In this document: positions 1 through 49,549 of the stretch, in pieces
Layout of the letters: every line of letters starts with the position of its first letter
Numbering within the stretch: position 1 is the first letter of the stretch
IMG/VR virus record: IMGVR_UViG_3300024265_000073
Span: 1 to 49,549 of that record
Length of the DNA stretch: 49,549 bases
Strand: one strand, 5' to 3'
Origin: a virus
Notes under the pieces: model-generated
Database searches by the model: none
Told to the model about the DNA's origin: nothing
Seen by the model: the letters and a program-made list of their open reading frames with translations, nothing else
Position numbers and translations under genes: made by a program

Positions 1-190
1 GATGGCTTCAAGGCCAAAGGCCACATCACCGACAATCCGGTCTATTGTATTCTTGTCATCCTGCCCAGTGAGTACACCTTCGGTGAACGTGTTCTCCATG
101 AACTCTAGGTAGCCATACTTCGTGAGTAGCGGCCCCCATACGGGGCTGTTCAGTAGCTCGTCGCTCTTAAGAGCAATGCGCTTAACCGCC
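1..190. repeat. terminal direct repeat, left copy (circle closure)
   Basis: Bases 1-190 match 49360-49549 at 189 of 190 positions. The only difference is C at 64 against T at 49423. On the minus strand this is GGG versus GGA, both glycine, inside the giant internal protein gene. The reading frame crosses the join without a break, so the repeat shows that the molecule is circular or circularly permuted rather than marking a duplicated gene. Confidence 0.95.
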
Positions 191-945
191 TCGTTGTACT
201 GTTCTGGCCCTAGCTCTACCAGGGCTGTACGAATGTTCTGCCTAATCTCAGCAGGCACCAACTCGTCTGCGACGTTGAAGGGAGAGCCTATCTCCTTTCC
301 GGAAATCTCTTCGACGATCTCTTCCATGCTTTTGGCAATGAACCACCGGTTCCACTCATTGTAAATAGGGATCAAATCGGTGGCGAAGAAGTTGACAGCC
401 ATGTCGCCGTAGCTGGTGAAGCCCTTACTGGCCACGACATCGTTAACTACTCGGCGTCCTCGCTCACGCTGTTGGACGGTCAGCCTGTCGGTCACCTCGT
501 CTACCTGGCTGGCAGAGAGGTTATAGTACGCACCCTCGAACCTGTCGAGGGGTAGCTCTCCTGCACCCATCATCATTGCAGCGATGATGGCCTTTCGGTA
601 GGGATCATACTTTCGGTGGTCGACGCGATACAGCTCGTGTATCGTAGCATCCATCCGCTGTGCTGTGGTGAGGGGGTTATCCGGATCGAAGATGTCCTTC
701 TCACGGAGCCGCCCTGCGGCATACTCCTCCTTGACAATCTCGGTGGCTCGGTCGAATACGGTGCCACGCATACGGGCTTCCTTACGAGCTTCGTAAGAGG
801 GCGGATCATCAAAGAGAGCTGACTCCGCATGGGCATAGTTGCCCGCCACGCTTTTGTCCACGAGCGAAGGCGCTTCCTGGAAGAGCTTATTGACCTTCTC
901 GGATTGCGCTTGGCGATCAAATAGTTCGTCAGTTCGTGCTACCAT
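1..945 (-). CDS. giant internal virion (ejection) protein, N-terminal 315 codons
   Basis: This is the 5' part of a gene cut by the window edge. ATG at 945-943 shares its A with the TAA of the upstream gp14-like gene, and the frame stays open to base 1. The next codon after the join (49359-49357, Phe) continues in frame into the gene ending at 45460, giving about 1614 residues. The N-terminus (MVARTDELFDRQAQ) is hydrophilic and helical, with no signal peptide. Its place between a gp14-like protein and other large internal proteins, just after the tail nozzle gene, matches the T7 gp14-gp15-gp16 core cassette. The likely role is an ejected protein that helps DNA cross the envelope. No catalytic motif was recognised in this part. 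Confidence 0.85.
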   Translation of the reverse strand, partial: MVARTDELFDRQAQSEKVNKLFQEAPSLVDKSVAGNYAHAESALFDDPPSYEARKEARMRGTVFDRATEIVKEEYAAGRLREKDIFDPDNPLTTAQRMDATIHELYRVDHRKYDPYRKAIIAAMMMGAGELPLDRFEGAYYNLSASQVDEVTDRLTVQQRERGRRVVNDVVASKGFTSYGDMAVNFFATDLIPIYNEWNRWFIAKSMEEIVEEISGKEIGSPFNVADELVPAEIRQNIRTALVELGPEQYNEAVKRIALKSDELLNSPVWGPLLTKYGYLEFMENTFTEGVLTGQDDKNTIDRIVGDVAFGLEAI

Positions 946-1418
946 TATTCATCAACTCCAGGAACATCGAAACCGCCACCACCACTGGTATCAACTGATA
1001 CGTCCGGAGCAGTTACTTCTTGGTTCGCGGCTGCGCCTGCGAAGAACGACGACCCTGCATCAGCGATGCTGGCTCGGAACTCCTTCTTGGCCGCCCGGCT
1101 CTCTGCGGCTGAGGCTTGTACTGCAAACTTAGCTTGCAACTCTTGCTCGAACACGCCGAACCTGGCTTGAGTCAGGAGCGATGAGACCTGGCCTTGGAAG
1201 GCCGAGGACTCTAAGCCACCTGCTCGTGCTCCTCTCCCTGCAACCTGTGCAGCTTGAGCGCTACGAAACTGGCGTAAGAACGCCCGTCTCTTCTGTCTGT
1301 TTTGAATCCGGCCAATTGCTTCTCTGAAGCGTTTCGCTTTCTCACGTGCTAGGCGCGCATCGTTCTTGTGGAAGATGCCAGCAATCTTAAAGGCCGCTGC
1401 TGCGATCATGAATCCCAT
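945..1418 (-). CDS. internal virion protein, T7 gp14-like
   Basis: 157 residues. The N-terminus is short and hydrophobic (MGFMIAAAAFKIAG). An Arg/Gln/Ala-rich helical stretch follows, with the pattern RIQNRQKRRAFLRQFRSAQA and then a Gly/Ser turn (ARAGGLESSAFQG), and the tail is Gly-rich and acidic. This arrangement is typical of podoviral gp14-type internal core proteins, which are ejected at infection and form the outer-membrane part of the channel. It lies between the tail nozzle gene and the giant internal protein, as in T7-like virions. Both ends use TAATG coupling. The family call rests on composition and position. Confidence 0.65.
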   Translation of the reverse strand: MGFMIAAAAFKIAGIFHKNDARLAREKAKRFREAIGRIQNRQKRRAFLRQFRSAQAAQVAGRGARAGGLESSAFQGQVSSLLTQARFGVFEQELQAKFAVQASAAESRAAKKEFRASIADAGSSFFAGAAANQEVTAPDVSVDTSGGGGFDVPGVDE

Positions 1419-1636
1419 TAGAAAGGTCGCCCGCGTGCTAATCCTCTAAGGATACGTCTCCGACGTTTGTCGAAATCCGCTTGACTTGGGTCCGGGGCGG
1501 CAGCTTCTTGTGCAACATGTCGCAACGTCTCGGCGTTCCGACGAGCGTTCTGTTCTTCGTTCATGGCTTTATTAATCCGCCTGGCCCTGGCAAGAGCCTT
1601 GCCTAAGCCTGCAATAGAAACACCCATCAATGCCAT
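1418..1636 (-). CDS. small basic virion-associated protein
   Basis: 72 residues, start and stop both shared with neighbours through TAATG. The N-terminus is Ala/Gly-rich (MALMGVSIAGLGKALARARR), the rest is charged and helical, and the end is very basic (DKRRRRILRGLARGRPF). It sits between the tail nozzle and the gp14-like gene, so a minor structural or assembly role is likely. No family was recognised. Confidence 0.6.
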   Translation of the reverse strand: MALMGVSIAGLGKALARARRINKAMNEEQNARRNAETLRHVAQEAAAPDPSQADFDKRRRRILRGLARGRPF

Positions 1637-4098
1637 TATGCTGCCCTCTGTACTTTGTAGTTCGTGGAGAAGCCAAGGATATGGGTGTCCTTCGTAGGCT
1701 CTCCTTCAAACCTGAGTTGTAGTACGCGGCCTCGGCCACGCACCTTGTTACGTGTGACAACTACGGGGTAGCCGTCCTCATATGGCCCAGCGCCTGCGGG
1801 CTGGAATGCTCGCACATGACGGTAGACCTGATTCGTAGTCGACACCTTGCCTGAGACATTGTCATCGGTCCAGTCCCAGTTCGCTGTCATGAGACAGGAA
1901 CTCTCGTTCACTGGATCAAGGCCATTGCCAGCCGGGACAAACTCTGTCTCGGTTCGCTTTTGAAAGACCGTGATGACCGGAGCCTGACGACGTCGCTGGA
2001 AGTCTCCGATGTTGTCATGTCCTGTTAACATGAACGGGAGCGGACTCTCTGCTCCATCGTAGTCGATATAGTCGAGCTGCTCTAGGTCCGCAGTATCAAG
2101 GTCATTTGTCGCTTGAATGGTCCACTTGAGTTTCTTATCTGAATCTGACGCATCAGAATCTGTAATCGCATAAGCATTAAGGATCGCTGAAGTGCCTGAA
2201 ACATTGAATCTAAACTTGTACCATGCGCCGACTCGTCCGTCGAGGATGAGAGCGTTAGCGTACTGGTTGATATTGTCACCGCTGTCTCCGTACAAGAAGT
2301 AGATACGCCGTAGCGCATCGTCATAAACTGTCTTCACTACCTTCTGGTTTGCCACCGGAATGTCATTCCAGATGGACTGTACTAGTTGCTCGCTGATATT
2401 GGTAGCCTCCAGCGTGCCTGTGAATTCATTGGGGCCTATCTGAAAGATGCCCTTAGTACCAGTGAAGAGAGCTGTGTTGCCCCGTAGGATCGGGCTGAAG
2501 TGAGAGGTACACTCATCGTCAGTGATCTTCCGCACGGAGTAACCGTCGGCTGTAAAGAAGCCGCGTTGTCCACCGCCGATCTCCCAGACTCCATTCTCCG
2601 AAAAGATGAGCAGGGAACTCCGAGTCGAAAGCATTGACTGCACGGCTCCGAGTTGCGGTATAACAATCGTACCGCCGTCGTCCGGCAGTAACGTATTGAA
2701 ATCGCTAGCAGTTGGGTCGGCTTGCTGATGGCATTGGCCATAAGCTATCGGTTTCTGTGCGGTGCGCGAGAAGAAGACCGTATCGGTCCACTCCTGATCA
2801 TCGAACCCTGCATAGAACACTCGGCCTTGGTGAAACTCCACGGCCTCGGCACCAACTGAAAGCACCTGGCCATCGCTCTTGAGAAGCGCGTCCCCACCAC
2901 CAATCTGGCCGTCGGGTGACGTGCTTACAAAGTTTGCGAACTGTGAGTTGATTGGTCCTACAAAAATCGTGATGCTATTAGTCTCATCACCCGCTGTCCG
3001 CACTGCTTGTCCAAAGGAACTAGGTGTACCCCCATCTGCGAGCAGGGTATAGGTTCGATTGTAGTTAAACGAAAAGATTGTACTCGTGGCGAGATAGGTC
3101 CAGGCGCTGCCTGTAATCTCAATCATGTCTCCACCGATGCGCCCATGTGCGGTAACATCAAGGACGAACGTACCACCTGTGATGCCATTACCCGTGGTGA
3201 ACCCGTTGACCGGGACATCAATCGGAACGATGAACCCGCCGCCCGAGTTGGACGCGGCGAAGGTTGTATTCAGTGGATCAAGAAACAACGATCCCTGTGG
3301 AGCTGAGGAGTTACCGAAGGCTTCGGCGTCTATCTTGTCTTCATCGAAGACTTGGATTCCATCCTCATCTGCAAAGTTGGTATCAATCTGTCGGCGGTAG
3401 CCAGTGTACCAAATGGTATTCTTAGCTGGATTTTTACCGAACGTGGTCTTGTACGTATCCATGTCTTCCTGCTTCCAACCTCGATTGCGGAGGTTGTAGC
3501 GGTGATCGTCCGTGATCAGGCCGAAAGGTGCTAGCTCCACATCGACACCATCGTCGATGCCATCAAAATCTCGGATCAGCATATTGATCTGCTTCACTAA
3601 GAAGGAGTCGGCTAGCGCATTGTATGTGATGTACTGCGTTCGTAAATACTTGTGCGAGATGAACAGATGGCCACGCCCACTTGAAAACTGGACAGGCCAC
3701 TCCGCGACTTGTGCATCTGTAGTCAGCGGATCAATCTTAAGCGCTAGGAGATCAATCTCAGTTGCGTGATACGTAGTACTGATTGTCTCTGCATCGTCCG
3801 TGAAGAAGAGGGTGGAGCCTACCTGATGAACGATAAAGTTCTTGTCAGATATGCCATCCACCCCTCGCCATTTGAATGCTGTAAAGACATCGGCAGCACC
3901 AATAGTCAGGCCGGTCACCTTAAGTGCCCCGCCTGCCTCTTGTGCTAGTCCGTTCCGTCTGCGACGCGAACCGTCCACCAGGAGTTCATAGTTCTGCTCG
4001 TCGGTCGTAAAACCGTCGGGGAAATTGATCTCGTTGGCTTCAGTATTCAGGCCCCTGTTCAGACGGAAGAAGTCTTTTTGAACAGTCTGTTGTGGCAT
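1636..4098 (-). CDS. tail tubular (nozzle) protein, T7 gp12-like
   Basis: 820 residues, beta-rich. The N-terminus has the hallmark of podoviral nozzle proteins: FFRLNRGLNTEANEINFPDG followed by NYELLVDGSRRRRNG. A central segment reads SLLIFSENGVWEIGGG and leads into a TADGYSVRKI stretch, which is also characteristic. The length is close to T7 gp12 (about 790). It should form the hexameric distal tail tube that binds the adaptor ring and seals the DNA channel. The gene order adaptor, small protein, nozzle, gp14-like agrees. The call is firm at the level of fold and role. Confidence 0.85.
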   Translation of the reverse strand: MPQQTVQKDFFRLNRGLNTEANEINFPDGFTTDEQNYELLVDGSRRRRNGLAQEAGGALKVTGLTIGAADVFTAFKWRGVDGISDKNFIVHQVGSTLFFTDDAETISTTYHATEIDLLALKIDPLTTDAQVAEWPVQFSSGRGHLFISHKYLRTQYITYNALADSFLVKQINMLIRDFDGIDDGVDVELAPFGLITDDHRYNLRNRGWKQEDMDTYKTTFGKNPAKNTIWYTGYRRQIDTNFADEDGIQVFDEDKIDAEAFGNSSAPQGSLFLDPLNTTFAASNSGGGFIVPIDVPVNGFTTGNGITGGTFVLDVTAHGRIGGDMIEITGSAWTYLATSTIFSFNYNRTYTLLADGGTPSSFGQAVRTAGDETNSITIFVGPINSQFANFVSTSPDGQIGGGDALLKSDGQVLSVGAEAVEFHQGRVFYAGFDDQEWTDTVFFSRTAQKPIAYGQCHQQADPTASDFNTLLPDDGGTIVIPQLGAVQSMLSTRSSLLIFSENGVWEIGGGQRGFFTADGYSVRKITDDECTSHFSPILRGNTALFTGTKGIFQIGPNEFTGTLEATNISEQLVQSIWNDIPVANQKVVKTVYDDALRRIYFLYGDSGDNINQYANALILDGRVGAWYKFRFNVSGTSAILNAYAITDSDASDSDKKLKWTIQATNDLDTADLEQLDYIDYDGAESPLPFMLTGHDNIGDFQRRRQAPVITVFQKRTETEFVPAGNGLDPVNESSCLMTANWDWTDDNVSGKVSTTNQVYRHVRAFQPAGAGPYEDGYPVVVTRNKVRGRGRVLQLRFEGEPTKDTHILGFSTNYKVQRAA

Positions 4099-4472
4099 TA
4101 CTCTTCCGTAGTTTCTTCTACGCCGAGGATGTCAGCAATGGCTGCCTCCTCTTCTGCTTCGGCTTCCGGAGAAGCTCCTTGTGTAGTCAAGTCGACTCGA
4201 GCTTTGCTGGCTGCTTGCTTAGTAGCCGCTTCAGCTTTATCCCATGTGTTCTTCAAGTGTACAGAAATCTTTGCCTGTGCTCTATCCGGATGGGTATACT
4301 TGCCTTGAAACAGTTTGGGGATCTGCGCATCCTCACGGTCTGGGTCCGGTCGAACCGTGTACAGTGTGGAGTGTGCGATGTGTTTGATTACCCACTTCTT
4401 GCCAAGGGCGTCGATGTTATTTGCGATGCAATTCTCTCGGTCGATCTGTGCTTTTGCTTGTTCGAGTGACAT
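4098..4472 (-). CDS. small tail or virion-associated protein
   Basis: 124 residues starting MSLEQAKAQIDREN. This start is preferred over upstream in-frame codons because AGGAG lies just before it and because the adaptor gene ends at 4483, leaving a normal short spacer. The N-terminal half is mixed alpha/beta, the middle is Lys/Ala-rich and helical, and the C-terminus is strongly acidic (EAEAEEEAAIAD...VEETTEE). It lies between adaptor and nozzle genes and is translationally coupled to the nozzle. The function is unknown; a tail assembly factor is possible. Confidence 0.6.
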   Translation of the reverse strand: MSLEQAKAQIDRENCIANNIDALGKKWVIKHIAHSTLYTVRPDPDREDAQIPKLFQGKYTHPDRAQAKISVHLKNTWDKAEAATKQAASKARVDLTTQGASPEAEAEEEAAIADILGVEETTEE

Positions 4473-4482
4473 AGTTGGTCTC

Positions 4483-5283
4483 CTAGTGTCGTCTTCCAGT
4501 TGTGCGACCACCACCTCGACGTCGGAGACGTCCAAAGTCCTGGCCAGTTTGTTTCTCTACATTCTCCATCTTGGTGAGATGCCGATGCCGCTGAACGCGA
4601 ACCTCGGAGCGCCGAGAAAGTTTGTCGATCTCTCGTGTGGAACCGTCTTTGTAGAGGTCAAAAAACAAAGCCCTCGCTTGGAACTTGAGCTGATTGAACA
4701 GGTGCTCCGGGAGATCCGGGACTGATAAATCGGTCAAGGCTAGCAAGGGCTTAGTCTTTCCATAAGCCAACGATTTGCTGGCTTGTAGATTTGAGTCGAG
4801 GTTGCGGTCATACGCATCGAAGATGAAATGGTCCTCGCCTTCCAGGAATGTCCAGAAGGTGGGCTGTACGTCATTCCGTACCAGCATCTCATATCCGCTT
4901 TCCAGCGTGACTGACTCGACAGTTGGATCGTCACTCGCACGCGAGGACGTCCAATCAATAAATTCATCTGCGTCCTGATACCGAATCTTCTCAAACTTGT
5001 TCGGATCAGACGTAGCGTTCTTGATATTGTAACGAACCCATTCGACATCATAGAAGCCTGGGGGTCGTAACATAACATTTGGTGTAGCGACGGACGTTGC
5101 GTCCAGTTCTACGATACCTTCCTTGTACTTGATATCGGTGCCATCTTGGATCTGATTAAAGATCGTGCGTACGACACGGGCGCACTGCTCTGCTTCTACG
5201 GTGGCCGAGATTGAATTCACAGCATCGCTGTCTGCATCCGACAGGATGTCTTGTACAATTTGTAGCAGGTTCTCTTTAGCCAC
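4483..5283 (-). CDS. head-to-tail adaptor, T7 gp11-like (tail tubular protein A)
   Basis: 266 residues. The N-terminus is an adaptor-like helical segment (LLQIVQDILSDADSDAVNSI) followed by QCARVVRTIFNQI. A beta-rich middle contains PPGFYDVEWVRY, FIDWTSS, and PTFWTFLEGEDHFIFDAYD, patterns found in podoviral gp11-type adaptors. The tail is very basic (RLRRRGGGRTTGRRH). It should form the dodecameric ring between portal and nozzle. It lies after a hairpin separating it from the capsid genes and before the nozzle gene. Confidence 0.8.
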   Translation of the reverse strand: MAKENLLQIVQDILSDADSDAVNSISATVEAEQCARVVRTIFNQIQDGTDIKYKEGIVELDATSVATPNVMLRPPGFYDVEWVRYNIKNATSDPNKFEKIRYQDADEFIDWTSSRASDDPTVESVTLESGYEMLVRNDVQPTFWTFLEGEDHFIFDAYDRNLDSNLQASKSLAYGKTKPLLALTDLSVPDLPEHLFNQLKFQARALFFDLYKDGSTREIDKLSRRSEVRVQRHRHLTKMENVEKQTGQDFGRLRRRGGGRTTGRRH

Positions 5284-5305
5284 TTACTTCTCCATTAAAA
5301 GGATC

Positions 5306-5323
5306 GAGGGGCCGAAGCCCCTC
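5306..5323 (-). terminator. TTCG-tetraloop hairpin between capsid and tail genes
   Basis: On the minus strand GAGGGGC-TTCG-GCCCCTC is a perfect 7-bp GC-rich stem with a stable UUCG loop, followed by GATCCTTTTAATGG. It sits in the gap between the decoration protein stop (5339) and the adaptor start (5283). It looks like a leaky terminator or a 3' stabiliser that would keep capsid transcripts more abundant than tail transcripts. The T-run is short, so partial read-through is expected. Confidence 0.65.
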
Positions 5324-5338
5324 TCACCAATCGGGGGT

Positions 5339-5839
5339 CTATACCGGGGGCTGGTATTTGATAACCACGCGAGCTTTACCTGCGGTGTAAGCTGCTGTAT
5401 CAAACGTAGCTGCGATCTTGACGCGCTGTGTTACCACCGCTCCAATATCTGCACCTGCGCCTGTTACAACGGCATTTGCACCGAGGTTACCAAGTGCTTC
5501 AGCGGCGATGAGGGAATCATCGTCAACTGCAACACCAGTATCCGCGTCGTATGTACCAACATCGAGTACGGCTGCGCCACCGGACGTAAACGCCTCGGTA
5601 ACGACTAATACTGCACTCACGATTAGACTTCCAGCCGGGATTTCCGAACCGTTTACAACTGCATTACCATCGGTCGCTTGCACGTCCTCTAGTAAAGTTG
5701 CATCAGTCAGGTCCAGCACCAGCTCTTCAACCGCGCCTTCTACTGCGATTTTCTTAGCCGAGTTGCATGAAACATCCCGTTGGCCGAAGCCTACAACCAG
5801 CCCATCTTGGTTAGACCAATACTCTTCTCTTGCTGACAT
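5339..5839 (-). CDS. head decoration or minor capsid protein
   Basis: 166 residues, rich in Ala, Val, Gly and Asp, with alternating beta patterns (GSLIVSAVLVVTEAFTSGG, KARVVIKYQPP) and no charged helical segments. It lies immediately after the major capsid gene and before the tail adaptor, where podoviral decoration proteins are usually found. A stable hairpin follows the gene. The fold resembles an all-beta capsid-stabilising protein, but no family signature was recognised, so the role comes from position and composition. Confidence 0.6.
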   Translation of the reverse strand: MSAREEYWSNQDGLVVGFGQRDVSCNSAKKIAVEGAVEELVLDLTDATLLEDVQATDGNAVVNGSEIPAGSLIVSAVLVVTEAFTSGGAAVLDVGTYDADTGVAVDDDSLIAAEALGNLGANAVVTGAGADIGAVVTQRVKIAATFDTAAYTAGKARVVIKYQPPV

Positions 5840-5852
5840 TAGTCAATCCTCC

Positions 5853-6806
5853 TTAGACTTGGTCGGTATCCGACAATACACAAACCAGGTTTTCAGGTCG
5901 GAAGACCTTCAGCCCGTAACGAGCAGTCGTAACATACTCTTCACGTTGTTTGTTGTAGTTATAACCACCATCAACCTTCGGCATCTGCCGCATTGCACCC
6001 ATGAAGGGCATAATGTCGCCACCAGCCGCGCTGAAGAACGCATTCGCTTTACCAGCGCTGGTCGTAAGACCATCAATGGTTTCGTTTGCATCAGGCAGAT
6101 AGTTGGAAACGAATACGTCGAATCCGAAGATGTTCTTGATGAACGTCATTCCGGAGCCGATGCCCGATTCTACTATGCCTTCCCAGCGGGGGTTGTTGCT
6201 GATATTGGTAATGTTCGTAATCGTATTGATAGCGAACTCTACCGAGGGATCAACAATAGCGATCATCGCGGTCTGCGGTACATTAGCTTTCTTCAAGCCA
6301 TATAACGCTTTAGCGAAATCGTTAACAGTAATCGTTTCACTTGCGCCAGTGGCGACGAAACGATGGTCTGCGTTGTTGATCACGTTTTGGTCGTCAGCCG
6401 TTTGACCGCCTGACGCACCACCTGCACAAAGAGCGAGGATGTCCGTCTCTATTTTCTCGGCTAGGGCACGTGCCTGTTTGGGCAGGAACGATGCTTCTAA
6501 GCGAGCGGCATAGAAAAGGTCTTGTCGCGCTTTCTCGGTGATGTAGTGACCTGAACTCAGGTACTCAGTGATTGTGAAGGGAAACTCACCAAGATCAAGG
6601 GCGTCATACTGAATGTCAGTATCTTCCACATAATCTCGTACGTTCGATTCACCTATAGACGGGATGGTGAACTGGTCACCGTCCGGAAACTCACTCAGCC
6701 AGTTTACCCAGCCTTGTGCGCGTAGTTCGTCTTGGAGAACTTCTTTGAGGTTCGTACTCCAAATCTCTGAGCGAGTGAGAATGGCACTATTTTGGGTAGT
6801 GTGCAT
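5853..6806 (-). CDS. major capsid protein (HK97 fold)
   Basis: 317 residues, a typical length for podoviral capsid proteins. The N-terminal region has SEIWSTNLKEVLQDELRAQGWV, then EFPDGDQFTIPSIGE and an acidic beta stretch (YVEDTDIQYDALDLGEFPF), consistent with the N-arm and E-loop. A long helix with ARLEASFLPKQARALAEKIETDIL corresponds to the spine helix. The C-terminal ends in a beta segment (ARYGLKVFRPENLVCVL). It lies between scaffold and decoration genes. It should assemble into the T=7 head around the scaffold. Confidence 0.88.
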   Translation of the reverse strand: MHTTQNSAILTRSEIWSTNLKEVLQDELRAQGWVNWLSEFPDGDQFTIPSIGESNVRDYVEDTDIQYDALDLGEFPFTITEYLSSGHYITEKARQDLFYAARLEASFLPKQARALAEKIETDILALCAGGASGGQTADDQNVINNADHRFVATGASETITVNDFAKALYGLKKANVPQTAMIAIVDPSVEFAINTITNITNISNNPRWEGIVESGIGSGMTFIKNIFGFDVFVSNYLPDANETIDGLTTSAGKANAFFSAAGGDIMPFMGAMRQMPKVDGGYNYNKQREEYVTTARYGLKVFRPENLVCVLSDTDQV

Positions 6807-6829
6807 TTCTACTTCCTCTCATGTTGAGA

Positions 6830-7561
6830 TTAGTTGCTGAAACGCTCCCCTAGTGCAATGGCGTCGGCCATCATTGCATTCTGCAATGCGTGGTCGTCCA
6901 GATACTTGCTGACACCCATCTCCTTCTTCTGGCGGTCGTAGAACGCTTTGGTCTTATGACCGTCCACTTCTTCTGCGACAACCGGTTGAAGGTTGTTGGT
7001 GTTAACATTAGGTAGCTGCGCCGTGCCTTTGGGAGCAGTACTAGTATCGAGTTCCATCGCTTTGGCAAAGAGTTCAGGGCTATCTTCGCTCAGCTCGCGC
7101 AACTTGGCTGGTGTAACGCCAAGCGCTTTTGCGCGTTCTGCTACATAAGTCTTGGCGGCTTCAACATTGCCGTCAACCTTCTGTAGTACTAGCGAGTTGC
7201 CTATCTCACGATTCGCTGTACGGGTAGTATCAGCAGAATCTCCTTGGACAATGGACCGTACTTTCTCTTGAAAATCCTCATCAGACAGCGGTTGGTTAAC
7301 GTCGTCGTCTGTTTTTTGCGCGGCTCGAACAGCCTCTAGAAGTTCAGCAACAGTCTTGCCTTCACCCACATCCTTCTGGGCATCCTTCAGCGCATCCAGC
7401 GCTTCCTGCTTCTCTTGCTTCAGTTGTTCGATGAAGTTGTCTGATTCCTGCTTCCCTTTTGCAAGGGCTTCATTGTCAGCAAACTTCTTGCCATCGCCTA
7501 CCAGCTCTTCAAGAGCACTGGTAGATTGATCACCTTGGTCAGTGTCAAATACATCGGTCAT
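6830..7561 (-). CDS. capsid scaffolding protein
   Basis: 243 residues, acidic, Gln/Lys/Glu-rich and predicted largely coiled coil (ESDNFIEQLKQEKQEALDALKDAQKDVG, KVDGNVEAAKTYVAERAKALG), with no cysteine. It lies directly upstream of the capsid gene and downstream of the portal in the transcription order, the standard place for a scaffold. It should direct procapsid assembly and leave or be degraded before DNA packaging. No protease signature is visible in it. Confidence 0.8.
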   Translation of the reverse strand: MTDVFDTDQGDQSTSALEELVGDGKKFADNEALAKGKQESDNFIEQLKQEKQEALDALKDAQKDVGEGKTVAELLEAVRAAQKTDDDVNQPLSDEDFQEKVRSIVQGDSADTTRTANREIGNSLVLQKVDGNVEAAKTYVAERAKALGVTPAKLRELSEDSPELFAKAMELDTSTAPKGTAQLPNVNTNNLQPVVAEEVDGHKTKAFYDRQKKEMGVSKYLDDHALQNAMMADAIALGERFSN

Positions 7562-7572
7562 GGTCGGACCTC

Positions 7573-7845
7573 CTATGGTAAGATTCCTACGATCTCTCGT
7601 AGGGTTTTGCGTCGTGCATTCAGGGCTATGATGCGCTTCTTCCAGCCTGGGCTTTGGAAGTCATCTTCGATCTGAATACATTTCTCATATTCTTCCTCGA
7701 GTATTCCTTTCAAACGTCTCGACATCAATGTCGAATTTCGAATGGCTACCTCGGATTGTTCTTTCGCTTTCTCTTGATCTTCTTTAGGGAGTGCTCTATC
7801 TTCCTTGAACCAGCGTTGGTCTAGCTTGGTTTGTCGTTCAGTCAT
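7573..7845 (-). CDS. small charged protein between portal and scaffold
   Basis: 90 residues, strongly charged and helical (EDRALPKEDQEKAKEQSEV, RRLKGILEEEYEKCIQIEDDF). Its ATG follows the portal TAA with no gap. A perfect 7-bp inverted repeat (CCTACGA-TCTC-TCGTAGG, 7586-7603) lies at its 3' end. Position suggests a head assembly or portal-associated factor. No family was recognised. Confidence 0.6.
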   Translation of the reverse strand: MTERQTKLDQRWFKEDRALPKEDQEKAKEQSEVAIRNSTLMSRRLKGILEEEYEKCIQIEDDFQSPGWKKRIIALNARRKTLREIVGILP

Positions 7846-9624
7846 TTAGACTGGCTCCTCTGTGTCGGCGGCACCTCGGTCGAGGATCTCGCCTGCTACG
7901 TCTTCGTCGGCCTGAGTTACCAGGGCTGCGGTCTTCTGCTGCTCTGCGACTCGGACATTCTCTACGACCAGCTCGAAACGATCCAGTCCTAGGTTCTCTT
8001 CCATCAAGCGAGCGATCCGCAGACCACTGACGTGGGTTACCACGGAGGGGTCGGAGTAGGCTGCGCTATTGATGAAGCCGATAAGGTTCTGCACAATCTG
8101 TGCTTGCTTAGCGAAATGTCGTGCCCCAATGGGGTAGAGCTTTCCTTTCGCTCCGATTATTTCCGGTGTCACCTGCAAGAACTGTGTCACCGCGAAATCT
8201 TGGTCGAGTACCTTAACGACCTCGACTGCGTTGATGTTGCGCCTGGCTGACTCCAACATCTGATTCAACAGAGGCTCGACGAAGTGCTCTTCGAACTTCT
8301 GGATCTTCTGCTGGAAGATACGACCTGCGGCGTTCTCCAGCGCCTGGATTTCAAACGCTGTCTTCTCGCCAGGGGTACGTATGCCCATCGCCTCGCGGGG
8401 CGCACCCGCTAGTTCCTCCATGTCCCGCATCAAGCGGTCCATTTGGAAATCGGCGTTCAGGGCCGTGGCATCTGGGCGAAGGACTTGAACGTCCGAGTCT
8501 ACGTCGCCGTAGATCTTCTCGCCTGGACCCCAGTCCCAGTCTTCAACGTAGCCGCGTGTGTACACAACCGGGTGGGCGATCTGGTCCATGACGTCCGCTC
8601 GGAGGTTCTCCAAGTGGTCGAGACGGTACTGCATCCCCACGAGATTGTCCAGCGGTCCCATACCCATGAGATTGTCAGGGCGGTCACGCCAGCACACGTG
8701 TTCTTTATTCGACTTACCTAGCCAGGAATCGTACGGCTCGTCGAAGACGACGACCCTTCGATCCATCACGATTATGCGACGGCCCGACTTGACCTCACCA
8801 GTTATGATGTCGAACGTATCGCCTTCGTACTCGAGTAGTTCAACCAGGTCCGAAGAGTAGTACGAGTTGAGCTGGTGGAAGCCATCAATCTGCATACCTT
8901 CTGATTTGTCGATGTCGCTGTCGGAGTAGCCGCGCATGTGTGTGCGCAGCTCCACGGTATTTGCTATGGCGGCGGGCACCCACGCAAACGCGGGGTCTAC
9001 CTCAGCGGCCTTCTTCAGCGTGCCTAGTGAAACAATCGTGCGGGTGATCTTCGCGGCGTTCTTGAAGTCCGACGCGGACAGATCAAACAAGATGTCATAG
9101 GGGCTGATGCGATGTACGCGCGGGCCTACATAGACCGCGACATTCGTACCGTCGCCCGTCTGGTGGACGTCGTTCTCGTACGTGACCTCACCGAATACGT
9201 TACCGTAGTCGATGTAGTCGTATAGGGATTCACTAATGACCTTCTTGAAGTCTGACTCCCGGATCTTCTGCTTCATGTAGCTTTCGATCAGGAGGGCTGA
9301 CTCATTGTCAGCCGCTTCGTCTGTAGCTGATTCCCACTTGAACCAGTTGTCATTCGGGAACAGGGCAGCCATATAGTTGGCGTGTAGGTTGTCCCTTAGC
9401 TGGCAGATCTTGGGGACCGACGTGGTGTTCTTCCACGGTAGGGTCTTGTTCGAGGTCTGCGAAGTGTCTGTCTGGAAGATGTAGTTCCGCAGCTCCTTCA
9501 TGTCTTCGATCCAGTGAACGCGGCTTCCACGCCACGTCACGTACTTGTTCACTACGAAGTCTGAGAGATCATCGCTCCGTAGGAGGGTGTTAATCTCTTG
9601 TACGGCTTTGGCTACTCTAGGCAT
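7846..9624 (-). CDS. portal (head-tail connector) protein
   Basis: 592 residues. Signature podoviral portal segments are present: TWRGSRVHWIEDMKELRNYI, TSVPKICQLRDNLHANYM followed by AALFPNDNWFKW, then EVTYENDVHQ, a DPLDNL-type motif (GMGPLDNLVGMQYRLDHLENL), and a C-terminal stem/clip helix region with APREAMGIRTPGEKTAFEIQ and QQKIQKFEEHFVEPLLN. It should form the dodecamer at the packaging vertex. The ATG shares its A with the large terminase TAA. The gene order TerL-portal-scaffold-capsid supports the call. Confidence 0.9.
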   Translation of the reverse strand: MPRVAKAVQEINTLLRSDDLSDFVVNKYVTWRGSRVHWIEDMKELRNYIFQTDTSQTSNKTLPWKNTTSVPKICQLRDNLHANYMAALFPNDNWFKWESATDEAADNESALLIESYMKQKIRESDFKKVISESLYDYIDYGNVFGEVTYENDVHQTGDGTNVAVYVGPRVHRISPYDILFDLSASDFKNAAKITRTIVSLGTLKKAAEVDPAFAWVPAAIANTVELRTHMRGYSDSDIDKSEGMQIDGFHQLNSYYSSDLVELLEYEGDTFDIITGEVKSGRRIIVMDRRVVVFDEPYDSWLGKSNKEHVCWRDRPDNLMGMGPLDNLVGMQYRLDHLENLRADVMDQIAHPVVYTRGYVEDWDWGPGEKIYGDVDSDVQVLRPDATALNADFQMDRLMRDMEELAGAPREAMGIRTPGEKTAFEIQALENAAGRIFQQKIQKFEEHFVEPLLNQMLESARRNINAVEVVKVLDQDFAVTQFLQVTPEIIGAKGKLYPIGARHFAKQAQIVQNLIGFINSAAYSDPSVVTHVSGLRIARLMEENLGLDRFELVVENVRVAEQQKTAALVTQADEDVAGEILDRGAADTEEPV

Positions 9625-11165
9625 TAGGCTGCGACTCCTCCGAATCTAGGATGACTGACGACGGTATTCTTGTTGCGCCGCCGCGAAGCATTATAAGGCG
9701 TACGGATAATTCCCATGACGGAATGGAGGGCATCTTTGATATCATCAAATGCAGGATTGTATTGGATAAGTTCCTGCTCCAACTCTTCGCAAAGTCCGCC
9801 AGCGTAGTGCCAGATTGTATGGTTCTCGTAGCGAGGGCTAAGAGCAGCATGGATTCGTTCCTCCTTTGTACCCATTGTTCGGGTGGGTCTGAAGTCGTCT
9901 ACCGCCAGCACTAATCCATCGCGTCTGATGTCATCTCTGATACGCTCTGCAATTACTGCCTGGCCTGCGGTGACCTCGGCCCGGATCTTCTTGAACCCCC
10001 ATTTCATATGGAGGTCATAGATCATTTTGTAGTATTCAGTCGTTTTGTTCGTGCGCTTACGCTTAATGTCAAGTATATAGATGTTGCCATCAACGTCGAC
10101 TCCAACAATAACCACGACGGTATAATCCGCCGTCTTCCGGATGCTGAACGCAAAGTCAACAGCGGCGAAGATTGCGAGAGGCTTGCCATTGAAGCACCAG
10201 ACGCCATCACGCTTTTTGAGAAACTCTCTATCGTAATGCTGGAAGTATTCACTGGCTATCGCTTCTTCACCCGGATCGTTAGGGTTATTGTAGTACTGGG
10301 CGTAGTATTGTGTGCGATCCAGATACTTGGCACGCTTGAGAGCAAGGACCTTAGCGTTGAAACCGAACCACTTGCCGTCGCCTCTTTGCTGGCGCGGCCA
10401 TAGATACTGACCTGTACCATCTCCCATGTCCTCTACTTCTTTCTGCCACACCTCATATACAAGTGCGGAATCCAGGACTTCTCCGTGCTCGTCAACAACG
10501 TCTTGAGTAGTTGTGATGAGCGTTCCGTAAAGGTCCCTGGGATGGTAGCGTGTCCCCACAATCCACTCCTCTGCGTCGGTTGTTTCAATTGACGCCAGGA
10601 GAGAGTACTGTGATTCGACCTTGTCTCTACCATCTACGGTGTAAGCATTCTCTTTGATGACCACATCGTCAAGTACTGCGATGTTGCAGTGGAGGCCAGT
10701 GATTTGCGTAGTAAGACCCGCAGCAAAGACAGTGGCGTCCCTGACGCCTTCTTTCTTCCTGGCCGGATGGTCAACCATGATTTCTGTGTTAGTCCACTTC
10801 TCACGCTTGCCCTCATCTGGGTGAACCATATCGGGCCAGTACTTGCGGTACTTGGGATGGACCAATATGTCTTTGATAAACTTGAGCTGCTTCTCTGCGA
10901 GTCCGGAGGTGGCGCTGATGTACAACACCGTTACTGCGGGATTGCGCGTGATCTCCCACGCTACTCGGTAGGCAACCATTGTACTCTTCTGATGATCCCG
11001 TGGCAGCAGGACCATCTGATGTGTTCCTGCACCGTCTCTGAGCCACCATTTGATAAGCTCTTTGTGTGCGTGCCCGAGCACCCTATGGGGCGCTACGAGG
11101 GCTATGAATGTTAGGAGATCATCCTCTGCCGCTTGCCGGATGTCATCCGCTGTAAGCTTCGGCAT
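9624..11165 (-). CDS. terminase large subunit (packaging ATPase/nuclease)
   Basis: 513 residues. The N-terminal ATPase carries an atypical Walker A, LLPRDHQKSTM (K60, S61), a feature shared with T7-like DNA maturase B proteins. Walker B is NIAVLDDVV (D166/D167), followed by the coupling segment EWIVGTRYHP. The C-terminal RNase H-like nuclease begins FAAVDFAF (D337) and ends near a DDIKDAL motif. It should pump DNA into the prohead through the portal and cut concatemers. It is coupled to the portal gene by TAATG. The small subunit lies one gene upstream. Confidence 0.92.
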   Translation of the reverse strand: MPKLTADDIRQAAEDDLLTFIALVAPHRVLGHAHKELIKWWLRDGAGTHQMVLLPRDHQKSTMVAYRVAWEITRNPAVTVLYISATSGLAEKQLKFIKDILVHPKYRKYWPDMVHPDEGKREKWTNTEIMVDHPARKKEGVRDATVFAAGLTTQITGLHCNIAVLDDVVIKENAYTVDGRDKVESQYSLLASIETTDAEEWIVGTRYHPRDLYGTLITTTQDVVDEHGEVLDSALVYEVWQKEVEDMGDGTGQYLWPRQQRGDGKWFGFNAKVLALKRAKYLDRTQYYAQYYNNPNDPGEEAIASEYFQHYDREFLKKRDGVWCFNGKPLAIFAAVDFAFSIRKTADYTVVVIVGVDVDGNIYILDIKRKRTNKTTEYYKMIYDLHMKWGFKKIRAEVTAGQAVIAERIRDDIRRDGLVLAVDDFRPTRTMGTKEERIHAALSPRYENHTIWHYAGGLCEELEQELIQYNPAFDDIKDALHSVMGIIRTPYNASRRRNKNTVVSHPRFGGVAA

Positions 11166-12277
11166 TAGGGTGTATCGTACTGATCATACCGCCACGCCGA
11201 GCCATTACTAGCTCCACCAAGCGGGTATGTTAGGACCAGCCGGAAGGTGCTATCCGGATTAGCCCAGACGAACAGTCCGAGTAGGACTGTGCTTGCAGGC
11301 GTTACCGTAATTTGTTTACCGCTGTATACACCAGTATTGACATCATAGGCAGTGCTTAAATCATACTGCGCGACGATCACTGCGGCGCTGTGCGTACCTA
11401 CTACAAACAGTTTGCTTCCGTCAGGACTATAGATTATGCAAAATAGATTGGTGTCAAACTCGGTGCTTACATCTAAGGCTTGGCCTTGGTCTGTCGAAGT
11501 ATCGGCATCTCCGAGTACACTCATCTGGTGGTGATAAATTGCACGGTCGCCCACGTCAGCCGACATTGCATACATGTCGAGATTATTGGGTGCTACGACG
11601 AAAGCGGTGGGTGTAACAGGACTGGCAATACCGCCTAGGAACCCCGATACACCTGTCAAGGTATATGGATTACCACCAGAAACGTCGCCAACTTCATCAT
11701 TAGCGAACGGATCAGCAGACACAAATATGTCACCTGAACCACCGGACCTACGTATGCGATAGAATTTGTCGTTGGCTGGAGGCAGGGAAATAGCCCGTTG
11801 TAATTGGGTAGGTGCGCTCCAGTCATGGGTGAGTTCGAACGACAGTGTCGATAGATCACCCGGCGTTGACAGGCTATACTGCCAGGTCTCCCAAGACGAG
11901 GTCCTATTAAAGTACGCTCGGGTTCCAGCTACATTAAAGTATGGAGTGTTGTGGTTGTTACCAGAAATCGTGAAAGCGCCAGCAGCGGTCGTGAGACTGT
12001 AGCTGGTGATATCCGGATCACCGGATGCGGCCAGATCAAAACTGAATGGCTCTGCTGCATTGACAAGCCCCTGGTCGTCGAGGTAGTGTTTCCACATATC
12101 GTCGACTGAGTGGGCGAGTATCTCTGTATCGGATAGGCCCAGGAAATTGCCTAGGGCCTTGCGGAAGTCTCCGTCAATGCCTAGACCAAAGGGTCCACCC
12201 TGTGCTGCTATCGCGTCGATGATCCTTTGATCATCGGCGCGAGGTGGGAAGATGTGTGCTCCATCTGAGTCTGTCAT
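11165..12277 (-). CDS. beta-propeller-like virion protein between terminase genes
   Basis: 370 residues. The first 70 or so are helical (DDQRIIDAIAAQGG, DFRKALGNFLGLSDTE, VDDMWKHYLDD). The rest is beta-rich with propeller-like blades: short repeats of the type LFCIIYSPDGSKLFVVG then YDLSTAYDVNTG, plus DMYAMSADVGDRAIY and RAYFNRTSSWETWQYSL. Such 'DG-x-lyv...yDLsta' blades occur in phage and environmental propeller proteins. It lies between TerS and TerL, an odd place for a structural gene. Roles to consider are capsid or tail decoration, or host-surface binding. The function is inferred only. Confidence 0.55.
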   Translation of the reverse strand: MTDSDGAHIFPPRADDQRIIDAIAAQGGPFGLGIDGDFRKALGNFLGLSDTEILAHSVDDMWKHYLDDQGLVNAAEPFSFDLAASGDPDITSYSLTTAAGAFTISGNNHNTPYFNVAGTRAYFNRTSSWETWQYSLSTPGDLSTLSFELTHDWSAPTQLQRAISLPPANDKFYRIRRSGGSGDIFVSADPFANDEVGDVSGGNPYTLTGVSGFLGGIASPVTPTAFVVAPNNLDMYAMSADVGDRAIYHHQMSVLGDADTSTDQGQALDVSTEFDTNLFCIIYSPDGSKLFVVGTHSAAVIVAQYDLSTAYDVNTGVYSGKQITVTPASTVLLGLFVWANPDSTFRLVLTYPLGGASNGSAWRYDQYDTP

Positions 12278-12876
12278 GCTACCTTCATACCTATGCTGGC
12301 GGCGTCAGCCGCGAGATCCTGTGCGTCACGCTCTACTTCTTTGAGGTGCGCTTTTTTTTCTTCTTTCGTCGGCCTGCCCCTGCGCTTTTGCTCTGCGGGC
12401 GTGTACCGCTCCGCGAGCCACTTGGTCGCTTGGATTTTCCTAGCGTCTTTCCCGGATGCTGTGGCATTGTCTACCTCTTCAATCATTTCAAAATAACGCT
12501 CTGACTCCATCTTCACACGGAGTTCATTACGCCATTCGGTTACTAGCTCTTGGAACCACTTGGAGCCAAGCAAAGCTTGCCAGTGGTCCCATGAACCGAG
12601 CAGCCTAATGGCTACTTGATACTCCGTGGGATCGCTGATCTCCATGTACTTCTCGTAGAGACTGATGTATGTCTTACCGTCGCGCGAAATCTGATGCTTC
12701 TTAGTGGTGAAGTGGGCCGGATACGATTCGTGTCTGTGCTCCCAGAATAAGGACTGGGTTCGGAATCGACCCTGAGAGTCCTTGAGCTGATCAAAGATCT
12801 CCGGCCCAACTTCGTCAGGCTCGGCAACCCCTACGGGGTTGGTTGGTAATTGATTCACAAGATGGTCCAAGTTCAT
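12274..12876 (-). CDS. terminase small subunit (putative)
   Basis: 200 residues starting MNLDHLVNQLP, chosen because GGAG precedes this ATG at proper distance. The segments LLGSWDHWQALLGSKWFQELVTEWRNEL and AERYTPAEQKRRGRPTKEEKKAHL match what is commonly annotated as the small terminase in marine T7-like and Zobellviridae-like phages: a helical core and a basic RGRP AT-hook-like tail for DNA contact. It should recognise concatemer DNA and regulate TerL. A gene for a propeller-like protein separates it from TerL. Confidence 0.7.
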   Translation of the reverse strand: MNLDHLVNQLPTNPVGVAEPDEVGPEIFDQLKDSQGRFRTQSLFWEHRHESYPAHFTTKKHQISRDGKTYISLYEKYMEISDPTEYQVAIRLLGSWDHWQALLGSKWFQELVTEWRNELRVKMESERYFEMIEEVDNATASGKDARKIQATKWLAERYTPAEQKRRGRPTKEEKKAHLKEVERDAQDLAADAASIGMKVA

Positions 12877-13083
12877 GCAATCTCCATTGTAAGGCACCAG
12901 CCCCAGGGAATCGACCCTGGAAACAACGCACCAGCCGAACTCCATTAGAGGATCTCCACCATTTAGCCAATGTCTCTGTGCATATAAAACCCCTTGGTCT
13001 TGGGGCCGACTTAAGCTGTAGCTTCAAAGATCCGGAAGAACTTTTGGCCGGTCGCCGCCTCTCACCAGAGCGACTGGTATAAA

Positions 13084-13527
13084 TTATCGTCTGTCTAGCT
13101 TCGGTGCGTACCATCTTGCGCAGGAGGGGACTTGATTCCTCACCATGTTCTGAGATTTCTCTGCTTGACGCAAGTAGGCGTTCTGCACGCCGTAAGCTTC
13201 TACTTCACGCTGGTTGGCCTTCTCGCAGCCTTCATAACCCTCGTATTCGTAGTCGTTGTTCATGTCCTGAAGCCAGTGTGTGAACTCATGCACTAGGATG
13301 GACCTAGCGTACTCGTCTGTCTTCAGGTCGTATTCTTTTGACAGCCATATCTTGCCGTCGTGGTATACGCCCCGTATGCCGCACCCGTTAGGTGCCATTG
13401 GGCATATCATTAGGCTCAGCTCGGCGGGCGTAGCGAAGGATATCTCTGGATAGCCTCCTGGGTCTTCGTAGCCTGTAAGTAACAGCGTCCATGCCATTAG
13501 GACCCGCATCATCTCTGCCCAGGCCAT
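13084..13527 (-). CDS. membrane-anchored HExxH protein (putative zinc peptidase)
   Basis: 147 residues. The start at 13527 shares its A with the TAA of the upstream lipoprotein gene. A hydrophobic N-terminal segment (MMRVLMAWTLLLTGY) could act as signal or anchor. SILVHEFTHWLQDM carries an HExxH zinc site (H80, E81, H84), and a downstream Glu-rich segment (NQREVEAYGVQNAYLRQ) offers a third ligand, as in gluzincin-like folds. Pairs of cysteines (ICPMAPNGCG) suggest an extracytoplasmic location. It is among the first late genes, beside a lipoprotein, so an envelope role is possible. Activity is not established. Confidence 0.6.
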   Translation of the reverse strand: MAWAEMMRVLMAWTLLLTGYEDPGGYPEISFATPAELSLMICPMAPNGCGIRGVYHDGKIWLSKEYDLKTDEYARSILVHEFTHWLQDMNNDYEYEGYEGCEKANQREVEAYGVQNAYLRQAEKSQNMVRNQVPSCARWYAPKLDRR

Positions 13528-13856
13528 TAGTAGAACAGCCTTACGGCATCCTCCCTGGCCAGGCAACCTGAATTGTATCCTACCGTCACCCAGATCTTTT
13601 TCTGGGCTGCGCACAGCTCTTTTCGAGCCTCGATCTGCTGTAGCTGAAAAGCGCGGTCCTCTCTCATGAAGACACGCTTCTTGCACTTGATAATGTCTTT
13701 CTCTTCCGCGAAATGCGCGGGGCAGTCGTCCGCCATCTCTGGCGTGGCGCTACATCCGGTCACACTGAAGAATAGCAGCGCTAGCGCCGCTACAAACAGT
13801 AGCTTAAAGGGCCAACGGGCCTCCTGAAGCAAGATTGACCAGATCTTATCAAACAT
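13527..13856 (-). CDS. predicted lipoprotein, first gene of the late unit
   Basis: 109 residues. A hydrophobic segment (PFKLLFVAALALLFFSVTGC) ends in a lipobox-like VTGC with Cys35. The mature part has four more cysteines and charged helices. The start has a good Shine-Dalgarno (GAGGAGAAC-ATG). Its leader holds two hairpins, 13939-13955 and 13872-13891. It is coupled to the HExxH gene downstream, so the two may act together at the envelope. The function is unknown. Confidence 0.65.
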   Translation of the reverse strand: MFDKIWSILLQEARWPFKLLFVAALALLFFSVTGCSATPEMADDCPAHFAEEKDIIKCKKRVFMREDRAFQLQQIEARKELCAAQKKIWVTVGYNSGCLAREDAVRLFY

Positions 13857-13973
13857 GTTCTCCTCTATGGGAGCGCCGACGAAGTCGGGCGCGAACCTAG
13901 AGATAGCCCCAAGTGTACTGAGACATATCTAGAATAGTAACCATTCTACGAATGGTAATACTTTCTTTTATGT

Positions 13974-14003
13974 ATTAGACAATAGTTAGAGGAGAAAGTT
14001 CAA
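13974..14003 (-). promoter_or_regulatory. candidate sigma70-type late promoter
   Basis: On the minus strand TTGAAC (14003-13998) is followed after 18 bp by TCTAAT (13979-13974), matching 5/6 and 4/6 of the sigma70 consensus. Transcription would start near 13967, leaving a leader of about 110 nt before the lipoprotein ATG at 13856. With no phage RNA polymerase gene in the genome, host polymerase use is expected. Confidence 0.4.
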
Positions 14004-14180
14004 CATTTCTATGAGAAATTTAAGACCTCCCTTTCGCCAGAGGCGATGGCTTTCGATCCCCCTCCCTCCCCCTTATGTCAAATCGACCAAATGTGGTCAT
14101 TAAATCCCATATGCAGCAGAATTATGTCAAGTGGCACGGATATTGCAACGCGCAGGCGATAATATTGCACACGTTACACG

Positions 14181-14200
14181 ACAATCAACTAGTTGATTGT
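14181..14200. promoter_or_regulatory. perfect 20-bp palindrome (operator-like)
   Basis: ACAATCAACT and AGTTGATTGT are exact inverse complements with no spacer. It lies 57-76 bp upstream of the candidate -35 element of the early promoter. A perfect dyad of this length in a divergent control region is typical of a dimeric repressor or activator site. It could also be another member of the hairpin family that fills the adjacent region. Confidence 0.5.
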
Positions 14201-14232
14201 TATACAGTTCGGATAGTTTCCACTCTGCTCAA

Positions 14233-14274
14233 AATCCACACCATGTCAACCTACGGTTGACTATGGTGTGGATT
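14233..14274. repeat. 19-bp near-perfect hairpin overlapping early promoter
   Basis: AATCCACACCAT-GTCAACC and GGTTGAC-T-ATGGTGTGGATT form a 19-bp stem with loop TAC and one bulged T. The right arm contains the TTGACT of the candidate early promoter, so cruciform extrusion or protein binding here would directly affect that promoter. Confidence 0.75.
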
Positions 14275-14285
14275 CCATATATGCT
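14257..14285 (+). promoter_or_regulatory. candidate sigma70-type early promoter
   Basis: TTGACT (14257-14262), a 17-bp spacer and TATGCT (14280-14285). The start would be near 14292, giving a leader of about 96 nt with a strong hairpin (14331-14367) before the first early gene. The -10 is weak (4/6). Confidence 0.4.
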
Positions 14286-14330
14286 ACGTCATGCGCCCGG
14301 TATCTACCACGCGAGGCAAAAGTGGGGCTA

Positions 14331-14367
14331 GGATTCCCCCCTCTTCACGTAGTGAAGGGGGGAATCC
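14331..14367 (+). repeat. leader hairpin before first early gene
   Basis: GGATTCCCCCC-TC-TTCAC, loop GTA, and GTGAA-GGGGGG-AATCC form a 16-bp stem with a 2-nt bulge. It ends about 10 nt before the AAGGAG of the first gene. It may protect the mRNA 5' end or control ribosome access. Confidence 0.75.
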
Positions 14368-14387
14368 GCCCCAACAAGGAGTTCGAA

Positions 14388-14612
14388 ATGTCCATGACCA
14401 ATTCGCTGCAACAGCTAGCTTTGCTAGCTGGATACAAACCGGAGCCAGTGCCGAAGGCACTTGACTTCGACGACGGTTACACAGGCTATAGCGATTCGTA
14501 CAACTACTTCGTAGTTGACTACGACGACCTGATTGAGTCGCACCATCAAGCTTTGCTTGATGAATACGACATTATCGCCACACTCAGCGAAGCTGAGGCC
14601 AACTGGAGCTAA
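14388..14612 (+). CDS. small acidic early protein
   Basis: 74 residues, starting at the ATG preceded by AAGGAG (14377-14382). It is acidic and rich in Tyr and Asp (DFDDGYTGYSDSYNYFVVDYDDL). No family was recognised. The coding DNA holds five short hairpins: 14412-14430 (8 bp, loop TTT), 14447-14461 (loop GAA), 14501-14517 (loop TTC), 14544-14562 (8 bp, loop TTT) and 14583-14597 (loop GAA). As first early gene it may act on the host at once after entry; that is inference. Confidence 0.7.
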   Translation: MSMTNSLQQLALLAGYKPEPVPKALDFDDGYTGYSDSYNYFVVDYDDLIESHHQALLDEYDIIATLSEAEANWS

Positions 14613-14613
14613 C

Positions 14614-14817
14614 GTGACAATCACACGACGCTACATAGGCTATGTTGCTGGCCGGTCCATTATCCTACCGGATAATGTAGATCGGCTGGCTTACTGCCAA
14701 CGATTCAAAGTACCAAGCGATTGCTTGGTACTTAGGTACTCCGAGCTACAATGTTCTGTGAACATTGAGTTCGCCACTCCCCACAACTTGCCGAAGGCAA
14801 GGAAGGACATGAAATGA
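14614..14817 (+). CDS. small early protein, GTG start
   Basis: 67 residues. GTG at 14614 lies directly after the previous stop and is preceded by GGAGCTAAC. The sequence (VTITRRYIGYVAGRSIILPDN) reads as a small beta-rich domain with two cysteines. Its gene contains three strong hairpins, among them an 11-bp perfect stem (14708-14733, loop GATT) and 8-bp stems at 14658-14677 and 14749-14767. No family was recognised. Confidence 0.6.
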   Translation: MTITRRYIGYVAGRSIILPDNVDRLAYCQRFKVPSDCLVLRYSELQCSVNIEFATPHNLPKARKDMK

Positions 14818-15074
14818 CCACACGTAACGTCATGACCGTAGAGCAAGCTCTACGTAGTGCTGCTGCCGAGTTCATGGCAGATCGAGGCCCTCAACTGTTC
14901 ATCACAGATGAACAGGTTGAGAGGGAAATGTCCACTAACATGCTCCAGTGTAGTTCCCAATGGGAACGACTGGAGTTCTATGGCCTGCCCCTCATCGAAG
15001 ATGAGGGATTCTACGATGACACTCCAGTTACACTGGAGGTCATTACACTCGATGCTCCGCCTCGCGCACAGTGA
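14814..15074 (+). CDS. small early protein of unknown function
   Basis: 86 residues, start overlapping the previous stop as ATGA. It is acidic and mainly helical at first (VEQALRSAAAEFMADRG), then mixed (TDEQVEREMSTNMLQCSSQWERLEFYG). Hairpins lie at 14837-14854, 14890-14921, 14943-14975, 14989-15007 and 15022-15038, so nearly half of the coding DNA lies in inverted repeats. The function is unknown. Confidence 0.65.
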   Translation: MTTRNVMTVEQALRSAAAEFMADRGPQLFITDEQVEREMSTNMLQCSSQWERLEFYGLPLIEDEGFYDDTPVTLEVITLDAPPRAQ

Positions 15075-15102
15075 TTACCGCGTGCGAGGCACCGAGACCC
15101 TA

Positions 15103-15150
15103 TCTCTCTCGTCAGGGGAGGAGTCTTACGACTCCCCTGACAGAGAGAGA
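15103..15150 (+). repeat. long intergenic hairpin
   Basis: TCTCTCTC-GTCAGGGGAG...TC, loop TTAC, GACTCCCCTGAC-AGAGAGA forms a stem of about 20 bp with a 3-nt bulge. It lies between the genes ending at 15074 and starting at 15208 and may be an RNase III-type processing site or stabiliser. A related purine/pyrimidine stem lies at 19126-19173. Confidence 0.75.
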
Positions 15151-15207
15151 AGGGGAGAGTTTTGAAAACCCAACAGACGAGGCCCAAGTGGTCCGAAGGA
15201 GTTGAAA

Positions 15208-15558
15208 ATGGGTGACAAGAGAACGAGCATGAAGGACGTACTCAACGCAGTTGAGTCGCAGACCCAGAGCATTGATGCTCTGGTCACGGCATTAACCGCC
15301 AACGCTATTGCCCCGGCAGCTATTGCTGCCCCGGTAGTTGATGGTGGCGAAGCGCCGAAGGTCGAGGTAGCCGAAGGCTACATGGCTAAAATGACCGAGA
15401 AGGCAGCCAACCACGCCACTACCAAAGGTAGTGAGGTCGTGCTTTATGCACGAAAGAACCAACGTGGCGAGACCAAGCTGGCCTATGCACTGAGGGATCG
15501 CTTCGATTCGCTCAATGACAAGGGCTTGATTGGCGCTGTCGGCACATTCCAGCCGTAG
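15208..15558 (+). CDS. small early protein, Ala/Val-rich
   Basis: 116 residues, ATG at 15208 preceded by AAGGAG. The N-terminus is charged and helical (DVLNAVESQTQSIDALVTAL), an Ala/Pro linker follows (NAIAPAAIAAPVVDGGEAPK), and the C-terminal half is charged (MTEKAANHATTKGSEVVLYARKNQRG). It resembles a two-part protein with an oligomerising helix and a small domain. Hairpins in the gene are at 15240-15256, 15264-15282, 15315-15330, 15367-15381 and 15417-15433. No family was recognised. Confidence 0.65.
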   Translation: MGDKRTSMKDVLNAVESQTQSIDALVTALTANAIAPAAIAAPVVDGGEAPKVEVAEGYMAKMTEKAANHATTKGSEVVLYARKNQRGETKLAYALRDRFDSLNDKGLIGAVGTFQP

Positions 15559-15595
15559 GCTGGAGTGTTCAGGGTAACACAGCATAGCTGTGTTA
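15544..15595 (+). terminator. tandem hairpins at gene end
   Basis: CATTCCAGCC-GTA-GGCTGGAGTG (15544-15566, one G-T pair) spans the stop codon and is followed by TAACACAGC-ATA-GCTGTGTTA (15575-15595, perfect 9 bp). No T-run follows directly; a run of seven T lies at 15687-15693. They may end or stabilise the first early transcript rather than form a classic intrinsic terminator. Confidence 0.45.
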
Positions 15596-16054
15596 TCTTG
15601 AGCATTAAGCGGAGTGGCACATCACTCAGATAATCTTGCGACGGTATACCACGCTCGATTGTGTTTGTTTGTGCCTACTCCCACACTTTTTTTGCCCGTT
15701 GGATTTGACATAACGTCACTGTTCTTTGATAGTGGCATCTAGTCTCATAGGACTGAACCCATAGGTGAAACACAGGCTCGGTAGTTGACGTCCATGCCCT
15801 ACCTAAGTAGCCGTGCTATATGGGGAACGACCGTCGAGTGTAAAGCTGGAGCCACTATTAAAGCATAGAACGTGTGTCTTGAGTGACCAACACCTATGTA
15901 TTGGACGCTTGCTCTCACCAAGTAGCGATGACATTAGAGTCAGAGCTACGCTGTCACTGGTAAGGTACTTGAAGTACCTAACCCTGTGGACCAGAGGTTG
16001 AGTGTAAAGGCAGGCGTCCACCTATTCTACCACTGTCCTATTAAGGAGGACACC
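15559..16054 (+). other. 496-bp gene-free segment: transcription boundary and structured leader
   Basis: No convincing coding frame is seen. From left to right it holds the second tandem hairpin, a T-run at 15687-15693, a sigma70-like promoter at 15705-15733, and then about 315 nt of likely leader RNA. The leader can form GGTAAGGTACTT/AAGTACCTAACC (15959-15983), GTGGAC/GTCCAC across 15986-16021, and crossing pairings TAGC/GCTA with TGACA/TGTCA (15923-15957). GAGTGTAAAG occurs twice (15836 and 16000). This could be a non-coding RNA or a cis-acting regulator of the gene at 16055. Confidence 0.5.
15705..15733 (+). promoter_or_regulatory. candidate sigma70-type promoter inside the early unit
   Basis: TTGACA (15705-15710, perfect -35), 17-bp spacer, GATAGT (15728-15733, 4/6 of -10). 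It lies just after a T-run, as expected where one transcript ends and another starts. The start would be near 15740. Confidence 0.5.
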
Positions 16055-16447
16055 ATGAACCAAGTGAAACTGAGGTATGCAAGGGAACGACTGAGTTCCA
16101 TCGTTGCACTGAAGTGTAGTGCAGTACCGGGGTATGACCATGAGGACGAGCTTGAGTGGGACGACGTACTCAAACGTCTGCGTGCTGGCACAGCCACCGT
16201 CAACTGGAACACCATTGGCAAATCGAAGAACCAATGGGGCCACAGACATGGCATTAGCGACAGTATCGAGCATCAGGTTGTCGGCAAAGAGAACGCTGCT
16301 ATTGAGCGGCGTAACAAGGCAGCCAATGTCCGTCGTGACAAGGCCCAAGAGAAGATACGTGCAGCGGGTCGCCGGGTAGAGGACGAGCTAGTGTTGGGTG
16401 ACGAGGCCAAGGCAATGGCCCTGCTTGACAAGTTCGCTGCCTCATGA
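16055..16447 (+). CDS. basic early protein of unknown function
   Basis: 130 residues, start chosen for the strong AAGGAGGA at 16043-16050. The N-terminus is helical (VKLRYARERLSSIVAL), and a long basic helix ends the protein (IERRNKAANVRRDKAQEKIRAAGRRVEDEL), which could bind nucleic acid. It overlaps the pseudopilin gene by ATGA and follows the structured leader. No family was recognised. Confidence 0.65.
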   Translation: MNQVKLRYARERLSSIVALKCSAVPGYDHEDELEWDDVLKRLRAGTATVNWNTIGKSKNQWGHRHGISDSIEHQVVGKENAAIERRNKAANVRRDKAQEKIRAAGRRVEDELVLGDEAKAMALLDKFAAS

Positions 16448-16911
16448 GGGGCTTCTCACTTATCGAGCTGTTGATTGCACTAGCTATCGCTAGTATCCTG
16501 GCAATGGTCGCTGGCCCCCTGATATTTGGGGGCATCGACTGTAAGAAGCAGAGGATAGGGTGGATACCTAGTGCCAAGGTAAGTGCTGCTATTGGTGAGG
16601 TAGGCTCGGCCTACCTTGACCTCTTACGTAGGACTGAGTTCATCCAAGGTCCCATTGACATCGGTGAAGTGGACCTTGGCCTTGATTATTGGGGCAACCC
16701 TTATCAGTTCCTCGACCACTCAACTGTCAATGGCAATGGACCCAAGCGTAAGTACAAGAGCAACGTACCTGTCAACAGCAGGTATGACTTCTATAGCATG
16801 GGACCAGACGGTAAGACAGCCACACCTATGGTGTCGGAGCCGGGTGGTGATGACATTGTAATAGCTAACGACGGCAGCTACGTAGGTGTAGCCTGCTTCT
16901 ACGGAGACTGA
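16444..16911 (+). CDS. type II secretion GspG-like major pseudopilin
   Basis: 155 residues. MRGFSLIELLIALAIASILA is a class III prepilin leader: a short basic leader, Gly3 before Phe4, and Glu8 (the conserved Glu5 of the mature pilin) within a hydrophobic helix. The C-terminal domain has DYWGNPYQF, then RYDFYSMGPDGK and GDDIVIANDG, the pattern of the GspG/type IV pilin-like domain with its Asp-rich calcium loop. Cellular GspG proteins have about 140-150 residues, so the protein looks full length. A host prepilin peptidase would be needed to process it. No other secretion genes are present, so it may join or poison host pili or secretion fibres. Confidence 0.85.
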   Translation: MRGFSLIELLIALAIASILAMVAGPLIFGGIDCKKQRIGWIPSAKVSAAIGEVGSAYLDLLRRTEFIQGPIDIGEVDLGLDYWGNPYQFLDHSTVNGNGPKRKYKSNVPVNSRYDFYSMGPDGKTATPMVSEPGGDDIVIANDGSYVGVACFYGD

Positions 16912-16912
16912 C

Positions 16913-17230
16913 ATGATTGCATCTGAACTGATTGTTATTACCCTGCTCATTATCTATTCGATCTGCTTAACATGGATGTGGGCTGTAGCACATGCCGAAG
17001 TTAAGGACCGGGCATCAGCACTCAACACAGAGTATCTTGCTTGCCAAAGGGATCGTAACGTGGCATGTGAGAAGTTCGACTCGTTACTGGCCCATCTCAA
17101 TGCAATATGTCTGATAGCGGAGGATGCAGACCAAGCTGCGGAGCGTACTGAGTTCACGCACCGATACGAGACACCACTCTCGGAACTCAATGCTCGTATC
17201 ATGCAGACCCAAGATCATGACGTATTCTAG
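16913..17230 (+). CDS. single-pass membrane protein
   Basis: 105 residues. One N-terminal transmembrane helix (SELIVITLLIIYSICLTWMWAVA) is followed by a charged, mainly helical domain with three cysteines. Adjacent downstream of the pseudopilin (1-nt gap after its stop), it could be an assembly partner or an anchor of the same envelope-directed function. No family was recognised. Confidence 0.6.
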   Translation: MIASELIVITLLIIYSICLTWMWAVAHAEVKDRASALNTEYLACQRDRNVACEKFDSLLAHLNAICLIAEDADQAAERTEFTHRYETPLSELNARIMQTQDHDVF

Positions 17231-17288
17231 CATCGAGGACTACTGGTTCTGGTACGTACACATGTACCAGCATTTCGACAACTACTAA
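17217..17288 (+). CDS. possible 23-residue aromatic-rich micropeptide
   Basis: ATG at 17217 overlaps the previous stop and the frame ends at 17288 (MTYSSIEDYWFWYVHMYQHF...). Aromatic content is very high. The only other support is that it fills the gap between genes. The segment also holds a 7-bp hairpin (17249-17270), so it may simply be structured intergenic DNA. Confidence 0.25.
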   Translation: MTYSSIEDYWFWYVHMYQHFDNY

Positions 17289-17298
17289 GGGTAAGGAC

Positions 17299-17496
17299 AT
17301 GGCAAAGACCCGAACGGTAGTCACGACATTGAAGTGTCGCTTGGATCAAGTGATCACTCAACGTGACACCATAGCACAGGACGGTACAATCACGGAACGT
17401 GAGGTCATAATGGAAACACCGGACCTTGTATCTATTGACTTTGATATGCTGCGACTAGCAGAAGAGGTGAGGGACGATGTACATAATAAAGAATGA
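17299..17496 (+). CDS. small early protein
   Basis: 65 residues, likely beta-hairpin plus helix (TVVTTLKCRLDQVITQRDTI, DFDMLRLAEEVRDDV). A plausible ribosome site (AAGGGTAAGG) precedes the ATG. It overlaps the next gene by 20 nt. No family was recognised. Confidence 0.55.
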   Translation: MAKTRTVVTTLKCRLDQVITQRDTIAQDGTITEREVIMETPDLVSIDFDMLRLAEEVRDDVHNKE

Positions 17497-17674
17497 CCAT
17501 CGCAATGCGTTCAAGACCTATGATGGGTGGACCACCATCGAAGATGGTGTACTCACTGGGTTGCAGAATGTGATGCGCTTCACTGAACGTGAGGCTACGC
17601 TCAACGAGGCCCGGCTACCTAGTGGTAGTCGGTTCATTTACTTTCCCCGCCGAAGGTGGAAGGATTTACCATGA
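17477..17674 (+). CDS. small early protein
   Basis: 65 residues (MYIIKNDHRNAFKTYDGWTT...), ATG at 17477 preceded by GAGGTGAGGG. It ends with a basic/aromatic stretch (FIYFPRRRWKDLP). It contains a perfect C(GAA)G hairpin at 17533-17549. It overlaps the next gene by ATGA. No family was recognised. Confidence 0.55.
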   Translation: MYIIKNDHRNAFKTYDGWTTIEDGVLTGLQNVMRFTEREATLNEARLPSGSRFIYFPRRRWKDLP

Positions 17675-17847
17675 CTGATAAGACAGAGACAGAGACCATT
17701 GAGATCCACTTGTCTGAGCATGAGCTATTGACGTATGCCATGCTCGCACATGACGAGGACATTACACTCAATGAATGGTTCGTGCGTGCTATACGAGCAC
17801 GCCTTGAAGCAGAGGGTATCACTGATGACACACTCGACACTAGCTGA
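17671..17847 (+). CDS. small ribbon-helix-helix-like protein
   Basis: 58 residues starting at the ATG that overlaps the previous stop. ETIEIHLSEHELLTYAMLAHDEDITLNEWFVRAIRARLE reads as a beta strand followed by two helices, the layout of Arc/CopG-type ribbon-helix-helix proteins, with a 'D.tlNe' turn seen in such phage proteins. It could be a small DNA-binding regulator. The fold assignment is tentative. Confidence 0.5.
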   Translation: MTDKTETETIEIHLSEHELLTYAMLAHDEDITLNEWFVRAIRARLEAEGITDDTLDTS

Positions 17848-18100
17848 CCTGCGTAGGTTGTACCATCACCTGATACATGGTGGGCGGTGGAACTATAACG
17901 TAGATACCGACCGGCTAGCTCAAGGTATCCGCACTATCGAGGAACTGGACGAGGGTAACTGCCGTCGTCATTGCACTACAAGCAAGACACAGTTCGCACG
18001 TGGTGCAGAGTGGGCTACTGGATTCCTTCCCGATGGTTGGGAAGAGGCATACACTGAGCTAAAGGGACGAGAGCAATGGAAGACTACGAACGAAAGCTAG
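17825..18100 (+). CDS. small early protein
   Basis: 91 residues; the ATG at 17825 is within the end of the previous gene. The sequence (LADLRRLYHHLIHGGRWNYN, RLAQGIRTIEELDEG, ATGFLPDGWEEAYTEL) is helical with two adjacent cysteines. No family was recognised. Confidence 0.55.
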   Translation: MTHSTLADLRRLYHHLIHGGRWNYNVDTDRLAQGIRTIEELDEGNCRRHCTTSKTQFARGAEWATGFLPDGWEEAYTELKGREQWKTTNES

Positions 18101-18159
18101 TGCGGGTAGTGGTCGGCCTGCTGCTCATCACTATCGTGTGCATACATGCTGTGCTATAG
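18076..18159 (+). CDS. 27-residue single-span membrane peptide
   Basis: MEDYERKLVRVVVGLLLITIVCIHAVL: a charged start and one hydrophobic helix, beginning inside the previous gene and ending inside the next. Preceded by GGGACGAGAG. Phage early regions often hold such membrane peptides. Confidence 0.4.
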   Translation: MEDYERKLVRVVVGLLLITIVCIHAVL

Positions 18160-18466
18160 AGACAGAGCATGGTGTAGTGAACGACGATGTGGTAACCTAG
18201 AGTGTAGCCGCAACGTAACACCCGAGGTACATAAGGCAGCTTGTCATTGGTGGAATGGTGACGACTACCCTATATCAATATCGAATTTCAAATCAGATGA
18301 CTGTGGCTACGTGCCACTGAAGGAGGACGTATGCGTTTTAAGGACAGGTGGAAGCGGCACTCAATCGCCGTGCCCAAGCTCACTCGGACCTATGAACGAC
18401 TCGTTAAAGCAGACGATTGGACCCGAGAAAACAAGCGAGCCAATCACGTTAAGGTTGAAGAGATAG
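18146..18466 (+). CDS. cysteine-rich small phage protein, extended C-terminus
   Basis: 106 residues. The first part (MLCYRDRAWCSERRCGNLECSRNVTPEVHKAACHWW) has regularly spaced cysteines and resembles a widespread small phage protein family with a 'CYrDr.fC...C....Ca..lT.e...aa..w' pattern, likely metal binding. That family normally ends soon after the next cysteine, near residue 60. Here the frame runs on for 40 residues into the following gene, so the extension could be non-native (see findings). Confidence 0.5.
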   Translation: MLCYRDRAWCSERRCGNLECSRNVTPEVHKAACHWWNGDDYPISISNFKSDDCGYVPLKEDVCVLRTGGSGTQSPCPSSLGPMNDSLKQTIGPEKTSEPITLRLKR

Positions 18467-18555
18467 TGTATGCTCACAACGTGTACCGCCAGGTAGTAGA
18501 CGGTAAGGTAACCAAGCAACTATGGCACAAGGGTGCATTGGTTGGGTCAGTGTGA
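18331..18555 (+). CDS. small basic protein
   Basis: 74 residues, ATG preceded by a strong AAGGAGGAC. It is basic and mixed alpha/beta (RFKDRWKRHSIAVPKLTRTYERLVK, VEEIVYAHNVYRQVVDGKVTKQLWHKGALVG). It overlaps the previous frame by 136 nt and the next gene by 1 nt (TGATG). No family was recognised. Confidence 0.6.
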   Translation: MRFKDRWKRHSIAVPKLTRTYERLVKADDWTRENKRANHVKVEEIVYAHNVYRQVVDGKVTKQLWHKGALVGSV

Positions 18556-18647
18556 TGTGGCTTGTACTCAGTGCCATCGCACTAATCACAGGACACATGG
18601 CCTTGGCCATTGTGTTCTTCATCATGTACTCCATTGGAGATAGCTAA
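18555..18647 (+). CDS. 30-residue single-span membrane peptide
   Basis: MWLVLSAIALITGHMALAIV and a short tail form one or two short hydrophobic spans. Start and stop are shared with neighbours (TGATG, TAATG), which supports translation. The function is unknown. Confidence 0.4.
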   Translation: MWLVLSAIALITGHMALAIVFFIMYSIGDS

Positions 18648-18817
18648 TGACCATCCGACAACGCATTGCGTACCGCAAGGCTCGCTTCTATGATAAGCTG
18701 AGTGACTACGCCAAGTGGAGAGCACAAGACCTGCACTACTACGCCGAGACAGGGCGTGATAGGATGGCCGACCTCGTAGCACTACACCTGGGCATGAAAG
18801 GGGACGACAATGAATAA
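18647..18817 (+). CDS. small basic helical protein
   Basis: 56 residues (MTIRQRIAYRKARFYDKLSD..., then WRAQDLHYYAETGRDRMADLVALHLG). Start shared with the previous stop as TAATG, end overlapping the next ATG by 8 nt. It is helical and basic at the N-terminus. No family was recognised. Confidence 0.5.
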   Translation: MTIRQRIAYRKARFYDKLSDYAKWRAQDLHYYAETGRDRMADLVALHLGMKGDDNE

Positions 18818-18977
18818 CCTCACTGGCACACTGGCAGTAATAGCCTTGTGTCTCATCAGCTACCGAGTGTATGAAATTGGAGAGCTATTGCGAGAGCGTC
18901 ATGAGGCATCAGTAACGGCGGAGTGTACTGCCCCTACTGTATGTCGTAACGAATTCGGACACAGAAAGGAGTGTTGA
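18810..18977 (+). CDS. small membrane-associated protein
   Basis: 55 residues. A hydrophobic N-terminal span (LTGTLAVIALCLISYRVY) is followed by a charged helix and a C-terminal part with three cysteines. AAGGGGACGAC precedes the start. No family was recognised. Confidence 0.45.
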   Translation: MNNLTGTLAVIALCLISYRVYEIGELLRERHEASVTAECTAPTVCRNEFGHRKEC

Positions 18978-18979
18978 CA

Positions 18980-19186
18980 ATGTGGAATAAGATCATGGAG
19001 TACGTGTTAATCGCCGTCATCGTAGGTATCATCATGGTGACATTACTCATAGCTGGAACGCTGCTCTTACCTGTGTTTGTATTGGGCTGCGGCACACTAA
19101 CAGTAGCTTGGGTGGTAGTGAAGTTCTCCTCTCTCTTCCGTCGGAGCGAAGCGACGACGGAGAGAGAGAGGAGGGAAGGTGGATGA
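18980..19186 (+). CDS. two-span small membrane protein
   Basis: 68 residues starting at the ATG after GAAAGGAGTG. Two hydrophobic spans (YVLIAVIVGIIMVTLLIAGT and LLPVFVLGCGTLTVAWVVV) are followed by a basic end. The end of its coding DNA is the large hairpin at 19126-19173. The function is unknown; a small host-membrane effector is possible. Confidence 0.55.
   Translation: MWNKIMEYVLIAVIVGIIMVTLLIAGTLLLPVFVLGCGTLTVAWVVVKFSSLFRRSEATTERERREGG
19126..19173 (+). repeat. purine/pyrimidine hairpin at a gene junction
   Basis: CTCCTCTCTC-TTCCGTCG pairs with CGACGG-AGAGAGAGAGGAG over about 18 bp with one offset base. The right arm carries the GAGGAGGG ribosome-site purines for the gene at 19183, so folding could hide that site. 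Confidence 0.7.
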
Positions 19187-19620
19187 TGCAACTCACAGTA
19201 ACGAAGAACAGATTTGATGCACCGAATACAATCAGCCGGTTCCATGCAAACAGGCAAGCTATGTTTGATGCAGTAGCAGAGTGGGACGGTAGTTGGCCCG
19301 GTGTTAAAGAGTGGAACGTGTGGTTTAACGACACGATCTTCGGTCGATACCGCAACCTAGCCGAGCTTCACAAGATGGAAGCCGAGGTAGCAGAGGAAGA
19401 ATCAGATGAGCACATGGATGCAACAGCACACAGCGAAGCTGTCGAGGTCGCCGCTCTCAGTGGGGAAGAGTTCCTTACTGAACTCGACGAACTCCTTACT
19501 GACGATATCCCCCTCGAAAGTATTGTCTCCCCAGTGGAGCAGCGGAGCGTGGTCACACCTGAACAGGACGATGAAGCTAGGCCAAGTCTGCCTCTCATTG
19601 ACATCACGGTGCGCTCATGA
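19183..19620 (+). CDS. acidic early protein
   Basis: 145 residues; ATG at 19183 follows GAGGGAAGG. The N-terminal 60 residues look like a folded domain (NTISRFHANRQAMFDAVAEWDG, VWFNDTIFGRYRNLAELHKM). The rest is very acidic and probably disordered (AEEESDEHMD, GEEFLTELDELLTDD). It overlaps a zinc-ribbon frame at its 3' end. No family was recognised. Confidence 0.6.
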   Translation: MMQLTVTKNRFDAPNTISRFHANRQAMFDAVAEWDGSWPGVKEWNVWFNDTIFGRYRNLAELHKMEAEVAEEESDEHMDATAHSEAVEVAALSGEEFLTELDELLTDDIPLESIVSPVEQRSVVTPEQDDEARPSLPLIDITVRS

Positions 19621-19699
19621 CTTCAACCTCACCGGGAACCACGACACCCTCGGACGAGAGTGGACCTGCTCCAAGTGTGGACACACCGAGGGTGAGTAA
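19571..19699 (+). CDS. 42-residue zinc-ribbon protein in an overlapping frame
   Basis: The frame from ATG 19571 encodes ...SRCAHDFNLTGNHD, then REWTCSKCGHTEGE. The pattern C-x-H...W-x-C-x2-C-x-H is a credible small zinc ribbon. It overlaps the end of the 19183 gene and the start of the 19617 gene in a third frame. Support is the motif; no strong ribosome site is seen. Confidence 0.45.
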   Translation: MKLGQVCLSLTSRCAHDFNLTGNHDTLGREWTCSKCGHTEGE

Positions 19700-19874
19700 G
19701 GCCAAGCTATTCAAGCACGACACCATTGAGAAAGAGAACTTCGATCTCGTTGCTAAGGTAGTCGAGCTTATCAATGTCATCGGATGGAACGACGATGATA
19801 CTTATACGTTCGAGGATGGAGAACGATGGGCGAAATTCAACCCGGAAGGAGAGACCAGTGAAGATCAGGATTGA
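19617..19874 (+). CDS. small acidic protein, start uncertain
   Basis: 85 residues from the ATG that overlaps the previous stop. The first 25 residues (Ser/Thr/Pro-rich) may be read-through of the zinc-ribbon gene's DNA. The alternative GTG at 19692 (VSKAKLFKHDTIEK...) would give 60 residues and overlap the zinc-ribbon stop. The core (NFDLVAKVVELINVIGW, TYTFEDGERWAKF) is a small alpha/beta domain. No family was recognised. Confidence 0.5.
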   Translation: MTSTSPGTTTPSDESGPAPSVDTPRVSKAKLFKHDTIEKENFDLVAKVVELINVIGWNDDDTYTFEDGERWAKFNPEGETSEDQD

Positions 19875-20085
19875 AGCAGTACTAGGGCAGCAGGTCGATG
19901 TCACCTATGACATTGACGATGCGACCCTTGATCAGATCGTCCACGACGAGCCACAGTTTGAGGACACACCCAATGATCGAGTCATAGTGGCAGCGGAGAT
20001 AGCACAGGAAATGTTCGATGCTGACTACGAGTATGACAACCTCGATCACATCACCATGTACGACGACGAAGGGATTGAGCTATGA
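19858..20085 (+). CDS. small acidic protein, GTG start
   Basis: 75 residues starting VKIRIEAVLGQQVDVTYDID at GTG 19858, chosen because GGAAGGAGAG lies 5-10 nt upstream. Strongly acidic. It starts within the end of the previous gene and overlaps the next by ATGA. It belongs to a run of acidic small genes just before the MoxR ATPase. No family was recognised. Confidence 0.55.
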   Translation: MKIRIEAVLGQQVDVTYDIDDATLDQIVHDEPQFEDTPNDRVIVAAEIAQEMFDADYEYDNLDHITMYDDEGIEL

Positions 20086-20309
20086 GTGACGAAGAGGTAG
20101 TAACCAAGGACATTGGGCTAGCTGATCAGTTGACAATGGATGACTTCATCCGTACACTGGTGGCTCAGATGTTCGAGAACGACAACGACACAGCCGAGCT
20201 AGAGGTTGTACTCAAAGGGTCCGAGGGGCAAGAGCCACCGCGCCTCATGCTTCAGTTGAAGCTGACCTCCATCAACGGACAAGCTACAGAAGGAGAGGAC
20301 AATGGCTAG
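20082..20309 (+). CDS. small acidic protein upstream of the MoxR ATPase
   Basis: 75 residues (MSDEEVVTKDIGLADQLTMD..., TAELEVVLKGSEGQEPPRLMLQLKL). Acidic, alpha then beta. It overlaps the AAA+ gene by 8 nt and supplies its GAAGGAGAGG ribosome site, so the two are likely co-translated. No family was recognised. Confidence 0.6.
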   Translation: MSDEEVVTKDIGLADQLTMDDFIRTLVAQMFENDNDTAELEVVLKGSEGQEPPRLMLQLKLTSINGQATEGEDNG

Positions 20310-21390
20310 TGGCGGTTCACTAAAGGGTAAGTACGACAGCGATATCATCGCTGCTATTGTCGAGACCAAGCAGCAGGAGGACCTTGCTAATGTCACGGAC
20401 CCATTCACTGAGATCGAAGACTACAAGGTGGACGTACCTGCCGGGTCAGTCCTGTTCAGTAAAGCGTTCTGGAAACCCAAAGAGATACCCGATCTGGCAA
20501 TCACTATGTTCAAGCCCGAAGATTGGGACGAGGAAGCACAGTTTCATATACCAGCGGTCGATCCCAACTGGATTTGGAACAAGCAAGTTACGGAAAAGTT
20601 TGCTCTCGCTATGTACTGCGGCGATACCACTCTACTGCACGGATTACAGGGAACCGGTAAGTCGTGCCTTGCCGAACAGTGGTGCGCTAAGTTTAAGATT
20701 CCAGCGTGGCGCATGTCATGTAACCGAGAGACAAGGGAGGCCCACTTCCTAGGCTCACCATCAGTGGAGTACAATGATGAAGGACAAATGTTCATCAAGC
20801 AAGAGCCAACGATTCTCACTGATAGCCTCCGGTATGGAGGGATGTTCATTGAGGATGAAGCGTTCAGACACAACGCAGCTCTCGTCCTCCAAGCACTCCG
20901 TGAAAAGAATACTCGCAGCATCCTACTTCCTGATGCACCGGGTCGAACATCTGAGGAGCGTAAGCTCGTTGCACCTGACGGTCGATGGTGGTACACACTC
21001 ACGGACAACACATGTGGATCTGGAGACGAGACAGGTATCTTCGACGCTGAGGTGCAAGATGCCTCCACGCTTGACCGCATCGGCGCATCAATTGAAGTTA
21101 AGTACTTGGGCAAACCTCAAGAACGTCGCATCCTCAAGAAACATTGCAACCTGAACACACCCATACTTGATGGGATGCTCGACTTCACCAAGCTAGTACG
21201 CAAGGCGTTCGAGCAGCAGAATCTACTGGCTACACTCAGTGTTCGGTCCCTGTTAGCATGGGCCGAGAAGATTGAAATGACAGGTAGCATAGAGACTGGC
21301 CTCAAGATGTCATGGTACGACAAGCTGTGCAATGACGACAAGGCTACCGTTCGGGATATGTTCCATCAAGTATTCGAGAGGGCCTTATGA
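20302..21390 (+). CDS. MoxR/CobS-type AAA+ ATPase
   Basis: 362 residues. Walker A is GLQGTGKS (114-121), Walker B MFIEDEA (E184-D185-E186), with RETREAHFLG after Walker A typical of the MoxR/CbbQ/NorQ/CobS branch and an Arg-containing segment DASTLDRIGASIEV for sensor and arginine finger functions. Such ATPases form hexameric rings that remodel targets with a VWA-domain partner (NorQ-NorD, CobS-CobT, RavA-ViaA). The VWA partner is encoded by the next gene, overlapping by ATGA. An N-terminal 100-residue region before the AAA core may bind substrate. Target unknown. Confidence 0.85.
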   Translation: MASGGSLKGKYDSDIIAAIVETKQQEDLANVTDPFTEIEDYKVDVPAGSVLFSKAFWKPKEIPDLAITMFKPEDWDEEAQFHIPAVDPNWIWNKQVTEKFALAMYCGDTTLLHGLQGTGKSCLAEQWCAKFKIPAWRMSCNRETREAHFLGSPSVEYNDEGQMFIKQEPTILTDSLRYGGMFIEDEAFRHNAALVLQALREKNTRSILLPDAPGRTSEERKLVAPDGRWWYTLTDNTCGSGDETGIFDAEVQDASTLDRIGASIEVKYLGKPQERRILKKHCNLNTPILDGMLDFTKLVRKAFEQQNLLATLSVRSLLAWAEKIEMTGSIETGLKMSWYDKLCNDDKATVRDMFHQVFERAL

Positions 21391-23300
21391 AGAAGATCAG
21401 CTCAGTACTCGACGTCAACAACTTGACCAGCGTACTACAGCGGCGGTGTAACTCAATGGGTATCACCCTTGAGTGGTCACAGACTAAGCACATCGCCATG
21501 ACTGACGGGCAACGCATCATACTGCCCGCCATCCACCAACCAGTAACCCAAGAGGCATTGGATAATTTGTATGGGTATGTGATCCACGAATGTGGACACC
21601 ACTCTAGGGCCGAAGCGTTCACCATTCTCAATGCAGCGAAGCCACCGCAGGCACTGTGTGCTATGTACAACATCGTGGAAGACGATGCAATGGAGCGGGA
21701 CGTAGCTCGAGCCTATGCTGGTGATGCCAAGGCACTCGGGCAGCACAACGCACGTACCATTAAGAAGATCGGTGAGACATGGAAGGAGACCATTGATACG
21801 TGGCCCGACGACATAACCGAGCAGGACATGGCACCAGTAGCGGTCACCGCACTGAGCCAGCTCTCTCGTATGTCGTGGGACAGCTACTCCAACGTGAGTC
21901 GGCACATCTTCATGAACAACCTGCATCCGGTAGCTAAGAAGCTGACCGATGATCTGGTAAGTGAGGGTTGGGTCGACAAGATGGAGCAGGTCGGTGACGA
22001 GCATGACACTTGGGACCTAGCTGTTGACCTAGTGAAGCGGCTGTATCCTGACGCTGACGAGGAGCAGCTTGAAGAGTGTCGCCAAAAGGGACACGACGGC
22101 CCCTCTGAAGAGGGTGAAGGTGAAGAAGGTGAGGGCCAGAAAGGAGAAGGTGATGGTCAAGGTGACGGTGAGGCCCAAGGTAAGGGAGACAACGGTGAAG
22201 GCAATGATGGAGAGGGGACTGGAGAAGGAGATGCTACTGAAGGCGATGGACTCACTGATGGCGAGGGCAAACTTCCCGGTGAGGGTAAGGTTATCCATTG
22301 GAAAGAGGCAGTAAACTCACAACATGACGAGTGGCAGGCCAAAGATTTCAATGCACCTGCCGGTAACATCGGCATTGACTGGACCGACTACAAGACAGGC
22401 AAAGTAGCGCTCATGCCACAGAAGCTGATCAATGTGGTGGACTGCACCAAGAAAAGCAGCGAGCCAATTGAAGATCACAAGTACTACCGTAGCTGTGGTA
22501 TACCTGAAGCGTTCATGCCTGACAATAAGGAGAGCCGAGCCTTTGCCAACCAGATCAGGCGGTATGTGCAAGCCCAAGCTAGGGTGAGGTTCGAGCGAGA
22601 CAAGTACCACGGTCGGCTGGACAAGGGCAGCATAGTCAAGCTAGTCCTACCACCCATTGATGGTGGTGAATACAACAAGCGTCTGTTCTATCAGATGCAC
22701 AAGGCAGAAGCACAAGACACGTGCATCATGGTGCTTACGGACTGGTCCGGCTCAATGCAGGGACAAAAGATGGTACATGCAGCAGATGCCAGTGGTCGCT
22801 TAGTGCAGGTGTTCGACCGCATACTGCGGATGCCAGTACAACTGGCCGCCTTCACTAACGGCAGATCCAGGTGCGACATTGGCCTCATCAAGAAGTTCGA
22901 TGATCGCAGCGTGTCTCCATTAGACATAGCCAGTGGGTTCTCCAAGTTCTACAAATACAGCTCAGCTAACAATGACGCTGATGCTGTGATGTGGGCATAC
23001 AACCAGATAAGGAACCGCAAAGAGAACCGCAAGATACTGATGGTACTCAGTGATGGGTGTCCAGCAGGCACATGGATGCGTGGGTGTGGCAGTAGCAACC
23101 TGTCCTACGTTACCAACCATATCCAGAAGGAAGGCAAGGTAGAACTCTATGGTGTGGGCATATGTTCCGACGCCGTGGAAACCTACTACGAAAACGTACA
23201 GGTCTTGGAAGATGAGACCCAAATCAACCGAGCACTATTCGAGATCATTAAAGGAGGCGTTAAAAATGCCAGACAACGAAGAGTACAACAAGATCATTGA
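21387..23300 (+). CDS. CobT/NorD-like VWA protein with HExxH site
   Basis: 637 residues in three parts. Residues 1-220 are helical and carry VIHECGHH (H67, E68, H71) and NIVEDDAMERD (E98), an HExxH...E arrangement that could bind zinc. Residues 230-300 are a Gly/Glu/Asp linker (EGEGEEGEGQ type repeats). Residues 440-630 are a VWA domain with the MIDAS motif DWSGSM (D452), then AAFTNGR and VLSDGCP. CobT and NorD have the same order of helical part, acidic linker and VWA. It is coupled to the MoxR gene. It may be a protease or remodelling adaptor; activity unproven. Confidence 0.82.
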   Translation: MKKISSVLDVNNLTSVLQRRCNSMGITLEWSQTKHIAMTDGQRIILPAIHQPVTQEALDNLYGYVIHECGHHSRAEAFTILNAAKPPQALCAMYNIVEDDAMERDVARAYAGDAKALGQHNARTIKKIGETWKETIDTWPDDITEQDMAPVAVTALSQLSRMSWDSYSNVSRHIFMNNLHPVAKKLTDDLVSEGWVDKMEQVGDEHDTWDLAVDLVKRLYPDADEEQLEECRQKGHDGPSEEGEGEEGEGQKGEGDGQGDGEAQGKGDNGEGNDGEGTGEGDATEGDGLTDGEGKLPGEGKVIHWKEAVNSQHDEWQAKDFNAPAGNIGIDWTDYKTGKVALMPQKLINVVDCTKKSSEPIEDHKYYRSCGIPEAFMPDNKESRAFANQIRRYVQAQARVRFERDKYHGRLDKGSIVKLVLPPIDGGEYNKRLFYQMHKAEAQDTCIMVLTDWSGSMQGQKMVHAADASGRLVQVFDRILRMPVQLAAFTNGRSRCDIGLIKKFDDRSVSPLDIASGFSKFYKYSSANNDADAVMWAYNQIRNRKENRKILMVLSDGCPAGTWMRGCGSSNLSYVTNHIQKEGKVELYGVGICSDAVETYYENVQVLEDETQINRALFEIIKGGVKNARQRRVQQDH

Positions 23301-23715
23301 CCATGTAGACGAGAACGGTGAGACACACAAGGCTATGAAGCTGAAGATACCCGTATCTCGACCAGCGACAAGCGGTAGGTTTGCCTCAATCGTGTATGCC
23401 TTCATCATAGTTGGCATGATCCTCCCGTTCAGCTACCCTACCTTGGCAGCATGGTCCATCGTGGGCCTAGGTATAGCCTGCTTAGGTTGGTTCACACTAT
23501 ACCGTTTTGCCAGTTCCGCAGCGAGCAGGCACAACAATGACCTGATGATGATGGAGGGTCTGTTCTTTGCCCAAGGCAAGATGATGGAGCACTATCTTAC
23601 TGAAAACCAAGAGAAAAAAGAAGGAACTAATGACAACGAAACTTGTCTAAGTAAGGACACAAAGGAAGGAACGGGCGATCCAGTGGAACCGTCCGAGCTT
23701 AAAAGTGGCGAGTAA
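23266..23715 (+). CDS. two-span membrane protein
   Basis: 149 residues from ATG 23266, chosen for AAGGAGG at 23251-23257. It starts within the end of the VWA gene. The N-terminal 40 residues are charged, followed by two transmembrane helices (IVYAFIIVGMILPFSYPTLA and AWSIVGLGIACLGWFTLYRF), then a helical, acidic tail. It is coupled to the MoxR-VWA pair and the primase, so it could anchor either. No family was recognised. Confidence 0.65.
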   Translation: MPDNEEYNKIIDHVDENGETHKAMKLKIPVSRPATSGRFASIVYAFIIVGMILPFSYPTLAAWSIVGLGIACLGWFTLYRFASSAASRHNNDLMMMEGLFFAQGKMMEHYLTENQEKKEGTNDNETCLSKDTKEGTGDPVEPSELKSGE

Positions 23716-24629
23716 TGATTGACCTGACTGACTGGACAAAACATATACGCGACCTCGACAGAGGTGAGTCCATTCGAGTCAACCATCATGACTGTCCAGC
23801 GGGTCAAGATACCCGACGACGATTGTATCTGACCAAGCCCGCTGGCTCTCCGGATGTAGTGCTAGGCTATTGCCACAACTGCCAAGACAAGGGTGTACTG
23901 AGCATCAAGACAGGCTCGGGTAACTACCGACAGTTCGATGCTCCTCCCGACAGTGTGGACCTGCTCCCTAATAACGGGGAATTTTCTGCGCCAAAAAATT
24001 TGGTGACTGACACAACAGAGTGGCCTACTGAAGCAATAGCGTGGCGTATCCGAGCCAACCTAGACTCGGACGTATGTGAGGGCCTCGGCATAGCTTACGA
24101 TCCATCAACGCACCGAGTGTACCTGCCTATGTTCGACACCATGTACTATGCTGATCAGCACCACATGCAAAGCTTAGAGGGCTATCAATTGAGACGATTA
24201 ACAGACCGGGGACCGAAGTATCTAACCGCAGTAAAGGATTCTGACCGACAACCAAGTACGTTATTGCTCCCCGACCATGATGCTACGGCCCACAAGAGAC
24301 AAGTGAAGATGGGTGTGCTAGTGGAGGACCTGATCAGTGGTGCAGCGGTAGCTAATGCGTGCCGCAACACACCATGTAAGGTCGAGGTCATTGTCAACTA
24401 CGGAACAAAGGTGACACCCGAGGTACTGGCCCGGTGTACTGAGTACGACAAGGGGCTAGTGTGGTTGGACAACGATAGTGAGCATGTGTGTGACCAGTCA
24501 CACAAGATAGCGAGAGTATGGCGCATGATCAGCGGCTCATACGTAGCTGTCGAACCACAGGCCAAGGACCCCAAGAATTTATCGGACCTAGAAATCTACG
24601 ACATCATTAACGAGCACGCCAATGGATAA
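23715..24629 (+). CDS. DNA primase, TOPRIM type
   Basis: 304 residues. The N-terminus has a zinc-finger-like arrangement, NHHDCPAG followed by GYCHNCQDKG. The TOPRIM domain is visible as GVLVEDLISGAAVANA (E204) and VWLDNDSEHV (D252, D254), followed by the KDPKNLSDLEI segment common after the TOPRIM fold in phage primases. It should make RNA primers for lagging-strand synthesis. It overlaps the helicase gene by 8 nt, so primase and helicase are separate proteins rather than a T7 gp4-like fusion. Confidence 0.88.
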   Translation: MIDLTDWTKHIRDLDRGESIRVNHHDCPAGQDTRRRLYLTKPAGSPDVVLGYCHNCQDKGVLSIKTGSGNYRQFDAPPDSVDLLPNNGEFSAPKNLVTDTTEWPTEAIAWRIRANLDSDVCEGLGIAYDPSTHRVYLPMFDTMYYADQHHMQSLEGYQLRRLTDRGPKYLTAVKDSDRQPSTLLLPDHDATAHKRQVKMGVLVEDLISGAAVANACRNTPCKVEVIVNYGTKVTPEVLARCTEYDKGLVWLDNDSEHVCDQSHKIARVWRMISGSYVAVEPQAKDPKNLSDLEIYDIINEHANG

Positions 24630-25878
24630 TATTGACCTTGATATCCTCAAGTTCATGAGCGAACGAGAGAACTATGACACACACAAGAGTACGATCACGA
24701 AGAACCTATGCACTAAGGAATCGTGGCGTCTAGTCGAGGACTTCGGCAAATACTTTGACGAGTTCCCCAACGTAACCGAGATAGATAAAGACTTCAACCT
24801 ATGGTTCCGGGTCACTGGACACCCCGGTTGGAAGGCAGAGGAACATGAACTCTACAGTAAGATTATCAGTAACGTGCAAGAGAGTAAAGCCCCTGTACGG
24901 GACGTATTCCTTGCCCAGTTGGAGCGTACTAGACAAACTGAAATCATCGCATCCCTTTATGGTGAACTACGTAACGGGGGTATCACTCTTGATGAGTTCC
25001 ACACAGATGTGGCGGGACTCCCTAAAACCGGGGGAGCTACTGTTCGGGAACAGACTGTGCAATCTTTCACTCTCGGAGCTATCTCTGCGGATCGTAGATC
25101 GAACGCCGGATACTACTGGCGACTCGAAGACCTCAATAAGAGCATCGGTCCAATTAGAAAGGGAGACTTCATTGTCGTAGGCAAGCGGCCAGAAGTTGGA
25201 GGGACATCGTTCCTAGTCAGTGAGCTAGCACACATGCTAGAGCAGGGCAAGGGGAACGTGGTACTGTTCAACAATGAGGAAGCACCGGACAAGGTATTCA
25301 CTCGCATGGTATCAACGGCCCTCGATGTAGACCACCGCACTATGATGCAAGCTGACAAGCTGTATCAACAGAGGTACGAGGCGTGGCTTGATGGCCGAAC
25401 GTGGGATCTGGTACATGATACCAGCATGACCACCGGCAGCATCCATGCCCAACTAAAGGAGAAGGAGTATGGTCTCATTGGCATTAACGTCCTGCTTAAA
25501 GTCGGCGGAACGTCAGCGAAGGAGGATCATGATAAGTTCCAGGCACTCGGAGAGGAATTCCGTAGAATTAGCCAAGAGTACGGACCGGTCATTGCCATTG
25601 TACAAGCTGATCCTTCTGCTGAGGGTCAGCGTTTCATCCCACAGGATAGGATCTATAAATCTAAGACTGCATTGCAAGGCGAGGCCGACGCACTCGTCAT
25701 GATAGGTAAGGACCACGACCTACCCGACACCAGTCGGTTCATTAACGTGGCGAAGAACAAGATACCCCCGGCTCCATGTACTGACATCAGTGTCAAGCAC
25801 ATCAAGTCGGAGGTCGAGTTCGACATGGGGACAGGGCGGTACACATCGCTGAACTACAAGGGGAACAGTCGTGATTGA
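24622..25878 (+). CDS. DnaB-like replicative helicase with degenerate Walker motifs
   Basis: 418 residues. It has a helical N-terminal domain and a RecA-like core with DnaB/gp4 landmarks: FIVVGKRPEVGGTSFL, NVVLFNNEEAPDKVFTRM (catalytic-type E219), EYGPVIAIVQADPSAEG and YKSKTALQGEADALVMIGK. At the Walker A lysine position there is Gly194 (VGGTS instead of VGKTS), and the Walker B aspartate is Asn289 (GLIGINVLLK). It lies between primase and polymerase, so it occupies the replicative helicase slot, but ATP hydrolysis by the usual chemistry looks impaired. Confidence 0.8.
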   Translation: MDNIDLDILKFMSERENYDTHKSTITKNLCTKESWRLVEDFGKYFDEFPNVTEIDKDFNLWFRVTGHPGWKAEEHELYSKIISNVQESKAPVRDVFLAQLERTRQTEIIASLYGELRNGGITLDEFHTDVAGLPKTGGATVREQTVQSFTLGAISADRRSNAGYYWRLEDLNKSIGPIRKGDFIVVGKRPEVGGTSFLVSELAHMLEQGKGNVVLFNNEEAPDKVFTRMVSTALDVDHRTMMQADKLYQQRYEAWLDGRTWDLVHDTSMTTGSIHAQLKEKEYGLIGINVLLKVGGTSAKEDHDKFQALGEEFRRISQEYGPVIAIVQADPSAEGQRFIPQDRIYKSKTALQGEADALVMIGKDHDLPDTSRFINVAKNKIPPAPCTDISVKHIKSEVEFDMGTGRYTSLNYKGNSRD

Positions 25879-27751
25879 CATTACCGTAGATCTAGAGACC
25901 ACGGCCAATGGTCCGAACAATAGCCCCGAAGCACACTGGCCACAGAATCGTGTGATACTGTGGGGTTGGCACGAACCCGGTGGTCCCATCCGTACTGACA
26001 CCACTGGCGGTGACCTCAAGAAACTACTGGTCGACTGTGTTGACAACGGGTTGCAGGTACGTATCATCGGCCACAACCTCAAGTTCGACTTGAAGTATAT
26101 GATGCGTGAGTGGCCTGACCTACCGTGGCATGAGTTCAACTATGCTTGCACTATGCACCGGCACTACAGGCTGACGGGACACAAGGACAAGTTCATTAGT
26201 CTCGAGCAACTGGCAGCATACCACACATTCCCATTCGTCAAGGGTCTCAATCTAGGTGCGCTCATCAAGTCGGGCATCAAGATGGAGGACATACCTATGA
26301 CTGATCTGATCCCATATCTTGAGGAAGATGTGAAGATCACACGGAACATAGCGTTCGCCCAAGATTCAGTGGACCCCTTGCTCGAGAGTGCATTGGTCCT
26401 GCCCTTAGCACACATGGAGCTACTTGGATTGAAGCTCGACAGTGTGCAGGCAGCCAGCCTCATGACTAAGTTAGTGAAGGACGAGGCTAGGCTGGCCCAT
26501 GAAATGGAATTATTTATAGCTACCCACCTACGGTGGAGCACTGGTGACCCCGTGATCGCAGGTGAGGTGAAGTTCAATGCACCCCGGACCATCAGCTACC
26601 TGCTCACTGGCAAGCCAGTGGCAAGCATCATGGATAGTAAGCGGATACTTGAATGGAAGACGGGCAGCGCGCCCTTACTGCCAGCAAGTGACTGGTCGAC
26701 CTTCTGGCCAGGTAAGGTGCCGACCAACCTCGGCTTCCCAATGCCAGCAGATAAACTGAAGCAGGTGCAAGCAATGTATCCCGGCTATGACTACATAAAG
26801 TGGGTGCTAGAGTACCGCAAGGTACAGAAGCTGATGAACACGTACGTCGGCCCCTTCTTGGAGAAGACCAAGACAATACCGACGGTTCACCCGAAGATGA
26901 ACGTCAATGCCACGGCAACGGGGCGGCTCAGTTCATCTGATCCCAACGGGCAGAACCTACCACTCGCAGCACGGGAGCTGTTCGAATCTACACATGGGCT
27001 GTTCCATGAGATAGACTTCAAACAACTGGAGGTCGTGTGTCTCGCTGCTATTACAGAGGACCCGCAGCTCATTGCCGATCTGAACAATGGGGTGGACGTT
27101 CACTTCAAGACAGGCCAGCGGGTCATGGGTTGGAAGACACCCGCTGATATGACAGACGATGAACGTAAGCTAGTGAAGAACGTGAACTTCGGCCTGATCT
27201 ATGGTGGTGGTGCAGCAGGGCTGGCACTACAAACAGGACAGACCAAGAAGCTAGTCAAGTCCCTGATAGATGGGTTCTATGATCGCTACCCCGGCGTTGC
27301 CGATTGGCAAGCCAAGTTCTATAAGCAGGTAGCACGCAACCTCAAGCCCTATGACATTAAGGATGGGGAGCAGAGATACCACTCGTATGTAACGCTGCCT
27401 ATCTCGAACAGGAAGTTCCACTTCGTGGAGTCAGCGTCACCCAAGTGGCTGCGCATTAAGACGGGCCGGAAGTACAGCTTCAAGCCCACGGAAACGAAGA
27501 ACTATCCCGTGCAAGGATTTGCAGGGGGAGACATTGTCATGCTGGCACTGGTGCTATTGCACCAAGCCCTGTGGGACTTTAGCAATACGGATATTAGAAT
27601 GACAGTGCATGATAGCATCCTCGTAGATTCGGACCTCGACGTCCATGACCTGGAAGTAATTATGCAGAGCGTATGTATCAAAATCGTAACGGTGTTCAAC
27701 TTACCGTTCGCATTAGCGTTCGACATTAAGTCGGGCAAAAACTGGAGGTAA
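25871..27751 (+). CDS. family A DNA polymerase with 3'-5' exonuclease
   Basis: 626 residues, GTG start overlapping the helicase stop. Exo I is VDLETT (D7, E9), Exo II GHNLKFDLKYM, Exo III YLEEDV. Polymerase motif A is EIDFKQLEVV (D382), motif B RKLVKNVNFGLIYGGG, motif C VHDSI (D581). No 5'-3' exonuclease domain is present, as is normal for phage enzymes. The length is somewhat below T7 gp5 (704). It should replicate the phage genome together with the primase, helicase and SSB-like protein beside it. Confidence 0.94.
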   Translation: MIDITVDLETTANGPNNSPEAHWPQNRVILWGWHEPGGPIRTDTTGGDLKKLLVDCVDNGLQVRIIGHNLKFDLKYMMREWPDLPWHEFNYACTMHRHYRLTGHKDKFISLEQLAAYHTFPFVKGLNLGALIKSGIKMEDIPMTDLIPYLEEDVKITRNIAFAQDSVDPLLESALVLPLAHMELLGLKLDSVQAASLMTKLVKDEARLAHEMELFIATHLRWSTGDPVIAGEVKFNAPRTISYLLTGKPVASIMDSKRILEWKTGSAPLLPASDWSTFWPGKVPTNLGFPMPADKLKQVQAMYPGYDYIKWVLEYRKVQKLMNTYVGPFLEKTKTIPTVHPKMNVNATATGRLSSSDPNGQNLPLAARELFESTHGLFHEIDFKQLEVVCLAAITEDPQLIADLNNGVDVHFKTGQRVMGWKTPADMTDDERKLVKNVNFGLIYGGGAAGLALQTGQTKKLVKSLIDGFYDRYPGVADWQAKFYKQVARNLKPYDIKDGEQRYHSYVTLPISNRKFHFVESASPKWLRIKTGRKYSFKPTETKNYPVQGFAGGDIVMLALVLLHQALWDFSNTDIRMTVHDSILVDSDLDVHDLEVIMQSVCIKIVTVFNLPFALAFDIKSGKNWR

Positions 27752-27757
27752 GACAGA

Positions 27758-28297
27758 ATGACTGAGCAAATCAGTGGAGTAATTGATAGCATCTTCACCA
27801 AAGAAGTGCAGATTAAGAGAGGCCCCAAGGCTGGCTCAACTAGCACGGTGTACCATGCTATGATACAAGGGCACGATGTGAACCTCGGGTTCCAGTGTGC
27901 ATTTCAAGAGGGCGAGAGTGTCACCCTTAACGTGGAGCAGAAGTATGGTGGTTATCAGGTGGTCCAAGGGAACGGGAGTGGTACGCCAGTTGCGCCCGCT
28001 CCAGCTAGTAACGCTGGACAAGCTAGCGCGCCCACTAAGGTATCGGCAGCGAAACCTGCTTTCCCTACGATTAAGAACACAAAGGACGTGTCCATTATCC
28101 GACAGAACAGCATGACCCATGCGTCCCGGATAGTGCGGGACATGGTTGACCTTGGTGTAGTAGCAGCACCGCCAACGGAAGCTGAATACGTCGAGAAGGT
28201 GATCGAGGTAGCGTACAGCATTGCTGACTTCAGCACTGGCTGGCGTGAGCAGAAAATGGCCGATGCTATGGCCGGGTACACAGAAGGAGACGAGTAA
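27758..28297 (+). CDS. single-stranded DNA-binding-like protein
   Basis: 179 residues. The N-terminal 70 are beta-rich and OB-fold-like (GVIDSIFTKEVQIKRGPKAG, VNLGFQCAFQEGESVTL). A Pro/Ala-rich linker leads to a helical C-terminal domain (DVSIIRQNSMTHASRIVRDMVD) whose 'sI.RQns...A.ri' pattern is common at the end of phage SSB-like proteins. The last residues are acidic (GYTEGDE), as in SSBs that recruit partners. It lies just after the polymerase. The assignment is likely but not certain. Confidence 0.65.
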   Translation: MTEQISGVIDSIFTKEVQIKRGPKAGSTSTVYHAMIQGHDVNLGFQCAFQEGESVTLNVEQKYGGYQVVQGNGSGTPVAPAPASNAGQASAPTKVSAAKPAFPTIKNTKDVSIIRQNSMTHASRIVRDMVDLGVVAAPPTEAEYVEKVIEVAYSIADFSTGWREQKMADAMAGYTEGDE

Positions 28298-28479
28298 TGT
28301 ACAAGACCGTTGAATTGAATGAGTATCTCGACGAGTCCGATAAAAGTATCGCCGCACGTATTGGTGAGGACGAGGGCGACATTACATTGACCATTGAGTG
28401 TCAAGAGATTATTGTGAGTAAGAAAGATCTGCTTACGATACGGCGCTGGCTCAATGCTGTGATCCGAGAGGCTACCTAA
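28297..28479 (+). CDS. small acidic protein
   Basis: 60 residues (ELNEYLDESDKSIAARIGED, then LTIECQEIIVSKKDLLTIRR), likely a compact alpha/beta domain. Start overlaps the SSB-like gene's TAA (TAATG) and the end overlaps the exonuclease ATG. No family was recognised. Confidence 0.6.
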   Translation: MYKTVELNEYLDESDKSIAARIGEDEGDITLTIECQEIIVSKKDLLTIRRWLNAVIREAT

Positions 28480-29393
28480 TGAGTGACCAGAAGTCCATAA
28501 CTACACTCACCGCTGACATCTATGACGTACTGGATGCTTCCAAAGACCACACGCCGAACTCAGATAAGGCAGCAGAGTATGCCATGCGCATAGGTGGGGA
28601 GTTCGCAACGTCTACCCTGAAGCGGGACAAGCCCAGGGAACATGGGAAGTTGTGGGCTTCTGACCTCGGTAAGAAGTGCCGACGGCAACAGTGGTATCAG
28701 TTCAATGAGCCACATCATGGTGAGAAACTAACAGGCAACACCAAGTTCAAGTTCCTGTATGGTAACATACTGGAAGAGGCGGTGTTGTACATGGCAGAGG
28801 AGGCAGGGCATGAGGTCTCACACCAACAGTTCACCGTCGAGCATAAGGTCGACGACTGGACCATCCGGGGCAGGATCGACGCCATCATTGACGACGTCCT
28901 TGTCGACGTTAAGAGCACAAGCAGTTTCGGCTTCAAGAGGTACAAGACTGGCATCGACGCTTCGAATGACTCGTTCGGATACTTGGAGCAGCTCGGCTTC
29001 TACTCTGCGTTCGGTGATTATGGGGTCACACCCACTGATCAGGGCTTCGTGTGGATTGACAAACAAAACGGGCACATCAAGTATACAAGCGCTGCTGTTA
29101 AAAGTGCCGCGCAACTCGACGCCCTTGCCCGTGATATCAGTGACGCTGTGGAACAGGTGGCTGAGTCTGCCGTGCCCAAAGCCTTCACCGCTGCGCCCTA
29201 TGGCAAATCAGGTAACGAAGCACTACCAATCTCATGTAGTTACTGTGCCTTTAAGCGACACTGTTGGCGCGACTCTAACAGTGGCAAGGGACTGCGAACA
29301 TTTGCTTATAACCAAGGGCCGGTGCATTTCACGACCATTAAACGCGAACCTAATAGTACAGTCCCGGAGATAACCAATGAAGGCAAATCCTAA
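28479..29393 (+). CDS. PD-(D/E)XK exonuclease with Fe-S cluster signature
   Basis: 304 residues. The nuclease core is visible as FLYGNILEEAVLYMAEEAGH, GRIDAIIDDVLVDVKSTSS (Asp...D-x-K) and YLEQLGFYSAF, the RecB/Cas4-type motifs II-III and QhxxY-like element. Four cysteines, C67 and C253-x2-C256-x5-C262, are placed like the 4Fe-4S ligands of AddB and Cas4. It should resect DNA 5' or 3' ends in recombination or degrade host DNA. It lies between SSB-like and nucleotide-metabolism genes. Confidence 0.85.
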   Translation: MSDQKSITTLTADIYDVLDASKDHTPNSDKAAEYAMRIGGEFATSTLKRDKPREHGKLWASDLGKKCRRQQWYQFNEPHHGEKLTGNTKFKFLYGNILEEAVLYMAEEAGHEVSHQQFTVEHKVDDWTIRGRIDAIIDDVLVDVKSTSSFGFKRYKTGIDASNDSFGYLEQLGFYSAFGDYGVTPTDQGFVWIDKQNGHIKYTSAAVKSAAQLDALARDISDAVEQVAESAVPKAFTAAPYGKSGNEALPISCSYCAFKRHCWRDSNSGKGLRTFAYNQGPVHFTTIKREPNSTVPEITNEGKS

Positions 29394-29736
29394 ACACATT
29401 CAAGCAATGAAAGAAGGGAAGATACCGTATGAGAAACTACCTCTGGCAGTACTCGAAGCCGACGCAATCGTACATGCTCACGGTGCTGACAAGTACGGAG
29501 AAAGGAACTGGCGCATCGACAAGATACTTTGTTCCACGTACGAGGGAGCAATACTCCGCCACTTTATTGCTTGGGCGTCGGGAGAGGACACTGACCCCGA
29601 CTCAGGCCAACCACATCTTAGCCACATTCGAGCGTGCTGCGGAGTAATGCTTGATGCACAGATGCACGGTAAATTAATAGACGACAGAGACCGAGCTGAA
29701 TCAAAGGACAAAGACAATGAATGTACAACTGACTAG
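29377..29736 (+). CDS. dATP/dGTP diphosphohydrolase-like protein (DUF5664-type)
   Basis: 119 residues. AHGADKYGERNWR, AILRHFIAWASGEDTDPDSGQPHLSHIRACCGVML match the phage family once called DUF5664, related to the (d)NTP diphosphohydrolase MazZ, with a helical MazG-like fold and an acidic/histidine metal site. It could trim dATP/dGTP pools. In Z-genome phages such proteins work with PurZ, but no PurZ-like gene is present here. It overlaps the exonuclease gene by 17 nt. Confidence 0.65.
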   Translation: MKANPKHIQAMKEGKIPYEKLPLAVLEADAIVHAHGADKYGERNWRIDKILCSTYEGAILRHFIAWASGEDTDPDSGQPHLSHIRACCGVMLDAQMHGKLIDDRDRAESKDKDNECTTD

Positions 29737-29938
29737 TACCAGCGGCATGAGTATGGACATCAATGTGATGTACTACTACTTCACGATGGATCAATTCCAA
29801 AACGTGACGCATGTGAACTATGCGTATGATGATCCGACTGGTCCGTATTCACAGAACATAGGGGACTTCGCTACTTTCAAGTCGATGAACCCCGGCTACT
29901 TATACATACCGGTGCCCTCTAGTGTCATCGGGAAATGA
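29717..29938 (+). CDS. small Tyr-rich protein
   Basis: 73 residues (MNVQLTSTSGMSMDINVMYY..., VTHVNYAYDDPTGPYSQNIG), beta-rich and aromatic. Overlaps both neighbours. No family was recognised. Confidence 0.55.
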   Translation: MNVQLTSTSGMSMDINVMYYYFTMDQFQNVTHVNYAYDDPTGPYSQNIGDFATFKSMNPGYLYIPVPSSVIGK

Positions 29939-30338
29939 GTACGCCAGCAAGTTCGAGGCTCGCATCGCCAAAGAACTTGGAGAGGCAGGAGTGTCGTTTA
30001 AGTATGAGGAAATTTCCTATGAGTACGACGAGCCACTCAGGAAGAATAGGGCCAGATGCGCAGATTGCGATAGCACAAATCTATTGCGAACAGGCTGGTA
30101 TACCCCTGACTTCTTTCTGGAAACGGGAGTCATCATTGAAACTAAAGGTAGGTTTACTGCGGCTGATCGTCGCAAGATGCTCGCCGTCAAGCAAGATCAC
30201 CCCGATGTGAACATAGTGATGTTGTTCATGCGGGACAACAAGATACACCGCAACAGCACGACGTTCTACAGTGACTGGTGTATGGAGAATGGGTACGAGT
30301 ACGCTATCGGACACCCCAAACAGGAGTGGTTGAAATGA
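29922..30338 (+). CDS. endonuclease I (Holliday junction resolvase), T7 gp3-like
   Basis: 138 residues, GTG start. The fold signature GVSFKYEEISYEYDEP, YTPDFFLETGVIIETKGR and IVMLFMRDNKIHRNSTTFYSDWC is that of T7 endonuclease I. Catalytic residues are E29 or E30, D63, E73 and K75. The insertion CADCDST adds a C-x2-C pair often seen in phage homologues. It should resolve branched replication intermediates before packaging and may help degrade host DNA. Confidence 0.9.
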   Translation: MSSGNEYASKFEARIAKELGEAGVSFKYEEISYEYDEPLRKNRARCADCDSTNLLRTGWYTPDFFLETGVIIETKGRFTAADRRKMLAVKQDHPDVNIVMLFMRDNKIHRNSTTFYSDWCMENGYEYAIGHPKQEWLK

Positions 30339-30670
30339 AGAAGTGGACCAAAAGGAATCGTGTGTTCCTGAATAGCCCAGCTAGCGGATGCTTTGCTGGC
30401 GTGGCATGGTCGGTGGCGTTGGAGCAGCAGACAGATTGGCGCTCGGTAACCGACAAAGAGATAGACAGCGCCGACTTTGACCCAAAGAAAAAACCACAGA
30501 AGTGGGCCGTGGATGCCCACATTGAAATAAACAGGGAGGCGCTGGACCATTACGTCAGCCGCAAGGCTCACCTGCGCTCCGTGAAGAACATGCAGCGCGA
30601 ACTGAACAGGTTTATTGCGCTGTCTGAGAAAGCGTTAAGGGACGCGGAGAAGGAAAATGCCAAGAGTTAA
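30335..30670 (+). CDS. basic protein of unknown function
   Basis: 111 residues starting MKKWTKRNRVFLN at the ATG overlapping the endonuclease stop (ATGA). It has a Gly/Ser-rich start (SPASGCFAGVAWSVALEQ) and a long charged helix (YVSRKAHLRSVKNMQRELNRF). It overlaps the exonuclease gene by 14 nt. No family was recognised. Confidence 0.6.
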   Translation: MKKWTKRNRVFLNSPASGCFAGVAWSVALEQQTDWRSVTDKEIDSADFDPKKKPQKWAVDAHIEINREALDHYVSRKAHLRSVKNMQRELNRFIALSEKALRDAEKENAKS

Positions 30671-31433
30671 ACTACCACTGAAGCTATTGTACTTGGACAT
30701 CGAGACCACGCCCCTCAAGGGTACGTTCTGGAATCTATGGCCCAAGTACATACCGCTGAATCAAATGCAAGAGCCGACCTACATACTGTGTTGGGGTGCG
30801 CAATGGCATGGAGACCGAGAGGTAATCTTCTCGTCGGTCAAGGCTGACGGGCGAGAGAACATGATACGTCGGATGCACGCGCTATTGGAGGAGGCCGATG
30901 CTGTCTGTCACTACAATGGCAAGGCGTTCGACATGAAGCACCTGAACAGGGAGTTCGCACTCTATGGGTTGAACCCACCGAGTCACTACTCCCAGGTGGA
31001 CCTGCTCAGTGAGGTCAAGAAGAACTTCAAGCTGCCGTCCAACAAGCTGGACTACGTGTGCCGATACTTCGGTCTCGGTGGCAAGGTCAAGCACGCAGGT
31101 ATAGAGCTATGGTATGGCTGCATGGAGGGCAATGAGCGGGACTGGAAGATCATGGAGAGGTACAACAAGCAGGACGTTAAGCTTCTGCCCAAGCTGTACC
31201 GGTTCATGAGACCTTGGATCAAGGATCACCCCAACGTGGGCCTGTACATCAAGGACCCATTGAAGCCTACGTGTCCCAAGTGTGCCAGCACCAAGCTGCA
31301 CAAGAAGGGGACACAGCACAACACCAAGAAGGCGTCGTACGACAGGTACACATGCCTGTCATGTGGTGAGCCGTGCCGTAGTAGGTTCCAGTCAGCCAAG
31401 ACTAGCGCCAATGTACTAGTGAGGTCACAGTAA
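30657..31433 (+). CDS. DnaQ-like DEDD 3'-5' exonuclease with zinc ribbon
   Basis: 258 residues. LLYLDIETTPLKG gives D14 and E16 (Exo I), HYNGKAFDMKHLN is Exo II, and YNKQDVKLL is Exo III (Tyr-type). The C-terminus has a zinc ribbon, PTCPKCASTKLHKKG followed by YTCLSCG, which may bind nucleic acid. This domain pair is common in podoviral replication regions, additional to the polymerase's own exonuclease. It probably acts in recombination or host DNA breakdown. Confidence 0.85.
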   Translation: MPRVKLPLKLLYLDIETTPLKGTFWNLWPKYIPLNQMQEPTYILCWGAQWHGDREVIFSSVKADGRENMIRRMHALLEEADAVCHYNGKAFDMKHLNREFALYGLNPPSHYSQVDLLSEVKKNFKLPSNKLDYVCRYFGLGGKVKHAGIELWYGCMEGNERDWKIMERYNKQDVKLLPKLYRFMRPWIKDHPNVGLYIKDPLKPTCPKCASTKLHKKGTQHNTKKASYDRYTCLSCGEPCRSRFQSAKTSANVLVRSQ

Positions 31434-31582
31434 TGGAGACTCAGGACTTCTACGACCACCTTGCTACCTTACGGGAGCAAGACCCGGACTACATCGTGGA
31501 TGTACTAGATATATCCAGCGATGAATTATTGATGGCCTTCGGAGTGAAGGCCGCTAACTTTATCGAGGAAGAATATGGCTAA
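31433..31582 (+). CDS. conserved 49-residue podoviral protein
   Basis: METQDFYDHLATLREQDPDY and IVDVLDISSDELLMAFG read as a compact all-helical protein. The pattern 'LreqdPd.iVD.L.is.eeLL..F' is one I know from small genes next to exonuclease genes in marine podoviruses; the function is unknown. The ATG shares its A with the exonuclease TAA, and the end overlaps the sulfotransferase-like ATG by 8 nt. Confidence 0.6.
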   Translation: METQDFYDHLATLREQDPDYIVDVLDISSDELLMAFGVKAANFIEEEYG

Positions 31583-32027
31583 GTTTGTAATTACAGGGCT
31601 GCCACGCTCCCGAACGGCGTGGTTCGCAGCCTATCTGACCAACGGTGACACGTTTTGTCACCACGAAGCTATCTTTCACGGCAAGTCAATGGACCTAGAG
31701 GGCTACGCCAACGTCGGTAACTCCGACAGTGGCTACGTCCTCCGCCCCCAATGGGCAACGGAGCAGGACGATCACAGGATCGTTGTGATCCATCGGGATA
31801 TTGACGAGGTACGAGCTAGCCTGGCCGCAGTAGGAGTGTTCGACGCATGGGATCTACTGCTCGACTGTGCCTCTAAGCTGGACGACTTGAAGGGTATGCA
31901 CATGAACTTCGGACAGGTAGATGAGAAGCTCGAGGATATTTGTAACTTCATCGGAGTACCATATGACCATGACAGGGCGGAGTTGTTCAAGACCCTGCAC
32001 ATTGAACCAATGGACTTCACAGCATAA
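31575..32027 (+). CDS. sulfotransferase-like P-loop protein
   Basis: 150 residues. VITGLPRSRTAWFAAYL near the N-terminus resembles the 5'-phosphosulfate-binding loop of sulfotransferases. IVVIHRDIDEVRASLA resembles the 3'-phosphate-binding strand and helix. The protein is shorter than cellular enzymes (250-300) but matches the small phage form. It could sulfate a host surface sugar or small molecule using PAPS, perhaps to block superinfection; this is inference. Confidence 0.7.
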   Translation: MAKFVITGLPRSRTAWFAAYLTNGDTFCHHEAIFHGKSMDLEGYANVGNSDSGYVLRPQWATEQDDHRIVVIHRDIDEVRASLAAVGVFDAWDLLLDCASKLDDLKGMHMNFGQVDEKLEDICNFIGVPYDHDRAELFKTLHIEPMDFTA

Positions 32028-32036
32028 GGAAAGATA

Positions 32037-32582
32037 ATGAGTCACGTATATTTTATAGGAGACCTGCACTTTGGACACCACAACATCAGCAAATTCCGGA
32101 CGCAATTCCCGAATGAGTCTGTCCATCGGCAGTTCCTCATGGATACATGGACTGACACCGTTAAAAAGAGGGACGTTGTCTATGTTATGGGGGACGCAGC
32201 CTTCACTCAGGACGGCCTCGATTCTATTTGTACACTCGCGGGCCGCAAAATACTTATTCGGGGGAACCACGATCTCCTTCCCACTGAGGCTTACCTTAGT
32301 GCTTTCGCGGAAGTCTACGGAGCACTAGCATGGAAAGGACTATGGCTGACACACATCCCAATACACCCGTCGGAACTGTACGGGCGCACCAACGTGCATG
32401 GTCACTGTCACAGAGGCGGGCCATCTGGCGTCCACGATGCGGGGGCCGACTTCCGTGGCATCAGCTCAGGCGTGAAGGCAACATACTTCAACACCTGTGC
32501 CGAGTACCTACCCACACCATACAAACCGATCAACTACCACGAAATGAAGGGGTTAATCAATGAAACAATCTCGAAAGGTTAG
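32037..32582 (+). CDS. calcineurin-like metallophosphoesterase
   Basis: 181 residues. The metal-binding motifs are in order: GDLHFGHHN (D9, H11), VMGDAAF, IRGNHD and a late GHCH-type site (VHGHCHRGG). The fold is that of small phage phosphoesterases such as lambda-like and T4-like proteins. Substrate is unknown (phosphodiester or cyclic nucleotide). A role against cyclic-nucleotide defence is possible but unsupported by anything specific here. Confidence 0.85.
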   Translation: MSHVYFIGDLHFGHHNISKFRTQFPNESVHRQFLMDTWTDTVKKRDVVYVMGDAAFTQDGLDSICTLAGRKILIRGNHDLLPTEAYLSAFAEVYGALAWKGLWLTHIPIHPSELYGRTNVHGHCHRGGPSGVHDAGADFRGISSGVKATYFNTCAEYLPTPYKPINYHEMKGLINETISKG

Positions 32583-32814
32583 CGCTACTGAGGCGTTCCT
32601 GAACATAGGAAGCGGCTTCATTATCGCTCTAATAGTATGGCAGTCATTGGCTGCCTTCCTAGGCATACCCATGCCCATAGGCACCAATGTGTTTATCACA
32701 TCTGTGTTCACAGTAGTCTCAGTTGTACGCTCGTACATCTGGCGACGAGTGTTCACCAACTGGCTGAACGAGAAGCTTCATCTGTTCTATGGAGACACGG
32801 ATGCCAATGCTTAG
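32560..32814 (+). CDS. two-span membrane protein (DUF7220-like)
   Basis: 84 residues. MKQSRKVSATEAFLNIGSGF leads into two hydrophobic spans (IIALIVWQSLAAFLGIPMP and GTNVFITSVFTVVSVVRSYI), then WRRVFTNWL. The layout is that of a widely spread small phage membrane protein. It overlaps both neighbours. The function is unknown. Confidence 0.65.
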   Translation: MKQSRKVSATEAFLNIGSGFIIALIVWQSLAAFLGIPMPIGTNVFITSVFTVVSVVRSYIWRRVFTNWLNEKLHLFYGDTDANA

Positions 32815-33037
32815 CACCCGGTGCGTGGCTTGCGGTCATGATTGGACCACGATCTTGAAGATCGAAGATTGGCCGCAGCCTTGCCCCGAGTGTGAAAGTA
32901 AACGGACGGTGATACTGCCCTCGTACCCGTCGAAGCCAATACACAAAGAGGGCGACCCCATGAGACAGGGGAACATTGACCCACCTATCAAATCATATGC
33001 CAAGGACAGGCGCAAGGGTGGAAAGGATACGACATGA
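32789..33037 (+). CDS. zinc-ribbon protein
   Basis: 82 residues. CVACGHDW and CPECESK are two C-x2-C pairs forming a zinc ribbon. The C-terminal part is basic and flexible (SYAKDRRKGGKDTT). Internal Met5 or Met7 could be the true start, since the first residues overlap the previous gene. Likely a nucleic-acid- or protein-binding accessory. Confidence 0.6.
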   Translation: METRMPMLSTRCVACGHDWTTILKIEDWPQPCPECESKRTVILPSYPSKPIHKEGDPMRQGNIDPPIKSYAKDRRKGGKDTT

Positions 33038-33231
33038 ACGATATAAGCAGGCCGTTTGAGCTAGAGAGTATGACAGCACATGACTTCCTGTGTGAGATAG
33101 CGGAGAATATTGACAACAGACCAGATGTAAAGATGTTCTCAATTCGATTTGTGGATAAGTTTCGAACTGAGCGGCTGATGACACTGGAGTTACAGCCCGT
33201 TGGTTGGGCGATAGATAAAACGGAGCATTAG
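33034..33231 (+). CDS. small protein of unknown function
   Basis: 65 residues, ATGA overlap with the previous gene. The helix (SMTAHDFLCEIAENIDN) and beta part (VKMFSIRFVDKFRTERLMTL) suggest a compact domain. No family was recognised. Confidence 0.55.
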   Translation: MNDISRPFELESMTAHDFLCEIAENIDNRPDVKMFSIRFVDKFRTERLMTLELQPVGWAIDKTEH

Positions 33232-33232
33232 T

Positions 33233-33559
33233 ATGAGGTACATGAGAGTAAGTTCAGTCAAACAACGTATATCAGGTGGCATGATCTTGGCGATAGCCGT
33301 GATCACACTGATGGCGTTTGGCTGTCAAGACGACCCGGCATTTGCTGCCGAAGAAGAAGAGAAGAAAGCCACGCCAACCTATGAGATCTCACTGATCACA
33401 TGGTACGACGAGGTTCCACCGTTCAAGAACGTATTTGTGTTTGTCTGGAAGAGTGCATGTGTACGCTTCAAGGAGAACACACAGATCAAGCTTGACCACT
33501 ATTCAGACGACCCGCTGTTTGGGTCCATACTTGGCGATTGCCAGAGGATACTACAATGA
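33233..33559 (+). CDS. secreted or lipidated small protein
   Basis: 108 residues. The basic N-terminus and hydrophobic segment (MILAIAVITLMAFGCQ) form a signal, with either lipidation at Cys31 or cleavage after AFA. A short acidic stretch follows, then a beta-rich domain (YEISLITWYDEVPPFKNVFV) with two cysteines that could form a disulfide. It is adjacent to another secreted protein (33556) and an SPFH protein. The role is unknown but envelope-directed. Confidence 0.6.
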   Translation: MRYMRVSSVKQRISGGMILAIAVITLMAFGCQDDPAFAAEEEEKKATPTYEISLITWYDEVPPFKNVFVFVWKSACVRFKENTQIKLDHYSDDPLFGSILGDCQRILQ

Positions 33560-34092
33560 AAGGAATGATTGCAATTTTATGGCTGGCCCTGTCCAGCTTC
33601 GCATGGGCTGACGGACCTGATGGTGACGAGCCTTGCTCACACCCCAATTTCGTAACCCATGAGTGCCTTGCCACGTTGGACCTCGACGGAGAGGATGGCT
33701 CGGACGGGACAGACGGCATCGACGGAGTCGATGGGGTTGATGGATCTCGAGGAGATGTCGGACTTCGAGGCGAAACCGGCCCCGCAGGGGCCGACGGCGT
33801 TGCGGGTGTGCAGGGCCGCATGGGTCCTTCCGGACCGCCTGGAACCGTCCCCACTGAGTGGTACAATGATATCCGAGGCCACTTCGCTGCAACATCAGCG
33901 GCTCAGGTGCATCTACCGCAGAATAAGAACAGCCGCCTCACGCTTGGCACAGCGCGCGTCATGGGACGCACTGGTATTGGCATTGGCTACGCCTATCGAG
34001 CATCTGACGAGGGCAGCACGGCCTTTACGTTAGCTCTGGGCCGCTCAAACAGCGCTAAGGTAGTCCAACTTGGCATATCGGTGGAGTTCTAG
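33556..34092 (+). CDS. secreted collagen-like protein with YadA-like C-terminal anchor
   Basis: 178 residues from ATG 33556. A signal peptide (MIAILWLALSSFAWADG) is followed by a Cys-containing head. Next come about 20 Gly-X-Y-like triplets (GSDGTDGIDGVDGVDG, then GETGPAGADG, GPSGPPG), suggesting a collagen-like trimeric stalk. A short helix (WYNDIRGHFAATSAAQ) leads to four amphipathic beta strands ending VVQLGISVEF, with terminal Phe. Four strands per chain plus a trimeric stalk match the 12-stranded YadA-type barrel. It may expose a collagen-like stalk on the host surface; inferred only. Confidence 0.7.
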   Translation: MKGMIAILWLALSSFAWADGPDGDEPCSHPNFVTHECLATLDLDGEDGSDGTDGIDGVDGVDGSRGDVGLRGETGPAGADGVAGVQGRMGPSGPPGTVPTEWYNDIRGHFAATSAAQVHLPQNKNSRLTLGTARVMGRTGIGIGYAYRASDEGSTAFTLALGRSNSAKVVQLGISVEF

Positions 34093-34094
34093 CC

Positions 34095-34619
34095 ATGTTT
34101 GAGAGGCTAATTGACCTACTTGTCGAGTTCATTGAGCTATTCCAGTTCTTTGTATACATCGACGAGTTCGAGGGAGCCGTGGTTCTACGGGCCGGGAAGT
34201 ATCACCGGACCCTAGGGCCGGGTGCTCATTGGATCATCCCATTTGGCGTGGAGGACCTGATTGATGTTAACACCAAGCCCGAGCCTTTGTACTGCGACCC
34301 CCAAAGTCTCCACACCAAGGACCAGTACCTTGTCAATATCCAGATCGGATTCACCTATCGCGTCACCTGCCCTAAGACTTTCCTCCTTGACTATGAAGAT
34401 ACCGAGGGTGCTATTGCCATGCTCATATCAGGGAGCGTCACTACGGCTGTACATAGAACGAAATGGAATGACCTGCGCCGTGGCGTATGGCTTCGCAGCC
34501 TTAAGACCCAAGCAAACCGTATTGCTAACAAGCGGGGAGCCGAGGTCGAAGAAATCATTGTACAAGATTTGGCAAACGGCGATGCGAATAGGCTCTGGAT
34601 CGAAGGAGTAGAGCTATGA
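34095..34619 (+). CDS. SPFH/band-7 (prohibitin-like) membrane protein
   Basis: 174 residues. A hydrophobic N-terminus (LIDLLVEFIELFQFFVYID) is followed by an SPFH domain: GAVVLRAGKYHRTLGPGAHW then IIPFGVEDLIDVNTK and LVNIQIGFTYRV. The C-terminal helix includes LKTQANRIANKRGAEVEEI. Full band-7 proteins are longer with a coiled coil, so this is a short phage form. Cellular homologues scaffold membrane microdomains and regulate membrane proteases. It may protect or organise the host membrane during infection. Confidence 0.82.
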   Translation: MFERLIDLLVEFIELFQFFVYIDEFEGAVVLRAGKYHRTLGPGAHWIIPFGVEDLIDVNTKPEPLYCDPQSLHTKDQYLVNIQIGFTYRVTCPKTFLLDYEDTEGAIAMLISGSVTTAVHRTKWNDLRRGVWLRSLKTQANRIANKRGAEVEEIIVQDLANGDANRLWIEGVEL

Positions 34620-34786
34620 AATTTCTGCGCAAGCTAGTGACGTACGTTGTACGTATCTACATTGTGTTCGCCATCATCTTCACGTACTGGTACATCTATG
34701 ACCGGGGCGTGGATGATGGCTATTGGGAGCATGAGGGAGAGGAAAATGCGTACGGTTGCGAAGTTATCACCGGCAGTTTGGTCTGA
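34616..34786 (+). CDS. 56-residue single-span membrane protein
   Basis: MKFLRKLVTYVVRIYIVFAI then IFTYWYIYDRG gives one hydrophobic span and an acidic C-terminus. The start overlaps the band-7 stop (ATGA). It is the second-last gene of the early unit. The function is unknown; it could partner the band-7 protein. Confidence 0.55.
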   Translation: MKFLRKLVTYVVRIYIVFAIIFTYWYIYDRGVDDGYWEHEGEENAYGCEVITGSLV

Positions 34787-35162
34787 CGAATTGAAGAAGG
34801 TGATGATTGATAACCTCAAAATGCAAAACGCCCCAATTAAGGGGCGTAAGGCTGATATGATAATACTGGATGATCTAGTTGAAATCAGTCATGCTGCTCT
34901 CAGTCACAGTCACCTAACGGTTCGTCGTGCGCGCGGATCACGGCTTCCAAGAGCCGGATATGTCCTTTTAGGGACGCATCGTTACCCGCTACCTGACCTA
35001 GTAGAGAAGGGGATATCCTCTTTATCGTTAACTGTTGATCAACAGACAGAGGCTCCAGAACAAAGTCCCGAAGAGGAACACAAATTGGACCTTCGACCGG
35101 GAAGGGTGTGGCACACCCGGCCAATAGCAAAACTACAAGCATTGAAGATACCCTGTGCTTAG
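34746..35162 (+). CDS. last early gene; 3' half antisense to the o-spanin gene
   Basis: 138 residues. ATG 34746 follows a good AGAGGAAA site. The first 45 residues look like a real protein (SPAVWSDELKKVMIDNLKMQ, KGRKADMIILDDLVEI), with a Walker-B-like hydrophobic strand ending DD. The rest is Arg/Ser/Leu-rich and lies opposite the o-spanin frame, so its composition may be dictated by that gene. It also carries the late-unit terminator hairpin. A short true protein with a read-through tail is possible. Confidence 0.4.
   Translation: MRTVAKLSPAVWSDELKKVMIDNLKMQNAPIKGRKADMIILDDLVEISHAALSHSHLTVRRARGSRLPRAGYVLLGTHRYPLPDLVEKGISSLSLTVDQQTEAPEQSPEEEHKLDLRPGRVWHTRPIAKLQALKIPCA
34813..34847 (-). terminator. 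intrinsic terminator of the late unit
   Basis: On the minus strand ACGCCCC-TTAATT-GGGGCGT (34847-34828) is a perfect 7-bp stem followed by TTTGCATTTTGAGG. It lies 53 nt past the o-spanin stop, the last late gene, and inside the last early gene on the opposite strand. Confidence 0.65.
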
Positions 35163-35169
35163 AAATCAT
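34900..35169 (-). CDS. o-spanin lipoprotein (Rz1-like)
   Basis: 89 residues starting MISKHRVSSMLVVLLLAGCA. The lipobox LLAGC gives Cys19, so the mature protein would be an outer-membrane lipoprotein with about 70 periplasmic residues including a Pro-rich start. Its start lies 11 nt inside the end of the i-spanin gene, the usual overlapping Rz/Rz1 arrangement. It should connect with the i-spanin to fuse inner and outer membranes at lysis. Confidence 0.78.
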   Translation of the reverse strand: MISKHRVSSMLVVLLLAGCATPFPVEGPICVPLRDFVLEPLSVDQQLTIKRISPSLLGQVAGNDASLKGHIRLLEAVIRAHDEPLGDCD

Positions 35170-35446
35170 CCGTTCCCTCCTCCAAACTCTTGATGCCCGT
35201 GAACTCTTCATCGGGCTTCTTGAGTTCTTTGATAATCTCAGCCCTTCGGCTGACTAATCTCTTCTTCTCTTCCTTGACAATTCTTTTCTTCGTAGCCTCG
35301 GCTTTCTGCCGGGCTACGAGAGTATCACGCACGACCTTGAGTCTCTTGTTCTGATTCTTGAGATAGTTCATTCGTAAGATCAAGGCGGCCAGCCCGACAA
35401 GGGCGGTCCCCACAATCGCTAACTTAGCCTGTAGTCCCGCTAACAC
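35159..35446 (-). CDS. i-spanin (Rz-like)
   Basis: 95 residues. One N-terminal transmembrane helix (LAIVGTALVGLAALILRMNY) is followed by a long charged coiled coil (NQNKRLKVVRDTLVARQKAE, KRIVKEEKKRLVSRRAEI), the standard i-spanin layout. The o-spanin gene overlaps its 3' end. It follows the holin gene, so the lysis genes end the late unit. Confidence 0.78.
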   Translation of the reverse strand: MLAGLQAKLAIVGTALVGLAALILRMNYLKNQNKRLKVVRDTLVARQKAEATKKRIVKEEKKRLVSRRAEIIKELKKPDEEFTGIKSLEEGTDDF

Positions 35447-35675
35447 CTGCGATTCCCTCCTTAGTTACCATCCTCAGTCCTATATTCAGGACACCTACCC
35501 CAAACAAAACCCACGGCATGATCACCGGACTTACTACCGGGATCAGGACGGGCAGGAATTGTTCAACACCAGTGAGCAGCGCCGCTACACAAGTAGCGAC
35601 GTTGGCCCACACGGTCTTGGACTTATACCACCGTTTAACCGGTGGCTTTAGTGTCTTCAGCTTTAGCTTCGGCAC
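35424..35675 (-). CDS. putative two-span holin
   Basis: 83 residues. A basic N-terminus with YKSKTVWANVATCVAALL (a pattern common in small phage holins), two hydrophobic spans, and a short basic/polar end. It overlaps the i-spanin gene by 23 nt and sits in the lysis cluster. It should permeabilise the inner membrane to release the M15 endolysin, though other small membrane proteins here could also serve. Confidence 0.65.
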   Translation of the reverse strand: MPKLKLKTLKPPVKRWYKSKTVWANVATCVAALLTGVEQFLPVLIPVVSPVIMPWVLFGVGVLNIGLRMVTKEGIAGVSGTTG

Positions 35676-35877
35676 TTGGTACTTCCTCTGCTAGTAACTC
35701 GACGAGCATTGCTGATTGCTTTACTCGGCTCATGACTGGATCAGCTACTCCCCATTTGATTTGTCCGCCAATGAGAGAACTCAACTCATTGAATACCACT
35801 TGCGGCAATGCTATATGGGTGGCGCTATTGATGTCAGTTACTTTTTTTACTTTCCGTTTCGCTTTACTGCGTGCCAT
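35635..35877 (-). CDS. small basic-to-acidic protein near lysis genes
   Basis: 80 residues. The N-terminus is very basic (MARSKAKRKVKKV), the middle is helical (VVFNELSSLIGGQIKWGVAD, SRVKQSAMLVELLAEEV), and the C-terminus is acidic. It overlaps the holin start by 41 nt. No family was recognised; a tail or lysis accessory is possible. Confidence 0.5.
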   Translation of the reverse strand: MARSKAKRKVKKVTDINSATHIALPQVVFNELSSLIGGQIKWGVADPVMSRVKQSAMLVELLAEEVPSAEAKAEDTKATG

Positions 35878-35893
35878 GTCATGGCTCCTGCGG

Positions 35894-36265
35894 TTATCCC
35901 GCGTCTATTTTACCTTCAATGAAGGTCTTCACTTGTGCCACTGTCCGTGGCGTTAAACTATGCTCCGACCGGAGTAAGTTTATTTCACTCACCAACCCCT
36001 CTATCAAAGCGTTAAATGCAGGCTCAGTTAGCTGGATCTTGTGACTGTTCTTTCTTATTGTGTCATTGACAGCAGCCGTGGCTGAGTCTATGTCATCTTG
36101 ATTGACGATGTAATCAGCCAACGCTGTATCCAGAGCAGCTTGGGTCACATCTGTGACCTCCAGCTCACTCGTCGAAGGATCGTGCATAATCAATGCAGGA
36201 TCACCTCCAGCCAGCTCACATATTTTACGCCAATCTTGCGTGTCGAGTACTACTACCTTAGCCAT
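35894..36265 (-). CDS. protein following the large tail fibre (possible chaperone)
   Basis: 123 residues from the ATG that shares its A with the tail fibre TAA, preferred over an upstream start inside that gene. It is acidic, mainly helical (ALDTALADYIVNQDDIDSAT, FNALIEGLVSEINLLRSE). Its place directly after the fibre suggests a fibre assembly factor. No family was recognised. Confidence 0.55.
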   Translation of the reverse strand: MAKVVVLDTQDWRKICELAGGDPALIMHDPSTSELEVTDVTQAALDTALADYIVNQDDIDSATAAVNDTIRKNSHKIQLTEPAFNALIEGLVSEINLLRSEHSLTPRTVAQVKTFIEGKIDAG

Positions 36266-39200
36266 TACAGCAACCTCACTACTTTGATACACAGGCCCGA
36301 TACGTTGAACGTCTCGGAGCCGGTGATTTCTGTCTTGCCTAGCTGTAGCGTTATCTTGTCGCTGGCGCTAGCCGTGAATATGAACGAATTGCTTATGTGC
36401 TTACTGATGTTGCCATCGTCACCACCTACCGAACCATCCCGGTACGAGTAGGGGGCTATGACTGAACCCAGTATGCCAGTACCAGCATCATTCAATCGAA
36501 CGCGGGTATCTACGGAGATAACTGGGTCGCCAGAGGCAGCCGTGGAAATCACATCGTAGTCCACATCGACCTTATATGTGCCCGCTACTACCAGATTGAT
36601 GTCATCAGTAGCTGCATCGTGCTCAATAATCGCAGCATCTGTCTCGATATCTGTGGCATCTAGTGTAACATCTACGAAGGCCGTTGTCAAGGTGTAATCC
36701 GTAGTACGTCGCACTTGGAGTGCGGCATTAGCTACACTTGGAGTATGTAGATCACTGATCTGACTCTCTGTTATGGTCAGGGCAGCCTCATGCTGCGTAA
36801 CTGCACTCTCCGGGACGTTGCCGTCCGGTATATTAGCCCATACTACCGCCGCTGTGAGATCGTTGATCTCATCCCCTGTGGTAAACAGCTCGGATTGATA
36901 GGCGAAGATTTCTGCGCCTTGAATTAGGCGGCCAGTAGCCACATCGAATACGATATTCGTAGCTCCTATGACTGCCAGGATGACATCCCCGTCGGTTCCC
37001 GCGCCTGCTCCTGCACCGCCCGTGATTACGACGTCTCCGCCGTCACCATCAGAACCTGCACTAACGCCAGCTCCGCCAGTAACTTCTGCATTACCGCCAG
37101 AGCCACCATTGTCACCGCCGCGTCCACCAATGACCCGGCCTATGCCGCCAGTATTAGCGCCATTACCACCGACACCACCTACTGTCGCAGCTATACCACC
37201 GATACCACCGCCAACCGAGCGACCAGCTTCTATTGTAGCATTGCCTCCGTCACCACCGCCTCCAACACCGTTGCCTCCCATTCCTAGGAAGTCACCGCCA
37301 TCATCACCTGAGCCACTTGCGTTACCGCAAACTAGCGTAACGTCACCGCCTTCTGCGCCTCCGCCTGCACCATTGGTTGCTTCGATAAGAACGCTGCCGC
37401 CCTTCGCTCCACTAGCGCCGCTTGCGCCTGCTCTTAGTGTCAGAGTACCGCCAATACCGCTGCCATCGGAGCCAGCTATAATGCTGAGTCCTAGTAAGCT
37501 CGTATCGAGGTTCTCAATATTGAAACCGTTTGTATCGAGGTCAGCGCCTAGCTGTGGAGTCAGGTCTTCAACGATATTAGCAAGGCCAAGGTCTGCGAGT
37601 GTCAGTACTCGCTCAATCCCCGGACCTGTTAAGGTGTTGTTGGCGAACAAGCCACCTAGTCCAGCTCCTACCACTCTCGCTAATTCAACCCCACCACCGA
37701 TGAAGGAAAGTTCATTGCCTGACGGTGATCCAATACCAGTATTGGTAGTTCCGTGCCTCACCAATATGTTCGGGATAACATCTGTCGGAGATACATCGAC
37801 TAGTCCCGGCCCAAACGTATTTGCGCCTCGGAGTTCATCTGTGAAGTGTACCTCGATTAAGCCTCCCGACTCACTAACTCGGATACCTTCGACACTATTA
37901 GCAATGATACTCAGTTCATTTGCGGCGGCTGAGCCGAGTCCAGAACCTAAGTCATCCACATTGGGGAGTATGGTTGGGTTGGTTGCCGAACCAGTTTCGT
38001 TAATTATTGCGCCCGCACGAACTTGGCTTCCTCTGAAAAGGCCGCCTGCCACATTGTTATTGACATTACTGCCGTTCCACTGGAACCCGGTATCACCTTC
38101 CAATGTGCCATCACCTGTCCAGACACCTACTTGGTTGTTGACTGGTGTTCCTACCTTGAAGACGTCGCCTGTGGCTCCGGCCCCGCCAATCTGTAGAACG
38201 AATAGCGTCCGGACGTTGGAACCGTGGAGTGTGCCACTTGCCTCGACTGTACCATCAATGGTAAACCAGCCTGTATTGTCTGTTATGGGTGCGGTGACGT
38301 TAAAGACTATGAACGCTGCGCTATCAGCTTCACTTTGTATATAGAGCCTGTCACCTGTAGTGATAAGGCTCAGAATATTAGAGATGTCGACGCCGTTTGA
38401 CGTAACATCATCAATGAATATCTGCGTGACTGACGCTGGAGTAGCGTTATTGTATCGGAACAGCCCCGAACCGGGGTCTGCTGCTACAGTGGAGGTAGCA
38501 AATCTGTACTGTCCACTAAGTAGACCACCAGCTATGGCTTGATCTTTGTATGACAGAACACCAGCTCCGTCGGTAACAAGAACCTGATCCGCTGCGCCGT
38601 CGGCCAGCGGGAACGAGTAGTTGGCAAGATTGAATGTGCCCGTATAGCCACTAAAGTTGATATCCGTCGTATTGTTTGCTACGAAATTATAGTCAGTACC
38701 ATTGTGTAACTGATCCATCCAATCCGTATCGGAAGAGTTCCGTACTCTAAGCGTTGTGCCGTCGCCAAGTGTAAAGCGGTTAAGATTACCGCCAATCACA
38801 AAGTCTTGTACCGCGACACCGCCACCTATTCCTATCCCGCCAGTACTCAGGGTCATAGATATATTATTGACGCCCGACTGGATAATAGCGAAGTTAGGAG
38901 TCAGTAAGCTCTCGCCATCTAGAACCACACCGCCCGTATCTTTGAAGGAGAAGAAGTTACCAGAACTAGTACCGCTGATAGACACTCCACCAGTACCGTC
39001 ACCGATAATTAGCTCGTTAGCCACGCTATCCCATTGGAAGCTAGGGTCGCCAACTATCCCAGTGGGACTGCCAAAGACTGCGACCTCATTGATAACGCCC
39101 GATCCACCTATTACCCCACTAATATCAGAGGCTAAGAGCTGTCGGTTCTCGTATCGTGAGTTGGAGAAGTTGAATACTAGGACGTCGTTGTCTGCGGGTA

Positions 39201-39762
39201 CTACCTCGAAGACATCAGACAGATCACCAATCGGCTCGCCTGTTATATCGACGATATACGCTTGCAGATCACTGATCTGCGATTCTGTGATCGAGAGTGC
39301 AGCTTGATGCTGCGTTACATTTGACTCTTGTACCCTTGCATCGGCTAGTACGCCCGAAGTTAGGTCGGATGCGTCGGTTGTGTGAGCCAGATCGCTTATC
39401 TGCGACTCCGTAATTGTCAAGGCCGCTTCGTGGTCCGTTACGTATTTCTCTGGAATGACGTTTGCTGTGACAAACATCGACCCATCATTAACCAGGATGT
39501 CATCTAGTACGCCGGGCGGTAGTCCGCTGCCAGCTACTTGATTAAGCTGGAATAGGGTCACCGCATCCTGGAGATCTATTCCATCTGCCAGATTGACAAT
39601 CCGGAACGAGTTCATATCGAACTCGGCTTCCATCTGGTTGGGACCAGTGCCGTCTCTCGATAAGGTATTCTCTATTGCAGCTTCAATGAGTGCGCTGTTG
39701 TCGTTGTACGTGGTGACCAACCCAAATCCTGCACCAATATCCGCTAATGTTAGTTTAGCCAT
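36265..39762 (-). CDS. large tail fibre with glycine-rich adhesin-like region
   Basis: 1165 residues. The N-terminus MAKLTLADIGAGFG...IEAAIENTLSRDG is a virion-attachment domain shared with the fibre ending at 40028. The shaft has repeats such as TITESQISDL and a TGVLADAR-like element. Residues about 774-929 are nearly half glycine, in GG-x-GG-x patterns (GGNGVGGGGDGGNATIEAG), like polyglycine-II sandwiches of T-even gp38 adhesins. The last 130 residues form a beta domain (FVDVTLDATDIETDA...) resembling C1q-like tips. It should mediate receptor binding. Confidence 0.85.
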   Translation of the reverse strand: MAKLTLADIGAGFGLVTTYNDNSALIEAAIENTLSRDGTGPNQMEAEFDMNSFRIVNLADGIDLQDAVTLFQLNQVAGSGLPPGVLDDILVNDGSMFVTANVIPEKYVTDHEAALTITESQISDLAHTTDASDLTSGVLADARVQESNVTQHQAALSITESQISDLQAYIVDITGEPIGDLSDVFEVVPADNDVLVFNFSNSRYENRQLLASDISGVIGGSGVINEVAVFGSPTGIVGDPSFQWDSVANELIIGDGTGGVSISGTSSGNFFSFKDTGGVVLDGESLLTPNFAIIQSGVNNISMTLSTGGIGIGGGVAVQDFVIGGNLNRFTLGDGTTLRVRNSSDTDWMDQLHNGTDYNFVANNTTDINFSGYTGTFNLANYSFPLADGAADQVLVTDGAGVLSYKDQAIAGGLLSGQYRFATSTVAADPGSGLFRYNNATPASVTQIFIDDVTSNGVDISNILSLITTGDRLYIQSEADSAAFIVFNVTAPITDNTGWFTIDGTVEASGTLHGSNVRTLFVLQIGGAGATGDVFKVGTPVNNQVGVWTGDGTLEGDTGFQWNGSNVNNNVAGGLFRGSQVRAGAIINETGSATNPTILPNVDDLGSGLGSAAANELSIIANSVEGIRVSESGGLIEVHFTDELRGANTFGPGLVDVSPTDVIPNILVRHGTTNTGIGSPSGNELSFIGGGVELARVVGAGLGGLFANNTLTGPGIERVLTLADLGLANIVEDLTPQLGADLDTNGFNIENLDTSLLGLSIIAGSDGSGIGGTLTLRAGASGASGAKGGSVLIEATNGAGGGAEGGDVTLVCGNASGSGDDGGDFLGMGGNGVGGGGDGGNATIEAGRSVGGGIGGIAATVGGVGGNGANTGGIGRVIGGRGGDNGGSGGNAEVTGGAGVSAGSDGDGGDVVITGGAGAGAGTDGDVILAVIGATNIVFDVATGRLIQGAEIFAYQSELFTTGDEINDLTAAVVWANIPDGNVPESAVTQHEAALTITESQISDLHTPSVANAALQVRRTTDYTLTTAFVDVTLDATDIETDAAIIEHDAATDDINLVVAGTYKVDVDYDVISTAASGDPVISVDTRVRLNDAGTGILGSVIAPYSYRDGSVGGDDGNISKHISNSFIFTASASDKITLQLGKTEITGSETFNVSGLCIKVVRLL

Positions 39763-40028
39763 TACTCCTCTCGTCTAGTCTCTAGTCGTTGCACGGCTTG
39801 AAGGATCAACTTCACATCCGCTTTGATTGTTTCTTGCCCTGTGGTCAGGTGCTTGACATTATTCTCTACCGTGATCAACCGATCATGGTCCTCTTTCACT
39901 GTTTTCTGTGCTTCCTCGAGTGTCTCTACGTCAGATGCCAGTGCTCCGACATACATACCCCCGCCTCCGATAGCCATTACGAGTGTAAGGGCCGTCGCTA
40001 TACTCATATAGGATGCTTGCTTGTGCAT
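39762..40028 (-). CDS. small membrane protein with coiled coil, between fibre genes
   Basis: 88 residues. One N-terminal transmembrane helix (MSIATALTLVMAIGGGGMYVG) and a charged coiled coil (ETLEEAQKTVKEDHDRLITV). TAATG coupling at both ends. It could be a holin-type or spanin-like protein or an anti-superinfection factor. No decisive motif. Confidence 0.55.
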   Translation of the reverse strand: MHKQASYMSIATALTLVMAIGGGGMYVGALASDVETLEEAQKTVKEDHDRLITVENNVKHLTTGQETIKADVKLILQAVQRLETRREE

Positions 40029-41317
40029 TAGCCCATAACCTCCATTTCAAATACACAGCCACTTCGGACTCGCATGAAGGCAAAGTTGGAACCCTGAGAG
40101 AATATCGTAAGCTCGAAATAGTCTCCCGCAATTACAGGAACTACCACCGATTGTACTTCTTGAGCATACTCTTGCACTCCGGCTCCTGTCATGGTTGTCC
40201 AAGGCTGGTACTGATGACCAGTGCCTCGCACACCAGTAGCACCTGGTAGAAAGGACAAGAAACTATTACCATTCTTACGAATGCGCATATGCCTAAATCC
40301 CGAACCATCGTTTTGTGGATCACAAGTCTCTGCGCCGATAGTAAAGGGGCAGGATTGATCCCATATGGCAGAGCCGCTTAGTCGTACGAAATTAACGCCA
40401 GCGGGGATGGTAATTCTCGTGATGTTTACTGAAGTACTATGGAACTGCGTGCCGAAATCAACAACGCCAGTGTCGATTACTTCGCCATCAAAAGGACAGG
40501 GTTGTTCGCCGTTGTCTGAAGGAATGCCGATGCCAGTAGGAACCTGGCCCGCTGCATTGCCCGCTGTGTGTCCCGTAACAAAGTGAGATGTGCGGAAGAT
40601 GGAGCATCCACTAAAGCCTGCACTAGCGATCTTACTCTGCAAGGTCGCTGGGGTGACAGCCCTCTCTGTATCTGTGCCAGCATCAACTTCCCCTTGGGTA
40701 GCTAGCTCGATTACTCCGCGCCGACCAGTTTCTGCCGTATTGCCACGCAGCTTAAGGGGTGTGACGATCACGGTATCGTTGGTTCCGCTATTGGTCTGTC
40801 CCTGCGTCGCTATCTCAGCCGCGCCCCGAATAACTTCGGTGGCTTGGATTAGGTTGGTCATGTTGGCGAGCTTAAGGGGCGTGATGATCCGTAGATCATC
40901 CAGACCTGTGTTCGCCTCGGCTTGCGTCGCAAGCTCTGCGATACCAAGCGTTGTTTCGGTAGCCTGTATCGGTAGCACCAGTGCAACCGGGAGGAACTGA
41001 ATGCCATCCCATTGTAGGATGTCGTCTATCTGTATACCGGTGAGGTCTACGTCGATTAAGGCCCCTATGGACACTGGTCCTGCTATGGATGCTTGGATAA
41101 GCTGCGCGATAGTGACCGCGTCCTGCTGATCTATGCCATCCGCAAGGTTTACGATCCGGAAGCTGTTCATATCGAGTTCAGTGTCCAGTTGGTTCGGCTG
41201 AGTGCCGTCCCTGGAGAGTGTGTTCTCGATAGCCGCCTCGATCAACGCATTGTTAGCGTTAACCGTGACGTCGAAGCCCGGAGTATCTGAAATATCTGCT
41301 AGATTTAATTTTGCCAT
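40028..41317 (-). CDS. tail fibre protein with triplicated repeat
   Basis: 429 residues. The N-terminal 75 residues (MAKLNLADISDTPGFDVTVN...DGTQPNQLDTELDMNSFRIV) are nearly the same as those of the larger fibre, so both attach to the same virion site or compete for it. A shaft follows with three copies of a motif of about 33-40 residues ('...GiaElATQaE.nTG.d...ivTPlkL'). The C-terminus is a beta-rich domain (SVNITRITIPAGVNFVRLSG) with an ending CVFEMEVMG. It is probably a second receptor-binding or a secondary fibre. Confidence 0.8.
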   Translation of the reverse strand: MAKLNLADISDTPGFDVTVNANNALIEAAIENTLSRDGTQPNQLDTELDMNSFRIVNLADGIDQQDAVTIAQLIQASIAGPVSIGALIDVDLTGIQIDDILQWDGIQFLPVALVLPIQATETTLGIAELATQAEANTGLDDLRIITPLKLANMTNLIQATEVIRGAAEIATQGQTNSGTNDTVIVTPLKLRGNTAETGRRGVIELATQGEVDAGTDTERAVTPATLQSKIASAGFSGCSIFRTSHFVTGHTAGNAAGQVPTGIGIPSDNGEQPCPFDGEVIDTGVVDFGTQFHSTSVNITRITIPAGVNFVRLSGSAIWDQSCPFTIGAETCDPQNDGSGFRHMRIRKNGNSFLSFLPGATGVRGTGHQYQPWTTMTGAGVQEYAQEVQSVVVPVIAGDYFELTIFSQGSNFAFMRVRSGCVFEMEVMG

Positions 41318-41709
41318 TAGTCTATTTTCTCAAAGTGTGCCCAATCCCGGTCGTTTAGTCCCTTGCCGGTGTAGTTTTTCCAGTGGCCGCCCCACTCGAT
41401 TGCTATTCCCCTTGCAGACGCGGCTGCGAGTATGTATGTTGCCAGCTCGAAGAATCTTTCGTAGCTTGCTTCGTATTCTCCTGGGTACGGGACAATATCG
41501 AAAGCCTTAGCTGGATACTTGTTGTGTTTCGAAGTAGGCCAACGATTGCGGGAGTTTCCATCGTTAAATGCTCGATTCTGTTCCTCCATATCCCTGTGCC
41601 CCCAGACAATTGAAAAGTCAACGTGCTTGATAGCTTCGTCGAGGATTTCTTGGAGTCGTGAGTCACAGGTGTTCCGCCTCTCGGTGCTAGTCCGTCCAAA
41701 ACGTGCCAT
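41317..41709 (-). CDS. M15-family endolysin (L-Ala-D-Glu peptidase)
   Basis: 130 residues. The Zn site of the VanY/M15 family is seen as SKHNKYPAKAFDIVPYPG (H62, D71) and RDWAHFEK (H125). FSIVWGHRDMEEQN is the typical N-terminal element of phage L-alanyl-D-glutamate peptidases such as T5 Lys. It should cut peptidoglycan stems at lysis after the holin acts. It lies between the ejected metallopeptidase and the fibre, away from holin and spanins, and has TAATG coupling. Confidence 0.9.
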   Translation of the reverse strand: MARFGRTSTERRNTCDSRLQEILDEAIKHVDFSIVWGHRDMEEQNRAFNDGNSRNRWPTSKHNKYPAKAFDIVPYPGEYEASYERFFELATYILAAASARGIAIEWGGHWKNYTGKGLNDRDWAHFEKID

Positions 41710-43331
41710 TAGAGTACGTCAGGGACTTCAATCGGATCAACCGCCATAGTAAATGGCTGCTCTCGTTGCATAATCGTGACTGAGCCAGGTTGTTCTAGTT
41801 TTCCTACCGATAATTCTTGTGTTACATCAGCCAACCGTCCTGGATTGGGTGGGCCAGCCAGTTCAGCAATCTCTTTCTGTGATATCTCACGTAACAGCCC
41901 TGTTAAGCGTGCTTCCGCTTCGCCAGCACTATTCAAATAAGATTGGAAGCCTAGTTGACCAATCTCCTCAAATCGTAGAGTCTCTCCCAGTTGCTCCAAC
42001 ATCTTAGCGCCTTCGGGAACATCGTTCTTGTAGAGAAAATTCAATACATGGACCATATCGGTCTGCGAACGGTGCTGATTCAAGTCGACATTCATTTTAT
42101 GGTCCAGTAGAAACTGTGTTGCTACTTCATCTGTTGAGTCGAGCGCTTGCTGGTATTTCTGTATATCATTGTGGCCAATAGCGAACTTAGCGTGGTCCTC
42201 AGTAAAGCCCTCGTCTACGAGCTTCCTGAATAAGTCGTCTGAGCCTGTAACCCCTTCATCTATCAGAGCAGTTGATCGTTTTAAGATCGTCCAACCGGTT
42301 AGCTCATCAAGCATCCTCGCTGTAAGTTTCGAACTTGTGCCTGTGGCAAAGCCTTCGATATTTTGTACGACATGCTGGGCTTCATGGAGTATTGTTTCAT
42401 GAAACTGTGCCGTACTGGTAACACTACCCATTTCTACGCCCGAGATTACGGTCGGTGAGCCTACTAGACCTCCCTGAAATCCGGGGTTGCGGGTAAGGTT
42501 CCGATAGACAATCGACCCGTCGGGTTTGGCAATGATATAGGTCTTGACTTTCAGTCCTGCTAGCTCGGGATACAACTCGAACAATTCTGGATGGACTAAA
42601 ACGTCATCGAGTCTTGTCTCAACAGTTGTAGTCACATCAACACCAAATTCTTTGGCATTGTCTAGGTTCTTCTGAATTCTAGGGTGCTCAGTGTAGATCT
42701 TTGTATTGACAGAGGAGTTTGCGTCGCTTAAGTAGAAGCGCGGTTGGTTGTCAGCTCCACGATACCATCCTGTTTGCTGCCACAGGTCCTCATTGAACTG
42801 TGGTAAGTCAGAGGTTTTGCCTTCGGCGGCCCGGAAGTCATTAAGACGTTGTAGTAAGGGTCCACCTCGCCGCCTTGCTGCAAATGCACCAAGAGCTATG
42901 GCTTGGCCGAACAGTTCCATTCCGATATCAACACTACCGCCTGGTGTGGGAATAAAACCGGCTATCTGAAACCCTGCGGATTCTGGATCACCGCCCAGTG
43001 CTGTAACAATGTCCTCTGAGGTCCCAGGAACATTGATAAAAGGGCGGTTAGGATGCCGTCGGAGCGGCAAATTCGCTACGAGTTCCGCAATATCAGAGAC
43101 TTCACCTAGCATGTTAGAAATAAGATTACGTGGCAGCTCTTTCATAGCTCGTCCCACATCTTCTACTCCAAGCCATGCTTCGTTCCTAGTGACAGAATCC
43201 CACCAGTTTGCCTGTTTAGCAACGTCAGCAGATACCGGTAGTTGTGACTCAGTGGTAACGGGCTGTTCAGGATCGGCCTCTACGGGGCCTGCCTGTTTGA
43301 TTTGCTGCTCTCGTAAGAATGCTGCTGCCAT
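41709..43331 (-). CDS. virion-associated metallopeptidase (polyvalent-protein type)
   Basis: 540 residues. A segment RLDDVLVHPELFELYPELAG and FHETILHEAQHVVQNIEGFA (H316, E317, H320) matches the HExxH peptidase domain seen in large polyvalent phage proteins. These are ejected with DNA and act in the host. The N-terminus (residues 1-140) is helical with a GGSVDIGMELFGQAIALGAF hydrophobic segment that may target membranes. The C-terminal part is helical. It lies between a 709-residue internal protein and the endolysin gene, so it is probably in the virion. Confidence 0.75.
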   Translation of the reverse strand: MAAAFLREQQIKQAGPVEADPEQPVTTESQLPVSADVAKQANWWDSVTRNEAWLGVEDVGRAMKELPRNLISNMLGEVSDIAELVANLPLRRHPNRPFINVPGTSEDIVTALGGDPESAGFQIAGFIPTPGGSVDIGMELFGQAIALGAFAARRRGGPLLQRLNDFRAAEGKTSDLPQFNEDLWQQTGWYRGADNQPRFYLSDANSSVNTKIYTEHPRIQKNLDNAKEFGVDVTTTVETRLDDVLVHPELFELYPELAGLKVKTYIIAKPDGSIVYRNLTRNPGFQGGLVGSPTVISGVEMGSVTSTAQFHETILHEAQHVVQNIEGFATGTSSKLTARMLDELTGWTILKRSTALIDEGVTGSDDLFRKLVDEGFTEDHAKFAIGHNDIQKYQQALDSTDEVATQFLLDHKMNVDLNQHRSQTDMVHVLNFLYKNDVPEGAKMLEQLGETLRFEEIGQLGFQSYLNSAGEAEARLTGLLREISQKEIAELAGPPNPGRLADVTQELSVGKLEQPGSVTIMQREQPFTMAVDPIEVPDVL

Positions 43332-45460
43332 TATTTCTTCAACGCTATCTGCGTGCCAGGGGTGGGTAGAATCAACTCATAATCATTGTCGAAGTACGCG
43401 CGTATGTAGTCTACATTTGCGTTAGGCTCGCGCTGTTCGATGCGCCGAGCAAATTGAATCTGTGCATTGGTAGCCATGTTCTCTGTAAGCATCGCTCCGT
43501 ACTCTAGCGCGACAGCATCAAGCTGCTCGCGTATATTACGCCGGTCGATTTTCGGATCACGCCTGTTTCCTATGCCTAGCGCACCAGTGAAGCGGGGGCC
43601 TTGTCCCTCACCCGCCTGTTCGGTAAGAACGGCGTCGAGTTTCTCTGGATTGATGACTACCTTGACGGAGCCGTTATTGATATCGGTGATATCCACCTCA
43701 AGGACGGCATTCGCGGGGAAATCCCCGAAGTTATGGCCGCCTTCAACACGTGACTGTGCTAAGGGGCGCATAAAGTTCTCTTGGCGAGACTGCTCACCGC
43801 CTTGGTAGGAGTCCCAGACCTTAAAGGCTTGCTCTCCTGCGTTCTTCACGCTCTGTTGGAGCTGAAGATCATTCGTGGGGTTGCGGGCTATCTCTTCCCA
43901 GTTCTCATTCATGAGTGTGCCCTGCACCTGTTCCATCTGCTCATCGTGGACGATGCCCAGCTCATAGATTCGATCAAACTGGCTAGCCAGGCCGTTAACG
44001 ACCGTGGCTTTAGAACCCGGAGACTCAAACTCATTGACCGCGCCTAAGAGATTGTTCTGTTTGAACAGGGCGTCTACTGTACACTCCATCTGTGGTCCAT
44101 CGCCGGTATCGGGGCAGTTGTTTTCGTTCGGATTAAGGGAGCGGTTCCGCCGAGACTGTTTCTCAATCTCTTGTGAACTCAGAACTCCGTCCGGACGATC
44201 AGCCACCGCTTCTTGCGGGCCATCTTCGTAGATGATCTTGGTCAGGTCTTCAAGACCTAACCCAACAACCTCACCAGCAGCGCTAAGTTGTGTGATATCT
44301 TTGGGGCCGATCTGTTCGATCAGATTTTCGGCTCCTCTGAATGCTTCGACCAAATCCAGTGCTCTATCGAGGGGTTTGGAGCGGTCGCGGAGGGCTGACG
44401 TACGCATAGAGCGCTCGAGTTCCCATGCTTTGAGTAGATCTGGCGATCCATCATCACCGATGGCTGTAAGCAGCCGTTCGAAGTGACCTATGGTGTCGTC
44501 TAGCTGAGCTTTTGAGGCTTTAACCTGGTCCACGTCTGCTATTCGCGGACTCACGACATTTTCCCAGCGGGTACGCAGCTCTAGAATTCGTCCTTGAACC
44601 TCACGGATGAGGTTCGGTTTGTGAATCTGATTGTATTCGTTGATCTGTTCCGAGGTCTCACCGGTTAAGCCCTTGCGACTCAACTCTGCGACTTCGCTGG
44701 CCAGCTCTAGCCCTCTCTCAAGGTTTACATAGATCGGGGTAGTCAGTCCTTGCAGAGATGACTGCCAATTTTCAGCAACGGTTATGCCGTCGGCCTTCGT
44801 ATTCGAATCGAGGACCAGGCCATACATAGCCTCGGTCTGAACCCCATTTTGAATCTGATCCTTATAGATAAACTGGGCTGCAAAAGCTGAGGTAGCAGAG
44901 TTTAACCCAGGACTAATACCCAAGCCTCCATTACCAACGCTCTTGTAAGCGTAGTCTTCTAGCCGGGCCAAGTCCTTAGCTGCTAGGATCGAGAACTCCC
45001 CATCTCGAACGTCTCGGAGTCCAAGCTCATCAAGCCCTGGACTGGTGCGGGCAAACTGGCCGAACTCACCTGCTAACTCGGTCTGGAGACCCGGAAAGCG
45101 GGCTTGGAATTTGCTTAGTTCTCGCTTAAGGTTCAGCTCAGCCAAGCTGCGCTGAGAGGTGTTGCCTTGCTCAATAGCAGCTCGTAGTTTTGTGACGCGA
45201 TTCTGAAATCGGTCGACTTCGGCATTGCCGGTGGGATTTAGAGCCTCATCACCGACTTCTACATTCGTTTGATCACTAGCTAGCGAGTCTGCAACGACTT
45301 TCTGCTCCGCATCACGGAACTCACCCAGAATATCACGGGTCTTTTTGGCGTTAACAATAGCGCCCAGGTCTGCTAGGCTTTTGCCTATGCCCGAATCACG
45401 TGCCTCGCCCCCACCTCGGGGTTCCCTGAAATCAATTGATCCTAAGTCTTCGCCAGCCAT
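43331..45460 (-). CDS. large internal virion (ejection) protein
   Basis: 709 residues, acidic and mainly helical, with extended coiled-coil character (QNRVTKLRAAIEQGNTSQRS, LRTRWENVVSPRIADVDQVK). The N-terminus is hydrophilic with no signal. It follows the giant internal protein and resembles the T7 gp15 slot by size and place. The C-terminal part is alpha/beta (AVLEVDITDINNGSVKVVIN). It should be part of the ejected channel core. TAATG coupling at both ends. Confidence 0.7.
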   Translation of the reverse strand: MAGEDLGSIDFREPRGGGEARDSGIGKSLADLGAIVNAKKTRDILGEFRDAEQKVVADSLASDQTNVEVGDEALNPTGNAEVDRFQNRVTKLRAAIEQGNTSQRSLAELNLKRELSKFQARFPGLQTELAGEFGQFARTSPGLDELGLRDVRDGEFSILAAKDLARLEDYAYKSVGNGGLGISPGLNSATSAFAAQFIYKDQIQNGVQTEAMYGLVLDSNTKADGITVAENWQSSLQGLTTPIYVNLERGLELASEVAELSRKGLTGETSEQINEYNQIHKPNLIREVQGRILELRTRWENVVSPRIADVDQVKASKAQLDDTIGHFERLLTAIGDDGSPDLLKAWELERSMRTSALRDRSKPLDRALDLVEAFRGAENLIEQIGPKDITQLSAAGEVVGLGLEDLTKIIYEDGPQEAVADRPDGVLSSQEIEKQSRRNRSLNPNENNCPDTGDGPQMECTVDALFKQNNLLGAVNEFESPGSKATVVNGLASQFDRIYELGIVHDEQMEQVQGTLMNENWEEIARNPTNDLQLQQSVKNAGEQAFKVWDSYQGGEQSRQENFMRPLAQSRVEGGHNFGDFPANAVLEVDITDINNGSVKVVINPEKLDAVLTEQAGEGQGPRFTGALGIGNRRDPKIDRRNIREQLDAVALEYGAMLTENMATNAQIQFARRIEQREPNANVDYIRAYFDNDYELILPTPGTQIALKK

Positions 45461-48400
45461 TATTGCTGTTCCTCTATTCTATCTAGTTCACGTTTGTCGA
45501 GCTGTTGGAAGTCTGTCCAGACCTCCTCTGCTAAGAGTTTCAAGCGCTCTCGCTCTTGGGGAGGGATATCCGGCATGTTGTCGATCATGTGGTTCATATT
45601 AGGTCGAAAAGTGCCGTCATCCATAGCTTCAATGAGCTGTGATGCGACCGATGGGTCACCGTTGGCGAGATCCTCCATAAAGGAGCGCTCTCGGATGACA
45701 GTGCGGACGCCTTCGGGCCAACTTTCAAACATGTTGTTCAACATAGCCGCATATTTGTGGAAATTCTCTCTGGTCAGCTCTCCACCCTGCTTCAAATTGA
45801 TAAGTCGTACGAGAAAGTCTTTATTTTTCTCTACGATGTCATCAATCTCGGCTTGATTCTCGTATAATTCGCCTTGAAGCTCATAGTAGTTGAGTTCTTC
45901 CCGAGTGCGTGCTCCTAAGAGACCGCGTGCGAGGATCGCATCCATCGTGGGACGGATTGGAAGAGCCTCCCCTGACGCTGAGTACCACTCCTGCATTTGC
46001 CAGCCCAGATGGGCCATTGCCACGTCGTTGTACTGCGGGAAGAAGCCCCGGAGCATAGCATCAGCGGTGAAAGCGAACTTGTCCACAGGGTCCATGTCCG
46101 GATTCCCGGACGCATACCAGCTTGCGAACTGGAATGACTCGAGTGTGTTGCTAAAGACGTTACCGAAGGCCCCTAATACGGCCATCGCTGGTTGCTTGAT
46201 GATGGTCTCTATCTGCATCTCCCACATCTGCTTAGCGTTAAGGCCCGGAGCCGCGAAGCCCAGGTCGATGTCTTTCGTATCTTCCATTGTGACCTCTCGG
46301 ATCTTGTTGATCCCGGTCTCAACGATACCTGCGGAGATGAGGTCGACGAGTGTAGCGCCGTCGATCCCTGGGATCTGGGCGTCAGCCACTCCCATTACTG
46401 TAAGCTGTTCTTCGACCCAATCTCTACCACCAAACATGTTGGCACCAAAGAGTAGGTATGTACCCATAAGGATCTTGACGCCTTGCAGCTTGGTGATCGC
46501 TGGGTTCTGGCCCAGTATACCCAGCGCAGCCTTGTGGCCGAAGCTAAGGAACTGTGTTCCGACGCTTGCGAGGCCCGTCTGGTAACCGAAGTTGTTGGGG
46601 CGCATCATTCCGAGTGCCAGGTTAGAGGCGTCGAGGCCGATGACATCCCAATCACGAGCGTCTATATCGAGCACGCTCTTAAGTTTGTTCTTCTTCATAT
46701 GACGCCGAAGGGCTACCATATAAGTAAAGGTTAGGTTGTTGCGTTCTCCCCAATCGAAGCCGATCCGCTGCATAAAATCGCGGAGGGCTACGGTCATCTG
46801 CTTACCTCGGTAGCCTATGTGTCCGGCTGCCGAGTCAGGGAGCGCTTGCTTGTTGAACCTGCGGGCACCGCCCGCGAACGAGTGTACGTTCACTAGCTCG
46901 AGCAAGCCACTACGCTCGAACTGCTTGATAAGATGTGTGTATTCTTTAGCGGACAAGCCCATGACTTTGGCCCACTTCGACTTCGACATCCCAGTATCAA
47001 ACCCGGAGTCCCGGAGTCGAGAGACGCCCACTCGGAGTGCTACTGCATCTCCGAATACTCGCCCTGAACCCACATAAATCGGATCAAGGGGAGCCAGGTA
47101 AGAGACCTGTAGGCTCTGCAAGAATGCTTGGCGGAAGGGCCTGAACACCATGAAGGCGTGGAAGGCTACAGAGCGCATGGTCCTTGTCGGGTCCATCTGC
47201 TGTGCATACCGATCCAGCATTCGAGACACTGGCATACTGCCAGGGATGTCCTTCGTCAACCGGTTGAACGTATAGCCGAGGCTAATCATAGCCTCTCGCA
47301 TCTTTGGAATCGCTACGGATTCCGTACCACTGATGAGACGGAAGTAGTTAACCAGCTCAATAGCTTCGTTGTACCTCTTCTTAAGAGGGTCGGAGGACGT
47401 GTTAGCACGTGATACCCTCAGCTCCTTGACAATTTCTGCCATCGACTTCACGTCGAAGGAGCCTCTGGGAACCAGGTCCCCATACTCCTCGGTGAAGGCT
47501 CCCTTGAAGCCCTTAAGTAAATCCTCATGGGTTAGCTGCCGAGCGATAATGGCAATGCCTCGCTCTAGGGACGGGACGAAGTCCTCAATAGTAGACCTGT
47601 TGTTGTTTACGTCAGGCAGCCTATCGAAGTTTCGATCATCCCAGAACAGACGGCCTTCTCTGTGAAGGGTCTGTTTCTGCATCAGCGTGTTCTCTGTCTG
47701 TGAGATGTCTCTTGCGCGCACAACCTCGTAGGATACCGCAGTATCTTTACGGTCGTTGTAGCGACCGGTCTTAGCGTCGAGGTCTCCGAGGCGCTTAGCA
47801 AAGCCCTCCCCTTCCAGCTTGGTGCCTGCCGTACGGATTGCGTCCTTGATGGGCACGCCCGAGATCTGTCCGTTCACGCTCATATCGTCTGTGTGCTTCA
47901 CGATAAAGTAAGGGTCATCGTAGAAACGAAAGTGGTAGCCGGGATAATAGACCAGCGGCCTGGTGCTCAGTTCGCCTACTTCGTAGCCCCGACCGGGACC
48001 AACGATTACTTGGTTGTACTGGGAGCGAGCCGAAGTTGAAGCGCTGACTGCGATGTCGAGTTCCATGATGCTGTCACCAGCATTGTAGAGGTCGTCGAGG
48101 TCACGAGTTCTAAGCCGAACTCCTTCTCCTGTTAAGGGATCTAGGAATTCTCCTGGCCGTACCTGTGCTCGGTCAAGACTCTTGCCGTGGAAGGTAGGCA
48201 GATTGGCTTGTGTCGGGCGAGCTGTCTTGAAGCCAGCTACGGAAAACTCCCGGTAGAGACGTCGGTTGAACAGTTCGTGCATGACGTCGTAGCCTGATCG
48301 AACAGCAACCATACCCTTTACTTGGGATTCAGTGATACCGTCGTACTTGGCGTAGATCTCCACAAGCTCTGGAGCACGCCCGTGGGCCTTACCAAAGTCT

Positions 48401-49549
48401 TCCATCCACTCAAAGGCACCTGTTACAAAGCGCTTATCAGTAACACTCAGCTCGTAGAACGGCTTGAACATGAACTCGAAGTTCTTAACAAGCTGCTGCT
48501 CCTTGATGTAAGCGTTAGCGAAGCTACCGTAGATGTCATCTAGCCCACTACCTAGTCTGCCGTTGGGCGCTACTAGGACACGTGGTATGATGCCTGTGTT
48601 CTGGAATGTCTCTGGCCCCATTGTCTTGTTGTCAACATTGTGCCAGAAGCGTTGGTGATTGTAGCGTAGGTAGAAGTCCTGCCTTAGCCCCGGTTGATTC
48701 GGAGCCGCGCTAATGGGAGCATCCACCTTGAATGCTGCGCGGAGGAACTCCTCACGGTTAGCAAAGACAGGGCCTACAATACCGTCGTCGGTGATACGCA
48801 CCAGTTCGAAGAGTTCCCCTTGGGGATCAATCTTGAACAACGCATCAACTGCTTCGTCGAAGCTAGACCAGCCACCCTCGACGGTCTCGCCTAGAATAAC
48901 GTCCAGCTCCATGCCTGTCTCATTCGGAAGCATCCGAACGGTGGACATGGCTGTGTGTGGGTAGGCTATGCCATCTGCCACATCGAGCTTCTCTAGCTCT
49001 TGGGTTAGTACCTTGCGCTTATCGCGGACGTTTAGTCCAGCGCCTGTGAACCCATCTGTGGTCTCTAGAATCTCGGAGCGAATCCGCTCGGAGCGTTCTA
49101 GTACACGCTTAGCGCCATCGGGCAGCTCATCAATATCATTGACAAACCGTGACGGGCGGGGGAGTAGGACGGGGACTGCGTCATCCGCAGGCATCCGCCA
49201 CTCTGCTGCTACATCATCGTACTGCATGTCAATGTCAAACTGACTACGTGACTTGGTCTGGTTTGTGATGCGAGCCGCTTGACGGTACGTGGAAGCATCT
49301 GTCCCTCGTATCATACCGCGCATTCCCTGGCCGAACGCTCGCATGAGCGCGGCAGAGAAGATGGCTTCAAGGCCAAAGGCCACATCACCGACAATCCGGT
49401 CTATTGTATTCTTGTCATCCTGTCCAGTGAGTACACCTTCGGTGAACGTGTTCTCCATGAACTCTAGGTAGCCATACTTCGTGAGTAGCGGCCCCCATAC
49501 GGGGCTGTTCAGTAGCTCGTCGCTCTTAAGAGCAATGCGCTTAACCGCC
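45460..49549 (-). CDS. giant internal virion (ejection) protein, C-terminal part, open at the window edge
   Basis: The frame is open to the right edge and joins the 315-codon part at 1-945 on the closed circle (about 1614 residues). A start at the internal ATG 49458 (MENTFTEGVLTGQDD) would be wrong, since upstream codons are open to the true ATG at 945. Central regions contain GYHFRFYDDPYFIVKHT and QTLHREGRLFWDDRN. The C-terminal 500 residues have ALRDFMQRIGFDWGERNN and a hydrophobic helix (ILMGTYLLFGANMFGG), like other large ejection proteins. No lytic transglycosylase motif was found. It probably takes the T7 gp16 role. Confidence 0.85.
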   Translation of the reverse strand, partial: AVKRIALKSDELLNSPVWGPLLTKYGYLEFMENTFTEGVLTGQDDKNTIDRIVGDVAFGLEAIFSAALMRAFGQGMRGMIRGTDASTYRQAARITNQTKSRSQFDIDMQYDDVAAEWRMPADDAVPVLLPRPSRFVNDIDELPDGAKRVLERSERIRSEILETTDGFTGAGLNVRDKRKVLTQELEKLDVADGIAYPHTAMSTVRMLPNETGMELDVILGETVEGGWSSFDEAVDALFKIDPQGELFELVRITDDGIVGPVFANREEFLRAAFKVDAPISAAPNQPGLRQDFYLRYNHQRFWHNVDNKTMGPETFQNTGIIPRVLVAPNGRLGSGLDDIYGSFANAYIKEQQLVKNFEFMFKPFYELSVTDKRFVTGAFEWMEDFGKAHGRAPELVEIYAKYDGITESQVKGMVAVRSGYDVMHELFNRRLYREFSVAGFKTARPTQANLPTFHGKSLDRAQVRPGEFLDPLTGEGVRLRTRDLDDLYNAGDSIMELDIAVSASTSARSQYNQVIVGPGRGYEVGELSTRPLVYYPGYHFRFYDDPYFIVKHTDDMSVNGQISGVPIKDAIRTAGTKLEGEGFAKRLGDLDAKTGRYNDRKDTAVSYEVVRARDISQTENTLMQKQTLHREGRLFWDDRNFDRLPDVNNNRSTIEDFVPSLERGIAIIARQLTHEDLLKGFKGAFTEEYGDLVPRGSFDVKSMAEIVKELRVSRANTSSDPLKKRYNEAIELVNYFRLISGTESVAIPKMREAMISLGYTFNRLTKDIPGSMPVSRMLDRYAQQMDPTRTMRSVAFHAFMVFRPFRQAFLQSLQVSYLAPLDPIYVGSGRVFGDAVALRVGVSRLRDSGFDTGMSKSKWAKVMGLSAKEYTHLIKQFERSGLLELVNVHSFAGGARRFNKQALPDSAAGHIGYRGKQMTVALRDFMQRIGFDWGERNNLTFTYMVALRRHMKKNKLKSVLDIDARDWDVIGLDASNLALGMMRPNNFGYQTGLASVGTQFLSFGHKAALGILGQNPAITKLQGVKILMGTYLLFGANMFGGRDWVEEQLTVMGVADAQIPGIDGATLVDLISAGIVETGINKIREVTMEDTKDIDLGFAAPGLNAKQMWEMQIETIIKQPAMAVLGAFGNVFSNTLESFQFASWYASGNPDMDPVDKFAFTADAMLRGFFPQYNDVAMAHLGWQMQEWYSASGEALPIRPTMDAILARGLLGARTREELNYYELQGELYENQAEIDDIVEKNKDFLVRLINLKQGGELTRENFHKYAAMLNNMFESWPEGVRTVIRERSFMEDLANGDPSVASQLIEAMDDGTFRPNMNHMIDNMPDIPPQERERLKLLAEEVWTDFQQLDKRELDRIEEQQ
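49360..49549. repeat. terminal direct repeat, right copy
   Basis: It repeats bases 1-190 with T at 49423 instead of C at 64. See the left copy. On the circle the two are the same locus, within the giant internal protein gene. Confidence 0.95.

Follow-up and report, generated by a model that had tools for sequence, protein, structure and literature searches.

In vivo, DNA hairpins in duplex genomes have known roles at a few isolated sites, the promoters of phage N4 among them. The N4 hairpins have a loop of 3 nt that contains a sheared G:A pair, and they extrude when the DNA is supercoiled; the N4 genome enters the cell with its leftmost part first (PMC4496689). In phage T5, the injection stop signal is a cluster of inverted repeats and palindromes that is thought to fold and to hold the DNA during two-step entry (PMC13250531). 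Short hairpin-forming repeats are also typical of REP/BIME, attC and similar families, and d(GCGNAGC) mini-hairpins with GNA triloops are known as oligonucleotides and as parts of aptamers. Here, we describe an array of mini-hairpins in the early region of a phage genome that resembles each of these systems in part. It shares with the N4 promoters the 5-7 bp stem, the 3-nt purine-N-A loop, the C-G closing pair and the early position, and with d(GCGNAGC) the C-(R-N-A)-G loop rule, although those mini-hairpins are not known as genomic arrays. As in REP/BIME and attC the units are short hairpin-forming repeats, but in those families the units share sequence, whereas the array units do not. No description of such arrays was found in the open-access literature, and a 2026 survey of inverted repeats considered arms of at least 10 bp (PMC13155455) and would therefore miss most of the stems described here.

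The whole stretch of DNA analysed (the window) is a 49,549-base IMG/VR virus record that represents a near-complete, circularly permuted podophage genome, as judged from the 126-bp overlap of its ends (65-190 identical to 49424-49549), which closes the contig circularly and leaves a 64-nt extra piece at the start. PHROG families matched include portal, large terminase, tail appendage and internal virion protein, and the nearest named phages by terminase are the Zobellviridae (about 55% identity). A tRNA search found none, and no match was obtained in Rfam, in a nucleotide search of named phages or in a host search with the portal protein against genome contigs. Early and replication genes lie on the plus strand from about 14 to 36 kb, with structural genes on the minus strand on both flanks, and the cumulative GC skew turns near 14 kb, where gene orientation also flips. 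In ICBM2 and LUZ24, which have the same layout, the minus-strand packaging side and the plus-strand early side are separated by a direct terminal repeat, and synteny with these phages would place the leading genome end of the window near 13.7-14.2 kb, directly before the array. Further into the plus-strand genes, a MoxR/CobS-like ATPase followed by a CobT/VWA-like protein (20302-23300, plus strand) is conserved close to the early region both in the clade and in ICP2.

The array occupies positions 14181-15595 and comprises about 20 perfect inverted repeats with stems of 6-11 bp and mostly 3-nt loops closed by C-G. Its proximal part includes two longer intergenic inverted repeats, one with a C(TAC)G triloop at 14229-14275 (core 14245-14261, outer stem bulged) and one with a C(GTA)G triloop at 14333-14369 (core 14343-14357). 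These are followed by hairpins at 14412-14430 (8-bp stem, loop TTT), 14447-14461 (6 bp, GAA), 14501-14517 (7 bp, TTC), 14544-14562 (8 bp, TTT), 14583-14597 (6 bp, GAA), 14658-14677 (8 bp, 4-nt loop TACC), 14708-14733 (11 bp, 4-nt loop GATT), 14749-14767 (8 bp, TGT), 14787-14801 (6 bp, GAA), 14837-14854 (8 bp, 2-nt loop AA), 14895-14915 (9 bp, ACA; 8 bp unchanged in the related contig L013), 14953-14967 (6 bp, AAT; identical in L013), 14989-15007 (8 bp, GAA) and 15022-15038 (7 bp, TAC). The distal hairpins are found at 15240-15256 (7 bp, GCA), 15264-15283 (9 bp, 2-nt loop TG), 15367-15381 (6 bp, GAA; within the p118 gene and identical in L013), 15417-15433 (7 bp, AAA; one pair changed in a compensatory manner in L013), 15548-15564 (7 bp, GTA; spanning the p118 stop codon) and 15575-15595 (9 bp, ATA), the last of the array. 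Stems of at least 8 bp with loops of 2-4 nt number 10 in this region against 4 in the remaining 48 kb, or 11 if 14181-14200, whose 2-nt loop TA is itself self-complementary, is added, and stems of at least 7 bp per 1.5-kb bin number 13 from 13.5 kb, 7 from 15.0 kb and about 1 elsewhere. Two long near-perfect inverted repeats that are bigger than the array units were also seen, at 15106-15151 and 19126-19175.

An earlier note, made by reading the window alone, had pointed to this hairpin-rich early region, which is real and stronger than first claimed, with extra stems such as 14895-14915 and 14181-14200. All nine stems that it listed are present where it had placed them, the single correction being that the repeat given as 15264-15282 ends at 15283, and the C-GAA-G loops that it saw at 14453, 14589, 14793, 14997, 15373 and 17540 were confirmed. 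Its suggestion that the array continues to 19.2 kb held up poorly, as past 15.6 kb the density drops to near background.

The terminase scan returned 80 related contigs, and in seven distinct relatives whose early region is covered an array is present at the same place (L010/L020, L021, L028, L031, L015, L013 and L022). Lesser arrays were found in L026 (truncated), L041 (small, with five sites) and L035 (two or three sites), and more distant relatives have none. In the TerL tree all array genomes fall into a single clade (support 1.0), and the array is found in every member in which the early region is covered. All array genomes are metagenomic, and CobS scans for further members gave partial contigs only. 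Scans of the named phages ICP2, PA11, CW02, CVT22, GP100, MEP401, ICBM2, T7 and LUZ24 (ICP2, CVT22, GP100 and ICBM2 being partly covered) as well as of T2S2, T5S1 and MW202697 detected no array. It is absent from every cultured or named phage examined.

The stem sequences are mostly unrelated between the window and the seven array relatives, and many hairpin sites have been gained or lost among the genomes compared. Compensatory changes in the stems, which the earlier note had proposed to look for in related phages, are present, and retained stems are usually re-paired by double changes (window/L013; L015/L021/L020), as exemplified by cactaccAAAggtagtg / cacttccAAAggaagtg and caccaccGAAggtggtg / aacaaccGAAggttgtt. 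Retained stems are thus re-paired while sites come and go, and what is conserved is therefore the number and quality of the hairpins, not their positions.

The shape of the unit was derived from a pool of eight arrays, 15 kb in all, in which stems of at least 6 bp were counted by loop length, giving 186 stems with 3-nt loops, 15 with 2-nt loops and 20 with 4-nt loops. The closing pair is C-G in 154 of the 186 triloop stems, a count that is not fully independent across the relatives (92 distinct inner stems among the 154), and the commonest 6-bp stem occurs only three times among these 154 hairpins. By class, the 186 loops comprise 86 R-N-A, 74 T-N-Y and 26 others. What matters is not GAA itself, the loop highlighted in the earlier note, but a loop of 3 nt that is closed by a C-G pair and reads R-N-A or, as the complement, T-N-Y. 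R-N-A with C-G closure is the rule for DNA triloops in which a purine and A form a sheared pair, and the N4 promoter has just this arrangement. ANA triplets, like GNA, form such sheared-pair triloops, and in the arrays ANA is about as common as GNA. The excess of stems over the rest of the genome sets in at 5-6 bp and is greatest at 7 bp. The optimal unit has a stem of about 7 bp, a 3-nt loop, C-G closure and R-N-A on either strand, and 15-35 repeats occupy the initial ~1.5-2 kb of the early region. Neither the stems nor their 30-bp flanks yielded a consensus, with almost no information outside C-RNA-G, and the sites are spaced irregularly (median 53 bp) with no sign of the 10.5-bp helical phasing that was looked for. 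In the conserved coding parts of the eight arrays, 107 triloop stems were observed against 7.8 in the codon-preserving shuffles that the earlier note had called for (sd 2.4, maximum 13 in 200 shuffles). Intrinsic terminators (a GC stem followed by a T tract) numbered 6 between 13.5 and 20 kb against 3.9 expected, and none of the array stems is one.

The array DNA encodes conserved small proteins. Three small plus-strand early ORFs are found at 14388-14612 (weakly conserved in L013), 14614-14817 (GTG start, holding several stems, with no homologue found in the search) and 14814-15074 (86 aa, 77% identical in L013), followed by the 116-aa p118 gene (15208-15558, plus strand), which sits at the distal array end in each genome that has an array. 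Measured from the p118 stop codon, the sites extend from about 2 kb to 0.4 kb upstream; an extra hairpin lies on this codon or within 5 nt of it in G000, G002, G003, G005 and G006. By sequence scan, p118 is found in all array genomes and nowhere else. It had no match above threshold in Pfam, PHROG or PDB, and a fold search with a low-confidence model gave no significant match. An ORF of the same layout in G009 reached an hhalign E-value of 0.006 at a probability of just 6%, and another is present in G016, the arrays there being small or almost absent. The p118-like layout (helical N-terminus, linker and small C-terminal domain) was seen at 3446-3823 in L041 and at 4797-5144 of the G016 contig, and these two ORFs are possible remote homologues of p118. 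As an obligatory partner of the array p118 was rejected, given the similar-layout ORFs beside few hairpins in G009 and G016 and the clade-wide occurrence of the array. The latter also means that the link between p118 and the array is confounded by descent, and p118 is a candidate partner protein whose linkage may reflect shared descent only. Beyond p118, about 450 bp (15600-16050) hold no convincing gene before the next ORF and include a sigma-70-like promoter matching at 10 of 12 positions (15705-15733). The early ORF at 16444-16911 (plus strand; 52% identical in L013) encodes a pilin-like protein with a type IV prepilin-like N-terminus, MRGFSLIELLIALAIASILA, and a weak PHROG pilin match.

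Pairing and strand symmetry bear on whether the hairpins act as DNA or as RNA. Seven-pair stems number 135 when perfect, and 31, 35, 33 and 36 when they use G-T, A-C, C-T and A-G, respectively, while a single internal mismatch within the first seven pairs occurs in 24 stems against 135 perfect ones and is G-T in just 2 of the 24. With repeated stems removed, R-N-A and T-N-Y loops number 41 and 44, the symmetry that a duplex extruding both strands predicts. Because G-T is no commoner than other mismatches and neither strand is preferred overall by loop type, selection appears to act on DNA rather than RNA, and we have little doubt that the array is selected at the DNA level for perfect Watson-Crick pairing and conserved across the clade. 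Hairpins in the early mRNA that serve its stability, its processing or an RNA-binding protein would fit the location in coding and presumably transcribed DNA, the conserved hairpins at the p118 stop codon and the loop TCT, which is commoner on the mRNA strand (8 against 0 for AGA, p=0.008, one of six types tested) and leaves room for a strand-specific component besides the overall symmetry. We nevertheless regard such an RNA role as unlikely, since stems selected as RNA should tolerate G-U and the loops are of 3 nt, not 4 nt; E. coli rRNA, a crude control, has more stems containing G-T than perfect ones, unlike the arrays. Of the roles suggested in the earlier note, mRNA processing sites are thus not supported, extruded DNA signals are supported by the Watson-Crick-only pairing, the strand-symmetric loops and the likeness to N4 promoter hairpins, and binding sites for an unknown protein may still apply. 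In N4 itself, the same hairpin scan picked out three triloop hairpins of the promoter type, at 94, 563 and 4552. The likeness in stem and loop geometry, together with the early position, would also suit promoters of the N4 type, each hairpin being recognised by a virion or early single-subunit RNA polymerase. However, a phmmer search with a 1667-aa segment of the N4 virion RNA polymerase (vRNAP), meant to cover the polymerase core, recovered N4 and had no match in the ORFs of G000-G009, and Pfam searches of large virion proteins revealed no giant virion RNA polymerase (a PF00940 search was uninformative, its controls themselves being unmatched). N4 has three promoters with conserved stem bases and a start site, whereas the arrays have 15-35 sites, mostly in coding DNA and equally in both orientations, with no conserved stem bases or downstream motif. 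Individual promoters are therefore highly improbable.

Our overall best reading, to which we assign a probability of roughly one half, is that the repeats are micro-cruciforms that supercoiling can extrude, that they lie at what is probably the leading genome end and that they act in entry or early infection. The array region would become negatively supercoiled after injection, and the repeats would then extrude as micro-cruciforms, as the N4 promoter hairpins do. Taken separately, action by extrusion is slightly favoured on the N4 analogy, and a role in entry or early infection, for which T5 offers the parallel, is conceivable but rather doubtful. Given that the stems share no sequence, that sites come and go and that both orientations occur, the array would act as a whole through its structure and not as individual sequence-specific promoters. 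It could offer a redundant set of sites to a protein that binds triloop hairpins, or it could brake or anchor the leading end of the genome topologically, much as has been proposed for the T5 injection stop signal. The T5 signal may be the nearest functional analogue, as both would be inverted-repeat clusters in the first-transferred DNA, the position in the window following from synteny only, but it also has other repeats and DnaA boxes, whereas the array consists of unique short triloop stems inside conserved genes. The phage also encodes a T7-type endonuclease I (29922-30338, plus strand; Pfam PF05367, 1.3e-26); as a junction resolvase, this enzyme should cut extruded cruciforms, which counts against our reading.

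Three further explanations deserve weight beside extruded micro-cruciforms. A replication-start platform, with a primase or initiator binding hairpins near an origin, agrees with the turn in GC skew near 14 kb, although gene orientation flips there as well, but the strand symmetry misfits lagging-strand priming and related phages replicate without arrays, which makes it as unlikely as a role in RNA. Somewhat less probable still is a counter-defence or decoy function, in which the hairpins occupy or overload a host system, Lamassu/DdmABC or SbcCD-like, that senses the secondary structure or topology of DNA. Systems of this kind exist and have been described as detecting stem-loop hairpins (PMC12904381), and the leading-end position suits early action, yet hairpins would more simply trigger these systems. 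The array could also be a functionless by-product of mutation, if perfect short inverted repeats keep arising in a hot spot through template switching or quasipalindrome correction. Site positions do turn over fast, and the loop rule could reflect the stability of snap-back priming, but decay should then be common, whereas single internal mismatches are rare, and density and place are conserved in all clade genomes with the region covered, so that we consider this very unlikely.

With caution, as the chances seem slightly less than even, we propose that the array represents an undescribed kind of genome signal, namely a redundant array of sequence-unrelated, supercoil-extrudable triloop micro-cruciforms in coding DNA at the leading end that would be read collectively by structure, through a dedicated hairpin-binding protein or as an entry brake or anchor. 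In these phages, dozens of perfect DNA hairpins are kept within genes, with compensatory changes. The arrays provide a natural comparative record of the features by which short inverted repeats would extrude (a stem of 7 bp, a loop of 3 nt, closure by C-G and R-N-A), and through them one can ask directly whether phage genome entry or early expression is under the control of DNA secondary structure.
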